A stretch of 64,000 bases of DNA from Sulfurimonas sp. (GTDB taxonomy: Bacteria > Campylobacterota > Campylobacteria > Campylobacterales > Sulfurimonadaceae). The DNA lies in NCBI GenBank assembly GCA_028044295.1, contig JAOFSE010000007.1, positions 1 to 64,000 on the forward strand. Direction: 5' to 3'. A program made the translations under genes and the position numbers. The notes under the pieces were generated by a model. The model made no database searches. It was not told where the DNA came from and was given only the letters and a program-made list of their open reading frames with translations. Shown piece by piece: positions 1 through 64,000 of this stretch (its first letter is position 1; each line of letters opens with the position of its first letter).

Positions 1-752
1 ATGAAGGTATGGATGCTACACATAACCCTGAGTTCACATCTATAGAGTTCTATTGGGCTTACAAAACGTATAAAGATTTAATAGAAATTACAAAAGAGTA
101 TTTTCAATACCTATTTGAACATTTAAACCTTCCAACTCGTCTACCTTATGGTGAAATGGAAGTGAACTTTGACAATTTTACAGAAGTTCCTCTTATTGAG
201 TCACTTACAACGATAGGTGGTGTGCCTGCAGAAGTTACTGGCGATAAAGAAGAAATCCTAAAATATTTAAACTCCAAGAATATAACTGTTAAACCAGGTA
301 TGAATCTTGGTCAGCTTCAAGGTGAACTGTTTGATGAATTCGTTGAAGAAAAGCTTATAGACCCAACATTTATTACAGAGTACCCTGTGGAGATATCTCC
401 ACTAGCTCGTAGAAGTGATGAAAACCCTGATATAACTGAAAGATTTGAGCTTTTCATAGCAGGTCGAGAGATAGCAAATGCATTTTCTGAGTTAAATGAC
501 CCAATTGATCAATATGAGAGATTTAAAGGTCAAGGTGAAGCTAAAGATGCTGGTGATGATGAAGCACATGAGATGGATACAGATTTTGTTGAAGCTCTGA
601 GCTATGGTATGGCTCCAACAGCAGGTCAAGGTATAGGAATCGATAGATTAGTAATGCTCTTAACAAATGAGCATAGCATAAGAGATGTACTACTGTTTCC
701 AGCAATGAAACCTGTACATGTAGAAGAAAAAAATCAAGAAGAGGAAAAATAA
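1..752 (+). CDS. lysS: Lysyl-tRNA synthetase, C-terminal part (5' end outside window)
   Basis: Class II lysyl-tRNA synthetase, which charges tRNA-Lys in the cytoplasm. The frame is open from the left edge (codons E-G-M-D), so the first visible ATG at 9 is internal. The first residues, [11 protein letters not shown], belong to the motif 2 loop of class II LysRS. Near the C-terminus [12 protein letters not shown] is motif 3 with its ATP-binding arginine. About 249 residues remain of a protein normally near 500. It is followed after 2 bp by glyA, an order seen in other Campylobacterota. Identification is firm; only the truncation by the window limits it. Confidence 0.96.
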
Positions 753-754
753 AA

Positions 755-2002
755 ATGAGTTTTTTAAAAGAGTATGATAGTGAAATATTTGAGTTATGTG
801 AAAAAGAGTTAGAGCGTCAAACTGACCATTTAGAGATGATTGCATCTGAAAACTTTACACTTCCAGCAGTTATGGAAGCAATGGGTTCAGTTTTTACTAA
901 TAAGTACGCTGAGGGTTATCCTGGTAAACGTTACTATGGTGGCTGTGAATATGCTGATGGTGTTGAGCAGTTAGCAATAGATAGAGCTTGTGAACTTTTT
1001 GGATGTAACTATGCAAATGTTCAACCTCATTCAGGAAGCCAAGCTAATGGTGCTGTTTATGCAGGTCTAATCAAAGCTGGTGATAAAATTCTTGGTATGG
1101 ATTTAAGCCATGGTGGTCACTTAACACATGGTTCAAAGCCAAGTTTTTCTGGAAAAAATTATTCACCTTTTTATTATGGTGTTGAGCTTGATGGCCGTAT
1201 TAATTATGACAGAGTTATGGACATTGCGCAAATAGTTAAACCTAAAATTATTGTTTGTGGAGCTTCAGCTTATGCTCGTGAAATTGACTTTAAAAAATTC
1301 CGTGAAATTGCGGATGCTGTGGGTGCAATACTTTTCGCTGATATCGCACATATCGCTGGTTTAGTTGCTGCAGGCGAACACCCTAGTCCATTCCCTTATG
1401 CTGATGTTGTTACAACTACTACTCACAAGACTCTTGCTGGTCCTCGTGGTGGAATGATTATGACTAATGATGAGGATATAGCTAAAAAAATGAATTCAGC
1501 TATTTTCCCTGCTCTTCAAGGTGGTCCACTTGTTCATGTTATCGCAGCAAAAGCTGTTGGTTTCAAATACAATCTTTCTCCTGAATGGAAAGAGTACGCT
1601 AAACAAGTAAAAGCAAATGCTCAAGTTCTTGCAGAAGTTATGGTTAAACGTGGTTATGATGTTGTTTCAGGTGGAACAGACAATCACCTAGTTTTAGTAT
1701 CTTTTGTAGGTCGTGAAATTTCTGGTAAAGAAGCAGATGCTGCTCTTGGTAAAGCTGGTATGACAGTAAACATGAATACTGTTCCAGGTGAAACGAGAAG
1801 TCCATTTGTAACCTCAGGTATACGTGTAGGTTCTCCTGCTCTTACTTCTCGCGGTATGAAAGAGAAAGAGTTTGAACTAATTGCTAACAAAATGGCTGAT
1901 GTATTAGATGATATTAATAACACTGAACTTCAAGCTACTATAAAAGCAGAGTTAAAAGAATTGGCTCAAAACTTTGTAATATATAATCAACCAACTTACT
2001 AA
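755..2002 (+). CDS. glyA: Serine hydroxymethyltransferase
   Basis: PLP enzyme that interconverts serine and glycine while charging tetrahydrofolate with a one-carbon unit. The 415 residues match the usual family length. The PLP lysine is K225 in [14 protein letters not shown], and the N-terminal [14 protein letters not shown] segment is typical. The ATG at 755 lies just after the lysS stop, with GAGG inside the lysS end serving as ribosome site, which suggests translational coupling. The DUF1882 gene follows after 9 bp in the same direction. Confidence 0.97.
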
Positions 2003-2011
2003 GGCAAGATA

Positions 2012-2554
2012 ATGACTGCGATGGATTTAAAACTTATTAAAATGGTGAGTGATCACTACTGGGTTAAAAGAGATACAGTAGTGGAGAAGCTCTCATTTAA
2101 GGGTCGTACTTTTTATAATAAATTTGAAAAAGTAAATGAAACACTATCACAACAAGTTATTAATCAACATATTAAAGGTGACATAACAGTTGCTCACTCT
2201 ATAGTTAACTCTCGTGGTAAAGTTGAGAATATTGTAATTGACTATAATGGAAGAGACCCTGAACGTTTTTATCATAAAGCACAACTACTTCTACGTGAAG
2301 AAGGCTATATCAACTTTACAGCTTTTAAAACAAAAACAGAAGGTCATCTTCATGTGTATATCCACAAAGGTCACACAACTTTACAAGAAGCTATACAACT
2401 TGGAAAACTTATAAGTATGAAGCTTGCAAGTAAGCAACCAAAGCAGTGGAAGATGTTTCCTAATGCTGATGTACCTGATGACTATAATATTTTAACCCTT
2501 CCATACGAAGTTTATGCAAAAGAGAGAGGGGCTTCTTGGTCGAAGCATATGTAA
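2012..2554 (+). CDS. DUF1882-family protein
   Basis: A 180-residue soluble protein with no signal peptide or membrane segment. I recognise the N-terminal part (about residues 1-60, MVSDHYWVKRDTVVEKLSF region) as the DUF1882 type, a family I know only from Campylobacterota, usually next to lysS-glyA as here. The C-terminal half contains an RLLLREEGYINFTAF-like segment and many aromatic and basic residues. Its function is unknown. The start is ATG 2012 with AAGG upstream; a second ATG at 2021 would shorten it by three residues. Co-transcription with glyA is likely from the 9-bp gap. Confidence 0.85.
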   Translation: MTAMDLKLIKMVSDHYWVKRDTVVEKLSFKGRTFYNKFEKVNETLSQQVINQHIKGDITVAHSIVNSRGKVENIVIDYNGRDPERFYHKAQLLLREEGYINFTAFKTKTEGHLHVYIHKGHTTLQEAIQLGKLISMKLASKQPKQWKMFPNADVPDDYNILTLPYEVYAKERGASWSKHM

Positions 2555-2606
2555 TATCAACATTTTTTGGGTATTATTAGATAAAACAATTTAAAAGGGT
2601 TTAATT

Positions 2607-3248
2607 ATGGAAGAAAAAAACGAACTTAACGATATTATTTTGAATAAAGGTGGATCTTCAGCTGGAAGTAAAAAAATTGTTCTGGCTGTTGCTACACTTG
2701 GTGTTATTCTTATAATCGTAGTAATGTTAATGAATACGCTTACATCCAAAGGTACTGATAACCTACCACAAGCTATTCTTCCTCCAAAACCTACATCTAA
2801 TCCTCTACAAACTCCTGTAGAAGAGCCTCTATTTGAAGAGGTAGAAGTTGTTCAAGAGAGTGACGATGATGACTCACTTGATAAAATTGCACAAAAACTA
2901 AAAGAAGAAAGTACTAAAAGTGCTGAAGAAGTAGAAGTAATTGTTAAAGAAATTCCTGAAGCTGTAACTCCAACACCTAAAAAAGTAACCGCTCCGGTTA
3001 AGAAAGTAGCCCTTAGTGGTGATTACTATATTCAAGTTGGTTCATTTTCAAAATATGCTCCAAATAAAAAGTTTTTAGACACAATAATAAAACAGGGTTA
3101 CGAATATAAATACCATGAAGTAAATGTAAACTCTAAAAAAATGACCAAAGTTTTAGTTGGTCCATTTAAAACTGAAAAAAAGGCTAGAGAAGCACTAGTA
3201 GCTATAAGAACATTTCTTGAAGCTGGTGCTTTTTTAATAAAACTGTAA
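2607..3248 (+). CDS. SPOR-domain inner-membrane protein
   Basis: 213 residues: a short cytoplasmic N-terminus, one membrane helix at about residues 23-44 (KIVLAVATLGVILIIVVMLM), a long acidic and proline-rich periplasmic linker, and a C-terminal SPOR domain from about residue 138 (GDYYIQVGSFSK ... KMTKVLVGPFKTEKKA). SPOR domains bind denuded peptidoglycan at division sites, so a role in septation or envelope maintenance is likely. The ATG at 2607 is preceded by AAAAGGG. Its stop is one base before the trpE start. Confidence 0.85.
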   Translation: MEEKNELNDIILNKGGSSAGSKKIVLAVATLGVILIIVVMLMNTLTSKGTDNLPQAILPPKPTSNPLQTPVEEPLFEEVEVVQESDDDDSLDKIAQKLKEESTKSAEEVEVIVKEIPEAVTPTPKKVTAPVKKVALSGDYYIQVGSFSKYAPNKKFLDTIIKQGYEYKYHEVNVNSKKMTKVLVGPFKTEKKAREALVAIRTFLEAGAFLIKL

Positions 3249-3249
3249 T

Positions 3250-4653
3250 TTGATATACTCTAAACAATTTATACAAGATCAGCTAGCTCCAATAGCTGTA
3301 TACGCAAAGTTAAAAAAACTCTTCAAAGGTGAAATTTCTTACCTTTTTGAGAGTGCCGGTCAAAGTGATGGTAACTATAGTTTTATCTGTATTGGTGCTC
3401 GTGAGAGAATCCAATATAAAGACAATCAAACACTATATACGGACTCAAATTCTAAACTACATGTAAAAGATGAATCTCCTTTTGATTTTTTAAAGAACTA
3501 TTATAAGAATATAGACACAACTGAATATAGAGAAGCATGTACAAAACTAAAAGTTGGTTATGTGGATGGGTTCATTGGCTATGTTGGTTACGACATGGTT
3601 AAGGTGTTTGAGCCAAAACTAAGCTCAAATATGGAAAACCTAGTAGATGAACTAAATACTCCAGATTTAGATCTTATTCTTCCAAAGTTCATATTAGTAT
3701 ACTCTCATAAAAACCATCAAATTTCTCTTATTAGTACTCTAGAAAGTATAAGTGATAAATTTGAAGATATTGAAGATGAGTTAAAAAGCTCATTTGATTA
3801 TATTTCTATGAAAAAGAATATCGGTAATGATAAAGGAAGCTTTGCTCATACAAAAGATAAATTTTTTGAGATGGTAGATAAATCAAAAGAAATGATAAAA
3901 AGTGGTGATGTCTTTCAAATACTCATGACAAACCGTTTTACGAGAAATATAAAAGTTGATCCTTTTAGTTTTTACCGTATTTTAAGAACTAAAAACCCAT
4001 CTCCATATATGTTTTTAATGGAATATGAAGATTTCAATATTGTAGGCTCTTCACCTGAGGTGATGGTTAGACTAACAGAAGGAGAACTTCTTCTTCGTCC
4101 AATAGCTGGGACTCGTAAACGTGGTGATACAAAACTTAGAGATAAAGAGCTTGAAGATGAACTTTTGGCCGATCCTAAAGAGTTGGCAGAGCATCTTATG
4201 CTTATTGACCTAGGTCGTAATGATGTTAGTCGCGTTGCAAAAACTGGAACTGTAAAAGTTGAAGATATGATGCATATTGAGAGATTCTCACATGTAATGC
4301 ATATTGTATCTGATGTAACAGCAGAAATTGCAGATGACAAAGATATGTTTGACTTATTTATGGCTACATTTACAGCTGGTACGATGACTGGTGCTCCAAA
4401 AATAAGAGCTATGGAACTCATTGCAGAGTATGAGGGCATTAAAAGAGGTTTTTATAGTGGAAGTATAGGTTACTTTGGTTTTGATGGTAATATGGATAGT
4501 GCTATAGCTATTAGAACTGCAATGGTTAAAGAAGACAAGGTTATACTACAAGCTGGTGCTGGAATTGTAGCTGACAGTCAAAATGAGTCGGAGTACTTAG
4601 AGGTAAAAAGTAAACTTGGAGCACTAGTTCATTCTTTAGAAGACCTAGATTAA
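3250..4653 (+). CDS. trpE: Anthranilate synthase component I (TrpE-like)
   Basis: Chorismate-binding enzyme, probably the large subunit of anthranilate synthase (chorismate plus ammonia to anthranilate, first step of tryptophan synthesis). The N-terminal domain carries YLFESAG, the usual site of tryptophan feedback binding. The C-terminal catalytic half has TAGTMTGAPKIRAMELI and a GAGIVADSQNESEYLEV stretch. The GTMTGAPK form favours TrpE over PabB, but a 4-amino-4-deoxychorismate synthase role cannot be excluded. No amidotransferase partner is adjacent. It starts at TTG 3250; no ATG occurs near the N-terminus. It abuts aroE. Confidence 0.85.
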   Translation: MIYSKQFIQDQLAPIAVYAKLKKLFKGEISYLFESAGQSDGNYSFICIGARERIQYKDNQTLYTDSNSKLHVKDESPFDFLKNYYKNIDTTEYREACTKLKVGYVDGFIGYVGYDMVKVFEPKLSSNMENLVDELNTPDLDLILPKFILVYSHKNHQISLISTLESISDKFEDIEDELKSSFDYISMKKNIGNDKGSFAHTKDKFFEMVDKSKEMIKSGDVFQILMTNRFTRNIKVDPFSFYRILRTKNPSPYMFLMEYEDFNIVGSSPEVMVRLTEGELLLRPIAGTRKRGDTKLRDKELEDELLADPKELAEHLMLIDLGRNDVSRVAKTGTVKVEDMMHIERFSHVMHIVSDVTAEIADDKDMFDLFMATFTAGTMTGAPKIRAMELIAEYEGIKRGFYSGSIGYFGFDGNMDSAIAIRTAMVKEDKVILQAGAGIVADSQNESEYLEVKSKLGALVHSLEDLD

Positions 4654-5454
4654 ATGAGTGAGAAAAAGCTCTTTGCCATCTTTGGCAATCCTGTGTCACA
4701 CTCCAGAAGTCCACTTATGCACAACTGCGTATTTAAAAACCTAAACTATCCAGCCTCATATATTAGAGTTCATTTAGAAGATGGTACAAAACTACGTGAA
4801 ACCTTTTTGTCACTTGGTCTTTCAGGTGCTAATATAACAGTACCACATAAGGAAGAAGCTTATAAAGCTTGCGATGAAATAAGAGGTTTCGCCAATAGTG
4901 TCGGTGTTGTAAATACAATTGTAAATGAGAATGGAAAACTAATAGGTTATAACACAGATGCAGATGGTTTCATGTTTTCTATAAAAGAGTTTGGTGATAT
5001 TAAAACAGCTCTTATATTGGGAGCTGGTGGTACTGCCAAAGCACTGGCTTCAAGATTTGTACAGGACAATATAGATGTAACAGTTTTAAATCGTAGTGCT
5101 TCAAGGCTGGACTCTTTCAAAAAAACAGTCTCTACATGTAGTACATGGGATAAGTATGAAACCAAAAAATATGACCTAGTTGTTAATACAACAAGTGCTG
5201 GTTTAAAAGATGATGACTTACCTGCTCCACAAGAGATTATAAATGATATTTTAGACAACACATCTTTTGTTGCAGATGCAATATATGGAAAACTAACTCC
5301 ATTTTTACAACTAGCTAAAGATAAAAATATCACATTTAAAGATGGAGCAGACATGCTATTAGGTCAAGGTGTCTTAGCTAATGAACTCTTTACATGTAAA
5401 AAATTAAAAGTAAAAGATATCAAAGAACACATGTCATATAGTTTTAATATCTGA
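4654..5454 (+). CDS. aroE: Shikimate dehydrogenase
   Basis: NADPH-dependent reduction of 3-dehydroshikimate to shikimate in the chorismate pathway. The 266 residues include the substrate site SHSRSPLMHN near residue 15, NITVPHK with catalytic K66, GYNTDADGF, the nucleotide loop GAGGTAKA near residue 128 and VNTTSAGL. The ATG directly follows the trpE stop (TAAATG). The pairing puts a chorismate-making and a chorismate-using enzyme in one transcript. One exact copy of CTACATGTAG lies inside the gene at 5132-5141. Confidence 0.96.
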   Translation: MSEKKLFAIFGNPVSHSRSPLMHNCVFKNLNYPASYIRVHLEDGTKLRETFLSLGLSGANITVPHKEEAYKACDEIRGFANSVGVVNTIVNENGKLIGYNTDADGFMFSIKEFGDIKTALILGAGGTAKALASRFVQDNIDVTVLNRSASRLDSFKKTVSTCSTWDKYETKKYDLVVNTTSAGLKDDDLPAPQEIINDILDNTSFVADAIYGKLTPFLQLAKDKNITFKDGADMLLGQGVLANELFTCKKLKVKDIKEHMSYSFNI

Positions 5455-5473
5455 GGAAATCCATTAAGACTGA

Positions 5474-5479
5474 TATAAT
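5474..5479 (+). promoter_or_regulatory. Candidate -10 box for the chemoreceptor gene
   Basis: TATAAT preceded by TGA lies about 50 bp before the TTG start, in the 74-bp gap after aroE. No clear -35 box is visible, which is usual for Campylobacterota vegetative promoters. Pattern match only. Confidence 0.4.
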
Positions 5480-5528
5480 TATTATTTATATATAATAAAT
5501 GCAATTCTAACTATATAAAGGACTTGTA

Positions 5529-7073
5529 TTGAATATAGCTACACTTTTTGGAAACTATACATCACACTCTAAGATTACTCATGAAAATTTAAAAGATGGT
5601 GCTAAAAATGCTGATAAAGCTTTTTTATACATATTTTTAATTAATTGGGTTATCGTTTCATTTATTACCTCTTTAACCTATGACACTTACCTTTTCGGTA
5701 TAGTTAATGGGGGAATTATCATGGCTATTGCTTTTATACTGTTTAAAACTATACCTGGTACTTCAACCTCTAGAATACTTATTGGTATTTTAATTATGGG
5801 ATTCCCAATTATCATGATACAACAACATCTGGGTCGTATTGAAATGCACTTTCATATATTTGTTGTACTAGCTTTCTTATCGCTATATAAAGATATACTA
5901 CCAGTTATATCAGCTACACTCACCATTGCTGTTCATCACTTATTATTCACATATTTACAATTAAATAGTGTGTCTTTTATGGGTAGTGATATTATTGTTT
6001 TCAACTATGCTTGTGGTTGGGATATAGCTTTTTTACATGCGTCCTTTGTAATTATAGAAGCTGTTGTACTAATTTATATAATTTTCATGATTACTAAACA
6101 GTACTTAGCATCTATGAGTATTGTTGAAAAAGTAAGTATTATTACTCAAAACCATGACTTCACAACTGTTATAGAAACCAATTCTATACAAGAGAAATCT
6201 TTTCATGACTTTATTAAGGAAATTAAAGACTTAATGAATGTAGCAAAGTCATCATCTAGTACAACAAATAATATGACAGAGAAGATACATGATATTACTT
6301 CAACATTAAATTCAACATCAAAAGAACAAAAGAGCTCTATAGAAGAAATTACTACTAGTAGTTCAGCTATCAGTAGTGAACTTCGTGAAACTAATGAAAA
6401 AACTTCATATGCAGCAGGTCGTATAAATGAAGCAAATGATAACCTTAAAAATATTGGTTATCAAGTTAATGAATTTACAGATAAAATCTCTGAAGCTTCA
6501 GAAGTTGAGAATCATATTGCAGAAAAACTTCATGAACTTACGCTATCTGCTGAAGAGATTAAAAGTATTTTAACTGTTATATCAGATATCGCTGATCAGA
6601 CTAACTTACTAGCACTTAATGCTGCTATTGAAGCTGCCCGTGCTGGTGAGCATGGACGTGGTTTTGCTGTTGTTGCTGATGAAGTAAGAAAACTTGCGGA
6701 GAGAACACAAAAATCATTAACAGATATAAATAGTAGTGTAAATCTAGTGGTTCAGTCTATTAATGAAACTAGTGAGAGTATGCATCAAAATGCTGAAACA
6801 ATTAGTGCACTAACAGAGAACTCTTCTAATGTTCGTTCAACATTAGTTGAAACAATCGATATAATGGAGGATACAGCGAATGTATCTAAAGAGTCATCAG
6901 AAAGTTTTTCTAGTAATATAAATAATCTAAAGACCCTTGTCGAAACCATTTATGAATTAGAAAAATCTACTGCAAACACTTTTGTAGAAATCAATAACAT
7001 TGCTGAGACAATGGATGAACTAGTAAGTGTAACAGATGAACTAGACCATGAGTTAAATGAATTTAAAACTTAG
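5529..7073 (+). CDS. Methyl-accepting chemotaxis protein with multi-pass membrane sensor
   Basis: 514 residues. The first 200 contain about six membrane helices with little periplasmic sequence, including [19 protein letters not shown], a His-rich integral-membrane sensor type also found on some diguanylate cyclases. There is no large extracytoplasmic ligand domain. The C-terminal half is a coiled-coil signalling domain with the conserved hairpin tip ([20 protein letters not shown], then [18 protein letters not shown]). It would signal to CheA/CheW. The start is TTG 5529 with AAAGGA 6 nt upstream. No C-terminal CheR-binding pentapeptide is visible. The ligand is unknown; membrane energetics or a membrane-soluble signal is my guess. 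Confidence 0.9.
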
Positions 7074-7079
7074 GGTTCT

Positions 7080-9557
7080 CTATATACCAAATATCATAAG
7101 TAAAACAGGCAATAGTAGTAAATCCGCTAGTATTGCCATAAACATAGCTAACATAGTCAAAAGACCAAAATAAATAGTTGGTATAAAATTTGAAAGAACT
7201 AGTACTGAGAATCCGACCATTATAATTGTTGAAGTGTAAAACATAGCAGTACCAATACTTGCATGAGCGTTATGCATTGATGCCTTTGCATCATTTGAAC
7301 TATTATATTCAAGCATATATCTATGTATATAGTGAATTGTATCATCTACTGCTATACCAATACTGATAGCAGCAATAGTTATAGTCATTAAATCAAGAGG
7401 TATATTCATCCAACCCATAAATCCAAATATAACACTTACAGGTATTGTATTTGCAATTATAGCTATTGTCGCGACTTTAAGACTTTTAAATAGTAGTAAA
7501 AACATTAAAAATAGAATAAATACAACTATACCAATAGTCTTTATTTGTGACTCGAAAAGAGATTGAAGCATATTGTTATACATTATAAGTATATTTGACA
7601 TTTTATGCTCTTCATACTTTGGATTTAACATCTCCTTTAAATCTTTATCTATACTTTTGATAAGTTTATCTCTTTCAAGGCCTCTCATCGAGTCAATGAC
7701 TCTAGTGCTTATTCTTACTTGATTGTTTTCAACATCAATATATGGTGATAAAATAATTTTCTTATACTTTTGAGGTAACTCTTTATATAAAAGGGCTAAG
7801 GTAAGGCTATCAGCTTCAGTACCACTAAGCTTCTCTATAACCTGCCCTATCGTTGCAAGTGACAGGACTTTTCCAATAGGTTCTAATGAATCTAAATAAT
7901 TATGTACTTCTGTAATCTTGTCCATCTTATGCTTTGTAAACCAGTATTGCTCTTTATCACTAGCTGTCTCTTCAAACTCATCTTCAAATTCATCCATATC
8001 ATCGGGTTCATCAACAATTTTTACAGATTCAACTTCATCACTATCTTCTTTAAAAGTTAAAATAATATCAAGAGGTGTAGTTCCACCTAACTTTTGATCT
8101 ATTACAGCCATACCTTTATAGATATGTGTATCTGATTTAAAGTAGTCTATAAAGCTATTTTCTACTCTAATCTTAGTTGCACCACTTATAGAAAATACTA
8201 CCACCATAACAGTGAGCATCAATATAGTAGCTTTATATTTAAAGGCTACATTTGCTACTCTAGTAGTAAATGGAACTTTATCTTTATCATCATCTGGCAA
8301 ATCACTTTTAGAAAAAAATGACAGGAGTATTGGAAAAAGTATATATGTCATGACAAGAGAAACAACTATACCTAAGCTCATCATCCAGCCAAAATTTATT
8401 ACTGGTAAAATATTACTAAATACTAATGAACTAAATCCAGCTATAGTTGTAATAACCACAAAGAATGATGGTTTTGACATTGATACTAAACTATCAGTTA
8501 TTAACTCAATTTGTGTATTAGTTTTATTCTTTACATGTAGTTCTTTATATTTTACAATTAAATGCACAATTAAAGACATGTTCATAATAAGCTGAAGGGA
8601 TATAAAGTTAGAAGACACTACAGTTATTTCTAATCCAAATAGACCTAATAAACCACTTGTAACGACTAGAGAAGCGCTACATATACTAAGTGCTATAAAT
8701 ATCCATCTAAACTCTTTCAGTAATGAATACAAAATAAGTACTAATAGACCAACAATTACAAAACCAAAAGTTCTAAGGTCATATTTTACATATTCAACCA
8801 TATCATCCGCAATCATATCTACACCGCCTAGGTGAAGTTTTATACCTTGATGTGCATTTTCAAAATTACTTAAAATAGTTCTTATTTTAACAATTGAGTT
8901 ATGGTTTTGTTCTCTGAGAAAATCTCTATGTGTCTTAAGGCTAATAGATGCTTCTTTAAAAGATGCTTTTTCATCTTCACTCAACTCTCTATCTTTTTTC
9001 AGTTTTACATAACTATCTCTATTTTGGATAAGATCAAAGTACTTATTATTACGCTTTATATTTACTGATAAGGCTGTAGTTTGGAAATCTTCACTCACTA
9101 AATTTTTCTTATAAATAGCACTTTCTAAAAACTCTTTTTTCACCAGTTCTTTATCTATGTTTGGTGACTTAAGAGTTGGTATATTAGCAATTAACTCTTT
9201 TATAGGTAAAGGAGGAGATTGTAAAAGAGGAACATTAACTATAGAGTCTATCGACTCTACAATATTTACACTTTTTATTTGTGAACTTATATGTTCTATA
9301 TTTTTTATATTCTCATCAGATAGAAGATCATCTTTTACTGTATATGTTACAACTAGAATATTTGGCGCGGCAAATCTTTTTGATACTTCTCTACTAAATT
9401 CTAAATCTTTATCACCCTCAAGTAAAAGTGTTTCAGCGCTCGCATCTATCTCTAGTTTTGTAACTGAGTAAGACATTGCTACAATAAATATACTCATTAT
9501 AAAGAGTATAAACTTAGGGTATTTTAGTATGTAGTTTTTATATAGAGTGTTTAACAT
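7080..9557 (-). CDS. RND-superfamily (MMPL-type) lipid exporter of the Mla cluster
   Basis: 825-residue inner-membrane protein with the two-fold RND layout: one helix, a large periplasmic domain, five helices, then the same again. The second half has AISIGIAVDDTIHYIHRY, the acidic helix typical of MMPL/HpnN-like transporters. It lies just downstream of mlaC and mlaA, as in Campylobacter, where such a protein takes the place expected for the MlaFEDB ABC importer. I infer phospholipid or lipid movement between membranes. An unusually acidic insert (DEPDDMDEFEDEFEE) sits in the second periplasmic domain. The start is ATG 9557, with a weak ribosome site, 6 bp after mlaC. Confidence 0.88.
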   Translation of the reverse strand: MLNTLYKNYILKYPKFILFIMSIFIVAMSYSVTKLEIDASAETLLLEGDKDLEFSREVSKRFAAPNILVVTYTVKDDLLSDENIKNIEHISSQIKSVNIVESIDSIVNVPLLQSPPLPIKELIANIPTLKSPNIDKELVKKEFLESAIYKKNLVSEDFQTTALSVNIKRNNKYFDLIQNRDSYVKLKKDRELSEDEKASFKEASISLKTHRDFLREQNHNSIVKIRTILSNFENAHQGIKLHLGGVDMIADDMVEYVKYDLRTFGFVIVGLLVLILYSLLKEFRWIFIALSICSASLVVTSGLLGLFGLEITVVSSNFISLQLIMNMSLIVHLIVKYKELHVKNKTNTQIELITDSLVSMSKPSFFVVITTIAGFSSLVFSNILPVINFGWMMSLGIVVSLVMTYILFPILLSFFSKSDLPDDDKDKVPFTTRVANVAFKYKATILMLTVMVVVFSISGATKIRVENSFIDYFKSDTHIYKGMAVIDQKLGGTTPLDIILTFKEDSDEVESVKIVDEPDDMDEFEDEFEETASDKEQYWFTKHKMDKITEVHNYLDSLEPIGKVLSLATIGQVIEKLSGTEADSLTLALLYKELPQKYKKIILSPYIDVENNQVRISTRVIDSMRGLERDKLIKSIDKDLKEMLNPKYEEHKMSNILIMYNNMLQSLFESQIKTIGIVVFILFLMFLLLFKSLKVATIAIIANTIPVSVIFGFMGWMNIPLDLMTITIAAISIGIAVDDTIHYIHRYMLEYNSSNDAKASMHNAHASIGTAMFYTSTIIMVGFSVLVLSNFIPTIYFGLLTMLAMFMAILADLLLLPVLLMIFGI

Positions 9558-9563
9558 ATAAGT

Positions 9564-10157
9564 TTATGATTTTTGAGCAAGAGTATCCATAAGTTCTTGA
9601 ATACTCTTTGTTTGTAGATACTCTCTAAATTGAGCCTTATCTGTTTTTAAAATACTAACACCCAATATCTCAACATCATAAATCAACCAAGTGTCTTTGC
9701 TTTTCTTTGCCTGCTTTGGCTTATAAAATTTATATACTATTTTTAATGTCTCTTTAGAACTAACTAAATCAGTTACTAATGCAATTCTGTTCTTTTTAGC
9801 TTGCAGTATCTCTTTAACTTCTAGTTTTTCATCATTGTATGCATCGATTTTAGATGAGTATGAGTTTTTCATTCTAAGAACATAAAGATCTACAAATCTT
9901 TTTTTGTCTTCAGTTGATAATTTTTTATATTTTTTACCTAAACTAAGCTTTGCCATTAGCTCAAAGTCAAACATAGGAGTAAGAATTTTTATAATACTTG
10001 CGTTTCTTTTCTCTTTATCTAGCTCTTTATTTTGAACTACACTTATAACATTATCTATTCTAGATAAAAAATGTTCTTCTAATTGTTTTTGTTCATTTGC
10101 ACTAAGTGTTTGCGTAAGTAAAACACTCACACAAACCAATAAAATTTTTTTAAACAC
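9564..10157 (-). CDS. mlaC: MlaC/Ttg2D-family periplasmic phospholipid-binding protein
   Basis: 197 residues with a signal peptide (FKKILLVCVSVLLTQTLSA) and the Ttg2D fold. Landmarks are ILTPMFDFELMAKLSLGKKYKKLS and the C-terminal WLIYDVEILGVSILKTDKAQF block. It should shuttle phospholipids across the periplasm between MlaA and an inner-membrane partner, here presumably the downstream RND protein. It starts at GTG 10157 with GAGGAG 7 nt upstream, inside the end of mlaA. Confidence 0.92.
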   Translation of the reverse strand: MFKKILLVCVSVLLTQTLSANEQKQLEEHFLSRIDNVISVVQNKELDKEKRNASIIKILTPMFDFELMAKLSLGKKYKKLSTEDKKRFVDLYVLRMKNSYSSKIDAYNDEKLEVKEILQAKKNRIALVTDLVSSKETLKIVYKFYKPKQAKKSKDTWLIYDVEILGVSILKTDKAQFREYLQTKSIQELMDTLAQKS

Positions 10158-10162
10158 TATAC

Positions 10163-10882
10163 TTACTCCTCAATTTGTTCTTGTCTATACTGCTCATACA
10201 CATCTCTCTGATATGGATATAGGTCTATTGCATCAGCTTTGAGTTTTTCATACTTTTCAATATTTTGTGAAGTGCAATTAACTTTTTCAACTGTTTTAAT
10301 AGCTACATATTCAAGTATTGTAATATCATCTTTACGAGCAACATAATCTATAGGACTAAGTAGTGAGTCTGGAATCATACTAATAGTATCTCTAACATTT
10401 GATGGACCAAATAAAGGAAGAACAACATGTGGGCCAGCACCAACTCCATAAAAACCTAAAGTTTGTCCAAAATCTTCATTATGCTTGTCAATTTCAAATT
10501 TAGACTTTGCAGGATCGAAGAAACCTAAAATACCTACAGTTGAGTTTAGAACAAACCTTTCACTCTCTTCTAATGAGTTTTTAAACTTACCTTGAAGTAG
10601 GTTATTTGTAAGACGCATTGGAAAATAAAGATTATGAAAGAACTTACTTATACTCTCACGAATTTCTGTATGTACCACATTTGCATATCCACTTGCAACT
10701 GGTTTCATAACATTTTCATAAAGGACATCATTAAAACTTGTCATTGCTCTGTTATAACCACTTAAAGGATCATACACTTCTTCAACTGCCATTTCATCGG
10801 AGAACTCATCTAACTCATCTGCACTACAAGTACCTAAATTAAAAAATATAGATACAACTAACAAACCATATATTAACTTCAA
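10163..10882 (-). CDS. mlaA: MlaA/VacJ-family outer-membrane lipid-asymmetry protein
   Basis: 239 residues matching MlaA: YDPLSGYNRAMTSFNDVLYE near residue 37, NLLQGKF, NSTVGILGFFDPA and GVGAGPHVVLPLFGPSNVRD. MlaA removes misplaced phospholipids from the outer leaflet of the outer membrane. The N-terminus is a signal peptide, but the cysteine context (LGTC) is a poor lipobox because threonine occupies -1, so it may not be lipidated. The start is TTG 10882, preceded by AAAGG overlapping the end of recR. First gene of the mlaA-mlaC-RND set. Confidence 0.92.
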   Translation of the reverse strand: MKLIYGLLVVSIFFNLGTCSADELDEFSDEMAVEEVYDPLSGYNRAMTSFNDVLYENVMKPVASGYANVVHTEIRESISKFFHNLYFPMRLTNNLLQGKFKNSLEESERFVLNSTVGILGFFDPAKSKFEIDKHNEDFGQTLGFYGVGAGPHVVLPLFGPSNVRDTISMIPDSLLSPIDYVARKDDITILEYVAIKTVEKVNCTSQNIEKYEKLKADAIDLYPYQRDVYEQYRQEQIEE

Positions 10883-10884
10883 AT

Positions 10885-11448
10885 TTAAACCTTTACTCTG
10901 TCTTCTAATGCTCTAGTTAATGAGAGTAAGTCTACATTTTCTAAACTAACACCCGTTGGAACACCTTGGGCTATTTTAGAGTAGTTTATACTCAAATCAC
11001 TAAGCTTATCTTCAATAAATAACATTATAGCATCATTTGCAATGGATGGTGTTAAGGCAAATAAAATTTCATGAACGCCATTTTTTGCAATCGATACTAA
11101 GTTTGATATGTCTAACTCGTCAAGAGAATCCAAAACAAAATACTTACCATCAAAAAGTGCATTCTCTTCTAAAAGTAAGATATCTTTTGGATTTTCAACA
11201 ATACATAAAAGTGACTCATCTCTACTTTCATCACAACATATAGTACACAAGTCATCTTCACTCATACCACCGCATGAACGACATTTCTTTAAACTACCAA
11301 GCGCCTCTTCTATAGCATTGGATATTTTCATACCTACATAACTATCTTTCATAAGCATATGGTACGCTAGTCTTGTAGCTGATTTTTTACCTATTGTTGG
11401 TAGTTCTCCAAGAGCATCTACGAGTTTATTAAACTTCTCTAATGCCAC
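10885..11448 (-). CDS. recR: Recombination protein RecR
   Basis: 187 residues, slightly short for RecR (near 200). It has an N-terminal helix-hairpin-helix (LPTIGKKSATRLAYH), a four-cysteine zinc site (C56, C59, C68, C71) and a Toprim domain (LLCIVENPKDILLLEE onwards). RecR works with RecO to load RecA on gapped DNA. The start GTG 11448 overlaps the mltA stop (TAGTG), so the two are translationally coupled. Confidence 0.95.
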   Translation of the reverse strand: MALEKFNKLVDALGELPTIGKKSATRLAYHMLMKDSYVGMKISNAIEEALGSLKKCRSCGGMSEDDLCTICCDESRDESLLCIVENPKDILLLEENALFDGKYFVLDSLDELDISNLVSIAKNGVHEILFALTPSIANDAIMLFIEDKLSDLSINYSKIAQGVPTGVSLENVDLLSLTRALEDRVKV

Positions 11449-12632
11449 TAAATACCACCCTTAGGAAGTAAAATCCAAAGTTTTAGAGGTGCTTTTAATT
11501 TACCAGCTATTGCTCTTGCTCTTTCCCCAAAACCTAAGAACATATCTGCTCTAACACTTCCTTTAATTGCCCCACCAGTATCTTGAGCTATTACAACTTT
11601 ATTGACACAGTTATCTTTCATATCAGCACTAAGGTATAGCATACTACCAAGTGGAATATATCTATTGTCTACTGCAATCGACCTTTCAGGAGTAAGTTCT
11701 AGTCCGAGTGAACCAGTTGCAGCTTGTTCTTTCTCTTTAAAAAAGACCATTGACTTGTTATAGTTTAGTACTTCATCAATCCTTTTAGGATTCTTTTTAA
11801 ACCAAGCTCTAATACTTTGTAAAGATACATCTTTCATACGTATAGCACCTATTTTCACAAGATACTTACCGATTGATTTGTATTTATGTCCATTTTGATT
11901 ATCGTAACCTATATACATAGTTTCACCATCATCAAATGTCACTCTTCCTGAACCTTGCACTTCAAGAAAAAATAGATCAATTTTTGAATCGGTATAACAT
12001 ATGATATCAGCATTCAATGGCTTTTTATTTGCATCTTTTCTATCGTAGTATGGGATTAGTTTATTGTTCTCCACTCTACCTCTTAGTCTATAGTTCTTAA
12101 GTTCAGGGTACTGACTTCCTAAATCAACTACAAACATATCTTTTGGTGTTTCATATATAGGATATATGAATTTTCCCTTTTTAGTCTTAGAAGCATTAAG
12201 TTTTGGTTCATAATAACCTGTTAATAGTCCACTCTCTTTTTTAGTTTTTTTGATTTTGTATGGTATAAACTCTTCTTTTAAAAATCCTTTAGGATCGTTT
12301 ATACGCTCAGCTCTTTGACATAGTTTTTTATATATTTTTTTGGTTTTTGAACTCTTGCAACTATTTATAAAAGAGTTGATTGCTTTTTTATAATCTTCAT
12401 TTTCCCAATCTGGCAGTTCATTAAAACTGCTTTTAATGAGCTGTGTCTTTGGCATAGAAGAAAATTTTACATAATTTTCTGAAACTTTTTCTTTAGAAAT
12501 ATTTACATCTATAACTTCTATCTCTTTTGGTGTAGTTGGTACTTCCAAAGATGGTTCAACTTTTGGAATCGCACTCTTAGAGCAACCTACAAACAACAAT
12601 GCCAAAATTAAAATTATTAGATTATTTTTCAT
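11448..12632 (-). CDS. mltA: Membrane-bound lytic murein transglycosylase A (lipoprotein)
   Basis: 394 residues with a lipoprotein signal (LLFVGCSKS, cysteine 17). The MltA domain includes GLLTGYYEPKLNASKTKKG and LFFLEVQGSGRV. The C-terminal 3D domain holds VIAQDTGGAIKGSVRADMF with the catalytic-type aspartates. It cleaves glycan strands of peptidoglycan, forming 1,6-anhydroMurNAc, from the outer membrane. It is transcribed away from dnaJ across a 72-bp gap and leads into recR. Confidence 0.94.
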   Translation of the reverse strand: MKNNLIILILALLFVGCSKSAIPKVEPSLEVPTTPKEIEVIDVNISKEKVSENYVKFSSMPKTQLIKSSFNELPDWENEDYKKAINSFINSCKSSKTKKIYKKLCQRAERINDPKGFLKEEFIPYKIKKTKKESGLLTGYYEPKLNASKTKKGKFIYPIYETPKDMFVVDLGSQYPELKNYRLRGRVENNKLIPYYDRKDANKKPLNADIICYTDSKIDLFFLEVQGSGRVTFDDGETMYIGYDNQNGHKYKSIGKYLVKIGAIRMKDVSLQSIRAWFKKNPKRIDEVLNYNKSMVFFKEKEQAATGSLGLELTPERSIAVDNRYIPLGSMLYLSADMKDNCVNKVVIAQDTGGAIKGSVRADMFLGFGERARAIAGKLKAPLKLWILLPKGGI

Positions 12633-12666
12633 GATATAGATTATACTGATATTAAATTAAAAACGA

Positions 12667-12672
12667 TATAAT
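12667..12672 (+). promoter_or_regulatory. Candidate -10 box for dnaJ
   Basis: TATAAT lies 33 bp before the dnaJ ATG in the 72-bp divergent gap with mltA. No HrcA (CIRCE) inverted repeat is visible in the gap, so I see no sign of classical heat-shock repression. Confidence 0.45.
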
Positions 12673-12704
12673 TGCGAAAAATTTATATAGGATACTAAAA
12701 AGAT

Positions 12705-13832
12705 ATGGAAGATTTAAGCTATTACGAAATATTAGAAGTATCTCGTGACGCAGATAAAACAACAATTAAAAAAGCTTACAGAAAAATGGCTAAAACTTAT
12801 CATCCAGATAAGAACCCAGGTGATACTGAAGCTGAGCACAAATTCAAACTATGTAATGAAGCGTACCAATGTTTAAGTGATGATAAACAAAGAGGTGTAT
12901 ACGACCGTTATGGTAAAGAAGGACTTCAAGGCATGGGTGGCGGCGGTGGTCGTTCATCTGGTGGATTTGATGATTTAGGTTCAATGTTTGAAGAGATGTT
13001 TAGTGGTTTTGGAGGTGGTGGTTCACGTCGTCGTCAAAATCCAGCTGACATGGAAAAATATGACTTAGATATGAATGTTGATATGTCAATTAGTTTCAAT
13101 GAAGCTATCTTTGGATGTGAAAAAGAAGTAAAATTCAAATATAAAAATGCTTGTAAACCTTGTAAAGGTAGTGGTGCTAAAGACGGGAAGCTTTCTACTT
13201 GTAGTCAATGTAAAGGTCAAGGTCAAGTATATATGAAGCAAGGCTTTATGACTTTCTCTCAGACATGTCCTGTATGTAACGGAGTTGGTAGTGCACCAGC
13301 TGAGTCATGTAAAAGTTGTAAAGGAAATGGATATACTCAAGAAGAAGATAGTGTTAGCGTCAAAATACCTAAAGGTATAGATGATGGTAATCGTCTAAGA
13401 GTATCTGGAAATGGAAATATAGGTAAACGTGGTACACGTGGTGACTTATATGTAACATTTAGTGTAGAACGAGACAAACACTTCCAAAGAGAAGGTAATG
13501 ATGTATATATAGCTATCCCTGTATTTTTCACACAAGCTGTAACTGGTGAAACACTAACAATTCCTTCACTTACGGGTGAGATAGAATTAAAACTAGATAT
13601 CGGTACAAAAGACAAACAACACTTTAAATTTAGAGGTGAAGGTATTGATGACGTACATGGTCATGGTAAAGGTGATTTAATCGCTCAAGTAAATATCACA
13701 TATCCTAAAAAACTAAGTGATGAACAAAAAGAACTTATAGAAAAACTTCAAGAGTCTTTTGGAATAGAGTCTAAACCTCATGAAAGTGTACTAGAGTCTG
13801 CTATAGACAAGATGAAAAGCTGGTTTAGCTAA
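12705..13832 (+). CDS. dnaJ: Chaperone protein DnaJ
   Basis: 375-residue type I J-protein that stimulates DnaK ATPase and presents unfolded clients. It has a J-domain with HPD at residues 33-35, a Gly-rich linker ([15 protein letters not shown]), four zinc-binding CxxCxGxG repeats ([32 protein letters not shown]) and a C-terminal substrate-binding domain. dnaK is not in the window. Confidence 0.97.
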
Positions 13833-13839
13833 TCAAACT

Positions 13840-14139
13840 TTAAATAGGGGCTTTTGTTAACAACGAAAGCTTCTCATTAACATCAAAAACTTTCGCTCTA
13901 ACATCCTTTATTCCAAAACTATCTAATCTTTTTATATGCATCTCTAAGTATTCATTACAAGACTCTTTATCTTCAAATAAGTATATACCACCTGACTCTT
14001 CAGCTTCAACATTTTCTGTCCAAATTTTCCAAACTATACCTTTTTCGTTATTAATAGCATGGGCTAATTCTTTATAAGCCTCAGCCATGTCATCACCAGT
14101 TGGACCACTGTATGGAAAATCTATTTGTAAACATACCAT
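13840..14139 (-). CDS. YdhR-like putative monooxygenase (dimeric ferredoxin-like fold)
   Basis: 99 residues closely resembling E. coli YdhR over its whole length: LQIDFPYSGPTGDDMAE, GIVWKIWTEN, GGIYLFEDKESCNEYLE and KVFDVNEKLS. YdhR-type proteins are small dimeric barrels related to antibiotic-biosynthesis monooxygenases; the physiological substrate is unknown. It converges with dnaJ (stop codons 7 bp apart). The divergent 78-bp gap with the aldolase-like gene contains one exact CTACATGTAG. Confidence 0.85.
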   Translation of the reverse strand: MVCLQIDFPYSGPTGDDMAEAYKELAHAINNEKGIVWKIWTENVEAEESGGIYLFEDKESCNEYLEMHIKRLDSFGIKDVRAKVFDVNEKLSLLTKAPI

Positions 14140-14187
14140 TGTATATCTCCATAATTATTTTTATAAGATTATATCAGTTTTAAATAT

Positions 14188-14197
14188 CTACATGTAG
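14188..14197. repeat. Intergenic copy of the CTACATGTAG palindrome
   Basis: Exact 10-bp palindrome, the only exact copy of the ten that lies outside a gene. It sits just before a TATGAT -10-like element (14201-14206) in the divergent gap between the YdhR-like and aldolase-like genes, so here it could also act as an operator. Confidence 0.7.
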
Positions 14198-14217
14198 AAA
14201 TATGATACACTTACAAC

Positions 14218-14808
14218 ATGAATAGAGAAAATCTAAAAAACCAACTGTCTACACTAGCCCTATCAATGTTTAGAAAAGATTTCTTTGGTATATTTCACGG
14301 CTCGATATCAGCAAAAACTGAATCAAATCGTTTTCTTATAAATTCTAAAGAAGCTATATTTGACGCCATAGATGAAAAAAACCTTATAGAGCTTTATTAT
14401 AAAAAAGACTATAGGTGGAATAACGCTAGTATAGACGCTAACATACATCATAGTATTTACTCACAAATCTCAGATGCTAAATTTATATGTTTTAGTATGC
14501 CACCATTTACTACTGCCTACTCACTAGACCACAATATCATCAGACCTAAAGACTACTTTGGCTTTAAAGAGATAGGCTCTATAGAGATTGTAGACCCTAA
14601 ACAGTTTGAAGATTGGTATGAGAGAGCTCAAAGTGAAATAGCTTACTATTTTCAAAGTAAGAAAACTGACATTATGGTTATTCGAGGTTATGGTGTATAT
14701 ACTTTCAACAGAGATTTACACGAACTAGCAAAGAAAATCGCTATCTTAGAAAAAAGTTGTAGGTTACTTTTACTGGAAAATGAAAAGAAAGACTCAAGTT
14801 TTGACTAA
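14218..14808 (+). CDS. Class II aldolase/adducin-family protein
   Basis: 196 residues with the class II aldolase layout: an N-terminal helix, FGIFHGSISAKTESNRFLIN (the glycine-rich 'NxSxR' region in altered form), ANIHHSIYSQISDAKFICFSMPPF (metal-ligand-type HxxxY/H segment) and GYGVYTFNRDLHELAKKI near the end. Such enzymes cleave sugar phosphates or are decarboxylases; the substrate is unknown. There is no Shine-Dalgarno before ATG 14218 and a -10-like TATGAT lies only 12 nt upstream, so the message may be almost leaderless. Its last 15 bp overlap the convergent gene. Confidence 0.75.
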   Translation: MNRENLKNQLSTLALSMFRKDFFGIFHGSISAKTESNRFLINSKEAIFDAIDEKNLIELYYKKDYRWNNASIDANIHHSIYSQISDAKFICFSMPPFTTAYSLDHNIIRPKDYFGFKEIGSIEIVDPKQFEDWYERAQSEIAYYFQSKKTDIMVIRGYGVYTFNRDLHELAKKIAILEKSCRLLLLENEKKDSSFD

Positions 14809-15144
14809 AGACGCTTCATAAGCTTGAGAGAATGACAAACTCGTACAAGCTAGAAGTCCATATAGTTCCATATTCTGTCCGCTAACATCGCAAACTTCCG
14901 ATCCATCTTTTGCTAAAAATATAAATTTTTCATACTTATGATTTGCCTTATCCATATACTTTGAATAAACAACAAAATCAGCATTATCAAGTTCTGGAGT
15001 TTTTTTACAAGCATCCATATACTTACCACATGTCTTATCAAGGCTTTTAATTTCTAAAACATCTGATTGTATTGTATTTAACAAAACTTTCGGTAGATTG
15101 GGCAACATTTCTTCAATATTCGCATACTTTAATATACCACTCAT
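14794..15144 (-). CDS. Conserved-looking hypothetical cytoplasmic protein
   Basis: 116 residues, no signal peptide or membrane helix, five cysteines including LDKTCGKYMDACKK and SEVCDVSGQNME. I do not recognise the family. ATG 15144 has AAGGA 6 nt upstream, which supports it as a real gene. Its 3' end overlaps the convergent aldolase-like gene by 15 bp. It faces the ppiD-like gene across a 136-bp gap holding an inverted repeat. Confidence 0.7.
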   Translation of the reverse strand: MSGILKYANIEEMLPNLPKVLLNTIQSDVLEIKSLDKTCGKYMDACKKTPELDNADFVVYSKYMDKANHKYEKFIFLAKDGSEVCDVSGQNMELYGLLACTSLSFSQAYEASLVKT

Positions 15145-15166
15145 AAACTATCCTTAAATTTGTCTC

Positions 15167-15212
15167 TTATTAAGTTATTCTACTCCTTTTTATTTTATAA
15201 TTAACTTAATAA
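15167..15212. repeat. Perfect 11-bp inverted repeat in a divergent promoter region
   Basis: TTATTAAGTTA at 15167-15177 and its exact reverse complement TAACTTAATAA at 15202-15212, separated by 24 bp. It lies between the 116-residue unknown and the ppiD-like-ftsA-ftsZ operon. It could be a dimeric-regulator operator or a 5'-UTR hairpin for the unknown gene. In AT-rich DNA some chance symmetry is expected. Confidence 0.5.
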
Positions 15213-15280
15213 ATTTTTATCAAGTTTTAATACGAATTTACCTAAAATAACACAAATTACAAATATAAGGTTTTAACTCA

Positions 15281-16744
15281 ATGATTACATGGATGCAAAG
15301 ACATAAAAAATGGCTTATCATAACAATTTGGATATCTACAATAGCTTTCGTTGGTGCTGGTTTTGTTGGATGGGGTCAATATAGCTATGGTGATAAAGCT
15401 GGAGCAGTTGCAAAAGTAGGCAAAGTTGAGATAACTATGGGTGACCTTCAAAAGAGTTACTCAAACCTATACAACCAATATTCTCAAATCTTTCAAGGAA
15501 ACTTTGACGAAGAGAAAGCTAAAAGTTTTGGACTTCAAGCTCAAGCATTAAAAAACCTTACAAACCAAGCTCTTGTTACAAACCTTGCTTCTTCATATGA
15601 CTTAGAAATTAGTAATGAAGAGTTACTTCGTGAGATTAAAAGCCAAGAATACTTTTTTCAAGACGGTGTATTTAGCAAAGAGATATACAAACAAGCACTA
15701 TCAAGAGGTAATCTAAGTGTTAAAGAGTATGAAGCTGACATAAAAAAAGAACTTCTTATAAGAAAAGCTCTTCAACTTCTTCGTATTGAGACTACTCCAA
15801 ATGAGTTAAAAATTATGGATGTTGTAGCTGGTATAGCAGATAAAATTGAGTACAAAGTATTAAATAAAAATGATGTGACAGTAGACACTTCAGCTGAAAA
15901 ACTAAAAGCTTTTTGGGAAACACAAAAAAATAACTACATGAGTGAAGTTTCTTATGATGTAAATTACATCAAACAAGACAAGGTTACAAAAGATTACAAT
16001 GAGGCTGAATTAACATCACATTATTCTGAGAACAAAACTCATTTTAAAGACTCTGAAGGAAAGATTTTACCTTTTGAGAGTGCTAAAAGTTTAGTTATAG
16101 ATGAGTTAAATGCAAAAGAGACAAAAAAAGAAGCTCTTAGAACATATATAGCTTTCAAAAAAGAAAAACTTGAAAACACAAATGTAAAATATGAAACGAT
16201 CTCTTTTTCTAAAAATGCGTTTAGCCCAGAAGCTCTAAACAAAGTTTCAAAACTAACTATTCAAAATCCATATTTAAAACCCGTACTTGTTAATGGTGAG
16301 TTCATTACATTTAAGCTAATAAATGTAAATCCATCTAAGACTAAAGAGTACCAAGAGGTTAAGGATGAAAACTTCAACAACTATGTTACTCAACAAAGAG
16401 CAATACAAACTGAAGAATTAGCAAAGCAATCTGTTAGTTCATTCAAAGGAAATGTTACTGACTTTATAACAGTTAAAGATACTAGTAAACTAACAAAACT
16501 TGAAGAGAATCAAGCAAAAGAATTTCTTGCACAACTATTTGAATCACAAGATAAAAGAGCATATATAAGATTAAGCAATGGTGATATTGTTATGTATAAC
16601 ATATTGGAACAAAAACTGCTTAGTATGACTAACACTAATCAAGACAATCCAATTGTTAGATTAAAGAGTGCTATGTTTAACGAAGGTTTGATTAAAAATC
16701 TTCAGAGCAAGTACAAAACAGAGATTTTCATTCAAGGACTCTAA
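15281..16744 (+). CDS. PpiD/SurA-N-like membrane-anchored periplasmic chaperone
   Basis: 487 residues: one N-terminal membrane anchor (about 11-31, WLIITIWISTIAFVGAGFVGW), then a SurA_N-type chaperone region (VAKVGKVEITMGDLQKSY, YDLEISNEELLREI, FQDGVFSKEIYKQALSR) as in PpiD. I see no clear parvulin signature in the remainder, so it may be a chaperone without isomerase activity. It is shorter than E. coli PpiD (623). It immediately precedes ftsA-ftsZ, the same order as in Helicobacter, suggesting a role with envelope proteins at or around division. Confidence 0.85.
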   Translation: MITWMQRHKKWLIITIWISTIAFVGAGFVGWGQYSYGDKAGAVAKVGKVEITMGDLQKSYSNLYNQYSQIFQGNFDEEKAKSFGLQAQALKNLTNQALVTNLASSYDLEISNEELLREIKSQEYFFQDGVFSKEIYKQALSRGNLSVKEYEADIKKELLIRKALQLLRIETTPNELKIMDVVAGIADKIEYKVLNKNDVTVDTSAEKLKAFWETQKNNYMSEVSYDVNYIKQDKVTKDYNEAELTSHYSENKTHFKDSEGKILPFESAKSLVIDELNAKETKKEALRTYIAFKKEKLENTNVKYETISFSKNAFSPEALNKVSKLTIQNPYLKPVLVNGEFITFKLINVNPSKTKEYQEVKDENFNNYVTQQRAIQTEELAKQSVSSFKGNVTDFITVKDTSKLTKLEENQAKEFLAQLFESQDKRAYIRLSNGDIVMYNILEQKLLSMTNTNQDNPIVRLKSAMFNEGLIKNLQSKYKTEIFIQGL

Positions 16745-16745
16745 G

Positions 16746-18104
16746 TTGAGTAAAACTGTTTTAGCCATTGATGTTGGCTCAACAAAAATTTGTGCAGTTA
16801 TAGCTGAAGTATCAGATGATAATTCTATCGCTATTACAGGTGCAGGTACTTCAAAGGCTCAAGGTCTTAAAAAGGGAAGTATCACAAATATAGACTTAGC
16901 TTCAAAATCTATCAAAATAGCGATAGATGATGCAAAACGTGTATCTGGAAGTGATGTTAAAAGTGCAGTAGTTTCTATCTCTGGCGCTTATACAAAAAGT
17001 TTAAATTCGAATGGTATTGTTAATATACAAAATAAAGAAGTTACGTTTAAAGAGATTGAGCGTGTTATGCAGACATCTTTATACAATGCAAATATTCCAA
17101 ATGAATATGATGTACTTCATGCACTTCCATATAGCTTTAAAGTAGATGACCAAGACTCCATAGAAGATCCTCTTGGTATGAACGCTTCAAGACTTGAAGT
17201 AGACACTCACATTATAACAACTCAAAAGTCAAACCTTAACAACTTGAAAAAAGCTATTAAAGGTGCTGGTGTTGAAGTAGAAAATGTTGTACTAAATGGT
17301 TATGCATCTTCTATAGCTACACTAAATGATGATGAAAAAGAGTTAGGAGTTGCTATCATAGATATGGGTGGAAATACTAGTAACATTACTATTCACTCTG
17401 GTAACTCTATTAGATACAACGACTTTCTTGGCGTTGGTTCTAACCATGTAACTAGTGACCTTTCAATGGCTCTACACACGCCATTAAATATAGCTGATAG
17501 TGTAAAACTGAACTATGGTTCACTTCTTACACCAAGTAGCGATTTAATTGAACTTCCTATCATAGGTGATGAGAATACTACTCATGAAGTATCTTTAGAA
17601 GTAGTTCATAATGTTATCTATGCAAGAGTAGAAGAGACATTAATGATACTAGCTCAGTTTATAGAGAACAGTGGCTTAAAAGACAAAATAGGTGCAGGTG
17701 TAGTTTTAACTGGTGGTTTTTCTCAAATGGAAGGTATCAGAGACTTAGCAATAGCAACATTTGGATCAATTCCAGTTCGTTTAGCTAAGCCAAAAGAGAT
17801 GGATGGTCTTTTTGACAATCTACGTTCTGCTGAATATTCTAGTGCTATTGGCCTAGTGATGTATGCAGCAAACTCATATACACCATATGAAATAGATGTA
17901 AATAAAAACGTTAGACATTATAATGAAGAAACTCCAGAAAAAGTGAGTATTGACTTTGGCTCTGAGAGTGACATACCTACTCCACCTATCTTGGACATAG
18001 AAGAAAAAGAGAGTATGATAACTCTTCCATCTAAAAAAGATAAAAAGAGTGATGAAGCAGGAAGTTTTAGTAAATTTTGGAACTGGGCAACCCAGTTATT
18101 TTAA
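16746..18104 (+). CDS. ftsA: Cell division protein FtsA
   Basis: 452-residue actin-like ATPase that tethers FtsZ to the membrane. Visible are phosphate 1 (LAIDVGSTKICAVIAE), phosphate 2 (VAIIDMGGNTSNITI) and the adenosine motif (GAGVVLTGGFSQMEGI). It ends with an amphipathic membrane-targeting helix (FSKFWNWATQLF) after a charged linker. TTG 16746 follows the previous stop by one base; ftsZ starts 9 bp after the end. Confidence 0.96.
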   Translation: MSKTVLAIDVGSTKICAVIAEVSDDNSIAITGAGTSKAQGLKKGSITNIDLASKSIKIAIDDAKRVSGSDVKSAVVSISGAYTKSLNSNGIVNIQNKEVTFKEIERVMQTSLYNANIPNEYDVLHALPYSFKVDDQDSIEDPLGMNASRLEVDTHIITTQKSNLNNLKKAIKGAGVEVENVVLNGYASSIATLNDDEKELGVAIIDMGGNTSNITIHSGNSIRYNDFLGVGSNHVTSDLSMALHTPLNIADSVKLNYGSLLTPSSDLIELPIIGDENTTHEVSLEVVHNVIYARVEETLMILAQFIENSGLKDKIGAGVVLTGGFSQMEGIRDLAIATFGSIPVRLAKPKEMDGLFDNLRSAEYSSAIGLVMYAANSYTPYEIDVNKNVRHYNEETPEKVSIDFGSESDIPTPPILDIEEKESMITLPSKKDKKSDEAGSFSKFWNWATQLF

Positions 18105-18113
18105 GGAGAAAGT

Positions 18114-19220
18114 ATGGAAGCATTTTTAGTTGAAGAAGCAAACACTGCAAGTGGAGCAAGAATTGTAGCTGTTGGAGTTGGTGGCGGTGGTGGAAACATG
18201 ATCGGACACATGATTCAAGAAGGTGTAAATGGTATAGAACTAATTATGGTTAATACTGATGCACAAGCTTTAGATGATAAAGGTGTTACAACTATTCAAA
18301 TTGGTACTAAGCTTACAAAAGGTCTTGGTGCTGGTATGAAACCTGAGATTGGTAAAGAATCTGCACTAGAGAACTATGATGAAATTCGTTCTGCTCTTGA
18401 AGGTGCTGATATAGTATTTATCTCTGCTGGACTTGGCGGTGGTACTGGTACTGGTGCTGCTCCTGTTGTTGCTAAAATAGCTAAAGAGATAGGTGCCTTA
18501 ACTATCTCTATCGTTACAAAACCTTTTATGTTTGAAGGTCCAAAAAGAACTAAGCTTGCTAAAGCTGGTCTAGAAGAGCTTAAAAAAGAGAGTGACTCTA
18601 TAGTTGTTATTCCAAATGACAAGCTTCTTTCTATTATTGATAGAAAACTAGGTATCAAAGATAGTTTCAAAATAGTTGATGGTGTTCTTGCTCAAGCTGT
18701 TAGTGGAACATCTGGTGTTATTCTTTCAAATGGTGAAAATGACATCAATCTTGACTTTGCTGACCTTAAAACTGTAATGAGTCATAGAGGTATGGCACTT
18801 ATGGGTGTTGGTGAGCATGAAGGTGAAAATGCAGCATATGAAGCTATCAAATCAGCTATAGAATCTCCTTTACTAGACAACATGTCAATCAATGGTGCTA
18901 TGGGAGTACTTGTTCACTTCAACATGCATCCTAACTTTCCTATGATGGAAACATCAGAAGCAATGATAGTTGTTCAAGAAAGTGCACATGAAGATGCAGA
19001 GGTTATTTTTGGTACTTCAACTGATGAAACTCTTCCTGAGAACTATGTAAAAATTACTATTGTTGCAACGGGATTTGAGAAAGACTTAACTAACAATGCT
19101 GACTTTGTAAGTGAAACACCTACACCAGTAGCAAAAATTCGTCCTAGACTTGTGATGAATGGGGATATAGATTCAGATCATCTTGATGTGCCTTCATACA
19201 TGAGACAACAACAAGACTAA
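18114..19220 (+). CDS. ftsZ: Cell division protein FtsZ
   Basis: 368-residue tubulin homologue that forms the Z ring. It has VGVGGGGGNM near residue 21, the GTP tubulin signature GGGTGTGAAPVVA near residue 108, the NDKLLSI region and the catalytic T7-loop NLDFADLKTVM. The short linker ends in a conserved C-terminal peptide (LDVPSYMRQQQ) for FtsA binding. GGAG lies just upstream of ATG 18114. Confidence 0.98.
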   Translation: MEAFLVEEANTASGARIVAVGVGGGGGNMIGHMIQEGVNGIELIMVNTDAQALDDKGVTTIQIGTKLTKGLGAGMKPEIGKESALENYDEIRSALEGADIVFISAGLGGGTGTGAAPVVAKIAKEIGALTISIVTKPFMFEGPKRTKLAKAGLEELKKESDSIVVIPNDKLLSIIDRKLGIKDSFKIVDGVLAQAVSGTSGVILSNGENDINLDFADLKTVMSHRGMALMGVGEHEGENAAYEAIKSAIESPLLDNMSINGAMGVLVHFNMHPNFPMMETSEAMIVVQESAHEDAEVIFGTSTDETLPENYVKITIVATGFEKDLTNNADFVSETPTPVAKIRPRLVMNGDIDSDHLDVPSYMRQQQD

Positions 19221-19227
19221 CTATTAA

Positions 19228-19254
19228 ATGTTACTAAGATAATCTTAGTAGCAT
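19228..19254. terminator. Hairpin between convergent ftsZ and DUF4149 gene
   Basis: GTTACTAAG (19230-19238) can pair with CTTAGTAGC (19244-19252), extended by AT pairs outwards, with one G-T wobble and a 5-nt loop. It starts 8 bp after the ftsZ stop and overlaps the last codons of the opposing gene. No strong U-run follows, so termination is inferred from position and symmetry. Confidence 0.5.
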
Positions 19255-19713
19255 TAATCTTCTTACAAATAAAACAATCAATGCCACAGCTAAAATTTTA
19301 AAATCTATTTCACTCGCTACATGTACATTTTTAAAAGTATCACTAAGAGTAGCCTCTACGCCTAACTCTTGCATAGCAAGTATCTTTGGTGCATATACTC
19401 CACTGTACATTAAAGAAGTGAAACTAACTACAAAAGCACTGATAATTGCAATAGTATCTCTATGTCCCATCTTGTACATTACAGCTTCGTAAACCATAAC
19501 ACTAAATGCTAATACATAAACCCAGTAAGAGAAACGATGAAATATCTCACCCATAATCATCCCAGAGTTGTAATAACCAAGAACAACATCACTAAAGAGT
19601 CTATCTGTATGGAAAATAACAGGAGCTACAAAAGCACCTAAAACAATAATACCACCAAAACTAGCAGCCAATAAAATTAAATACGTGAAATCTATATAAA
19701 TTTTTGTTCTCAA
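19234..19713 (-). CDS. DUF4149-type four-helix membrane protein
   Basis: 159 residues with four predicted membrane helices, starting with LILLAASFGGIIVLGAFVAPVIFH. The xGAFxAPxxFH pattern is what I know from DUF4149/TMEM205-like proteins, whose role is unknown. It starts at TTG 19713 with AGGA upstream, 3 bp after the prmC stop, so it is the tail of the M48-BatD-prmC transcript. Confidence 0.75.
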   Translation of the reverse strand: MRTKIYIDFTYLILLAASFGGIIVLGAFVAPVIFHTDRLFSDVVLGYYNSGMIMGEIFHRFSYWVYVLAFSVMVYEAVMYKMGHRDTIAIISAFVVSFTSLMYSGVYAPKILAMQELGVEATLSDTFKNVHVASEIDFKILAVALIVLFVRRLMLLRLS

Positions 19714-19716
19714 GTG

Positions 19717-20544
19717 CTACAATCCTAGTGTAAAACCTCTGTCAAAATCACTGTAGTCTTTGTAAAACTCCAATGATTTATATGGCTTATTATTTAAATA
19801 TGTTCGTATTTTATCCTTTTGGTCATAACCAAACTCACAACTAAAAAAGTTAATCTCTCTTTTTAAGACTTCATCAAGTAGTTTTTGTATAATTTCGTCA
19901 CCTACTGTTCCTCCAAAAAGGGCATTTTGAGGTTCATAAGATAGGTTTGATTCTAGTTCTACTCCATCTTCTATATATGGAGGATTTGAAACCAAGTAGT
20001 CTATATGTTCTTCTACTGGTTCCAAAAGTGAACCCAAACGAAGTTCTATTCTATCACTAAAGCCAAACTTCTCTATATTTTTCTTTGCAACACGAAGAGC
20101 TTTGTCTGAAATATCTACAGCTATAAACTTTGCGTTAGGAAGATGCTTTGCGAGCATTATGGAAATTATTCCACTGCCTACACCAACTTCTACAAAAGTC
20201 ATCTTATCATCTCTACATGTAACTCTTTTCAAAACTTCATCTATGAGTAATTCTGTTTCAGGACGAGGTATAAGAGCACCTTCGTCAACATAAAACTCTT
20301 CGCTGTAGAAACTTACTCTGTTAGTTATGTACTCAAGTGGTTCATTCTTCACTCGTCTATCTACCCAAGTGAATAAACTATCAATATTCTCTACATGTAG
20401 ATTTCTGTTCGTCATAAGGTATAGCTCATCCACATTTAGATGAGCCATAAGGAGTAGTTGAGCCTCTCTTGGAGCTCTTGGTATAACAGGAGCTAATTTA
20501 GCTATAATCTCTTTTAAAACATCGTTTATAGTAAAGTTTTCCAC
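19717..20544 (-). CDS. prmC: Release factor glutamine methyltransferase PrmC (HemK)
   Basis: 275 residues; methylates the GGQ glutamine of release factors RF1/RF2 using SAM. It has an N-terminal helical domain, ALIPRPETELLIDEVL, the SAM site VEVGVGSGIISIMLA and the NPPY signature (YLVSNPPYIED). The GTG start at 20544 immediately follows the BatD-like stop (TAAGTG). Two TACATGTA cores lie in the gene, one inside an exact CTACATGTAG at 20391. Confidence 0.95.
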   Translation of the reverse strand: MENFTINDVLKEIIAKLAPVIPRAPREAQLLLMAHLNVDELYLMTNRNLHVENIDSLFTWVDRRVKNEPLEYITNRVSFYSEEFYVDEGALIPRPETELLIDEVLKRVTCRDDKMTFVEVGVGSGIISIMLAKHLPNAKFIAVDISDKALRVAKKNIEKFGFSDRIELRLGSLLEPVEEHIDYLVSNPPYIEDGVELESNLSYEPQNALFGGTVGDEIIQKLLDEVLKREINFFSCEFGYDQKDKIRTYLNNKPYKSLEFYKDYSDFDRGFTLGL

Positions 20545-21603
20545 TTAAATACCCACTAGTTTTTTTGCTTGATTCAAAGACATACGATTATCACTTTCTA
20601 TTTTACGAATAATATCTTTATACTCTTTCTTATCTTCTAAGATTAACAATATGAGAAGTTCATCCACGGATGTAGTCTTCTCTACCTTTTTATTAAAAAG
20701 TATACTCTCTTTACTGGGTAATTTCTCTTTTTTAAATTTTATTTTTCCAACCAAAAAACCTGAGATTAAGAACAGTGCAAACAATAAATACCTATATGAG
20801 AATTCCTCTTCTTTGTCTGTATCAAGAAGTGTTTCTCTTTGATAACCAGCTGTTATATTTACACTGGTTGATTTACTCTTCAACTCTTTAACAGATGAAC
20901 TTTTAAGATCAAAGTACTCGATTCTAAACTCTTCAATATTAAAGCTGTTTTGAGCGACAAATGCAAACTTCTGACTCCACTCTCCACTATAGCCTTCTTT
21001 TGTAAGAGTAAAGTTCTTAGTCGGTTTTTGGGTAAATACTTTTACACCTTCTATCTTAAACTCTAAAGGTTTTATGTTTTGAAAGTTACCAACACCTTTT
21101 ATGATTACATCAAAATGGTAAGGCGAGAAAGCTTTTTTGTCAGCCTCATCTCTTTTTATTTCTAAGCTAAAGTCACCAACTAAATCCACAGAAGACTTTT
21201 CTACATGTAGGGTTAATGTTTTATGTTTTACAAACTCTTTTTCAAATCCATCTTTAGCTTTTTCATTATCAAGTCCACCTGTCATCTCTGCAATAGACTC
21301 TAAAGTAGTTTTTTTCATAGTTGTATCAAAACTAAAATCAACTCTCCCAGCTTCTTTCATAAAAGCTACGAATTCATAACTGTTCTTACTCTCTTTTAAA
21401 AGATGTAAATCATACTGATTTGTTGTTTGATTAGGGTTAAAATCTATAGTATAGAGTCCAGCATCTTTGTTAAATTCACATACATATTTTAAATACACTG
21501 CTTCATTAACTAGAGCTGTTTTTTTATTTACTTCTGATGTCCATTTATAGTCTGATGCACTCAATATATTAGTGCAAAAGAGTAGTACTATTAAATATCT
21601 GAT
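20545..21603 (-). CDS. BatD-like periplasmic/membrane protein, probable ATC start
   Basis: About 350 residues. The body resembles BatD (oxygen tolerance family): repeated beta domains, VIIKGVGNFQNIKPLEFKIE, GYSGEWSQKFAFVAQ, then a membrane helix (YRYLLFALFLISGFLVG) and a cytoplasmic helical tail. The first standard start, TTG 21564, begins at SASDYKW, inside what looks like a signal peptide. The same frame is open upstream to ATC 21603, giving RYLIVLLFCTNILSA ahead of SDYKW. AGAAGG lies 9 nt before that ATC, inside the M48 gene. I therefore place the start there; ATA 21591 is another option. No BatA/BatB partners are adjacent. Confidence 0.72.
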   Translation of the reverse strand: MRYLIVLLFCTNILSASDYKWTSEVNKKTALVNEAVYLKYVCEFNKDAGLYTIDFNPNQTTNQYDLHLLKESKNSYEFVAFMKEAGRVDFSFDTTMKKTTLESIAEMTGGLDNEKAKDGFEKEFVKHKTLTLHVEKSSVDLVGDFSLEIKRDEADKKAFSPYHFDVIIKGVGNFQNIKPLEFKIEGVKVFTQKPTKNFTLTKEGYSGEWSQKFAFVAQNSFNIEEFRIEYFDLKSSSVKELKSKSTSVNITAGYQRETLLDTDKEEEFSYRYLLFALFLISGFLVGKIKFKKEKLPSKESILFNKKVEKTTSVDELLILLILEDKKEYKDIIRKIESDNRMSLNQAKKLVGI

Positions 21604-22847
21604 TTAAATGAACCTTCTAAAGCATTTTTACCTACATCTTCATAATCCACACCAAGCTCTTTTAGTCTCTCTAAAACTGGAGGGTGAGTGTAGTGAAAAA
21701 ATATAAAAAGTGGATGTGACAGTGGAAAACTTTTGTTTTCAGTAACTAGCTTTTTAAGAGCATTTGCAAGTTCTATCTCTCCGCCCTCTCCTGCTAGTTC
21801 ACTACCCATTCTATCTGCCTCATACTCATTATGTCTACTTACTATTCCCATAACTGGCATCATTAAAAAACCTAAAACTGGCATGAACAGCATAAGTAAA
21901 ATCATAATCACATATGGTGACTGTGAAAGCCCTAACTCAAAGTAAAGTGAATCAGGTAGATTACCAAAAAGTCCAAACATTGCTAGTAACATTCCGCCAA
22001 CAAGAGCTATGTTTTTATATATGTCTCCATGAGCAAAATGTCCTAGTTCATGTCCTAAAACTGCAAGAAGCTCTCTCGTACTTAACTTCTCTATTAGAGT
22101 GTCAAAAAGTACAACTCTTTTAGCCTTTCCAAATCCACCGAAGTAAGCGTTTAGTCTTGCATCACGCTTACTTGCATCACTCACAAAGACACCAGAACTT
22201 ACAAAACCTGTTTTGTCCATAAGTCTTTTTATTTCACTGTCAAGCTCTTCATCCTGAAGTGGTGTTAGCTTGTCAAAAAACATAGCTCTAAATGCTGGAT
22301 AAAGCATGTTAATAAGTACAACAACAGCAAATATAAATACAAAACTCCATAACCACCATAGAGTAAAGTTAGAGATTATTAGGTGAATACCCCATACAAC
22401 TAAAGAACCAAATATAATAGTCATCACAAATGAGATAAGAGTATCTTTTATCCACTGTCCCATACTAGACTTGTTAAATCCAAACTTCTCATCTAAAACG
22501 AACTTCTCATAGTAAGCAAATGGTAGTGATATTACAGAACCTATAACTAGGAAACTCATAACAATAGCTATACTCATATAAGCTTCATTTTGAAAATATA
22601 GGCTAGTTTCTAAAGTCTTAATCCCAAAATCAATCCATAGAATAAATAATATGTAATCAACGAATGAATTTGCAATGCTCATTCTCTGTTTTGCTATAGC
22701 ATAGTCACCAGCTTTTGAAAACTCATCACTAGGTAAAAGCACAGCCTTACCTTTTTTAGCTTGGTTTACAAAACCAATCTGCATAACACTTGTGTATATG
22801 TTTATCAGTACGTAAAGTGTATATATAGCTACTATCGTTGTTAACAT
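21591..22847 (-). CDS. M48-family zinc metallopeptidase (Ste24/CAAX-type)
   Basis: 418 residues with about six membrane helices. The zinc site is HELGHFAHGD, with the third ligand in NEYEADRMGSELAG. The long N-terminal membrane domain before the catalytic site resembles Ste24/CAAX protease 1 more than the shorter HtpX. A role in membrane-protein quality control is likely. It heads the operon with the BatD-like gene, prmC and DUF4149; AAGG lies before ATG 22847. Confidence 0.9.
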   Translation of the reverse strand: MLTTIVAIYTLYVLINIYTSVMQIGFVNQAKKGKAVLLPSDEFSKAGDYAIAKQRMSIANSFVDYILFILWIDFGIKTLETSLYFQNEAYMSIAIVMSFLVIGSVISLPFAYYEKFVLDEKFGFNKSSMGQWIKDTLISFVMTIIFGSLVVWGIHLIISNFTLWWLWSFVFIFAVVVLINMLYPAFRAMFFDKLTPLQDEELDSEIKRLMDKTGFVSSGVFVSDASKRDARLNAYFGGFGKAKRVVLFDTLIEKLSTRELLAVLGHELGHFAHGDIYKNIALVGGMLLAMFGLFGNLPDSLYFELGLSQSPYVIMILLMLFMPVLGFLMMPVMGIVSRHNEYEADRMGSELAGEGGEIELANALKKLVTENKSFPLSHPLFIFFHYTHPPVLERLKELGVDYEDVGKNALEGSFKSDI

Positions 22848-22927
22848 TTGAAGACCTTAAATTTTTTCATATTCTATCATTTTTTAGTTTATAACTATCA
22901 AATATAAATAAATAAACATATGTGTGA

Positions 22928-22933
22928 TACAAT
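22928..22933 (+). promoter_or_regulatory. Candidate -10 box for the EF-hand gene
   Basis: TACAAT preceded by TGTGTGA, 33 bp before the ATG, in the 119-bp divergent gap with the M48 gene. Extended -10 style; no -35 seen. Confidence 0.35.
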
Positions 22934-22966
22934 ATTTAAAGGTACATAAACAAGGAGCATAACGTA

Positions 22967-23320
22967 ATGAAAAACCTAATTAAAAATATGAAACTAAGTC
23001 TACTTGTCATTTCTACACTAACAATGGCATCTACAGCCATAGCACAGGAAATGCCTTCACGTGGCCCAATACCATTTGGTATATTTGATGCAAATAAAGA
23101 TGGTTCTATTACAGAGTCTGAGTTCTATGATGCGAGAGCTATCAGAATGAAGCAAAAAGCAGATCAAGGGAGACCTATGAAAAATGCAGCTAATGCTCCA
23201 GATTTTTCTGTGTATGACACAAATAATGATGGTAAATTAAATAAGCTAGAACTTTTAGAAGGTCAAAATAAGCAGATGCAAAAAAACAGACAAAACAGAG
23301 GTCAAAGAAATAATAGATAA
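22967..23320 (+). CDS. Exported EF-hand calcium-binding protein
   Basis: 117 residues: a signal peptide ending near TAIAQ, then two canonical EF-hand loops, FDANKDGSITESEF (about residues 38-51) and YDTNNDGKLNKLEL (about 83-96), both with D-x-D/N-x-D-G spacing and acidic position 12. The basic tail is rich in K, Q, N and R. It is likely a periplasmic calcium sensor or buffer. AAGGAG lies upstream of the ATG. Monocistronic, with a hairpin directly after the stop. Confidence 0.85.
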   Translation: MKNLIKNMKLSLLVISTLTMASTAIAQEMPSRGPIPFGIFDANKDGSITESEFYDARAIRMKQKADQGRPMKNAANAPDFSVYDTNNDGKLNKLELLEGQNKQMQKNRQNRGQRNNR

Positions 23321-23321
23321 T

Positions 23322-23355
23322 CTTTTTACATGTAGAAAAACCTACATGTAAAAAG
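23322..23355. terminator. Perfect 14-bp stem hairpin built from two TACATGTA words
   Basis: CTTTTTACATGTAG (23322-23335) and its exact complement CTACATGTAAAAAG (23342-23355) with a 6-nt loop. It lies between the convergent EF-hand and Dabb genes (stops at 23320 and 23360). The arms begin and end in T/A runs, so it can terminate in both directions. Each arm carries one copy of the over-represented palindrome core. Confidence 0.85.
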
Positions 23356-23359
23356 CACC

Positions 23360-23653
23360 CTAGTCTTTTATGTAGTCTACCACTTTAGACTCAGATGTAA
23401 CTTCTCTAATAATCTCTACAACTTTTATATGTTCAGGATGAACGGCATACTCTCCAAGAGCTTCTTTAGAATCAAATGTAGTGTAGATTGACATATCAAA
23501 AGCTCTTTCACTTTTAGAAAAATCAATTCCAACTTCCATAGAGTTAAGTGAAGGTATCAACTCTAGTAAAGCATTTAACCTTGCAGTTACCTCTACTATA
23601 TTCGCATCTTTATTCTCGTCTTTAAATCTAAACATTACTATATGAACTATCAT
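23360..23653 (-). CDS. Dabb-family (stress-responsive alpha/beta barrel) protein
   Basis: 97 residues: MIVHIVMFRFKDENKD at the start, SMEVGIDFSKSERAFDMSIYTTFDSKEALGEYAVHPEHIKV in the middle. This is the dimeric ferredoxin-like barrel of Dabb proteins, with the conserved Y-x-x-H-P-x-H segment. The specific function is unknown. AGAGGA lies before the ATG. Confidence 0.88.
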   Translation of the reverse strand: MIVHIVMFRFKDENKDANIVEVTARLNALLELIPSLNSMEVGIDFSKSERAFDMSIYTTFDSKEALGEYAVHPEHIKVVEIIREVTSESKVVDYIKD

Positions 23654-23710
23654 AAATTATCCTCTTATATATTTGATAAAATTTTATCTAAAAAATGTAA
23701 AGATACACTC

Positions 23711-25066
23711 TTATAAAATTCCACTCCAAAAAAACTCTGCTATAACTACGATGAGAGCTATACCCACTAGGTTTAAAACTATCCCGTATCTTGCCATACT
23801 TTTTATGCTTACAACTCCACTACTCATAGCTATAGCATTTGGTGCGGTGGCGATAGGGAGCATAAAGGCGTAACTAGCACACACAGTAGCCACCATCATA
23901 AAAAGTGTCGTAGATATACCCGTTTGCTCACATACTGAGTACATAACAGGTAACATTATAGAGATAAGTGCTGTGTTGGATGTTATCTCTGTTGTAAAAG
24001 TTATGAGAAGTGCCACAGATAAAATAATCATCATTGGCGGTAGCTCGGTTATAACTATGAGAAACGATGCAAACTCATCAGCTAGACCAGTTGCGCCAAA
24101 GGCTTTTGCTATAGAGAATCCAGCTCCAAACAAAAACATAATTTTATATGGAACTTTTGCCTTGTCACCTTCCCAGTCAAGTATTTTAAACGGTGGTGCA
24201 AAAAGTAAAAGCCCTACTCCTAAAAGTATCCCTGCTTCACTCAAACCTAATCCTGACCAGTATGGTTTAAGTGGAGCATTTACTAGCAGTAAAAGAACTA
24301 AACCACTCAGTAAAAAGAATACTTTCTTCTGACTTTCGTCTAACGAGTGGTTGTTTCTAACTAAGTTCACTTGTATATCTTTAACACCAACACTCAAAAG
24401 TGAGGCAACAACAAAAAACATTACAAAAACTAAAGGAGCGACCATCATGACCCACTGTAAAAATGGTATGGCTTCCATCCCTTTGTCTTGCATAACACCT
24501 AAGAGTATAAGGTTTGGTGGAGTTCCTATGGGAGTGAGTATTCCACCTACAGTAGCGCCATATGCGATGGCAAGAGCAAATCTCATCTTTAGTCGTACAT
24601 CTTCACTTAAAAACAGAGCTATAGACATAAGTAAAAGCGTTGTTGTCGTGTTAGAAAGAATCGAGCTAAGAAGTCCAGCCGTAATAGTCAGAGAAAAGAT
24701 TATCCCTCTTGGAGTAGATGGAAAGATGGCGAACATCTTATCAGATATCCACGTATGAAGGTTAGTTTTTTCAACGGCTATTGCCAACATAAACCCACCT
24801 AAAAATAGGTAGATAATAGGATGAGAATAGTTTATGGATGTCTCTTTAGTAGAGAGGATAGAAAATGCTGGAAACAAAACTATAGGTAAAAGTGAAACTA
24901 CACCTAAAGGAAGTCCCTCATTTGTCCATAGAGCTACTAAAAGAGCGATTAGTCCAAGAAGTGAAGCTTGTTGCGTTGTGAAAAAATTTATAGATATGAT
25001 AAAGACTAAAGCACCTACTATAACACCTAGCCCTATCTTTAAAAACTGTTCTTTGTATTTGTTCAA
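23711..25066 (-). CDS. SLC13/DASS-family anion permease
   Basis: 451 residues with about 11-12 membrane helices. TTEITSNTALISIMLPV matches the SNT motif for Na+/substrate binding, and GTPPNLILLGV is the matching motif of the first half. Family members import dicarboxylates, sulfate or related anions with sodium. It starts at TTG 25066, 12 bp after the DUF4384 gene, so it ends that transcript. Substrate not decided by sequence; dicarboxylate is the commonest. Confidence 0.88.
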   Translation of the reverse strand: MNKYKEQFLKIGLGVIVGALVFIISINFFTTQQASLLGLIALLVALWTNEGLPLGVVSLLPIVLFPAFSILSTKETSINYSHPIIYLFLGGFMLAIAVEKTNLHTWISDKMFAIFPSTPRGIIFSLTITAGLLSSILSNTTTTLLLMSIALFLSEDVRLKMRFALAIAYGATVGGILTPIGTPPNLILLGVMQDKGMEAIPFLQWVMMVAPLVFVMFFVVASLLSVGVKDIQVNLVRNNHSLDESQKKVFFLLSGLVLLLLVNAPLKPYWSGLGLSEAGILLGVGLLLFAPPFKILDWEGDKAKVPYKIMFLFGAGFSIAKAFGATGLADEFASFLIVITELPPMMIILSVALLITFTTEITSNTALISIMLPVMYSVCEQTGISTTLFMMVATVCASYAFMLPIATAPNAIAMSSGVVSIKSMARYGIVLNLVGIALIVVIAEFFWSGIL

Positions 25067-25078
25067 ACTACTTAACCA

Positions 25079-26467
25079 TTACCTTTTCATAGTAGTAAAA
25101 CTCATAACATCTTCACTAAACTCAACTTTTTTAGACTTTTTCTTTTTAAGTCCACGAGTTTTTACTAGTGCTTTTTTTATGTCTTTTGAGACTATATAGT
25201 AACCACTCTCTTCATCATACCTTACAGATGGTAGTGTAGTTATCTTTTGGTTTGATGCTATAACTTGGATACTCTCAACTCCATAAGGTGGCTCAATCGT
25301 AAAAGCACCAAGACTCATCCATCGGTTAGTATCATCAGCATTTACAAACTGTATAAACCTACTCTCACCCATACCTTCTTGTAGTTCTAAGAGATATGAC
25401 ATTGTTCCATTCTTAGTTTGTGTGTAACCAACTATGTAGTAGTAGCCTTGTTTATTTAGTTTAATAAAAAGCTCTATCTCCTCTCCATCATTAAAGAGAA
25501 GATTTTGACTTCCTCTGTTTGAGTTTAAAGCTACATGTAGATTTGAAGAAGAAGTAATCCCAGCATTTAAAAGTGCATCAAAGTCTACGTTTTTTGGTTT
25601 TGTTTTTAGATTTTTATATGCTGACTTGTTTATGTTTATTGTTTTTGAAGTAACTACTTCATTTGTATGTGAATCTAACAGTTCATAGTTTAAAACCATC
25701 ATCTTTTTAGTAAGTGTGTATTCACCTACTAGTATATAAGAAGCATCATATATGTCTTTAGAACTTTTAACTTTAGACTTCAGGTTTTTCATAAATACAG
25801 AGCCAAACTCTGAAACAGTTGTAGAGTTTTGAAGTAATGGTGGGTAGACAAAAACATTTTCTACATGTAGAAAGCTTTTAGCTAGTACAGTTGTAGCAAA
25901 CTCTACGCTGTCTATGTCTGAGTTTAGCTTATCTAGCTCTGTTTTTACCTTTGCTTTTGTAACCTGAGGTCTGTTTAGAACCTTACCTCCAAGTATGACT
26001 AAAACACTCTCGTATCTGTCATACTCTTTTAAAAGTGAAAATATATTTGAATATGCTTTTAACTTTAAAGAATTAGATTTTGACTTTTTAATCTCACTAA
26101 GTGAAGAGTCTATCTCATCGTTTATATTTGATAGTTTAGATAGGTAGAGTGCTATCACCTTTGAAGATGTTAGAGTTACTTCTGCTTCTACTTCCGTACT
26201 CTTTTTTATGACATCAAACTCTGCACCAAGTATGGGTAAGTCTGAACTAACTTTTAGAGTTGCCTTTGCATAGCCTCCACTGTTCATACTAGTAGACTCA
26301 AAACTAGAACGTACTTCACTCTTTATGACTTGACTTAAGTCTGAGAGTGCTTCTTTTTTAGCTTCTGATTTTGTAGATGCATAGCCTACACCGCTTATGT
26401 CTGCACTAGCTACATGTGAAAATACTAATGTACATGTAACTAATAAACTTTTTAACTTTAAACTCAT
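25079..26467 (-). CDS. LPP20-like/DUF4384 exported protein of the caspase cluster
   Basis: 462 residues with a cleavable signal peptide (ending near HVASA). The N-terminal domain (about 22-115), ISGVGYASTKSEAKKEALSDL, resembles LPP20 lipoprotein repeats but without the lipid cysteine. The C-terminal part (about 305-430), FNDGEEIELFIKLNKQGYYYI to PPYGVESIQVIAS, is DUF4384. DUF4384 is often fused to, or near, bacterial caspase-like domains, and here two such genes lie directly upstream. I infer a periplasmic partner or scaffold. Two exact CTACATGTAG copies lie inside (25531, 25861). Confidence 0.82.
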   Translation of the reverse strand: MSLKLKSLLVTCTLVFSHVASADISGVGYASTKSEAKKEALSDLSQVIKSEVRSSFESTSMNSGGYAKATLKVSSDLPILGAEFDVIKKSTEVEAEVTLTSSKVIALYLSKLSNINDEIDSSLSEIKKSKSNSLKLKAYSNIFSLLKEYDRYESVLVILGGKVLNRPQVTKAKVKTELDKLNSDIDSVEFATTVLAKSFLHVENVFVYPPLLQNSTTVSEFGSVFMKNLKSKVKSSKDIYDASYILVGEYTLTKKMMVLNYELLDSHTNEVVTSKTININKSAYKNLKTKPKNVDFDALLNAGITSSSNLHVALNSNRGSQNLLFNDGEEIELFIKLNKQGYYYIVGYTQTKNGTMSYLLELQEGMGESRFIQFVNADDTNRWMSLGAFTIEPPYGVESIQVIASNQKITTLPSVRYDEESGYYIVSKDIKKALVKTRGLKKKKSKKVEFSEDVMSFTTMKR

Positions 26468-26487
26468 ATTTATCCTTTATGTATATA

Positions 26488-28074
26488 TTAATTATTTCTA
26501 ACACAACGAGTATGGTTATTATTACTTGATGGTGTAGATACTTCTTCATTCTTGGATGATACTTCCCACGGAAACTCGGTACTACCTATTATTTCTATAT
26601 TTGAAGACCAATAGCTGTCACTACCAATGTAACTAAAACCTGTTTTTTTATGAGATTTTTTAAGTTCTTTTTTAGTTGGTAATCTCCAGTCATGATGCCC
26701 ACTTAAAGTTAATGACTTACAATATATATTTGAATTCTTCCAATCACTTCTAATAGTTTTTGTATCTTTATTATCCTGCCACATTAAACCATCTAAAACT
26801 ACTGTTCCTTCAAGTTTCTTTCTTTTTGTACGTTTAACTTTTTTTTCTGGTATCTGATTTTCATCTCTCACACAACGTACATAACTAACATTTTGTTTTG
26901 GATAATAAAATGTATCAGCTAAAGAAAAATCAGCATTCCAAACTGTTTGAGAAAGGTTCTTATTTGTAGAAGAAGATAAATAACCTCCAGTTGTCACTAC
27001 ATGATTAAATTCTTTTTTTATCTTAGGAGTTTTATTTTTATCCATAATTTTTTTTAACTTTTTGATGTCTGGAAGATACCAATCAGAATACCCAGCTAAT
27101 TTTAAATTACTACAATATTTTTTTGAACCCTCATAATCTTGTACTTTTCCATATTTACTATTTGTACTAAATGCATTAACTTCTTTATTTACGTATGGCT
27201 CATCCTGCCACATCAAACCATCTAAAACTACTATATCTGACATGTCATGAGTCTCTTCTACTTTTTTAGTCTCATTCAAAATAATCTTTGTTGATTGAAT
27301 ACTTTTACTTCCATTACTAGGTAGTCTAAAAAAGAAATCACCTATGATGTCATCATGAGTCCAAGGTCTCTGTTGCTCTTGTGTTTTGTCATAAACACCT
27401 CGTTTTACCTTTTTAAACATACGACCTATTGGTATACCCTCTTCATCAATATTATTTAAAATCTGCTCAGTAAATACACCATGCTTTCCGCTGCCATCAC
27501 TTGCTACATCACCTGGACTTGTAGCATAGGCTATAAACATACCCTTAGCGTTGTCAACCTTAGCTAAACCACCACCAGATGAACGAGAAAATGGGTCATT
27601 TCTACAAGCATCAAGTAAAACTATGTTTAAACGGTTTCCTGAGTTTTTCATGGAGTCCAGTACTTTGTTTAACTCTAAAGACTCGTAAGCAATGTCTAGT
27701 TTATCTACAAGGTTAGAGTCTTTACCCATCAAGTAGTTTTTACCTTGGGACTCTACACCATGACCAGCAAAGAAAAATAGACCTACTCCTCCTTTACGAA
27801 GCTTTGAATTAAAAGAGCGAAGTTTTTTGTCCATGTCTCTAACACTAAGATTCTCTCCATAAAAAACTTCAAACCCTAAAGAACGTAGCTTTATTTTCAT
27901 AGCCTTAGCATCGTTAATAGGATTTTTAAGTTTTGTAAGTCTGTCACTGTTGTATATATTGTTACCAATTACAAGAGCAACTCTCTGCTCTGACTTCATC
28001 ATTTTTAGTGCTCGGTCTGTGTTTGCATCTAAAGATATACATAAAATCGAGAATAGTATTAAAAGTTTATTCAT
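26488..28074 (-). CDS. Exported caspase-like protease with two DUF1566 domains
   Basis: 528 residues. A signal peptide (MNKLLILFSILCISLDA) precedes a peptidase C14/p20 domain: RVALVIGNNIYNSDRLTKLK, catalytic His in FFFAGHGVE, catalytic Cys in VLLDACRNDPFSR. Two DUF1566 (Lcl-type) domains follow, each beginning LDGLMWQD and carrying a DWYLPD or DWRLPT signature; the second ends in a Cys-Val-Arg C-terminus. I chose ATG 28074 (AAGGA 6-7 nt upstream) over TTG 28077. It probably acts in the periplasm. The domain shuffle suggests a regulated protease with ligand-binding tails. Confidence 0.87.
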   Translation of the reverse strand: MNKLLILFSILCISLDANTDRALKMMKSEQRVALVIGNNIYNSDRLTKLKNPINDAKAMKIKLRSLGFEVFYGENLSVRDMDKKLRSFNSKLRKGGVGLFFFAGHGVESQGKNYLMGKDSNLVDKLDIAYESLELNKVLDSMKNSGNRLNIVLLDACRNDPFSRSSGGGLAKVDNAKGMFIAYATSPGDVASDGSGKHGVFTEQILNNIDEEGIPIGRMFKKVKRGVYDKTQEQQRPWTHDDIIGDFFFRLPSNGSKSIQSTKIILNETKKVEETHDMSDIVVLDGLMWQDEPYVNKEVNAFSTNSKYGKVQDYEGSKKYCSNLKLAGYSDWYLPDIKKLKKIMDKNKTPKIKKEFNHVVTTGGYLSSSTNKNLSQTVWNADFSLADTFYYPKQNVSYVRCVRDENQIPEKKVKRTKRKKLEGTVVLDGLMWQDNKDTKTIRSDWKNSNIYCKSLTLSGHHDWRLPTKKELKKSHKKTGFSYIGSDSYWSSNIEIIGSTEFPWEVSSKNEEVSTPSSNNNHTRCVRNN

Positions 28075-28088
28075 CAATATTCCTTATT

Positions 28089-29489
28089 TTATTCATAAAT
28101 TTGTATAGTTACTCTTACTAAAGGTTCTTTGTAATACTTACGCTTTAAGAGTTTCTCTATTGAAATAAATATCATTTGATTATCATGCATAAAAACAATA
28201 CTATCTTCCCCATATTTAGTTTCATCCCATTCGTTTTTTCCATTAGCATAAATCATATTTTTTATGGAATTAGTAAGTTCCTTATACTTTTTATTTTCCC
28301 TTGCTGGATTAGCAACTGAATAGAATATAGTTAATTCATGAAGTTTCGTTCTATCATCAAAATAATGAGCTGCTTGCTTCCTAACTATTTTACATGTAGT
28401 GTTTGTTTTAGGAGATAAATTACAATGAAACCTTTTTGCAGTATTATTAATTTCTAATAAATCTGCATAAGCTTTTAGTGCTTCATCTTTTGTACTATTA
28501 CCAAGTTTTAGATATCTTTCAACAAAACCTGCGTTCTCTTTTCTAAACTTTTTAATAACTTTAGCATTCTCTTTATCTGTATATGCTTTGGATATTAATG
28601 TATCAAACTTATTATCAATTGAGTCTATAACCTTTTGTATTTCACTCATTACTTTACTTAAAGATTTTTTCTTGACATTGATAGTCTTTCTTGTTTGTAC
28701 TTTTGACGTAGTATATGAACTTCCACCAGGAAGAGTAAAATAAAAATCTCCTCTTATTTGATTATAAACCCCAGGGCTCTGTTTCCCATCTGTTGCATCA
28801 TAAACATCTGCACGAGTGTTTTTAAAAACTTTCTCGATGGTAGCACCCTGCTCTTTCAGGTTTTTTACTAGGTACTTGGTAAAGACACCGTTTTTACCTT
28901 TTTTTCCATCACTTGCAACACTTCCAGCCTCTGTGGCATAAGCTACGAACATCCCTTTAGCATCTGAGACAGGAGCTAAACCTCCGCCACCACTTCTGCT
29001 AAATGGGTCATTTCTACAAGCATCAAGTATGACTATGTTTAGTCTGTTACTAGCCTCTTTCATCTTTTTTGTTACATAGTTTAGAGCTAGTGTTTCATAC
29101 TCTACTTCATCTTTATCATCCATAACAGAGTCAGTTCCTACTAAAAAGTTATGACCATCTACATTTACACCATGACCAGCAAAGTAGTAAAGACCAACTC
29201 CACCACTTTTTAGTTTATGAGCAAACTTTTTGAGAAGTTTTTTCATATCTCTTTTTGAAGCATTCTCTTTATAGATAACATCAAAGCCACGATTAGAAAG
29301 TACATCACGCATAGCTCTACAATCATTGATAGGGTTTTTTAGTTTTGAAAGATTTACGTAGTTGTTGTTACCGATGACCAGAGCAACTCTCTGCTCGTTC
29401 TTCATCTCTTTTAGCTTTAAGCCTCTGTCTGCTTGGAGATTATTTATACTAAAAAGTAAAATTATAGTTAAGAGTAAAATAAACTTCAT
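28089..29489 (-). CDS. Exported caspase-like protease, second paralogue
   Basis: 466 residues: a signal peptide ending near NNLQA, then a C14/p20 domain close to the downstream paralogue: RVALVIGNNNYVNLSKLKNP, His in YYFAGHGVN, Cys in VILDACRNDPFSR. The C-terminal ~200 residues (from about 265) are different: a helical region with KKFRKENAGFVERYLKLGN and an alpha/beta tail I do not recognise. Both catalytic residues are present, so activity is expected. It lies directly after gpsA and 11 bp before the first caspase gene. Confidence 0.86.
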   Translation of the reverse strand: MKFILLLTIILLFSINNLQADRGLKLKEMKNEQRVALVIGNNNYVNLSKLKNPINDCRAMRDVLSNRGFDVIYKENASKRDMKKLLKKFAHKLKSGGVGLYYFAGHGVNVDGHNFLVGTDSVMDDKDEVEYETLALNYVTKKMKEASNRLNIVILDACRNDPFSRSGGGGLAPVSDAKGMFVAYATEAGSVASDGKKGKNGVFTKYLVKNLKEQGATIEKVFKNTRADVYDATDGKQSPGVYNQIRGDFYFTLPGGSSYTTSKVQTRKTINVKKKSLSKVMSEIQKVIDSIDNKFDTLISKAYTDKENAKVIKKFRKENAGFVERYLKLGNSTKDEALKAYADLLEINNTAKRFHCNLSPKTNTTCKIVRKQAAHYFDDRTKLHELTIFYSVANPARENKKYKELTNSIKNMIYANGKNEWDETKYGEDSIVFMHDNQMIFISIEKLLKRKYYKEPLVRVTIQIYE

Positions 29490-29490
29490 A

Positions 29491-30387
29491 CTAACTCGAT
29501 AACAAGTCTCTCAAAGACTCTTTAGGGCTTTTACCCTCTAACATTTCATATACTTCTTTAGCTATTGGTAAGTACAAATCTTTTTGAGTTGAAATCTCTT
29601 GAAGTGCGTAGGTAGTACCGATACCCTCTGCTACTTCACCTAGTTCTTTGAGTATCTCATCTTGACTTCTACCCTTTGCAAGACCAAGTCCAACACGGAA
29701 GTTTCTTGACATGTTAGATGAAGCTGTAAGAAACAAGTCACCTGCTCCACTAAGACCAGAAAAACTTTCCTCTGTTGCTCCATATGCCATACCAAACCGT
29801 TGCATCTCTACTAAACCACGACTTATGAGTGCTGCTGCTGCATTTTTACCAAGACCTAAACCTTCACATATTCCAGCAGCTATGGCTATAACATTTTTGT
29901 ATGCACCAGCTACTTCTGCACCAACAACATCAGTAGATGTATATGTCTTTATAAACGATGGGAAAAGTGATGAAACCTCTTCACTTAACTCTTGAGATGT
30001 AGAGTTTACTACAAGAGCAGTTGGAAGCGACTGTTGTACCTCTGAGGCGAATGATGGACCTGAAAGAAAAGCTATGTTTGACTCTGGGATATGCTCTGCA
30101 TATATCTCATTTAAAAAACGTCCAGTTGACGCTTCTATACCCTTAGATGCTACTAAGATTTTTTGGTTTGTAAAAACAAAGTTCTCTTTTAACCAAGATG
30201 AAATTTGTTGAGCAGGAACAGTTATGATGAGATACTCACACTTTAAAATATCTTCTAAAGATACAAAGTTTTTTATATCTCTAGGAGTTCTTGATGTTAT
30301 ATATACTTCACTTTTCTCACTTAGTGCATAAGCTAATGCAGAACCCCATTTACCAGCTCCTACTACTCCAATTTTACCCACATTCAC
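29491..30387 (-). CDS. gpsA: Glycerol-3-phosphate dehydrogenase [NAD(P)+]
   Basis: 298 residues; makes sn-glycerol 3-phosphate for phospholipid synthesis. The dinucleotide loop is GVVGAGKWGSALA; catalytic Lys in GAYKNVIAIAAG; NMSRNFRVGLGLAKG near the end. The longest start is GTG 30387, overlapping the RCK gene by 14 bp. A second GTG at 30381 is better placed relative to AGGGA (6 nt) and still leaves the full Rossmann fold, so the protein may be two residues shorter. Confidence 0.95.
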   Translation of the reverse strand: MNVGKIGVVGAGKWGSALAYALSEKSEVYITSRTPRDIKNFVSLEDILKCEYLIITVPAQQISSWLKENFVFTNQKILVASKGIEASTGRFLNEIYAEHIPESNIAFLSGPSFASEVQQSLPTALVVNSTSQELSEEVSSLFPSFIKTYTSTDVVGAEVAGAYKNVIAIAAGICEGLGLGKNAAAALISRGLVEMQRFGMAYGATEESFSGLSGAGDLFLTASSNMSRNFRVGLGLAKGRSQDEILKELGEVAEGIGTTYALQEISTQKDLYLPIAKEVYEMLEGKSPKESLRDLLSS

Positions 30388-31045
30388 TCCCTATAAGTTT
30401 TTCAAACTCTTTTATATCTTTTTCATAACCAACAACAACAAAGATATCACCCTTTTTTATAACATGATGTTGTGCTTTTGATGAGTATACAAATTCTGTA
30501 CTCATATCTTCATGAACAATAGATATAACAATAATACCATGTTCTCTACTCCACTGTATGTCCGATGGATATTTCCCTTCAAAACAGTCATTGTCTCCAA
30601 CTTCTATTTGTGATATTTTAAGGTCACTTTTTTCATATAGTATGCCATGTAACACCTCAGTAACTATAGGTTTTTCAAGCATCTCTACTATTACATTTGC
30701 TGTAGTCAATGTAGTAGGTATAACCCTAGATGCACCCGCTAAAGTAAGTTTATCAGCGCTCTCTTTGTCAGCAGCAAGAGCAACGATAATTAAATCTTTA
30801 AAAGTATCTCTCAGTGAGAGTGTCAAAAAAATATTTTCTGCCATATCTTCGAGTATACAAAAAGCTATACACTCATCAATATTTACTACTTCTTTAAGAT
30901 GGTCCCAGTCATCACTTAAGTCAAAACTAAATTCATCGTCACCATTTAATTTAAATACATGTATATCATTATAGTTTGATGCAATATTTTTTTCTATTTC
31001 TAATGTGTATTCATTCTGTCCAAAGATCAAGGCATTATTTTGCAT
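30374..31045 (-). CDS. Cytosolic RCK (TrkA-N/TrkA-C) regulatory protein
   Basis: 223 residues, no membrane helix. The N-terminal part is a degenerate Rossmann-type RCK_N domain (ALIFGQNEYTLEIEKNI; LIIVALAADKESADKLTLAGASRVI). The C-terminal part is TrkA_C-like (GIIVISIVHEDMSTEFV to KKGDIFVVVGYEKDIKEFEKLI). Its ATG overlaps the stop of the channel gene (TAATG), so it is very probably translated with, and a subunit or regulator of, the K+ channel. The first glycine motif is incomplete, so nucleotide binding may be altered. Confidence 0.82.
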   Translation of the reverse strand: MQNNALIFGQNEYTLEIEKNIASNYNDIHVFKLNGDDEFSFDLSDDWDHLKEVVNIDECIAFCILEDMAENIFLTLSLRDTFKDLIIVALAADKESADKLTLAGASRVIPTTLTTANVIVEMLEKPIVTEVLHGILYEKSDLKISQIEVGDNDCFEGKYPSDIQWSREHGIIVISIVHEDMSTEFVYSSKAQHHVIKKGDIFVVVGYEKDIKEFEKLIGSECG

Positions 31046-32601
31046 TATTTAGAGCCCTTTTTATTTAAAAAGTTTGTAAATTCTTGAATATACTGAATAT
31101 TTCCAATAATCAGAAGGTAATCACCAAGCTCTAATTCTGTACTATCTGTAGGGTTAAACAGAAACTTTTTTTCTATTTTATTATATACACCTAAGAGTAC
31201 TATTTTATATTTATTATTTTGAAGTTGGCCAACGTTTGTAAAGTTTCCAAGTATCCTTTCGCTCACAACTAATTCTTGCATATCTATACCATTAAAGTTT
31301 GAGCGAAGTGAATGTATAGCTTCAAAGGCAACAGGCTGACCAGAAAATTCTTTGGCAATTATACCTACAAGTTCTTTTTCGTAAAAAACTTCATTTACGC
31401 CAGCTGATATCAGCTTATTTTTGTTTGTTTTATTTTTTAGTATTGATAATATATATACATCTTTGTTAAATGATCGAACAGTTAAAGATGTATATACATT
31501 TTCTACATCACTAAGTCCTAAGCATAAAATAGCTTTTACTTGAGTACCTATATCTATACGCAACTTTTTATAACTATCGATACTTCCTGGGTCGTAATTA
31601 AGTACAAAAAAACCATCTTTTTTAGCAAGCTCAGCTTTTTCCTTACTCTCTTCTAGAATTATCACTTTATTTTTTATAGTAAGTTTTTTTGCCACTTCTT
31701 TTGAAACACTCTCATAACCACATATAAGATAAAACTCTTTCATCTTTGCTACATCGTCTATAAGTTTTGTATCTTTTATTTCATCAAGTTTTTCTGTAAA
31801 TGCTGTAACAATCAGTGATGTAGTAAATGAAAATACTGCGATACCTGCAACTATTACAGCCATTGCAACCATTCTACCAGCTTCAGTTGATGGGGTGATA
31901 TCACCATAACCAACCGTAGATATTGTAACTATAGACCAGTAAACTGCTTCATAAAGAGTGTCTATAGGCGAGTCTGCTCTATTCGCTTCCATTACGTATA
32001 TAAGAACAGATGACACAAATACAATGATAGAAGCAAATATAAGAAGTGTTAAAAACTCAAACTTTTTTGCAGCGATTACAGAAGTAAATGTTTGAATACT
32101 TTTTGCATATCTAAAAAGTTTAAAAACACGGAAAAGAATAAATATACGAAGTAGTCTCAACTGATGGAAGAATGGAATAATAGCAAGTAAATCAATTATA
32201 GCTTTAAACGAGAGCATATATCTTAACTTAGTAGTTACTATCTTTTTTAGTGATTTTGATATACGAAACTGTTCGCCAATCATAGCGTCATATTCGCTAT
32301 CTTCAATAATTACCTTAGATATACTACTACTCACCCAAAGTCTAAGCAGATATTCTATTAAAAATATAATTGAAATAATGTAATTATTAAAATATAAAAG
32401 ATAATCATCTACATGTGACTTTACTTCTCTCACAAGTATTACAACACTTATAAAAATAAGTGTTATCATACAAATATCAAAGTATTTTTTATATTTATAG
32501 TTCGAGTTTTCTAATAGGTTGTAGAAAAAAGACTTGACTTTAGCATACCTTCTGGAAGTATTTATCCAATATGCTATGTTTACTATCAAGCTCTTTAGCA
32601 A
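31045..32601 (-). CDS. Voltage-sensor-type potassium channel with RCK domain
   Basis: 518 residues. Helices S1-S6 lie in about residues 40-270. S4 is arginine-rich (LRLLRIFILFRVFKLFR, about 149-164). The selectivity filter TVGYGD is at 229-234. A TrkA-N/RCK-like Rossmann region follows (about 290-400), then a TrkA-C domain. It should conduct K+ and respond to voltage and/or a nucleotide or ion bound to RCK. Related channels exist in Helicobacter. It starts at TTG 32601, 6 bp after gatB, with AGGA upstream. Confidence 0.9.
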   Translation of the reverse strand: MLKSLIVNIAYWINTSRRYAKVKSFFYNLLENSNYKYKKYFDICMITLIFISVVILVREVKSHVDDYLLYFNNYIISIIFLIEYLLRLWVSSSISKVIIEDSEYDAMIGEQFRISKSLKKIVTTKLRYMLSFKAIIDLLAIIPFFHQLRLLRIFILFRVFKLFRYAKSIQTFTSVIAAKKFEFLTLLIFASIIVFVSSVLIYVMEANRADSPIDTLYEAVYWSIVTISTVGYGDITPSTEAGRMVAMAVIVAGIAVFSFTTSLIVTAFTEKLDEIKDTKLIDDVAKMKEFYLICGYESVSKEVAKKLTIKNKVIILEESKEKAELAKKDGFFVLNYDPGSIDSYKKLRIDIGTQVKAILCLGLSDVENVYTSLTVRSFNKDVYILSILKNKTNKNKLISAGVNEVFYEKELVGIIAKEFSGQPVAFEAIHSLRSNFNGIDMQELVVSERILGNFTNVGQLQNNKYKIVLLGVYNKIEKKFLFNPTDSTELELGDYLLIIGNIQYIQEFTNFLNKKGSK

Positions 32602-32607
32602 AACTGA

Positions 32608-34035
32608 TTATCCTAATTTTGCTTTTAGTATTTCATTTACAGCTTGTGGGTTTGCACTACCTTTAGAGGCTTTCATAACTTGACCTACAAAGAAGCCAAA
32701 CAGTTTATCTTTACCACCTTGGTACTGCTCAACTTTTTCAGGATTAGCATCTATAATCTCTTGACACATAGCTTCTATAGCTCCCGTATCTGTTACTTGT
32801 TTAAGTCCAAGCTCATCAATGACTGCATCGACTTCTGCTTCACCTTCCATCAGTTTATCCAGTACATCTTTTGCAGCTTTACCACTGATGGTTTTATCAT
32901 CAACTCTCTTTGCTAAGAAACCTAATTTTTTAGCATCTACAGGTGAGTTAGTAAGGTTGACTTCACCTTTTAGTCGAGATGGAAGTTCAACAGTTAGTAA
33001 TGATATAGCAGTTTTAGCTGTTACACCATCTTCGCTCATCATCTCTTCAAAGAAGTGTGCCGTCTCAACATTAGCAGTTATTACACCTGCATTATATTCG
33101 TTCATGCCATACTCTGTGATGAATCTATCTCTTTTAGCATCTGGAAGCTCTGGAATCTGTGAGTACTTTTCCATCATCTCGTCAGTAACAACCGCTCTTA
33201 GTAAGTCTGGCTCTGGAAAGTAACGATAATCAGCTGCTTCTTCTTTACCACGCATAGAACGAGTCTCATTTTTTTCTTGGTCATACAGTCTAGTCTCTTG
33301 AAAAATCTCATCTTCGTAGACCCCATCTTCCCAAGCTTCACTCTGACGTTGTACTTCAACTTCTATCGCTTTTTGGATGAACTTAAAGGAGTTGATATTT
33401 TTCACTTCAACACGAGTGTAAAGTTTTTCATCACCCTTAGGACGAATAGAAACATTTACATCAACTCTAAATGAGCCCTCTTGCATATTTGCATCACCTA
33501 TATCTAGGTAACGAATAATCGAGTGTAATTTTTTAAGGTATGAAACTGCTTCATCAGCACTTCTCATATCTGGTTGAGAAACTATTTCAAGAAGTGGTGT
33601 ACCTGCACGGTTTAAATCTACTTTCGAGATGTCACCGTCATGAATGTTTTTACCAGCATCTGCTTCTATGTGCGCAAAACCCACACGAATAGTTTTTTTA
33701 ACTCCATCTTCAAGGTCAATATCTAAAGTACCATGTTGTATTACAGGTGTATAAAACTGTGTAATCTGATATGCCGTAGGACTATCAGGATAGAAGTATG
33801 ACTTACGATCAAAGTATGATGTACGGTTAACAGTAGCTCCTAGAGCAGTACCAAGCATTACTGCCTTTTGTAAAACATCTTGGTTTAAAACGGGAAGTGC
33901 CCCTGGAAGTGCTAGACAAGTTGGGCATGTGTTTGTATTTTGTTTATGGTTAAAACTCGTAGGACACGAGCAAAAAAGTTTTGTTTTTGTATTTAGTTGT
34001 ACATGGACTTCAAGACCGATAACTGTTTCGAACAT
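32608..34035 (-). CDS. gatB: Asp-tRNA(Asn)/Glu-tRNA(Gln) amidotransferase subunit B
   Basis: 475 residues of the tRNA-binding subunit of GatCAB, which converts mischarged Glu-tRNA(Gln) and Asp-tRNA(Asn) to the correct amides. It has [16 protein letters not shown] near the start, zinc cysteines in CSCPTSF and [26 protein letters not shown], and a C-terminal YqeY-like tail domain. AAGG lies before ATG 34035. gatA and gatC are not in the window. Confidence 0.97.
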
Positions 34036-34043
34036 GGATTACC

Positions 34044-34080
34044 TTGGATAATAAATAATAATTTTAATTATTTTATCCAA
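34044..34080. repeat. Inverted repeat in the gatB leader
   Basis: TTGGATAA (34044-34051) is complementary to TTATCCAA (34073-34080), with further AT pairing inside. It lies between the chemoreceptor stop and the gatB start. The inner end of the arm nearest gatB adjoins its AAGG ribosome site on the minus strand. No U-run follows in the direction of transcription, so it looks more like a leader hairpin than a terminator. Confidence 0.45.
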
Positions 34081-34092
34081 TTTTTGCTTTAA

Positions 34093-35547
34093 TTAACGGC
34101 AGTCACCTTCTATATCACAAATACTATCTGCTTCATTAATCATTTTTTCCATGACAGCATATAGATTTTGACTCTCTCTTTCTATACCTTTAAAATTTTC
34201 AATTATCTCTTCTTTATTCTCTACAACCTTATCTCCATTCGAGATGTAAGCTATGTTTTTATCAACTAAACTATGTATTCTTTTATGCGGTTGATCAACC
34301 TGAGAGTAACCCTTAGTGTGTCCAAATTTATCTTTTGCATCTGTGTGGTACCATTTTCCAAGTCTACACTCTGTAACACTATCAAATTTATTTTTTATTT
34401 CTCTTCTATATATTGATGAGTAAGCATTTGACTTGTAAATTGTATGGTCAATTTTGGCTAATATAACAAAAACCATATTTGAAATTGAGTGTGCATATCT
34501 GCTAGCTACATTTGCACTTGTATTGAATTTTTCTATAGTCTCAGAAAAAGAAACTATACTCTCATCTGAAGTTTGAGCTATTTCTGACATTCTAGAAGAA
34601 TGCTCTTTTAAGTCTGTAGTATCTTGGTGCAATGTTTGAATAGATATAGATATCTCAGCAGTAGCTTTTTGTGTTCTCTCAGCTAACTGTCTTACTTCAT
34701 CAGCAACAACAGCAAAACCACGACCATGTTCACCTGCTCGTGCTGCTTCGATAGCGGCATTAAGTGCCAATAAGTTAGTTTGTTCCGCTATATCTTTAAT
34801 CAAGTCAACAACTGATGTAATTTCCTGTGTTTTTTCAGCGAGTGTAGTAATACTGTTTGTTGAGTCCTCTACACTTGTTATTAGTTCTTGTAAAGAAGAC
34901 GAAATACTTTTAATATCTTCACTACTTTTAACAGCACTCACAGAAGTCTCTTCATTAGCCGCAACAATATTGTTAATACTATCTAAAGATTTATTTAAAT
35001 CAATTTCTAAAAGCTCTAACTCACCAGTCACACCTGAGCCAATTTTACTAAGAGCATCATTAACATCAGTACTCTCAATATGTGCTGTATCTTCTTGCAT
35101 ATGTATAATAGCTTCATTAGTAGTATCTACGTTATTTTTAAATTCACCCTGAAATAAAGAGTTATCAATGATGGGATAAGACAGTTTTCTACTAGACTGT
35201 TGAATAGAGTATGAGATTTTACCTGCAAAGCTTTCTAGCTGTACAAGAAAGCTATTTAATCTATTTGCTAGCTCTTGCATCTCTGCATGATCATTAATCT
35301 CTTCTAGCCTATATGAAAGCTCTCCTGCTTCTGCTCTTGCAATAGTCAGTGATAGTTTTTTAATTGTTGACTGTACTTTTCTAATATTTACAAACATAAA
35401 AATTGCTAAAGCAAAGTTAGCAATATTGATTATACGCATAACATCAAAACCATAATTGTAAACCTCTATGACTAATGCTATGGTAAAGATGATGATAGAT
35501 AGTAAGTTTGCATGTTGTATTTTTGATAAAGATGAAGGTTCTTTCAT
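34093..35547 (-). CDS. Methyl-accepting chemotaxis protein with C-terminal CZB domain
   Basis: 484 residues. Two closely spaced N-terminal helices (about 15-55) with almost no periplasmic part, then a HAMP-like stretch ([18 protein letters not shown]). The signalling coiled coil carries the hairpin tip [20 protein letters not shown]. The C-terminal ~110 residues form a chemoreceptor zinc-binding (CZB) domain, with [28 protein letters not shown] and PHKRIHSLV supplying the His/Cys ligands. CZB receptors sense zinc or hypochlorous acid. It is thus a cytoplasm-facing receptor. Confidence 0.92.
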
Positions 35548-35631
35548 TGGCTAAAGTCCTGAAGTGTAAATTTTAATATTTACATCATACTATTGAAGAG
35601 GCCCTAAATTTAACATAAAAGAAGCATATAT

Positions 35632-35826
35632 CTATAGAATTTCTTTCACTCTTCCAACTTCTCTGCTCATTAGACGTACTTTAATACCATGTGGATGAGT
35701 TGCAGACTTTGTTAATATGTCTCTTACTATCCCGTAAGTTAATGTACCAGTTGCTTGGTCTTCTTTTAAAACGATGGCAACATTTTTACCACTGATAATA
35801 TTTTTTCTTTGTTTTGGGTCTAACAT
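35632..35826 (-). CDS. YwbE-family small protein
   Basis: 64 residues: MLDPKQRKNIISGKNVAIVLKEDQ at the start, TYGIVRDILTKSATHPHGIKVRL in the middle. This matches the YwbE family across its whole length; such proteins have an SH3-like fold and unknown function. Good ribosome site (AGGAAG) before ATG 35826. It follows the GGDEF gene direction with a 15-bp gap. Confidence 0.85.
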   Translation of the reverse strand: MLDPKQRKNIISGKNVAIVLKEDQATGTLTYGIVRDILTKSATHPHGIKVRLMSREVGRVKEIL

Positions 35827-35841
35827 AATCTTCCTATCATA

Positions 35842-36945
35842 TTATAAAAATTCTACTCTATTTCTACCATTACCTTTGGCTTTATACAATGCGCTATCTG
35901 CTCTATTTATGATTGACTTAATGTCGTCTTTATCTTCATATAGAGTAGCTCCTATACTTATAGTCTGTTGGTCTATATTTTCAAATAAATGCTTTTCTAC
36001 TTCAGCTCTTAGTTTTTCTGAAAGCTTTAATATTTCATCTTTATCTACTTCTAAATAAATAATAATAAACTCTTCTCCACCCCAACGAACTACAGTATCA
36101 ACTGATCTAGTATTTTTTTGTATGATATCTGCTACTTCAACTAAAACTACATCTCCAAATATATGTCCATACTGATCATTGATTCTCTTAAAAAAATCTA
36201 TATCTATAATTGTCAATCCAAAACTATGTCCAAAACGTTTACTCCTACCTATCTCTTCAGAAAGTAGACTGCTGAGTTTTGAACGGTTGTTCAAGCCTGT
36301 TAAAATGTCAGTTGTTGCTAAAGTCTCTAGTTTAACAGTATTTAAAAAAACAGTTCTGTTAGATCTTTCAAAGATAAAAGCATTTAAAAAACCAAGAGAA
36401 AATGATGCACTCATCCAAAACATATTCATAGTAAATACTTTTTCATTAAGTGGGTATATATAATTAGTTGTACAAAATGCCATTATAACGACTACAGATG
36501 CACTGATAGTAGCATGTTTCAGTCTAAGACCTGATATAGTAAAAATCCAGATAATGATTAAATGAATCTCACTCAAATATATAAGAGGTATATCTACATT
36601 TGAAATTATATATAAACTATATATAGCTGCTACGATAGGTGCTATCATAAGCAAAAATATCATGAGTTTATAGTTTAGCTTGTTATATGCCAAAAAGCTT
36701 ATAAAAAGCAGATATGGAGTTGTAATATATAGGTGAAGCATTATCATTGTATCTTGCATCTCTAGTGGAGCAACTATTTTATGAAGTTGTGAATATACGA
36801 TATAGAGTATAGCAGTTAAAAGAGTAGTTAAAAATACTTTGTTTTGGACTAAAGGTCTATTCCATTCAATATATTTATTTTCTACATTCTCATCTTTAAA
36901 AGAGAAAGCTTCTGCTTGTATGTTATTAGGTGTTTGATATTGCAT
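35842..36945 (-). CDS. Membrane diguanylate cyclase (GGDEF)
   Basis: 367 residues: about six membrane helices in residues 35-200, then a GGDEF domain with TDILTGLNNRSKL, DIDFFKRINDQYGH and the active-site loop RWGGEEFII (GGEEF form, competent). It makes c-di-GMP, and no EAL domain is attached. The inhibitory RxxD site is not at the expected distance upstream, so product inhibition may be absent. It lies after the small membrane protein gene that follows atpB. Confidence 0.9.
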   Translation of the reverse strand: MQYQTPNNIQAEAFSFKDENVENKYIEWNRPLVQNKVFLTTLLTAILYIVYSQLHKIVAPLEMQDTMIMLHLYITTPYLLFISFLAYNKLNYKLMIFLLMIAPIVAAIYSLYIISNVDIPLIYLSEIHLIIIWIFTISGLRLKHATISASVVVIMAFCTTNYIYPLNEKVFTMNMFWMSASFSLGFLNAFIFERSNRTVFLNTVKLETLATTDILTGLNNRSKLSSLLSEEIGRSKRFGHSFGLTIIDIDFFKRINDQYGHIFGDVVLVEVADIIQKNTRSVDTVVRWGGEEFIIIYLEVDKDEILKLSEKLRAEVEKHLFENIDQQTISIGATLYEDKDDIKSIINRADSALYKAKGNGRNRVEFL

Positions 36946-36965
36946 AGTGGGAGTATACTATAAAG

Positions 36966-37223
36966 TTACTTGTTGTTTAAAAGAGATTCCAGTAATTCAG
37001 TCTGTTTTTTTGACTCTTCAAGTCTTTGTCTGTTTACAGAAAATGCGTCTAAAGTTAGTATCATAAACAAAACTATAACAGCAAATACGACAGAGATAAA
37101 TATAGAGAGTGAAAGGCCTAGAAATGAAAAAAGATTTAAAATAATCAGAGCACCAAAAAGGACAATTGCCCATGATGCTCCAAGCAAAAAGCTGATAATT
37201 CTGTCGAATTTATCGTTTTGCAT
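36966..37223 (-). CDS. Small two-helix membrane protein downstream of atpB
   Basis: 85 residues with two membrane helices (about 9-33 and 38-60) and a charged C-terminal coiled-coil tail (NRQRLEESKKQTELLESLL). I do not recognise a family. The 11-bp gap after atpB suggests co-transcription and perhaps a role near the ATP synthase a subunit, but this rests on position only. Confidence 0.7.
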   Translation of the reverse strand: MQNDKFDRIISFLLGASWAIVLFGALIILNLFSFLGLSLSIFISVVFAVIVLFMILTLDAFSVNRQRLEESKKQTELLESLLNNK

Positions 37224-37234
37224 AAAGAGAGTTA

Positions 37235-37936
37235 TTAGTGGTCGTCAACCGCTATAGCACCACCAAGGTAAACATAAGTAAGCATCATGAAGATGAATGC
37301 TTGTAAGAATGCCATAAAAGTAAGTAGTGCAAATGGAATCATTGGTAATACCCATGGAGCAAGCATTAAGATAACCATTAGGAACATATCATCACCCTTA
37401 ACATTTCCAAAAAGACGGAAAGAAAGAGAAACAAGACGAGAAAAGTGAGAAACAATCTCGATTGGGAACATTAACCAGTATAACCACCAAACAGGACCCA
37501 TGAAGTGTTTTAAGTAGTTAATGATACCTTGTTCTTTAATACCAATGTAGTTGTAGTAAATAAATACACAAAGTGCAAGTGTAAATGCAAATTCTAAAAA
37601 TGCAGTTGGAGCTTCAAAACCTGGAATAACACCAATAAGGTTAGCTATACCAACAAAAAGACCTATTGTTGCTACTAGAGGAAGGAAACGCATTGCATTT
37701 TCTTTACCCATAACGTCTGTACCCATTTTAAGAACACCAGAGATGTATGCTTCCATAACATTCTGTGTACCTTTTGGAACAACCTTTAGATTTGACATAG
37801 CCATTTTCACTAGCATTAAAGCGATTCCTGCTGATAGTAACATATGAGCTACGTATATGTATGTTTTGTATGTTTCTGGATCCGCGTGATGAGACAATCC
37901 AAACATTGCACCTACAAAAGTAAATAATTCTGGCAT
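37235..37936 (-). CDS. atpB: F0F1 ATP synthase subunit a
   Basis: 233-residue membrane subunit forming the proton half-channels with the c-ring. It has about six helices; the essential arginine lies in LVSLSFRLFGNVKGDD (about residues 168-183), and the C-terminal helices contain TFMAFLQAFIFMMLTYVYL. As in other Campylobacterota, atpB stands apart from the main atp operon. Confidence 0.95.
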   Translation of the reverse strand: MPELFTFVGAMFGLSHHADPETYKTYIYVAHMLLSAGIALMLVKMAMSNLKVVPKGTQNVMEAYISGVLKMGTDVMGKENAMRFLPLVATIGLFVGIANLIGVIPGFEAPTAFLEFAFTLALCVFIYYNYIGIKEQGIINYLKHFMGPVWWLYWLMFPIEIVSHFSRLVSLSFRLFGNVKGDDMFLMVILMLAPWVLPMIPFALLTFMAFLQAFIFMMLTYVYLGGAIAVDDH

Positions 37937-37998
37937 AAAAGCTCTCCCATTTCAAATTAATTGAGGAATTATATTCAATGAATCATTAAACTATGCTT

Positions 37999-39030
37999 CT
38001 ATCTTTGTTTAGTTTTTGCCTTTACATCTTTAGCAGTATAATTCTTGTTGGCGATACTCTCCAAAAATACAGTAGCATATGAGCCTTTTGGAAGAGTAAA
38101 AGAAATAGTTAACTTTGTTTCTTTTTTTACATATTTACATTCAATATCTTTTGGATAAATCAGTGCTTCTCTTCTGTAACCCTTCTCTTGTAAAAACTCA
38201 TCATCAAAGTTTTCTTCCAACTTTCTAGCTTCGTCGCGAGCACGAAAAACATCTCTACCACATAGTAAACCAGTTGGAACTAGTTTTTGACTTTCATAAT
38301 CTCTAGTAGGCATGATCTTTGGAGTTGAAAATTTTCCTTTTTCATCTTTATATACATCACCCTCTAAAAGTAAAAACTTTCCATCATTTTTTTCACGGCT
38401 TAGTTCTACTCTTTCTCTAAGCCAATCATTAAAAAATGTACTCTGATAAATAGAAATCAAAAAGTTTTTTATTTTAGAATCTTCTATAAATATCTCACCT
38501 TTAATCATATCTTTTGCTTGTTGTATAGAGTCATTATCACGACCAAATCTTTGATAACCAAAGTAGTTTGGAAGACCATTTTTAGAGATGCGGCGAGCAA
38601 CTTTTTCTATACGACCAGCATCTATGTTATCTACAAAGTGAAGATTGATGCTAAATCTATTGCCAGACAAGTCACCCATACGAATACCATGAGAGTGTCT
38701 TTGAGAACTTAGAATCTTTATCTGTTTATGGTGAAACTTTTTTAGTAGTTTTTCATACGAAGCATCTACTGAAATGTACTGAGTAGTAGTCGCATGTTTA
38801 TCTTTTAAACCAGCATAACCAATCTTTTGAGCTGGTACTGCCATATACTCTGCAAACACTGCTATCATGTCCCATGTAGTCATCTCAACTTTTTTTACAT
38901 GTAGAATTAGGAAGTTACCTTTTCCTTTAAACTCTCCAACAGGTACTTCATCAACTATAAAGTCATCTTTTGTTTGGTAAAACTTAAAACCTATGTCTGT
39001 TGTCGTATCTAAATATTCTCTTTTTCTCAT
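37999..39030 (-). CDS. truD: tRNA pseudouridine(13) synthase TruD
   Basis: 343 residues; isomerises uridine 13 in tRNA-Glu. The catalytic aspartate is in YAGLKDKHATTTQ (about residue 78). FSINLHFVDNID, GLPNYFGYQRFGRDND and the inserted TRUD domain are present. It starts at ATG 39030 with AGGGA upstream, 9 bp after the ribF stop. One TACATGTA core lies inside at 38896. Confidence 0.93.
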   Translation of the reverse strand: MRKREYLDTTTDIGFKFYQTKDDFIVDEVPVGEFKGKGNFLILHVKKVEMTTWDMIAVFAEYMAVPAQKIGYAGLKDKHATTTQYISVDASYEKLLKKFHHKQIKILSSQRHSHGIRMGDLSGNRFSINLHFVDNIDAGRIEKVARRISKNGLPNYFGYQRFGRDNDSIQQAKDMIKGEIFIEDSKIKNFLISIYQSTFFNDWLRERVELSREKNDGKFLLLEGDVYKDEKGKFSTPKIMPTRDYESQKLVPTGLLCGRDVFRARDEARKLEENFDDEFLQEKGYRREALIYPKDIECKYVKKETKLTISFTLPKGSYATVFLESIANKNYTAKDVKAKTKQR

Positions 39031-39039
39031 ACTAATTCC

Positions 39040-39861
39040 CTAAAGCGCTAAAAATTTCAACTCTCGTGAAGCGATACTTATGTCTTTTTTAATCGCTTTT
39101 TTCAACTCATCAAGTGAATCAAATTTTTTGTTCTCTCTTATAAAAGATACAAAACTAATACTGGCACAATCGCTACATGTAACTTCACCATCAAGTATGT
39201 GGCTTTCTATGGCAAAACTACCATCAGTCGTTTCACGATGACCTACAAAACTTACAGATGGATGGTAATGCTCTTCATCATCTATACGAGTCAAGGTTGC
39301 ATAAACACCCTCTTTTGGTGTTAAAAAATTTCTCGCTTCTATGTTAATAGTAGCTACTAATTCTTTTTTACCAATTCCCTGACCTTTTACTGTGTTTCCT
39401 CTGATAGTATAGTTGTGACCTAAGAATGCATTTGCACCTTTAGTATCTCCTATTTGCAGTTTCGCACGGATTTTATGTGAGTGTATAGAGTCACCATCTA
39501 AAGTCACCTCATCAATCACCTCAACATCTCCATCAAACATAGTTCTTAAATCATCAAAAGAGTACTTACGATTTTTACCAAAGTGAAAATCATAACCAAC
39601 TACTATCTTGTTTAGTTTAGGAAATTTCTCTTTTAAAAATACTATAAACTCTTCACCGCTCATCTGTCTGATATCATCGAGTTCAAGGTATAAGACATGA
39701 TGTTTAGTAAAGTTCTCACGCTCTTGTTTTGGGGTGAGGTTTGCATAGCCTGTCTCTATTACTACAATAGTTCCATGTTCACCAAGTGCTGAAAAAAGGT
39801 GTTGATGACCGATATGCATACCATCGAATCCACCTATGGCTATTGAAGTACTATTTTTCAC
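39040..39861 (-). CDS. ribF: Bifunctional riboflavin kinase/FAD synthetase
   Basis: 273 residues. The FAD synthetase half starts IAIGGFDGMHIGHQHLF (nucleotidyltransferase HxGH site) and includes KIVVGYDFHFGKNRK. The C-terminal riboflavin-kinase part is NYTIRGNTVKGQGIGKKELVATIN. It converts riboflavin to FMN and FAD. The flavokinase domain is compact, about 120 residues. First gene of the ribF-truD pair. Confidence 0.92.
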   Translation of the reverse strand: MKNSTSIAIGGFDGMHIGHQHLFSALGEHGTIVVIETGYANLTPKQERENFTKHHVLYLELDDIRQMSGEEFIVFLKEKFPKLNKIVVGYDFHFGKNRKYSFDDLRTMFDGDVEVIDEVTLDGDSIHSHKIRAKLQIGDTKGANAFLGHNYTIRGNTVKGQGIGKKELVATINIEARNFLTPKEGVYATLTRIDDEEHYHPSVSFVGHRETTDGSFAIESHILDGEVTCSDCASISFVSFIRENKKFDSLDELKKAIKKDISIASRELKFLAL

Positions 39862-39939
39862 TATATTTGTCCATTTTTTATTGAAATTATATCTAAACCA
39901 TTAGTTGTATTTTAAAAAACATTTAGATACTATCAGTTT

Positions 39940-39954
39940 TATACTCCCTATACT
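39940..39954 (+). promoter_or_regulatory. Two overlapping candidate -10 boxes for the lipoprotein cluster
   Basis: TATACT occurs at 39940-39945 and again at 39949-39954. The second is 20 bp before ATG 39974, giving a short leader with GGGA. These lie inside the longest possible frame of the first lipoprotein, arguing that translation begins at 39974 and not at 39905. Confidence 0.45.
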
Positions 39955-39973
39955 CTATATAAATGGGAATATT

Positions 39974-40399
39974 ATGTTAAAAGTAAGTTTATCAATACTA
40001 ACAGCTGTATTATTTATAGGTTGTTCAAAAACTGCAGTCCCACTGAGTTCTTCAGAATACATTGACTACCCAGTAGTATACAAGGCTAATTATGATTTTA
40101 AATGTTCTTCTAATGTAAATTCTATTTCATTTAAAAAAGGTACTGTATTTGGTCCAGTATCTCTTGGAGGTTATATGTATCATGATGAGTATACATTACC
40201 AAAGGATACTTTAGGACTGAAGGTGTTTATTGCTCCAGATGATACATCATGGTACATATTGATACATCCTGATGGAAAATTGGCACTAAACTCTCCATTA
40301 GTCTTTGAATCTGCGAAGGGTGTTTGGCCTATAATGATTCCATGTAACAATATCCAAGAAATTCCATTTACTCAAGTTCAAAGTAGTACATTAAGGTAA
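39974..40399 (+). CDS. Lipoprotein, tandem paralogue 1
   Basis: 141 residues from ATG 39974 (MLKVSLSILTAVLFIGCSKT), with lipid cysteine at position 17. The frame is open back to 39905 but those codons carry the promoter-like elements. The mature part shares with the next two genes: YPVVYKANYDFKCSS, KKGTVFGPVSLGG, a conserved LGLKVFI, IHPDGKLA and a final PFTQVQS. I do not recognise the family. Two cysteines in the mature part probably form a disulfide. Confidence 0.8.
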   Translation: MLKVSLSILTAVLFIGCSKTAVPLSSSEYIDYPVVYKANYDFKCSSNVNSISFKKGTVFGPVSLGGYMYHDEYTLPKDTLGLKVFIAPDDTSWYILIHPDGKLALNSPLVFESAKGVWPIMIPCNNIQEIPFTQVQSSTLR

Positions 40400-40419
40400 A
40401 AACACTCAAAGGAAATAAA

Positions 40420-40854
40420 ATGTTTAAAGTAAGTTTATTGGTAATAGTTTCTATGTTACTTGTTGGTTGTTCACCAATAATTCCAAAATCAGTAAGTCCA
40501 TCAGATTATAAAGACCATCCTGTACTTTATAAAGTTAATTATGATTTTGAATGTAGTGAAGGAGGCCCTTTTTTCTTCAAAAAAGACACTCTTTTAGCTC
40601 CCGTAAATATAGCCGGTATAAAACTTAACGGTGTCGATACAATACCTGATAGTGTTCTAGGGTTAAAAATATTTATACATCCTATTTCTGGTATACCTAC
40701 CTATATAATGATTTACCCTGATGGTACTCTTGCAACATCCTGGTCTATAGCATATTACATAGAAGATTTAATAGCTGGAAAGTCATTTATGCAAACTAAG
40801 TTTACTTGTACTAATAAAGGTTCAGTTCCTTTTAGTCAAGTTAAAAATGATTAA
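40420..40854 (+). CDS. Lipoprotein, tandem paralogue 2
   Basis: 144 residues; signal MFKVSLLVIVSMLLVGCSP with a good lipobox (LVGC). The body is HPVLYKVNYDFECSE, KKDTLLAPVNIAG, IPDSVLGLKIFI, IYPDGTLATS, VPFSQVKND. It is clearly homologous to paralogues 1 and 3. The leader AAAGGAAATAAA before ATG is repeated exactly before paralogue 3, marking recent duplication. Function unknown. Confidence 0.82.
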   Translation: MFKVSLLVIVSMLLVGCSPIIPKSVSPSDYKDHPVLYKVNYDFECSEGGPFFFKKDTLLAPVNIAGIKLNGVDTIPDSVLGLKIFIHPISGIPTYIMIYPDGTLATSWSIAYYIEDLIAGKSFMQTKFTCTNKGSVPFSQVKND

Positions 40855-40864
40855 AGGAAATAAA

Positions 40865-41287
40865 ATGTTTAAAGTAAGTTTATTTATAGTCATATCTATA
40901 ACGTTTATAGGATGTTTTGAAAGAACTCCAAAGTCAGTAAGCGCAATGGAATCTAAAAAGTATCCTGTTCTTTATAAAGTTAATTATAATTTTGAATGTG
41001 ATCCTGGGTACATATTTCACAAAGAAACTCTATTAGCCCCTGTAGATATTTCTGGTCAAAAGATTAATGGTGATTATAAAATACCTGATAGTGTAATTGG
41101 ACTAGAAATTTGGAAAACATTTAATGGGATAAGCTATATGTTAATATATCCGGATGGTTCATTTGCATCATCACATCCAATTGTTCACTATTTTGAAGAT
41201 GGAAAATACATTATGCAAGACAACGTCATAACTTGTAATACAAAGGACTCAGTTCCTTTTAGTCAAATAGAAAATGATAAAATCTAA
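40865..41287 (+). CDS. Lipoprotein, tandem paralogue 3
   Basis: 140 residues from ATG 40865 (MFKVSLFIVISITFIGCFER, lipobox FIGC). The longer frame from 40847 overlaps the previous gene and would break the repeated AAAGGAAATAAAATG leader, so I reject it. The body YPVLYKVNYNFECDP, KETLLAPVDISG, IPDSVIGLEI, IYPDGSFASS, VPFSQIEND is closest to paralogue 2. Surface or periplasm-facing outer-membrane location likely. Confidence 0.8.
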   Translation: MFKVSLFIVISITFIGCFERTPKSVSAMESKKYPVLYKVNYNFECDPGYIFHKETLLAPVDISGQKINGDYKIPDSVIGLEIWKTFNGISYMLIYPDGSFASSHPIVHYFEDGKYIMQDNVITCNTKDSVPFSQIENDKI

Positions 41288-41388
41288 TTTTACGATTCGT
41301 AACTTAGGTATTAAACATACAAATATATCATTAAGTCCCTGTATGATAGAATAATCACTCATAACTTTGGTATAGACAAGGAAACATC

Positions 41389-41655
41389 ATGACTGAGAAA
41401 AATACTATATATCAAGAGCTAGAAGCTTTACGCTTGGAAGTTGAGAGTCTAAAAAAAGAAAAAGACACTATAAAAGACTCACATACTGAAGAAGTAAAGG
41501 GTATTGAAACAACAATTAAAGATTTTCTTGAAAAAGATAATATAAGTGAACTATTTGAAACCATCAAAAAAGATTATGCTAACATATCTCCAGTTACAGC
41601 AGTTGGACTATTTGCTCTTGGGGCAATATTTGCTCGTTCACTGAGTAGAAAATAA
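41389..41655 (+). CDS. YqjD/ElaB-like tail-anchored protein
   Basis: 88 residues: a charged coiled coil (about 5-45, LEALRLEVESLKKEKD) and one C-terminal membrane helix followed by basic residues (AVGLFALGAIFARSLSRK). This layout is like YqjD/ElaB/DUF883 proteins, which are membrane-anchored and can bind ribosomes or shape membranes. The similarity is in layout more than sequence. AAGGAAA lies before ATG. First of four tightly linked genes. Confidence 0.7.
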   Translation: MTEKNTIYQELEALRLEVESLKKEKDTIKDSHTEEVKGIETTIKDFLEKDNISELFETIKKDYANISPVTAVGLFALGAIFARSLSRK

Positions 41656-41664
41656 AGGGAAAAA

Positions 41665-42138
41665 ATGAACCAAGATTTAAGTACAAAAATCAAACTTCTT
41701 ATTAAAAGTGAAAAAGCTCTCTTGGACTTAGAAATACGTAAAAAAAGTAAACAAGCAGTTTGGATAGCAGTAGGTATACTCTCAGCATTTATAGCTTTAG
41801 TTATGTTAAATGCAACGATGTTTTTATATCTATCAAACAACTTTACTACTGTAACATCAGCAGCTATTTTAACTATGATTAATTTAGGGTTTACTGCATT
41901 GGCCTTTTATATCGCTTCCACACAAGGTCAAGACTCAGAGAGTGAATCCATTAAAGACATTCGTGATTATGCTTGGACACAACTAGCGAATGACATTGAT
42001 GAGACAAAAGAAAATATTAATGAGTTTAAAGATTCGATATTACAAGCTAAAGAAAATATTTTTGGTTTAAAAAATTTACTACCAATCATAACTAGTATTA
42101 TCAGTCTTAGTAAAAAAGGTAAGAACGATGCAGTTTAA
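41665..42138 (+). CDS. YqjE-like two-helix membrane protein (holin superfamily III type)
   Basis: 157 residues: a basic N-terminus (IKLLIKSEKALLDLEIRKK), two helices (about 32-53 and 63-85) and a C-terminal amphipathic and coiled-coil region. It fits the phage-holin-3/YqjE type. In enterobacteria yqjD and yqjE are also neighbours, supporting a pair here. Its end overlaps the cNMP gene by 11 bp. Confidence 0.7.
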   Translation: MNQDLSTKIKLLIKSEKALLDLEIRKKSKQAVWIAVGILSAFIALVMLNATMFLYLSNNFTTVTSAAILTMINLGFTALAFYIASTQGQDSESESIKDIRDYAWTQLANDIDETKENINEFKDSILQAKENIFGLKNLLPIITSIISLSKKGKNDAV

Positions 42139-42634
42139 TACACTATGGGATAATTTTTTTACTAAAGATACACATGAATCAAGTATTAATTTTTTAAAGT
42201 CAATCGATATATTTTCAGGTTTGAAACTTAAAGAGATTAAAAGACTTGAGAGAACTCTGCATAAAAGAGTCTATAAAAAAGGTGAAGTTATTTTTAATGA
42301 GGGAGAACCAGGAGCATCTTTATATATACTAAGAGATGGTGAAGTTGAGATTATAGTGAACTATACTTCCCAAACTCCAATCTCTCTTACGAAGCTAACT
42401 ACTGGAATGTTTTTTGGTGAAATAGCTTTGTTTGATGAAACAGCTCGTTCAGCAACAGTTGTGGCTTCAAAAGATTGTGAAATCATTGCTTTATCAAAAC
42501 CAGACTTTATACTTTTTTCTACAAAAGAACCAGCTATTGGGATAAAAATCGTTATGAAACTTGGTAAGATTTTATCTACTAGACTCATGGCTACAAATAA
42601 ACAAATCGAAGAAATAAAGTCAAACAATGCTTAA
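42128..42634 (+). CDS. Cyclic nucleotide-binding domain protein
   Basis: 168 residues; a CNB domain spans about 22-145: FSGLKLKEIKRLER, GEVIFNEGEPGASLYILRDGEVEI, the phosphate cassette FFGEIALFDETARSATVVA. There is no helix-turn-helix or kinase domain, so it is not a CRP-type regulator. The cassette has the R-x-A-T form that can bind cAMP or cGMP. It overlaps both neighbours, suggesting coupled synthesis with the membrane proteins it may regulate. Confidence 0.9.
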   Translation: MQFNTLWDNFFTKDTHESSINFLKSIDIFSGLKLKEIKRLERTLHKRVYKKGEVIFNEGEPGASLYILRDGEVEIIVNYTSQTPISLTKLTTGMFFGEIALFDETARSATVVASKDCEIIALSKPDFILFSTKEPAIGIKIVMKLGKILSTRLMATNKQIEEIKSNNA

Positions 42635-43664
42635 TTTTGTAGGTCTAAAACTATTTTACTTTGCAATCATTTCCATCATTATAGTTGGTATAGTTTTGAC
42701 AGTAAAATCACTTTTTATTCCACTACTAATAGCTCTTTTTATAGCTATGGTTTTAAGACCATTAGTTACATTTTTTGAATCGAAGGGTTTCTCACAGACT
42801 AGCATTATTACAACTATGTTCTTAACTTTTTTCCTTCTAGTTGTCTTTGGATTTTCTATTTTTATTCCTATATTAAGTGAAGAAATATCATCATTTAGTA
42901 CAAAACTACCAGCAATAATATCTTCTCTGCAAGACAAAATAGATGGCATACAACATACCTTAGAGGCTAAGTTTCCATCACTTGAAATATCAAAATTCAC
43001 TCAAGAATCTATTAGCTCATTTGTCAATAGTCTAAATGGAACTAAGTACTTTACAAATGCATTAAATATATTGACGTTTTCAATCTTAGTGCCATTCTTT
43101 GCATTTTTCCTACTAAAAGATATGCACCTTATTAAAAAAACACTTCTTTCATATATACCTAACCGTTATTTTGAAATAACTGCAATACTGTTTTATAAAA
43201 TTTCAAATTCTGTTCAGTTATATATAAGAGGCCAGATTATAGATTCAAGTTTTGTTGGAATCATGACAGGAATTGGATTAAGTATTATTGGTTTTCCATT
43301 TGCACTTGTAGTTGGTCTTGTAGCTGGTATTGGTAATCTTGTGCCATATTTCGGACCAATACTTGGTGCAATCCCTGCAATACTCATAATCTTTATTACT
43401 CCCGAGTGGGCAACTGGATCTGCTATTGGTTTAGTTGTTGGGGTATTTTTATTTGTTCAAGTGATTGAGACAATTTTTGTATATCCTGCAGCTGTAGGAA
43501 ATAGCGTTAACTTACATCCACTTATAGTTGTATTAGCACTTTTAATCGGTGGAGAACTAGCTGGGATAGTTGGGATGATTGTCATCATTCCTGCTGTAGC
43601 TATTTTAAAAGTTACCTTCGAGCTACTGCATAAATATATGCTCGCTTATAGAATAATTGGTTAA
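42627..43664 (+). CDS. AI-2E family transporter (PerM/TqsA type)
   Basis: 345 residues with about eight membrane helices; IGNLVPYFGPILGAIPAILI and the C-terminal HPLIVVLALLIGGELAGIVG are family signatures. Members export autoinducer-2 or act as Na+/H+ antiporters; the true substrate is uncertain. It overlaps the cNMP gene by 8 bp and converges on tlyA with 2 bp between stops. Confidence 0.9.
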   Translation: MLNFVGLKLFYFAIISIIIVGIVLTVKSLFIPLLIALFIAMVLRPLVTFFESKGFSQTSIITTMFLTFFLLVVFGFSIFIPILSEEISSFSTKLPAIISSLQDKIDGIQHTLEAKFPSLEISKFTQESISSFVNSLNGTKYFTNALNILTFSILVPFFAFFLLKDMHLIKKTLLSYIPNRYFEITAILFYKISNSVQLYIRGQIIDSSFVGIMTGIGLSIIGFPFALVVGLVAGIGNLVPYFGPILGAIPAILIIFITPEWATGSAIGLVVGVFLFVQVIETIFVYPAAVGNSVNLHPLIVVLALLIGGELAGIVGMIVIIPAVAILKVTFELLHKYMLAYRIIG

Positions 43665-43666
43665 CC

Positions 43667-44374
43667 TTATTTTTTATAGCAGTAACAATATTCTAAATTT
43701 CCTTCTTTACCTGTGAGTTTTGAAGGGGACTTTAGAACTCTCTTCCATCCCTTTAACTCACAAGCATCTTCAAACTTTATCATTGCGTTTAGTATAGCTT
43801 TTTCATCTTGTACTACACCATTACCATCTCTTTTTGCTTCTCGTCCTACTTCAAACTGTGGTTTAAAAAGTAAAATTATTTTATCGTTTGCTAGTCTATC
43901 TACATCGTCTAAGATATGAAGTAGAGATATAAATGCTACATCACTTACTACAATATCAAATGTTTTGTCACTTTTAAACTCTCTAATGTCACAACTCTCA
44001 TATGAATGAACTCTAGAGTCTTCTCTTAGACTTACATGTAATTGTTCTTTACCTACATCTACAGATGTTACTTCCTTAGCTCCGTATTCTAAAAGAACTT
44101 GGGTAAAACCACCAGTTGATGAGCCAATATCAAGAGCTATTTTATTTTCTACATGTAGCTTTAACTCATCAAGAAAATTACTTAGTTTAAATGCTGCACG
44201 AGATACATATTCTTTATGTTCTTTTACTATTACATTGTGAGTATTTTCTACTTTAAAAGATGGTTTGAGGATTTGCTTGTTATTTACACTTACTAATCCC
44301 TCTTTAATGATTCCCTGAGCTTTGTTTCTAGTCTCAGATAGAGAATTCTCTACTAGGTACTGATCTAAACGCAT
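43667..44374 (-). CDS. tlyA: TlyA-family rRNA 2'-O-methyltransferase
   Basis: 235 residues: an N-terminal S4 RNA-binding domain (MRLDQYLVENSLSETRNKAQ) and an RrmJ/FtsJ-type methyltransferase domain (LDIGSSTGGFTQVLLEYGAKEV, later VSDVAFISLLHILDD). TlyA methylates rRNA cytidines at 2'-O, affecting capreomycin response; some family members were called haemolysins. It starts 3 bp after a 48-codon acidic ORF that follows ligA. Confidence 0.93.
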   Translation of the reverse strand: MRLDQYLVENSLSETRNKAQGIIKEGLVSVNNKQILKPSFKVENTHNVIVKEHKEYVSRAAFKLSNFLDELKLHVENKIALDIGSSTGGFTQVLLEYGAKEVTSVDVGKEQLHVSLREDSRVHSYESCDIREFKSDKTFDIVVSDVAFISLLHILDDVDRLANDKIILLFKPQFEVGREAKRDGNGVVQDEKAILNAMIKFEDACELKGWKRVLKSPSKLTGKEGNLEYCYCYKK

Positions 44375-44377
44375 ATG

Positions 44378-46479
<2,102 letters not shown>

Positions 46480-46487
46480 TTATCTTA

Positions 46488-47816
46488 TTAAACCTTAGTA
46501 TCTAACCAAGTTCTTGTAGTATAAATTCTCCAATAGATTATCCCTTTTATAAGGGTTTCTATATTCATAATAACAAATATAGTGACAATGCCATAACCCA
46601 TTTTATAAGCTATGTATGATGGGATAACACGAAATACCCACAGAGATAGTACATTTACTTTTAGTGTAATTTTTGTAGCCCCTGCTCCTCTAAGCGCACC
46701 AGAATAGACAAACATAATCGCTAATGGAATCTGCGCTACTCCAACAAGTATAAGATAGTACGATGCAACAGCTATGGTTGCCGCGTCCTTTGTAAAAAAT
46801 CCAACTAAAAATTCAGGAAAAAGAATTAAAAATATTCCAACACTTCCCATAAATATATAAGCAATTCTCCCACTTATTACACCCATGTTATAAGCTCTAT
46901 CTTTATGTCCTGAGCCAATGTTTTGTCCAACTAAAGCCATCGCAGCTATTGAAAAACCAAAACCAGGCATAAATGCTATTCCTTCTACTCTAAGTCCTAC
47001 TTGATAACCTGCTAACTCTGCAGTACCATATGCTGTAATTATTCCTACAAACACTAAAAATGACATGCTTGATATTCCACGATCTAGTGCTGCACTCCAA
47101 CCAACATTCCAAACTCTTTTCATATCGCTTATGCGAATGATAGGAATGATATTTAATTTAGAGTGTGGTTTTTTTATAAGAATATAATAAGCACCAACAT
47201 TAAAAGCATAAGCTATTACTGTAGCATATGCAGCTCCCTCTATCCCCATTGCTTCAAAGCCGAAGTGACCAAAGATTAGAACATAGTTTAAGAAAGCATT
47301 CAAAGCAGCTGAAAGTAGTTTTATATACAGTGAACTTTTAGTATCTCCTGCTGCTGAAAGAGCATTATAAAGGAGAGTATCAATAAAAATGACTACTATT
47401 CCAAGAGAAAGTATTTCAAAATAGAGAGAGCCCTGTTTCACAACCTCAGCTTCTGCACCCATAGCTGAGTATATAAACTCACTACCCATGTATCCAGCAA
47501 TAGTTACAAAAAATGAAAGTACAATGGCAAAGACCCCAAGTGCATACAGAAGTGATGATGCACGTCTCTTTCTACCTTGACCGATAAAACGAGATATAAG
47601 AGCATTTCCACCCACAACATAGAGTGTCATTAAAACATTTATAATCATCATAAACTGCATACTCATACCAACAGCAGCAAGTGCAGATACACTCACCATA
47701 CCAACCATTAACATATCTATAAGTACTTGAAGGATGTCTACTAAATGTTTTAGTGCAGCAGGAAGAGCAATAGAAAATACTCTCCTAGTATCATTAGAGA
47801 TTAGCTTTGAAAAAAT
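46488..47816 (-). CDS. MATE-family efflux transporter, probable ATT start
   Basis: About 442 residues with 12 helices. The first ATG in frame (47714) begins at MLMVGMVSVSA, in the middle of the first helix. The same frame is open upstream and encodes RRVFSIALPAALKHLVDIL, the normal MATE N-terminus, but it holds no ATG, GTG or TTG before a stop. An ATT at 47816 has AGAGG 7 nt upstream, inside the end of the previous gene, and gives a normal family length. I take this as the start. MATE proteins export drugs or metabolites using Na+ or H+. Confidence 0.8.
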   Translation of the reverse strand: MFSKLISNDTRRVFSIALPAALKHLVDILQVLIDMLMVGMVSVSALAAVGMSMQFMMIINVLMTLYVVGGNALISRFIGQGRKRRASSLLYALGVFAIVLSFFVTIAGYMGSEFIYSAMGAEAEVVKQGSLYFEILSLGIVVIFIDTLLYNALSAAGDTKSSLYIKLLSAALNAFLNYVLIFGHFGFEAMGIEGAAYATVIAYAFNVGAYYILIKKPHSKLNIIPIIRISDMKRVWNVGWSAALDRGISSMSFLVFVGIITAYGTAELAGYQVGLRVEGIAFMPGFGFSIAAMALVGQNIGSGHKDRAYNMGVISGRIAYIFMGSVGIFLILFPEFLVGFFTKDAATIAVASYYLILVGVAQIPLAIMFVYSGALRGAGATKITLKVNVLSLWVFRVIPSYIAYKMGYGIVTIFVIMNIETLIKGIIYWRIYTTRTWLDTKV

Positions 47817-48073
47817 TGTGCTACCTCTTGCATAGTCTCAAGAAGTTCTTTTTTAGTATCAAAGTGAAGTTCTTTTTTATCACGAACTTCCTCTTTTGGA
47901 AGTGTAAAGTCAAAAACAAGTACATATGATGTTAGTTCTACCTTACCTTCATTCATATCCATCCACTCAAGACTCATCTCAGCAGTTTCACCATTTACAC
48001 TTACAACAGCAGCTGGATAAAGTCTAGTTATTTTACTTAGGTCTATATCACCGATTTTTGATTTATAAATCAT
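47801..48073 (-). CDS. Small hypothetical protein upstream of the MATE gene
   Basis: 90 residues from ATG 48073 (MIYKSKIGDIDLSKITRLYP), which has GGA about 9 nt upstream. The frame also has TTG at 48118, but no ribosome site precedes that. The protein is a beta-rich, acidic sequence (AEMSLEWMDMNEGKVEL, YVLVFDFTLPKEEV) with no signal or membrane helix. Family not recognised. Its 3' end contains the ribosome site and start of the MATE gene. Confidence 0.7.
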   Translation of the reverse strand: MIYKSKIGDIDLSKITRLYPAAVVSVNGETAEMSLEWMDMNEGKVELTSYVLVFDFTLPKEEVRDKKELHFDTKKELLETMQEVAQFFQS

Positions 48074-48138
48074 TATTATTGTCCAAACTCTACTAATTAT
48101 TTTTCGTATGTTATCCAAATATGTTTAAGGTTTTTAGG

Positions 48139-48144
48139 TATAGT
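48139..48144 (+). promoter_or_regulatory. Candidate -10 box for the HMA lipoprotein gene
   Basis: TATAGT preceded by T-rich TTTTTAGG, 21 bp before ATG 48165 in the 46-bp (or 91-bp) divergent gap. Pattern match only. Confidence 0.35.
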
Positions 48145-48164
48145 ACGCTCATAAAAGGATAAAT

Positions 48165-48575
48165 ATGACAAAATCATTACTACTTACTCTATCAGCAGTA
48201 GCTCTACTTCTTTTTAGTGGATGTGAGCAAAGCCAAACAGTAGAGAACCAAAAAAGTGTAGAAACTACAAAAAATATAGTCAAAGATACTATCTTTATTG
48301 AAGGTATGACTTGTGAAGGCTGTGAGAGTGGACTAGCACTTACACCTAAACATGTAAAAGGTGTAGTAAGTTTTAAAGCTTCACATGTGAAAAAGAGTGC
48401 AGAAGTTGAGTATGATAAAAGTGTCGTAGACCTTGATACAATCAAAAAACATGTTATCACGCAAGGTTATAAAATCGTAGAAAGTCCAAAAGATGTTAAA
48501 ACTGCTTCAAAAGCAGCTATGAAATGTGGTGGTGACATGAAATGTGGCGCTGGTAAATGTGGAGGAGCTAAGTAG
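48165..48575 (+). CDS. Lipoprotein with heavy-metal-associated (HMA) domain and Cys-rich tail
   Basis: 136 residues: a lipoprotein signal (LLLFSGCEQS, cysteine about 20), an HMA domain (about 41-108) with the metal site GMTCEGCESG, and a C-terminal tail with MKCGGDMKCGAGKCGG, adding three cysteines and two methionines. It probably binds copper, mercury or another soft metal in the periplasm, like MerP. AAAGGA lies before the ATG. It stands alone among minus-strand genes, converging on the small membrane protein. Confidence 0.87.
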   Translation: MTKSLLLTLSAVALLLFSGCEQSQTVENQKSVETTKNIVKDTIFIEGMTCEGCESGLALTPKHVKGVVSFKASHVKKSAEVEYDKSVVDLDTIKKHVITQGYKIVESPKDVKTASKAAMKCGGDMKCGAGKCGGAK

Positions 48576-48578
48576 TAC

Positions 48579-48827
48579 TTACTCTTTCTTCTCACCATTA
48601 AGGTTCTTGTTCATTTTTCCAGTTTTCATCTTTAAAAATGCAAGGACTCCAAATATCACCCCAACAACTATACTTACAACTCCCCAAAAGTCATCTCTCT
48701 CATACGCCATAATAATCCAGCATATATCTGCAAATAAGTAGACTATAACAGCTTCATAAATTTTACCTCTAAATGTTAAGAATGCACCAACATTTAAAAG
48801 TAGGCCACCTAAAACTGCATAACTCAT
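48579..48827 (-). CDS. Small membrane protein following the MFS gene
   Basis: 82 residues from ATG 48827 (MSYAVLGGLLLNVGAFLTF), three likely membrane helices and a basic C-terminus (KMKTGKMNKNLNGEKKE). The ATG overlaps the MFS stop as ATGA with AAGGAA upstream, which is better than the longer frame from 48863. Function unknown; translational coupling suggests it works with, or was recruited beside, the transporter. Confidence 0.75.
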   Translation of the reverse strand: MSYAVLGGLLLNVGAFLTFRGKIYEAVIVYLFADICWIIMAYERDDFWGVVSIVVGVIFGVLAFLKMKTGKMNKNLNGEKKE

Positions 48828-50029
48828 GAGATTTCCTTTAATTTTTGAGACTTTAAAATCCAAGCAAAATATAAACCGCCTAAGATAAATCCAAAACCAA
48901 TTATAACAGCAATAGCTTCTAAAGAGTAATTTGAAGTTGCTAAAAAACCTATCATAAATGATGTAAATGCAGCGGAACTTAAAAAGAGCATATCATTGTA
49001 AGCTACGATTCGTCCATAGTACTTCTCTTCTATATTCTTTTGAAGTAAAGTATATGTGTATGACCAAAGTGTTGTAGTAAACAAACCAACTATTACACTA
49101 GCAAAGAGTGACATATAAAAATCTTTCATTAGGTAGGCCCACAACCAAACTGAAAAAGCTTGAGCAATGAAGATGTAACTTATATATCTATTTTTGGTAA
49201 ATCTACTTAGCAGTAATGGACCTATTACAAGACCTATAGCACGTGATGCATGAAGAAGTCCAAGAGCTAATGATGTTGCTATTACAGATGCATAATACTT
49301 ATCAACCATAAGTGCTACAAGTGCATCAAAAGCAGTTAAACCTACAAATGAGTGTATGAGCATGAGGTGTAGAGCTTGTGGTGTTCTTTTAATATAAGAA
49401 AATGTCTCTCTCATCATTTGAAGTAAATTGTCAGTAGACTTTTTCACTTCTACATGTATCTCTGTCTTATATAGTAAATACAATCCAATCATGAACATAA
49501 ATGAGTCTAAGATAAATGCAAACTTTATGCCAAATAGATAAACTACAAAACCACTAAGTCCCATTCCTAGAGTGTAAGATAATGACCATATTATAGAGTG
49601 AAGTTCATTAGCCTTTTGAAGTTTATCGCCACTTAGTAGTTTAGGAAGAAGTGACATCTCAGTTGTAAAGTAAAATGAAGCAGCAGCCATTTTTATAAAT
49701 ATAAGAGTATAAAGTAACCATAGGTCAGATATATTATTGACAAGTATTAAGAGGAAAGTTGCAACTACCTCAAACGTGATTAAAATAAGTAAAAGCTTTT
49801 TAGGTTTCATGCTATCAATTATTGATCCAGAGATAGGTGCTTGGATTACACCTGCTAAGAAATGAAGCATTGCAACAAACGCTACAATACTTGGAGTTAC
49901 ATGTAGTTCTATAAGTAGCGTGTATATTGCTACGTTTGAAAACCATGCACCAAAGTATGCAATCAATTGAATGATTGATAAACGTTTTAATACATGTTCT
50001 TCTTTTAATAAGTCTATATATTGTTTCAT
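48824..50029 (-). CDS. Major facilitator superfamily transporter
   Basis: 401 residues with 12 predicted helices. It resembles the MFS group of enterobactin-exporter or macrolide-efflux type: FGAWFSNVAIYTLLIELHVTP at the start, APISGSIIDSMKPKKLLL in the loop-2/3 region. Substrate not predictable. The next gene starts within its stop codon. Confidence 0.87.
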   Translation of the reverse strand: MKQYIDLLKEEHVLKRLSIIQLIAYFGAWFSNVAIYTLLIELHVTPSIVAFVAMLHFLAGVIQAPISGSIIDSMKPKKLLLILITFEVVATFLLILVNNISDLWLLYTLIFIKMAAASFYFTTEMSLLPKLLSGDKLQKANELHSIIWSLSYTLGMGLSGFVVYLFGIKFAFILDSFMFMIGLYLLYKTEIHVEVKKSTDNLLQMMRETFSYIKRTPQALHLMLIHSFVGLTAFDALVALMVDKYYASVIATSLALGLLHASRAIGLVIGPLLLSRFTKNRYISYIFIAQAFSVWLWAYLMKDFYMSLFASVIVGLFTTTLWSYTYTLLQKNIEEKYYGRIVAYNDMLFLSSAAFTSFMIGFLATSNYSLEAIAVIIGFGFILGGLYFAWILKSQKLKEIS

Positions 50030-50083
50030 AAACGCAAGATTAGCATAAAGTAGTGTAAATTTTAAAAAACTTTACATATTCAT

Positions 50084-50110
50084 TAAAGTTATTTTTATAT
50101 GTGTCGATAT
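50084..50110 (+). promoter_or_regulatory. Candidate sigma-28 (FliA) promoter of flaG
   Basis: TAAAGTT at 50084-50090 and CGATAT at 50105-50110, 14 bp apart, about 50 bp before flaG. This matches the flagellar late-gene promoter type of Campylobacterota (TAAAGTTT-like -35, CGATAT-like -10). Seen directly; function inferred from the flagellar nature of the gene. Confidence 0.75.
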
Positions 50111-50160
50111 GCTGTGTAATAACTATATTCTTTTAAGCAAAAGAAAGTAAGGAGAAAGTC

Positions 50161-50553
50161 ATGGATGGCATAGCAAATGTTGCAAAGCAACAACAATCAC
50201 AAGTAAGTTCTCAAGAAACTCAAGGAAGAGTGGCTCAAGTACAACAACAAGTTCAAAAAGTTGATGTTGTAAAAGAGATACAAAAAGAAGTCAAACAAGA
50301 GGCTACTAATGCCCCTACAGCAAAAATTAACTCTAAAGAGCAAGTAAAAGAGTTGGTGGATCAGTTAAACAAAGCAATGGCTCCAATGAATACTAATGTA
50401 AAATTTGGTGTTGATTCACAAGATGTATTTTTTGTATCAGTAATAGAATCTGAAACAAGTAAGATGATTAGAAGATTTCCAGCTGAACAAGCTGCAGACT
50501 TTCTACCTAAGATGCAAGAAGTAACAGGTATGTTATTTGATACAAAAGGGTAA
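50161..50553 (+). CDS. flaG: FlaG-family flagellar protein
   Basis: 130 residues. The N-terminal half is low-complexity and Gln-rich (VAKQQQSQVSSQETQ). The C-terminal FlaG domain (about 65-130) runs VKELVDQLNKAMAPMNTNVKF, FVSVIESETSKMIRRFPAEQ. FlaG affects filament length in several bacteria. It has its own late-class promoter and terminator, separated from other flagellar genes. AAGGAGAAA lies before ATG. Confidence 0.92.
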   Translation: MDGIANVAKQQQSQVSSQETQGRVAQVQQQVQKVDVVKEIQKEVKQEATNAPTAKINSKEQVKELVDQLNKAMAPMNTNVKFGVDSQDVFFVSVIESETSKMIRRFPAEQAADFLPKMQEVTGMLFDTKG

Positions 50554-50569
50554 AAAAGCTTTACCCTTT
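50545..50569 (+). terminator. Terminator of flaG
   Basis: AAAGGGTAAA (50545-50554) pairs exactly with TTTACCCTTT (50560-50569) around a 5-nt loop. The first arm overlaps the flaG stop codon. The T-rich 3' end of the stem fits an intrinsic terminator. Confidence 0.75.
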
Positions 50570-50673
50570 AAATTATATATACCTTTACATAAAGCTCTCT
50601 CTTTCTTACTAACCAATTTTTAATCTATTTTATTGTAAAATCCACCCAATATATTTTGCAATAAGGTTTTTAT

Positions 50674-51912
50674 ATGAAAAAAGAGGTTAAAAAAGTAGTT
50701 CTCGCTTACTCTGGCGGACTAGATACTAGTGTTATTTTAAAATGGTTACAGGAAGAATACAAAGCAGAAGTAATTACTTTCACAGCAGATTTAGGTCAAG
50801 GCGAAGAAGTAGAACCAGCTCGTCAAAAAGCACTTGACAACGGGATTAAACCAGAAAATATTTTTATATTAGACATTCAAGAAGAATTTGTAAAAGATTA
50901 TGTTTTCCCTATGTTTAGAGCAAATGCAATTTATGAGGGTGAATACCTTTTAGGTACTTCAATTGCAAGACCACTTATAGCAAAAAAACAAATTGAAATA
51001 GCAAGTAAAATGGGTGCTGATGCAGTAAGTCATGGAGCAACTGGAAAAGGAAATGATCAAGTAAGATTTGAGCTTGGTTACCTTGGACTTAACCCTGATA
51101 TTACAGTTATAGCACCTTGGAGAGAGTGGGATTTAAACTCTAGAGAAAAACTACTCTCTTATGCAAGAGAGCACGGTATTGATATCGACGCGAAGCATCT
51201 TGATGCTGATGGGAATCCATCTGTAAGCCCATACTCTATGGATGCAAACTTACTTCACATATCTTACGAAGGCCTTCACTTAGAAGATCCAATGAATGAG
51301 CCAGAAGAGTCTATGTGGTTATGGTCAGCTTCACCTGAAGATGCACCTGATGAAAAAGAATACATCACAATTGGTTACAAAAATGGTGACCCAGTTTCAA
51401 TAAATTCTCAAGAGATGTCTCCTGCTACACTGTTAAGAACACTTAACGAATATGGTAATAAGCACGGTATTGGAAGAATTGATATAGTTGAAAACCGTTT
51501 TGTTGGTATGAAAGCTCGTGGTTGTTATGAAACTCCAGGTGGGACAATAATGCTAAAAGCTCATCGTGCTATAGAGTCAATCTGTCTTGATCGCGAAGAA
51601 GCTCACATGAAAGATGGCATGATCGCTAAGTACTCTGAACTTATTTATAACGGTTTTTGGTTCTCTCCAGAACGTGAAATGATGCAAGCTGCAATTGATA
51701 CTACTCAAAAATATGTTCAAGGAACTGTGAAACTAAAACTTTACAAAGGTAATGTTGAAGTTGTAGGACGTGAGTCAGATATGTCACTATATTCTGAAGA
51801 GCATTCTACATTTGAAGAAGATGAAGTATATAACCAAAAAGATGCAGAAGGCTTTATTAGACTAAATGCACTTAGAAGAATTATTGCAGGTAAAAAAAGA
51901 GAAGGAAACTAG
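50674..51912 (+). CDS. argG: Argininosuccinate synthase
   Basis: 412 residues; ligates citrulline and aspartate using ATP. It has the P-loop [21 protein letters not shown]-type segment (LEDPMNEP), [15 protein letters not shown], and [20 protein letters not shown] 50674 has AAGG upstream. Its end is 2 bp before the FTR-rhodanese gene. Confidence 0.97.
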
Positions 51913-51914
51913 AT

Positions 51915-52652
51915 ATGAGCATGATTAAAATAGATATGAACTCTCCAGAGTTCAAAGATAGAATGGAAAAGACTGTTAAGTTTACAGATAAAGTTATTAA
52001 TCAGTTTGGCTGGGAGTATAATCCACAAGCTGAAGTAAACGAAGGCGTACAGATGGGTCTTGCTCGTAATAAGATGATGTACAATAAACTATTTTGTCCA
52101 TGTTTTATGGTTGAAGAAGTTGATGGAAAGCCTCAAAGTGTTGAAAATAGAACTTGTCCTTGTACTCCAGCTATTGAAAAAGAGATTCCAGAGATTGGTT
52201 CTTGTCACTGTGGTATTTTTTGTACACCTGAATTTGCAGCTGCAAAAAGACTTGAACTTGGAATGGAAGAAGTAGCTCATACTCATTCACGCGGATTAAC
52301 TACCCAAGAAGCAGAGATGCTTTTAAAGAAAGCTGATATAGATCCAGAAGAGTTAGTTTCACTTATGGAAGCTAGAGAACTTGGTATGGTAAACTTCAAA
52401 CTTGTTGATGTGCGTGAACATATGGAATGGGAAATGGGTCATATGAAAGGTGCTGATGCTTTAGTACCAACAAGTACTTTTTGGCCTTCACTTGAAGAAG
52501 CTCAACTTAAAAAAGATGAAAAAATAATCGTTTACTGTCATGTAGGAAGTCGTTCTGCACATGTTAGAAATATACTAACAGATTCAGGATTTGAATGTGT
52601 AGCTAATGCAGCAGGTGGGATAGTATCTTACCGTGGCGAAATAATTAAATAG
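51915..52652 (+). CDS. Ferredoxin:thioredoxin reductase catalytic domain fused to rhodanese
   Basis: 245 residues. The N-terminal FTR catalytic domain has cysteines C61-P-C63, C81-P-C83, C97-H-C99, plus C103, the CPC/CPC/CHC pattern that holds a 4Fe-4S cluster and a redox disulfide. Spacings are 17 and 13, longer than the classic 16 and 8. A rhodanese domain follows (about 160-245), with VDVREHMEWEMGHMKGA and active-site C208 in YCHVGSRS. It likely couples ferredoxin electrons to thioredoxin reduction and to sulfur transfer. No FTR variable chain is adjacent. It follows argG and precedes rplI. Confidence 0.9.
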   Translation: MSMIKIDMNSPEFKDRMEKTVKFTDKVINQFGWEYNPQAEVNEGVQMGLARNKMMYNKLFCPCFMVEEVDGKPQSVENRTCPCTPAIEKEIPEIGSCHCGIFCTPEFAAAKRLELGMEEVAHTHSRGLTTQEAEMLLKKADIDPEELVSLMEARELGMVNFKLVDVREHMEWEMGHMKGADALVPTSTFWPSLEEAQLKKDEKIIVYCHVGSRSAHVRNILTDSGFECVANAAGGIVSYRGEIIK

Positions 52653-52659
52653 GTATATT

Positions 52660-53106
52660 GTGAAAGTATTATTAATTAAAGATGTAAAAAGTCTAGGTAA
52701 AGCTGGTGAAGTTAAAGAAGTTAAAGATGGCTATGGAAAAAACTTTCTAATAGGAAAAGGTTTCGCAAAGCATGCTACTGAAGAGATTATTGCTCAACAT
52801 AAAGAAGATGAAAAACAAGCTGCAGCTGATTTAGCATCTGAGATAGCATCTTTAAAAGAGATGGCTGTTAAACTTGATAAAGCTGAAATCATAATTACTA
52901 AAAAACTTGGTCAAAATGGTCACCTTTTCGGTGCTATTACTAAAGACGAAGTTGCTCATGCACTACTAGAACAACATAAAATAGAGATAGATAAAAAACA
53001 TATCACTGATAAAGTTGCTATTAAAACTGTTGGTGAGCATAACTTAGATCTTAAACTAGGTCATGCTATCCACGCAACTCTACATGTAGATGTTCAAGGC
53101 GAATAG
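52660..53106 (+). CDS. rplI: 50S ribosomal protein L9
   Basis: 148 residues: MKVLLIKDVKSLGKAGEVKEV, KNFLIGKGFAKHAT, then the long central helix and the C-terminal rRNA-binding domain with GHLFGAIT. GTG start at 52660. It is the head of a run rplI-hslV-hslU-era with very short gaps. An exact CTACATGTAG near the 3' end encodes LHVD. Confidence 0.97.
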   Translation: MKVLLIKDVKSLGKAGEVKEVKDGYGKNFLIGKGFAKHATEEIIAQHKEDEKQAAADLASEIASLKEMAVKLDKAEIIITKKLGQNGHLFGAITKDEVAHALLEQHKIEIDKKHITDKVAIKTVGEHNLDLKLGHAIHATLHVDVQGE

Positions 53107-53113
53107 TTAAGAT

Positions 53114-53656
53114 ATGTTTGATGCAACTACAATACTCGCTTATAAGGGCAAAAATAAAGCTGTTATAGGTGGAGATGGTCAAGTTACTTTTGGAGATTCT
53201 GTACTTAAAGGTAACGCTACTAAAATTCGTACACTACATAACGGTAAGATCTTAGCTGGTTTTGCTGGAAGCACAGCTGATGCCTTTAACCTTTTTGATA
53301 TGTTTGAAGAGTTTTTAGAAGATAAAAAAGGTGATATTCTAAAGTCTGTTATAGAGTTTTCTAAAGCATGGAGAAAAGATAAAGTTCTTCGCAGACTTGA
53401 AGCAATGATGATTGTTTTAAATAATGACCATATTTTTATACTTACTGGAAATGGTGATGTTGTAGAACCAGAAGATGGTGAAATTGCTTCTATCGGTAGT
53501 GGTGGAAACTATGCAATATCTGCTGCACGTGCATTAAAAAAACATGCAAATCTAGATGAAGAAGAGTTAGTTAAAGAGTCTCTACATGTAGCCGGTGACT
53601 TATGCGTATATACAAACCACAATATAAAAACTTTAACCCTGCAGGGAGATAAATAG
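53114..53656 (+). CDS. hslV: ATP-dependent protease subunit HslV (ClpQ)
   Basis: 180-residue peptidase of the HslUV protease. The body is typical ([45 protein letters not shown]). The N-terminus is [12 protein letters not shown], whereas E. coli HslV begins MTTIV with Thr1 exposed after Met removal. Here the Thr is at position 5, so four residues must be removed, as in related Campylobacterota proteins. Its stop overlaps the hslU GTG start. Confidence 0.96.
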
Positions 53657-54984
53657 TGAACTTAACACCTAAAGAGATTGTTGAGTATCTTGATAAGTAT
53701 GTAATCTCTCAAAATAATGCTAAAAAGACTATTGCCTTAGCACTTAGAACTAGATATAGAAGAATGCAATTAGATCAAGAACTTCAAGATGAAATCATGC
53801 CTAAGAACATTTTGATGATTGGTTCAACTGGTGTTGGAAAAACTGAAATATCTCGTCGTTTAGCAAAAATGATGAGAGTTCCCTTTATAAAAGTAGAAGC
53901 CTCAAAATATACAGAAGTTGGTTTTGTAGGTCGTGATGTTGAGTCCATGGTTAGAGACTTAGTTGTAGCATCCATAGCTATAGTTAAGGCTGAGAAAGAA
54001 GAAGAGAACAAAGAAAAAATAGAAAACTATGTTATCAATAAGATAGTTGAAAAACTTCTTCCCCCTCTTCCAACAGGTGCTAGTGAATCTAAACAAGATG
54101 ATTATCAAAGACTACTCAAGAGTATGGAACAACGTGTCATATCTGGTGAGATGGATGATAAAACAATTGAACTTGAAATGGACAAAATAAATATAGAGTT
54201 TAATGATACTAACCTACCCCCTGAAATGGCAAAGGTTCAAGAATCTTTTTCAAAAGTTTTCTCTCAAATGAATAAAGAAGATAATAAAAAAGAAGTAACA
54301 GTAAAAGATGCAAAATCTTTACTAAAGATAGAAGCTAGTTCTAAACTATTAGATTCTACAAATATAAATGCTCAAGCACTAGAACGTGCTCAAGATGGTG
54401 GAATAATATTTTTAGATGAGATTGATAAAATTGCTGTTAGTGAAAAGTCACAAGGTAGAAATGACCCTTCTAAAGAAGGTGTACAGCGTGATTTACTTCC
54501 TATAGTTGAAGGTAGTAGTGTTACTACAAAATATGGTGTTATAAATACAGACCATATACTTTTTATCGCTGCTGGAGCGTTTCATGTTAGTAAACCAAGT
54601 GATTTGATACCAGAGCTTCAAGGTAGGTTTCCCCTCCGTGTTGAACTTGAATCACTGACAGAAGATACTCTTTATAAAATTTTAACGCAAACTAAGAACT
54701 CTCTTTTAAATCAATATGAAGCGCTACTTGGTGTAGAAGGAATGAAACTTACATTTGAAGATGATGCTATCAAAGCTCTTGCGAAACTTGCACATCGTGC
54801 AAATGAAGTAACAGAAGACATAGGGGCTAGACGTCTTCATACAGTGATAGAAAAAGTTCTTGAAGAATTAAGCTTTAGTGCTGATGAGCGTAATGGTGAA
54901 GAAGTTATTATAACTTCAGAGTTAGTACATGAAAAACTTGATATTGTTGTTGAAGATGATGACCTTTCAAGATATATATTATAG
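53656..54984 (+). CDS. hslU: HslUV protease ATPase subunit HslU (ClpY)
   Basis: 442-residue AAA+ unfoldase. Walker A is GSTGVGKTEISRRLA; YTEVGFVGRDVESMVRDL is the pore region; Walker B is GIIFLDEIDKIA; GVQRDLLPIVEGS and the C-terminal ADERNGEEV to DDLSRYIL tail for docking on HslV are present. The GTG start at 53656 shares a base with the hslV stop. Confidence 0.97.
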   Translation: MNLTPKEIVEYLDKYVISQNNAKKTIALALRTRYRRMQLDQELQDEIMPKNILMIGSTGVGKTEISRRLAKMMRVPFIKVEASKYTEVGFVGRDVESMVRDLVVASIAIVKAEKEEENKEKIENYVINKIVEKLLPPLPTGASESKQDDYQRLLKSMEQRVISGEMDDKTIELEMDKINIEFNDTNLPPEMAKVQESFSKVFSQMNKEDNKKEVTVKDAKSLLKIEASSKLLDSTNINAQALERAQDGGIIFLDEIDKIAVSEKSQGRNDPSKEGVQRDLLPIVEGSSVTTKYGVINTDHILFIAAGAFHVSKPSDLIPELQGRFPLRVELESLTEDTLYKILTQTKNSLLNQYEALLGVEGMKLTFEDDAIKALAKLAHRANEVTEDIGARRLHTVIEKVLEELSFSADERNGEEVIITSELVHEKLDIVVEDDDLSRYIL

Positions 54985-54992
54985 GAATTAAC

Positions 54993-55871
54993 ATGACAAA
55001 AGCTGGTTTTGTATCTCTAATTGGTCGTCCAAACGCAGGTAAAAGTACTCTAATGAACTCACTTTTAGGTGAGAAAATAGCAATGGTATCTCAAAAGGCC
55101 AATGCTACAAGAAGACGTTCAAACGCAATAGTTATGCATGAAGACACTCAAATCATATTTGTGGATACTCCGGGTATTCATGAGAGAGAAAAAATACTAA
55201 ATCAATACATGCTTGATGAAGCTCTAAAAGCTATGGGTGATTGTGATTTAATAGTATATCTAGCACCCATTACAGACTCTACAGAACATTATGAAAAATT
55301 TTTAAAACTAAATAACAATAAAGTAAAACATATAATAGTGCTAAGTAAAATAGACCAGGTAAAACAAGATAAATTATTTAGAACAATTGCTTCGTACAAT
55401 CAATACTCTGATCAATTCGAAGCTCTTATACCTGTTGCAGTACCAAAGAAACAAGGTCATGATGAACTACTTAAGGTCATCTCTCAACAATTACCTGAGT
55501 CACCTTTTCTTTATGATCCAGATGACTTAACAAGTGAACTTGTTCGTGATATATATGCTGGTTTTATCAGAGAAGGAATTTTTGAGAATGTAAGTGATGA
55601 AGTGCCATATGAAGCTGATGTGATTATAGACGGTATTGAAGAAGAAAAAAATATTGATAAAATTTTTGCCACAATTATAATAGAAAAAGAGTCACAAAAA
55701 GGGATTATCATCGGTAAAGGTGGTGATTCTATAAAAAGAATTGGAAAATATTCTAGGGAAAAAATAGAAATGCTAAGTGGGAAAAAAGCCTACTTAGAAC
55801 TACAAGTGACAGTTAAAAAAGGCTGGACTAAAGATAAAAACTTTTTACAAGAGATAGGATATTCAATATGA
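54993..55871 (+). CDS. era: GTPase Era
   Basis: 292 residues. G1 is GRPNAGKSTLMN, G2 region KANATRRRSNAI, G3 VDTPGIHE, G4 LSKIDQ. The C-terminal KH domain has QKGIIIGKGGDSIKRIG. Era binds the 3' end of 16S rRNA and checks small-subunit maturation. The csd6-like gene begins 4 bp before its end. Confidence 0.97.
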   Translation: MTKAGFVSLIGRPNAGKSTLMNSLLGEKIAMVSQKANATRRRSNAIVMHEDTQIIFVDTPGIHEREKILNQYMLDEALKAMGDCDLIVYLAPITDSTEHYEKFLKLNNNKVKHIIVLSKIDQVKQDKLFRTIASYNQYSDQFEALIPVAVPKKQGHDELLKVISQQLPESPFLYDPDDLTSELVRDIYAGFIREGIFENVSDEVPYEADVIIDGIEEEKNIDKIFATIIIEKESQKGIIIGKGGDSIKRIGKYSREKIEMLSGKKAYLELQVTVKKGWTKDKNFLQEIGYSI

Positions 55872-56836
55872 GATTGTTAAGCTTAGTACTTTTTATATAC
55901 TCTTCACTTTTTTCAAGTGATATTTTAACTTCATACAGGTTAAATGGTATAGCAGAACTTGAAAAGACTATGGATAAAGAGCTTACAAGTATTGAGTACT
56001 GGGATAGTGTTATAAAAGATAAAGATACATCTTTTGGGTACCTAGAAAGTTACTCTAATATTCTTACATGTAATAAAGAAAAATCTACACTAAATCTTTA
56101 TTCTATAAATGAGAAAGACAATTTTAATTTTCGAAAAGAGTACAGTGCATATACTGGAAAAAGAAAAGGTGATAAAGTCAAAGAAGGTGATTTAAAGACA
56201 CCGATTGGAATATATAATATAACACAAAGACTATCTAAAGATACGAAGCTAGACCCATTTTATGGTCCCCTTGCCTTTGTTACTTCATATCCAAATACAT
56301 ATGATACATATCGTGGTAAAAATGGTTCAGGTATATGGATACATGGTCTACCAATAAAACAAGATAGAGATGAATTCACAAGAGGATGTATAGCTATTAA
56401 CAATCAGAATATAGAGTGTTTAAATAAGAATATAGATATATCAAAAACTCTTCTTATTATTAATAGTTCTGAAGTTAAGAAAGATACATCAAAAGTAATG
56501 ATGTCATCAATACTATCTCAACTTTATAATTGGCGATATGCTTGGTTATATAATGATATTGATAGCTATCTAAAATTTTATTCTGATAAGTTTGTTAGAA
56601 ATGATGGTATGAATATAAAAACTTTTACAACCTATAAAAGTAGAGTTTTCAAAAAAATTGAGAAAAAAACTATTATCTTTAAAGATATTAATATTGTCCC
56701 ATATCCAAACTCTGAGAATGTATATCAAATAACTTTTAAAGAGTTTTATAAGTCTAATACATTTGAATTCAGTGGTAATAAAATACTGATTGTAACTATG
56801 CATGATAATGTAATGAAAATTTTAACTGAGAAATAA
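55868..56836 (+). CDS. L,D-transpeptidase-fold peptidoglycan enzyme, Csd6-like
   Basis: 322 residues with a signal peptide (RLLSLVLFIYSSLFS). A YkuD domain (about 75-205) has KEGDLKTPIGIYNI, a histidine in IWIHGLPIKQ and the catalytic cysteine in FTRGCIAINN. The C-terminal ~110 residues (WRYAWLYNDIDSYLKFYS) form an NTF2-like domain. This layout is that of Helicobacter Csd6 and its Campylobacter relative, L,D-carboxypeptidases that shorten peptide stems and control helical shape. It is followed 9 bp later by a Csd4-like gene. Confidence 0.85.
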   Translation: MRLLSLVLFIYSSLFSSDILTSYRLNGIAELEKTMDKELTSIEYWDSVIKDKDTSFGYLESYSNILTCNKEKSTLNLYSINEKDNFNFRKEYSAYTGKRKGDKVKEGDLKTPIGIYNITQRLSKDTKLDPFYGPLAFVTSYPNTYDTYRGKNGSGIWIHGLPIKQDRDEFTRGCIAINNQNIECLNKNIDISKTLLIINSSEVKKDTSKVMMSSILSQLYNWRYAWLYNDIDSYLKFYSDKFVRNDGMNIKTFTTYKSRVFKKIEKKTIIFKDINIVPYPNSENVYQITFKEFYKSNTFEFSGNKILIVTMHDNVMKILTEK

Positions 56837-56845
56837 AAGTTTAAA

Positions 56846-58144
56846 ATGAATAATTATCTATCAAAAATATTGCTTATATCAATACTATTTACAAGTCATC
56901 TCTATAGTAAGATACAACTCATTAAAAAAGAAAATCTAGATTCAAACACTACCTTGTTAGTGATTGGTGGAATTCATGGTGATGAACCTGGTGGGTACTT
57001 CGCAGCTTCTATTCTTGCCACTAACTATAACATAACATCAAAAAACCTTTGGATAGTTCCTAATTTAAATAAACCAAGTATTCAACGTAATCTTAGAGGG
57101 CTTTATGGTGACATGAATAGAAAGTTTTCTATTCTACAAAAAAAAGACAAAGACTCTGAAATAGTTGAAGAAATTAAAGAAATTATTTTAGAAAAGAAAG
57201 TATCCCTTGTTTTAAACTTGCATGATGGACATGGCTTTTACAGAAAAGAGAACCATGGTAAAATTTTCAATCCTAATGCATGGGGCCAGACCTGTGTAAT
57301 TGACCAATGTGATTTAAGTGAAAATCAACCATTTGGAAATCTCAACCATATAGCTTCTCAAGTAAAAGAAAGGATGAATAAAAAGCTTTTAAAGGAACAC
57401 CATAGTTTTGACGTGAGAAATACAAATACAAAATTTGATGATGAGGCTATGCAACTTTCACTTACTTATTTTGCAGTAACTAACAATAAGCCAGCGTTTG
57501 CTATTGAAAGTAGTAAAAACTTATCATCTTTATCTCAAAAAGTTTTTTATCAACTACTTGCAATCGAAGAATTTATGAATATTATGGGAATTACTTATTC
57601 TAGGGACTTCAAGCTAAATGAAAAAAACATAACAAAAATAATAAAAAATTATGGTAATTTAAGAATAAATAACAATATTTCCCTAAATTTAGCCGATATC
57701 AAAAAATCTTTAAGCTTTATTCCGATAAAATCAAAGAGTAATGAGTTTGTATTTTCTCATCCTTTAGGAAGCATTAGAAAGGTTCACTCCTTTTATAATG
57801 TCTATATAGGTAATAGAAAAGTAACAAATCTTAAGCCACAATACTTTAAGATTGCTGAAAATTATGATGAAAAATTTGATGTAATTGTCGATGGAAAGCT
57901 AATTTCTTTAGATAATACTTCAAATATTTATGTAAATGACGATTTTAAAGTAGTTAAACGTGATGGGTATCGTGTAAACATAATTGGTTTTAGATCTAGA
58001 AAACATAAAAATGAGAGTGGAATAAGCATAAAGCTTAAAGACTTGAATCAAAATTTTTCTATAGATAAATCTAATAAAATTTACAGGGTTGAATTTTACA
58101 ATAATGATGAATTTTGTTTTATGACAAAGGTTCATTTCAGATAG
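56846..58144 (+). CDS. M14-type zinc D,L-carboxypeptidase, Csd4/Pgp1-like
   Basis: 432 residues with a signal peptide (KILLISILFTSHLYS). The zinc site starts GGIHGDEPGGYFAA (H-x-x-E) and continues with LNLHDGHGFY; the catalytic-type glutamate is in FAIESSKN. Beta-rich C-terminal domains follow (from about 260). Helicobacter Csd4 has glutamine in place of the first histidine; here it is histidine. It should trim tripeptide stems to dipeptides, acting with the Csd6-like enzyme to set cell curvature. Confidence 0.85.
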   Translation: MNNYLSKILLISILFTSHLYSKIQLIKKENLDSNTTLLVIGGIHGDEPGGYFAASILATNYNITSKNLWIVPNLNKPSIQRNLRGLYGDMNRKFSILQKKDKDSEIVEEIKEIILEKKVSLVLNLHDGHGFYRKENHGKIFNPNAWGQTCVIDQCDLSENQPFGNLNHIASQVKERMNKKLLKEHHSFDVRNTNTKFDDEAMQLSLTYFAVTNNKPAFAIESSKNLSSLSQKVFYQLLAIEEFMNIMGITYSRDFKLNEKNITKIIKNYGNLRINNNISLNLADIKKSLSFIPIKSKSNEFVFSHPLGSIRKVHSFYNVYIGNRKVTNLKPQYFKIAENYDEKFDVIVDGKLISLDNTSNIYVNDDFKVVKRDGYRVNIIGFRSRKHKNESGISIKLKDLNQNFSIDKSNKIYRVEFYNNDEFCFMTKVHFR

Positions 58145-58156
58145 GATTATTAAAGA

Positions 58157-59701
58157 ATGAGTAACAAAGAACAACACTCTTTTTCTAGCATAGTATCAGT
58201 TAATCCGTATAAAAATACATATGTAAATGCTGTATCTAGTTTCCTTAGCGAAACACAGTCTCCAGAGTACACAAAAAATCAATTTACAACATCATATATA
58301 AATACTAAAGATTTTTTAAATTCTCAAATTTCAATTAGTAAAAATATACCTGATGAAGATATATATGATGCAATTTTCAATAAGGTGTATGATGAAGTAG
58401 GTCTAGACCAAGCAATAACATACTATATTCAATACATTGAAATTTTCAATACTTTAGATGAAGAAAATAGAACTTTTCATGTATTTATCGTTGACCCTCT
58501 TGTAATAGAAGATACGTTTGTAGAGTCTATTGAAAATATAAAATATTTAGACAACATTACTCCCTCACCTCTTCTTATAAAGTCTTTATATGCAAAAGAC
58601 ATTATTGAAGATGGAAGCGTTGCTTGTTTTATATACTTTCAAGAGAATGATACTTTTATAACTATCTACGACGAAAAAGAATTTATATATACAAAATCTT
58701 TAAACTATTCATTTAAACAAATGCATGAAAGATTTTGTGAAATTTTTGGAGAGCAGGTTGAATATTCTGACTTTATAAACTTCTTGTCTTCAGAAACGTT
58801 AAAAGATACAACAAGTAGTTATAAAGAACCAACTATTAAGTTATATAAAGAAATATTTGCAAACATAAATGATATATTAACTTATGTTAAAAGAGCTCTA
58901 AATATAGAAGTTATAGAAGATATTTATATTGACTCTCAAGTTAAGATAGCAACTCATCTCGATGAGATGGCAGAGGTTGAACTTAATATAAAAAGTAATA
59001 CTTTTGACTTTGAGTATGGTTTTGAAAGTGAAGACACTGAAATAGATCATATGCATATGTTAATGCATTTAAATACGACACTTCCAAAGGAAGATATTTA
59101 CCACTGTAACTTTACTACTTATCATCGTCCTCCTAAGTTTGTTCAAAGAGAGAGTGGACGAGTAATAATGTTGGCTGTTGCATCACTTATTTTAGCATTT
59201 GTGTACCCAGTTTCATATTGGACTTTAACATATGCTCAAAACTTGCAATATACTCTACTTCAAGAAGAGTATAGAGAAGTTCATAATATAAAAATAACAA
59301 GAGAAGCTACTATCAAAAATAGAGAGGCTGATAAGTCTAAGACATTAAAACAGCTAAATTATGAAAAAGATCAGTATGTTCAAAAGAAAAACACACTGAT
59401 AAAAATTCATGATGTTAAAGTAAACTACCCAATGAAAGCTAGTCTTTTATATACATTAACAAAAGATATTAATAGGTATTCTGTGAAGCTTGAAAGTATT
59501 GTCTATAAAGAAGATGAAGCTGATGGTAAAAATAAACACGTAAAACTTGGATTAGTATCATCTAGGGATAAGAAAATCACCGATTTACTTAAGTATTTAA
59601 CTAGAGTATACGAGGGGAAATTCAATTTTTCACTAGAAGAGATATCGTATGAAGAAGAATCGAAACTATACTTCAGTGAAGTGAAAGTGAATCTAATATG
59701 A
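58157..59701 (+). CDS. PilM-PilN-like assembly protein of a type IV pilus/transformation system
   Basis: 514 residues. The first ~330 are cytoplasmic, with a PilM-like core (FHVFIVDPLVIEDTFVESI, SVACFIYFQENDTFITIYDEKEF resembles the actin-like strands). One membrane helix follows at about 336-356 (IMLAVASLILAFVYPVSYW), then a coiled coil and a PilN-like periplasmic domain. MSHA loci have mshI at this position. The apparent fusion of PilM and PilN functions fits Campylobacter Cts-type systems. Its stop overlaps the next start (ATGA). Confidence 0.72.
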   Translation: MSNKEQHSFSSIVSVNPYKNTYVNAVSSFLSETQSPEYTKNQFTTSYINTKDFLNSQISISKNIPDEDIYDAIFNKVYDEVGLDQAITYYIQYIEIFNTLDEENRTFHVFIVDPLVIEDTFVESIENIKYLDNITPSPLLIKSLYAKDIIEDGSVACFIYFQENDTFITIYDEKEFIYTKSLNYSFKQMHERFCEIFGEQVEYSDFINFLSSETLKDTTSSYKEPTIKLYKEIFANINDILTYVKRALNIEVIEDIYIDSQVKIATHLDEMAEVELNIKSNTFDFEYGFESEDTEIDHMHMLMHLNTTLPKEDIYHCNFTTYHRPPKFVQRESGRVIMLAVASLILAFVYPVSYWTLTYAQNLQYTLLQEEYREVHNIKITREATIKNREADKSKTLKQLNYEKDQYVQKKNTLIKIHDVKVNYPMKASLLYTLTKDINRYSVKLESIVYKEDEADGKNKHVKLGLVSSRDKKITDLLKYLTRVYEGKFNFSLEEISYEEESKLYFSEVKVNLI

Positions 59702-60333
59702 ACTTTAAATTAATGCTAGAAGACAATTTACATAAAGTAGATAACTTTTTTAAAGATAAAACTAAGAAAGATACATATTACGTTTACATTATGGTTGTTG
59801 GTATAATAGCTGGGCTTTCTTACCCATTTTATGACTTATCAGTTGATGAATTTATGTCAGCAAAAGACAAAGTCAACTCTGTTTCTCAAAAACTATCTAC
59901 TGATAAGATCTACTTAAAAGTAAATCCAGAGACTAAGATAGTTAAAATTGAGCAAGATATCAAAAGACTTCAAACAGAGCTGCAGATCAATAAAGAGAAC
60001 AATGAATATATAAAAAGTAAAATAGATACTATCTCATCGTTAATTTATGATGAAAGAGCTTGGGGTGAATATATAAATTCAATATCAAAAAATGCTAAAC
60101 GTAATAATGTAAAGATATTAAACTTTACAAATAAGTACTCAACGAACACTGAAGAATTTGGACATATGTTAGATATTACTTTAGATGTTAAAGGTAACTA
60201 TCAAAACACGATTAAGTTTATTAACTCACTAGAACAAAGTGAACTTGTTGTTGATGTACACCATTTAAATATGAAAGCTGAAAATGCATTAAATACAAGA
60301 CTAAACATCTCAGTATGGGGGATTACTTACTAA
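59698..60333 (+). CDS. PilO/MshJ-like inner-membrane protein
   Basis: 211 residues: short cytoplasmic N-terminus, one helix (about 27-44, YYVYIMVVGIIAGLSYPFY), coiled coil (KIEQDIKRLQTELQINKEN) and a periplasmic ferredoxin-like domain (LDITLDVKGNYQNTIKFINSL). This is the PilO/GspM pattern. It starts within the stop codon of the preceding gene and should form the periplasmic bridge between the inner-membrane motor and secretin. Confidence 0.78.
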   Translation: MNFKLMLEDNLHKVDNFFKDKTKKDTYYVYIMVVGIIAGLSYPFYDLSVDEFMSAKDKVNSVSQKLSTDKIYLKVNPETKIVKIEQDIKRLQTELQINKENNEYIKSKIDTISSLIYDERAWGEYINSISKNAKRNNVKILNFTNKYSTNTEEFGHMLDITLDVKGNYQNTIKFINSLEQSELVVDVHHLNMKAENALNTRLNISVWGITY

Positions 60334-60785
60334 TGAAAACTAAAAGCTTATTAATTTCAACAGTTTTAATTGGAACTACTCTTATTGCTACTGAACTATC
60401 TTGGGTCGATGAACAAGTTAATGCTATCAAACCAGCAAGAAAATCAGCGAATATATCATCTATTAAAAATCCATTTGTTTTTTTAGAAAAAAACGGATAT
60501 ACAAAACCTGAAGTTAAAAAAGTTGATAAAGGAAATTCCGACTCAGTTAATACATCTTCTACTAATTCATCAATCAGAGAAGTCGTATATAATAAATTAA
60601 CTTTAGACACTGTGATTAACTCATCCATAATGGTTAATGGAAAATGGTATAAAAAAACTGACACCATAAATGGTTATAAAATAGTAGCGATAAATAAAAC
60701 ATCTGTTACACTTAAAAAAGGCACTCAGAAAATGGTTCTATCAACACGTAGTAAAAAACAAAATTTAAAATTTAAAAATAAGTAG
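60333..60785 (+). CDS. PilP/MshK/CtsR-like periplasmic protein
   Basis: 150 residues from ATG 60333 (MKTKSLLISTVLIGTTLIA, signal peptide), overlapping the previous stop (TAATG). The C-terminal ~70 residues (TVINSSIMVNGKWYKKTDTINGYKI to KGTQKMVLS) have the small beta-barrel pattern of PilP/GspC homology regions that dock on the secretin. The central part is a flexible Ser/Asn-rich linker. Confidence 0.68.
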   Translation: MKTKSLLISTVLIGTTLIATELSWVDEQVNAIKPARKSANISSIKNPFVFLEKNGYTKPEVKKVDKGNSDSVNTSSTNSSIREVVYNKLTLDTVINSSIMVNGKWYKKTDTINGYKIVAINKTSVTLKKGTQKMVLSTRSKKQNLKFKNK

Positions 60786-60793
60786 GATTGATT

Positions 60794-62320
60794 ATGAAAC
60801 TTATAAAAACGACACTAACGACAACAATTTTATCACTTCTTCTATCAAGTAGTGTACTTGCCGACTGTTCATATGAGCTTTTTAGTATTAGTTCAACAAA
60901 AAACACAAAAATAATGGACTTTGTAGAGCAACTAAGTGATGAATGTGACTACAGCATTATCATTACTGATCCAAGAGCTGAAAAGTTTTTAAATACAAGG
61001 CTAAATAAAACAAATCTAAATAACCTTACTATTTCTGAAGTTTTCAATATCATATTAAATGAAAACAACCTTTCATATACTTTAGAAAACAATCTTCTAA
61101 AAATATCATATTTAACTACAAAGATGTTTAGTATAGATTATATTCTTTCATCTAGAAAGAGTGAAGGTACAACAGACATTACACTCTCATCAGAAGGCGC
61201 TGGTATGGCTACTGCACAACAAGGTGGGGCAGCAACTACGGCAGATGGTGAAGGAGAGTCTGGTAAATCTGGAAAATCTGGTGTAAATATAGAAACATCA
61301 GATGAAGTTAAATTCTGGCATGAGCTAGACCTAGAGTTTCAAAGTATTTTAAATAGACCAGAAGATATATATACAGCTGAAGCACCAATTATAAATAAAA
61401 ATGCTGGTATCGTTACTGTTACAGCAACGGCTAAACAACTTACTAGGCTAGAAAAATATATTGAAAATCTTCAAAGTAAGGTTGAATTACAAGTTCTTAT
61501 TGATGTCCAACTGCTTTCAGTTACAATGAGTAAAGGTAGAACAACCGGTGTTGATTGGAAGCAGTTATATGCTCTTCAAGATATAGATATTAGTTATAAC
61601 ACTGGTCTAGGAAAAGACTATACAGGAGATGATGTTGTCACCCTAAGTACTGATGGTGTACAATTGAAAGAAGTAATAAAATTCCTAAATACTCAGGGTG
61701 ATGTTAGTTCAATCTCAAACCCTAAAGTTTTAACTTTAAATAATCAACCAGCTCTTATAACAGCTGGTACAGAGTATTTCTATAAGATAACAAGCACAGA
61801 AACTCTTGCTGGTGCTGGAACTGGTGCGCAGAGTGCAAGTGAAGATGTTCAATCTATATTTGCTGGTGTACTACTAGATATTACACCAGAAATCTCTGAT
61901 GATGACACAATTACATTAAAAATCAATCCATCTCTATCAGATGCAGTTGATAGTTCATTCTCTATTACTGCTAATACGGATAGAACTATGCCACCAGACT
62001 TAACACGTCGCCAACTATCTTCGGTTGTTACAGTTAAAGATGGAAATCGTATTATTCTAGGTGGTCTAATTACTACAAGAAATAATATTGAATCAAATAG
62101 TGTTCCTATACTTGGTAGTATCCCTATCATTAACTATTTATTTAAATATGAGGAAAAAATTAAAACTATTGAAGAGTTGGTTATAGTTATTGAGCCACAT
62201 ATTATTAGAAAAGGAAAAAGTGATCTTTCTCTATCTGACTTAGGCTATGAAGGATTATCTAACTCTGTACTTAAACATAATAGTAATAAAATTACAGTGA
62301 AAGAGGAAGATGGAATCTAG
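60794..62320 (+). CDS. Secretin (PilQ/MshL/CtsD-like)
   Basis: 508 residues from ATG 60794 (AGGA upstream; TTG 60788 rejected). A signal peptide ends near VLADC. Then come an STN/N0-type region (about 30-110), a Gly/Ser/Ala-rich insert (about 145-170), N-domains and the secretin barrel: SISNPKVLTLNNQPALITAG, DITPEISDDDTITLKINP, GGLITTRNNIESNSVPILG and LVIVIEPHII. It forms the outer-membrane pore of the machine. It overlaps the ATPase gene by 11 bp. Confidence 0.9.
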   Translation: MKLIKTTLTTTILSLLLSSSVLADCSYELFSISSTKNTKIMDFVEQLSDECDYSIIITDPRAEKFLNTRLNKTNLNNLTISEVFNIILNENNLSYTLENNLLKISYLTTKMFSIDYILSSRKSEGTTDITLSSEGAGMATAQQGGAATTADGEGESGKSGKSGVNIETSDEVKFWHELDLEFQSILNRPEDIYTAEAPIINKNAGIVTVTATAKQLTRLEKYIENLQSKVELQVLIDVQLLSVTMSKGRTTGVDWKQLYALQDIDISYNTGLGKDYTGDDVVTLSTDGVQLKEVIKFLNTQGDVSSISNPKVLTLNNQPALITAGTEYFYKITSTETLAGAGTGAQSASEDVQSIFAGVLLDITPEISDDDTITLKINPSLSDAVDSSFSITANTDRTMPPDLTRRQLSSVVTVKDGNRIILGGLITTRNNIESNSVPILGSIPIINYLFKYEEKIKTIEELVIVIEPHIIRKGKSDLSLSDLGYEGLSNSVLKHNSNKITVKEEDGI

Positions 62321-63128
62321 TTTATACCAAGATTCTCGGGATGTTTTCCTAGATACTGTAAATACAAAAGACTACATTCAACTTGATAGAGTATCAATAA
62401 TTTACCAATCTTTACTTGACTCTATCAAAAAACCTTTAAAAATGATACTACTGTATGGAAAACCAGGTACTGGCAAAAGTATGTTTTTATCTAAATTACA
62501 TGATACGCTTAAAGAAACTCAACAAATATACCTATATAATAACCCTATCTTAGATGAGAGTGAATTTTTTAAAACAATTGCACAAGACCTTTACGGAATT
62601 GAATATAGTGGAGAGTTAAACTTTACCCAGTTTATGAAGGTAGTAGAAAATAAAGAGCTTTATAAAGCAATAATTCCATTAATCTTACTAGATGAAGCAC
62701 AACTTTACTCTCCCGCGCTTATGGAAAAAATACGCCTTCTATCAGATACGAGAAAAGTTAAGTTTGTAATAGCACTTCATAAAACTGAAAAAGAAGATTT
62801 AATAGCAAAAGAACATTTTCAAACTCGTATTTGGCAAAGCATTAAACTTGAAAATGCATCTATTGTTGAACTTCAAACTTATGTACAAAAAAAACTTTTA
62901 AAAGCAAACTGTTTTGACACTGCGAATATGTTCTCAAAAAAATCTATAAAACTTATCCATAAATTAACTGATGGAAACTATAGAGATACTAATAAACTTA
63001 TCTATACAATATTTGATATTTACGCTCATTATCAAGAAAATTCTCCATATAAAATAAAAAGTACCAGAGAAGTGGCAAATAAATTTATAGAAATGTCAGC
63101 GATACATACAGGTCTTATTAATGCTTAA
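62310..63128 (+). CDS. MshM/ExeA/CtsP-like AAA ATPase
   Basis: 272 residues. Walker A is LYGKPGTGKSMFLSK, Walker B is IPLILLDEAQLYS, and the sensor region is KVKFVIALHKTEKED. ExeA-type ATPases help secretin assembly; the Campylobacter CtsP relative is needed for DNA uptake. It has no peptidoglycan-binding domain. It overlaps both neighbours by 8-11 bp. Confidence 0.85.
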   Translation: MESSLYQDSRDVFLDTVNTKDYIQLDRVSIIYQSLLDSIKKPLKMILLYGKPGTGKSMFLSKLHDTLKETQQIYLYNNPILDESEFFKTIAQDLYGIEYSGELNFTQFMKVVENKELYKAIIPLILLDEAQLYSPALMEKIRLLSDTRKVKFVIALHKTEKEDLIAKEHFQTRIWQSIKLENASIVELQTYVQKKLLKANCFDTANMFSKKSIKLIHKLTDGNYRDTNKLIYTIFDIYAHYQENSPYKIKSTREVANKFIEMSAIHTGLINA

Positions 63129-63909
63129 TATTCATGACTTAGAAGTTAGACAAAGAAAATATAAACTAAAATCATATATTCCATATATAATAAGTTTTGC
63201 ATCTATATTAATAGTAAGTACAACTATAGTATTTCTATATTCAGAACAAAAAAATTTATCTACATCAAAAAAAATAGAGACTCAAAAACATGAACCTATT
63301 AAAGTAGAAAAAACTGAACCTATTGTAAAGAATAGAAAACCAAAAGAGACTACACCAGTTATTCCTCAGCAAAATAAAAAACTATCTTTTGCCCCATCAA
63401 TGAATTTCATCAAAAAGATTCAATCAGATACTCTTCCTAATTATAAAAAAAATGAAGTGATAGAAGAAGTAGATATAGATATTAAAATTGAAGAAGCTAA
63501 AAAAAGTATTACTCAAATAGTTTCTAAACCTAAAGTTGCAACTATTGAAAAAGAAGCTTTAGTTCAAGAAAATGCTGTAAAAAGCACTCTATCAGTTTCA
63601 AAAAATAATAGTGCAGATATTCAAGGTGTTATAAAAAGATTTAAAAGTAGTAATAGCCCTGCTCTAAGTCTATTTATAGCTAAAACATATTATAAGAATA
63701 AAGAGTATCATAAGTCTTATAACTATGCCTTAATTACTAATGAAATTAATAATGGTATTGAAGATAGTTGGCTTATTTTTGCTAAATCACTAGTTAAGCT
63801 TAATGAGAAAGAGATGGCAATTGAAACTTTAAAGAAGTATATCAAGCACTCTAAATCAACTCAAGCTAGAACCTTACTAGATGAAATATCTTCAGGAAAA
63901 TTTAAATGA
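63121..63909 (+). CDS. MshN-like TPR membrane protein
   Basis: 262 residues: a short basic cytoplasmic N-terminus, one helix (about 17-38, YIPYIISFASILIVSTTIVFLY), a Lys/Glu-rich linker, and C-terminal TPR-like repeats (LFIAKTYYKNKEYHKSYNYAL, KSLVKLNEKEMAIETLKKYIK). In MSHA loci mshN follows mshM, as here. It probably anchors protein interactions in the periplasm. Confidence 0.72.
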   Translation: MLNIHDLEVRQRKYKLKSYIPYIISFASILIVSTTIVFLYSEQKNLSTSKKIETQKHEPIKVEKTEPIVKNRKPKETTPVIPQQNKKLSFAPSMNFIKKIQSDTLPNYKKNEVIEEVDIDIKIEEAKKSITQIVSKPKVATIEKEALVQENAVKSTLSVSKNNSADIQGVIKRFKSSNSPALSLFIAKTYYKNKEYHKSYNYALITNEINNGIEDSWLIFAKSLVKLNEKEMAIETLKKYIKHSKSTQARTLLDEISSGKFK

Positions 63910-64000
63910 AAACAGTATTAATACTACTTATCACATTATCTTTGTATGCTGACACAAAGCAGCAGATGCTAAGTCTTTATCAAAATGAAAAATACAAAAA
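63906..64000 (+). CDS. Next gene of the pilus operon, N-terminus only
   Basis: The ATG at 63906 overlaps the preceding stop as ATGA. About 31 codons are visible: a signal peptide (MKTVLILLITLSLYA) followed by DTKQQMLSLYQNEKYK, which looks like the start of a helical repeat protein. The rest lies outside the window. The ATPase (MshE/CtsE) and inner-membrane (MshG/CtsF) genes would be expected just beyond. Confidence 0.7.
   Translation, partial: MKTVLILLITLSLYADTKQQMLSLYQNEKYK

What the first reader, a model, noticed from the sequence alone, without database searches (positions are those of the whole stretch)
25079..29489. Exported caspase-like pair beside an LPP20/DUF4384 protein
Two adjacent C14/p20 proteins with intact His and Cys, both with signal peptides, are followed by an exported DUF4384 protein. 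DUF4384 and caspase-like domains are commonly fused or linked in bacteria. Here the parts are separate and all appear periplasmic, unlike cytoplasmic suicide proteases. The set could be an envelope stress or defence module.
Basis: partly seen in the sequence, partly recalled or inferred. Interest (0 to 1): 0.55.

Follow-up and report, generated by a model that had tools for sequence, protein, structure and literature searches.

The report
Exported caspases with an envelope partner
Three neighbouring genes of a bacterium related to Sulfurimonas make two caspase-like proteases and a partner protein that all appear to leave the cytoplasm; relatives often keep the same partnership, and the partner carries one strictly kept site of the kind such proteases cut.

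Summary
Two exported C14 caspase-like proteins with intact His/Cys and an exported DUF4384 protein lie in tandem on the minus strand. The link is not chance: in 228 genomes of the family, all 21 with a strong match to the DUF4384 protein also encode a caspase, against 43 of the other 207. Twelve of 23 such genes have a caspase close by, in one case five ORFs away. In 10 of 21 same-genus genomes gpsA is followed directly by the SLC13 gene; here the three genes sit between them. The DUF4384 tail holds T-R-[G/A/S], invariant at T and R in 21 of 21 rows; R438 is the only invariant basic residue. Nearby caspases all have the acidic, arginine-accepting pocket; those beside shorter, tail-less partners all lack its first Asp. 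Best reading, unproven: a sensor-controlled extracytoplasmic caspase acting on the DUF4384 envelope protein, probably by cutting it. A defence role is possible but weakly supported.

The parts
28089..29489 (-). casp1: exported caspase-like protease (466 aa) with C14 head and an orphan C-terminal part
   Evidence: Pfam PF00656 E 3.8e-39; His/Cys intact, signal-peptide-like N-terminus; acidic pocket D/D/D at MALT1 positions 365/462/500
28740..29390 (-). C14 (p20) domain of casp1
28092..28700 (-). C-terminal part of casp1 (residues ~264-466), no relative in the loci searched; AT-rich (GC3 0.167 against 0.269 in the head)
26488..28074 (-). casp2: exported caspase-like protease with two C-terminal Lcl_C/DUF1566 domains
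   Evidence: PF00656 E 1.4e-38, PF07603 E 4.4e-31; His/Cys intact; pocket D/D/D
27337..27984 (-). C14 (p20) domain of casp2
26866..27222 (-). first Lcl_C/DUF1566 domain of casp2
   Evidence: E 1.6e-17
26497..26793 (-). second Lcl_C/DUF1566 domain of casp2
   Evidence: E 3.6e-14
25079..26467 (-). exported LPP20-like / FlgO-like / DUF4384 protein (462 aa), partner and proposed substrate
   Evidence: PF14326 28.0 bits, PF17680 23.3 bits; fold match HP1454 E 1.2e-5 on a low-confidence model
25247..25495 (-). DUF4384 domain
25151..25159 (-). codons T437-R438-G439: invariant T-R followed by G/A/S, proposed caspase cleavage site
   Evidence: TR in 21 of 21 aligned rows, next residue G 17, A 3, S 1; R438 the only invariant basic residue in 20 full-length rows
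29491..30387 (-). gpsA, upstream flank of the block
23711..25066 (-). SLC13/CitMHS-type transporter gene, downstream flank; directly follows gpsA in 10 of 21 same-genus genomes

Best explanation
The three genes are a proteolytic envelope module. Two basic-specific orthocaspases are exported to the periplasm or cell surface. Their variable C-terminal parts (Lcl_C domains in casp2, an orphan part in casp1) act as sensors or targeting parts that control the protease head. The co-exported LPP20/FlgO/DUF4384-type protein is the partner on which they act, most likely by cutting after R438 in the invariant T-R-[G/A/S] tail, which would release or unseat the last 24 residues and change the state of this envelope protein. 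Shown: gene content, export signals by pattern, intact catalytic and pocket residues, recurrent genomic linkage, co-occurrence, the invariant tail site and its match with the pocket type of nearby caspases. Inferred: protease activity, ligand sensing, cleavage, and its effect on the envelope.
For: Co-occurrence: 21 of 21 genomes with a strong DUF4384-protein match have a caspase, against 43 of 207 others, Fisher p 1.7e-13; with weak matches included 26 of 30 against 38 of 198 (shared ancestry not corrected). Class-wide draw of 249 genomes: DUF4384 at E up to 0.001 in 6, of which 3 reach the Pfam cut-off; in all 6 a DUF4384 gene abuts a caspase gene; PF00656 alone finds a caspase somewhere in 4 of these 6 and in 10 of the other 243. 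Proximity: 12 of 23 window-type genes. Empty site in 10 of 21 same-genus genomes. Lcl_C link: 5 of 5 Lcl_C domains of the own genome are in a caspase or in the gene next to one; five other loci combine Lcl_C, caspase and DUF4384-type genes: L041, L106, L109 (fused to the caspase), L162 and, by eye, L181 (separate). Tail site: T and R in 21 of 21 rows, only invariant basic residue. Pocket: near window-type genes 13 of 13 caspases at 12 loci read D-H-D-C-[D/E]; beside the ~330-aa type 0 of 13 at 11 loci have Asp at position 365. Sensor role: in genome G047 a reverse transcriptase and a bAvd gene lie beside a caspase-PEGA-FGE gene whose 3' end differs from a template only at adenines, 20 of 20 mismatches.
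Against: No activity or cleavage data. R438 may be structural, e.g. pairing with the equally invariant E452. The pocket contrast may reflect only one or two evolutionary events, since the Ser/Thr-365 caspases look like one clade. Eleven of 23 window-type genes have no caspase nearby; three lie on short contigs or at contig ends and four share one chromosomal position near his genes. Of the 21 strong genomes, 18 have an acidic-pocket His/Cys caspase among those I fetched (in G319 in a frame-broken gene); in G338 and G369 (85% and 57% complete) I found only the Ser-365 type (one G369 fragment not fetched), and in G303 only three caspase-like proteins that lost the Cys, yet their DUF4384 tails keep T-R-G. 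The exact order caspase-caspase-window-type DUF4384 was seen only in the window; the order recurs with the other partner type in G371. Whether T-R-[G/A/S] occurs in DUF4384 proteins of other phyla without caspases was not tested.
Confidence: 0.45

Rival explanations
1. The DUF4384 protein is not a substrate but a scaffold or activator: an HP1454/FlgT/Lpp20-like envelope protein that holds the caspases in place; T-R-G is a structural motif of the last part of the fold.
For: Fold matches to HP1454 and, weakly, LpoB, CsgG, TolB and Lpp20; HP1454 and HP1456 (Lpp20) interact with FlgP and FapH in H. pylori (PMC11756786, passages seen); invariant E452 could pair with R438; the shorter partners lack the tail but are still linked to caspases.
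Against: Does not by itself explain why the T-R-[G/A/S] tail is found with acidic-pocket caspases and not with the Ser/Thr-365 ones.
Confidence: 0.25
2. An anti-phage or anti-competitor defence module: the lectin-like domain senses a phage or foreign envelope signal and the caspase acts from outside the cytoplasm to kill the cell or block the attacker.
For: Nuclease- or ATPase-like genes lie between caspase and DUF4384 gene at L041, L052, L053 and L159 (YhcG/DUF1016 in L053 and AAA_21 in L041 confirmed by Pfam, the rest by eye); patchy presence, 30 of 228 genomes; a DGR diversifies one related caspase-FGE protein; caspase-type peptidases with CLec sensors are proposed in conflict systems (PMC10907252) and in cyanobacterial DGR targets (PMC7517822) (passages seen).
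Against: No such gene in the window block; known caspase defence effectors are cytoplasmic (recalled); EACC1-caspase model below cut-off; the DUF4384 gene persists at one conserved chromosomal position in five species.
Confidence: 0.15
3. Surface-protein maturation or envelope quality control: the exported caspases trim secreted proteins after Arg, and the DUF4384 protein is merely one substrate or neighbour.
For: Twelve caspase-profile matches in a 1.9-Mb genome, 11 of 11 tested with export-type N-termini, with varied extra domains, which looks like broad use.
Against: Strict co-occurrence and frequent proximity with one partner type argue for a dedicated pair.
Confidence: 0.1
4. Chance or hitch-hiking neighbours with no shared function.
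For: Genes in one operon can be unrelated; gpsA and the transporter are such neighbours here.
Against: together.
Confidence: 0.05

Closest known systems
Orthocaspases / metacaspase-like proteases (MEROPS C14, p20 only), including caspase-FGE, caspase-WD40 and caspase-DUF4384 fusions
   Same: p20 head, HC dyad, acidic pocket; FGE, WD40 and DUF4384 as accessory domains are in print (PMC3501461, PMC8283722, PMC7475262, PMC6426788: passages seen)
   Different: Exported; DUF4384 on a separate protein with an invariant T-R-[G/A/S] tail; Lcl_C domains on the caspase. PMC3501461 gives 0.01 per 1000 proteins for Epsilonproteobacteria; this 1.9-Mb genome has 12 profile matches.
MALT1 paracaspase
   Same: Best solved-structure sequence match of both heads (E 2.1e-16 and 1.5e-10); DxCR motif; the three acidic pocket positions kept as D/D/D. 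The pocket numbering and cutting after Arg with Gly next are recalled for MALT1.
   Different: No death or Ig domain among the Pfam matches; exported bacterial protein; activity untested.
H. pylori HP1454 / Lpp20 (HP1456) and Vibrio FlgT-like envelope proteins
   Same: Secreted; best fold match HP1454, with weak matches to Lpp20, LpoB, CsgG and TolB, all on a low-confidence model
   Different: Has a DUF4384 domain and the T-R-[G/A/S] tail, and caspase neighbours
DGR-diversified lectin-fold systems with peptidase effectors
   Same: Peptidase plus putative lectin-like sensor; a DGR does target a caspase-FGE protein in a relative
   Different: No reverse transcriptase found in the window's genome

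Membership tests
Orthocaspase (C14, p20) | Caspase p20 domain over the curated cut-off | tested here: met
   135.2 and 133.3 bits against 21.4
Orthocaspase (C14, p20) | Catalytic His-Cys dyad | tested here: met
Orthocaspase (C14, p20) | Acidic S1 pocket for Arg/Lys | tested here: met
   D/D/D in casp1 and casp2 by alignment to MALT1
Orthocaspase (C14, p20) | Cleavage after basic residues | not testable with these tools
   needs enzyme assay
EACC1-associated caspase (NCBIfam NF047832) | Score over curated cut-off 140 | tested here: not met
   76.4 and 57.7 bits
DGR conflict system | Reverse transcriptase with template/variable repeat in the same genome | tested here: not met
   no RVT_1 match in the own genome, which is 94% complete; met in relative G047
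Anti-phage defence system | Known system gene set or tested protection | tested here: inconclusive
   only the single-gene PADLOC caspase model; protection not testable here
LPP20 family | PF02169 over cut-off 25.9 | tested here: not met
   15.0 bits for the window protein; the ~330-aa relative L050 passes with 34.7
DUF4384 family | PF14326 over cut-off 27 | tested here: met
   28.0 bits

The most novel reading that the evidence does not exclude
A bacterial extracytoplasmic caspase pathway: lectin-like sensor domains, in one relative diversified by a retroelement, switch on exported paracaspase-like heads that cut a dedicated, co-encoded envelope protein at T-R|G. This would be a caspase-substrate pair working outside the cytoplasm.
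Probability: 0.3. Interest if true: 0.85.

Novelty: new variant of a known kind. Interest (0 to 1): 0.55.

Why it matters
Natural substrates of prokaryotic caspase homologs are little known (recalled). Here genomics names a candidate substrate, a single bond to test, and a control class (the tail-less partners of Ser/Thr-365 caspases). If right, caspase signalling in bacteria would also run outside the cytoplasm, where programmed cell death is not the obvious purpose. My library searches (open-licence PMC papers only, judged from listings and a few passages) showed no paper on exported caspases with a separate LPP20/DUF4384 or Lcl_C partner; one listed paper holding caspase, periplasm and DUF1566 (PMC10100824, on Leptospira) was not opened.

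Tried and rejected
Rejected: a plasmid home for the set, as far as PLSDB goes (no match to the DUF4384 protein at E 0.01; casp1 matches on 252 plasmid records, none covering 80% of the query). Rejected: a DGR in the window genome. Uninformative: AlphaFold models of the DUF4384 protein (mean pLDDT 44) and casp1 (mean pLDDT 45, C-terminal part below 40); solved-structure searches with the casp1 tail and the DUF4384 protein (one hit each, E about 1). The casp1 tail has no relative in the loci from L040 on that were held, other than copies of itself. Considered: casp1/casp2 as a recent duplication; they share 64% DNA identity over 715 bases of the head only, so they are old paralogs with different tails.

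Rows dropped before counts: from the tail alignment I left out L041 (N-terminal part only) and L163 (E 2e-14, above my 1e-20 limit); no gene passed my search in L157 (many stops), L058 and L162. The L162 fragment does read T-R-G. The 21 rows come from 19 genomes or records (G375 and G398 give two each). G018 and L040 are the same record and counted once. In one search eleven of the twelve own-genome matches are rows of the profile itself and match by construction. In the empty-site count I used the 21 same-genus loci besides the window; L208 has one gene between gpsA and SLC13 and ten have other neighbours.

Full report
What is there. On the minus strand, between gpsA and an SLC13-type transporter gene, lie casp1, casp2 and a DUF4384 protein gene. 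Gaps of 1, 14, 20 and 12 bases suggest one transcription unit. Both caspase heads have intact His and Cys and export-type N-termini (pattern script), and their nearest solved relative by sequence is human MALT1. casp2 ends in two Lcl_C/DUF1566 domains; casp1 ends in about 200 residues with no relative found. In both genes GC3 drops from about 0.27 in the head to 0.17 in the tail, in line with swapped tails. The third protein has DUF4384 and FlgO matches just over cut-off and a sub-threshold LPP20 match; on a low-confidence model the best fold match is H. pylori HP1454.

Own genome. The 1.9-Mb, 94%-complete genome holds 12 matches to my caspase profile (eleven are rows of that profile; Pfam's model alone finds 9). 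The 11 examined by script all carry a signal-peptide or lipobox pattern; the twelfth, L164, also looks exported by eye. Five of five Lcl_C domains in this genome are in a caspase or in a gene next to one (L044 and L049). A second, different caspase sits beside an LPP20-DUF4384 gene (L050). Two other DUF4384 genes of this genome (L102, L103) have no caspase in the 11-13 kb looked at.

Is it chance? In a draw of 249 genomes of the class, 6 have DUF4384 at E up to 0.001, 3 of them over the Pfam cut-off, and in each of the 6 a DUF4384 gene abuts a caspase gene. In 228 genomes of the family, 30 match the window's DUF4384 protein, 21 of them strongly (E up to 1e-20), and 64 have a caspase. All 21 strong genomes are among the 64 (p 1.7e-13); of the 9 weak ones, 5 are (G025, G429, G320 and G321 are not). 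These tests ignore shared ancestry; the 21 span five genera of the family. At gene level 11 of 23 window-type genes have a caspase within two intervening ORFs and one more (L052) with five ORFs between; 11 have none, three of them on short contigs or at a contig end. Five species share a window-type gene at one position near his genes; in one of them (L150) a caspase gene follows it directly, in the other four not. Orientation varies: convergent in L040 and L146. In 10 of 21 other same-genus genomes whose gpsA locus was listed, gpsA is followed directly by the transporter gene, in one (L208) with one gene between, in ten by other genes; so the three genes look like an inserted block.

The pieces recombine. 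Lcl_C, caspase and DUF4384-type genes appear together as an Lcl_C-caspase fusion plus separate partner (L041, L106, L109), or as separate neighbours (L162, with a frame-broken caspase and a partner fragment; L181, Lcl_C by eye). Caspase-caspase-partner order recurs twice in G371 with the shorter partner type. Other caspases carry FGE (L040, L062), PEGA (L061, L062), WD40 (L053) or a thioredoxin domain (L042, L054).

The candidate cleavage site. In 21 aligned window-type proteins T437 and R438 never change, and the next residue is G (17), A (3) or S (1). In the 20 full-length rows (pairwise identity 24-94%) R438 is the only invariant basic residue. C14 members other than animal caspases are said to require Arg or Lys before the cut because of an acidic pocket (PMC5756287, passage seen); preference for Gly after the cut is recalled for MALT1. 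The pocket of both window caspases is D/D/D. Near window-type genes 12 of 12 caspases within 4 kb, and 13 of 13 with L052, read D-H-D-C-[D/E] although their Cys motifs place them in several subtypes; beside the ~330-aa type, 13 of 13 have Ser or Thr instead of the first Asp. In the last 70 residues of those shorter proteins T-R-[G/A/S] appears at 1 of 11 loci, in L166, almost at the end, and no basic residue is conserved there. Against this: G303 keeps T-R-G with only Cys-less caspase-like proteins, and in G338 and G369 I found only Ser-365 caspases (one G369 fragment was not fetched). R438 could instead pair with invariant E452.

Sensor idea. In G047, of another family, a reverse transcriptase (RVT_1 E 1.8e-26) and a bAvd gene (E 1e-16) sit next to a caspase-PEGA-FGE gene; the start of that gene is cut by the contig end, but what is left of it looks like a signal peptide and matches those of other G047 caspases. 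A 114-base template differs from the gene's 3' end at 20 positions, all adenines in the template, the mark of a diversity-generating retroelement. This is good evidence that the lectin-fold end of one such caspase is diversified to bind changing ligands. It does not prove the same for Lcl_C in casp2. That Lcl_C shares the lectin fold is recalled.

Defence idea. At L041, L052, L053 and L159 nuclease- or ATPase-like genes stand between caspase and DUF4384 gene: YhcG/DUF1016 in L053 and AAA_21 in L041 are confirmed by Pfam; the HNH-like L052 protein and the second L041 protein had no Pfam match and are named by eye, as are the others. This may be a defence link or merely an insertion spot. The window has none.

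Verdict. The best-supported mechanism is an extracytoplasmic, sensor-controlled orthocaspase acting on its DUF4384 partner; cleavage at R438 is a sharp but untested prediction.

Noticed in passing
L062 (G047 contig 145), 440-553 and 2112-2225: Diversity-generating retroelement (RT, bAvd, template/variable repeat with 20 of 20 mismatches at template adenines) whose target is a caspase-PEGA-FGE protein.
   Followed up: partly
L042 4568-6223, with L054 7299-8696 and L055 8904-10295: Caspase fused to a DsbC-like thioredoxin domain beside its stand-alone paralog (57% protein identity in L042) in conserved synteny; the copies in G017 and G001 have Tyr in place of both catalytic residues.
   Followed up: partly
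L165 and L166 (G371): Cluster of four exported-type caspase genes in L165 with small exported proteins that look Lcl_C-like by eye and an LPP20-DUF4384-type gene; caspase-caspase-partner unit repeated in L166 next to a transposase-like gene.
   Followed up: partly
L041, L052, L053, L159: YhcG/DUF1016 nuclease, AAA_21 ATPase or HNH-like genes between the caspase and the DUF4384 gene (partly by eye).
   Followed up: partly
L183 2065-3843; L184 1185-2813 and 2814-4484 (G303): Three exported-type caspase-like proteins with FGE-like ends (by eye) that keep the His but lack the Cys.
   Followed up: partly
window 22967-23320: Small EF-hand protein with an export-type start (by eye) on the opposite strand near the block.
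   Followed up: no
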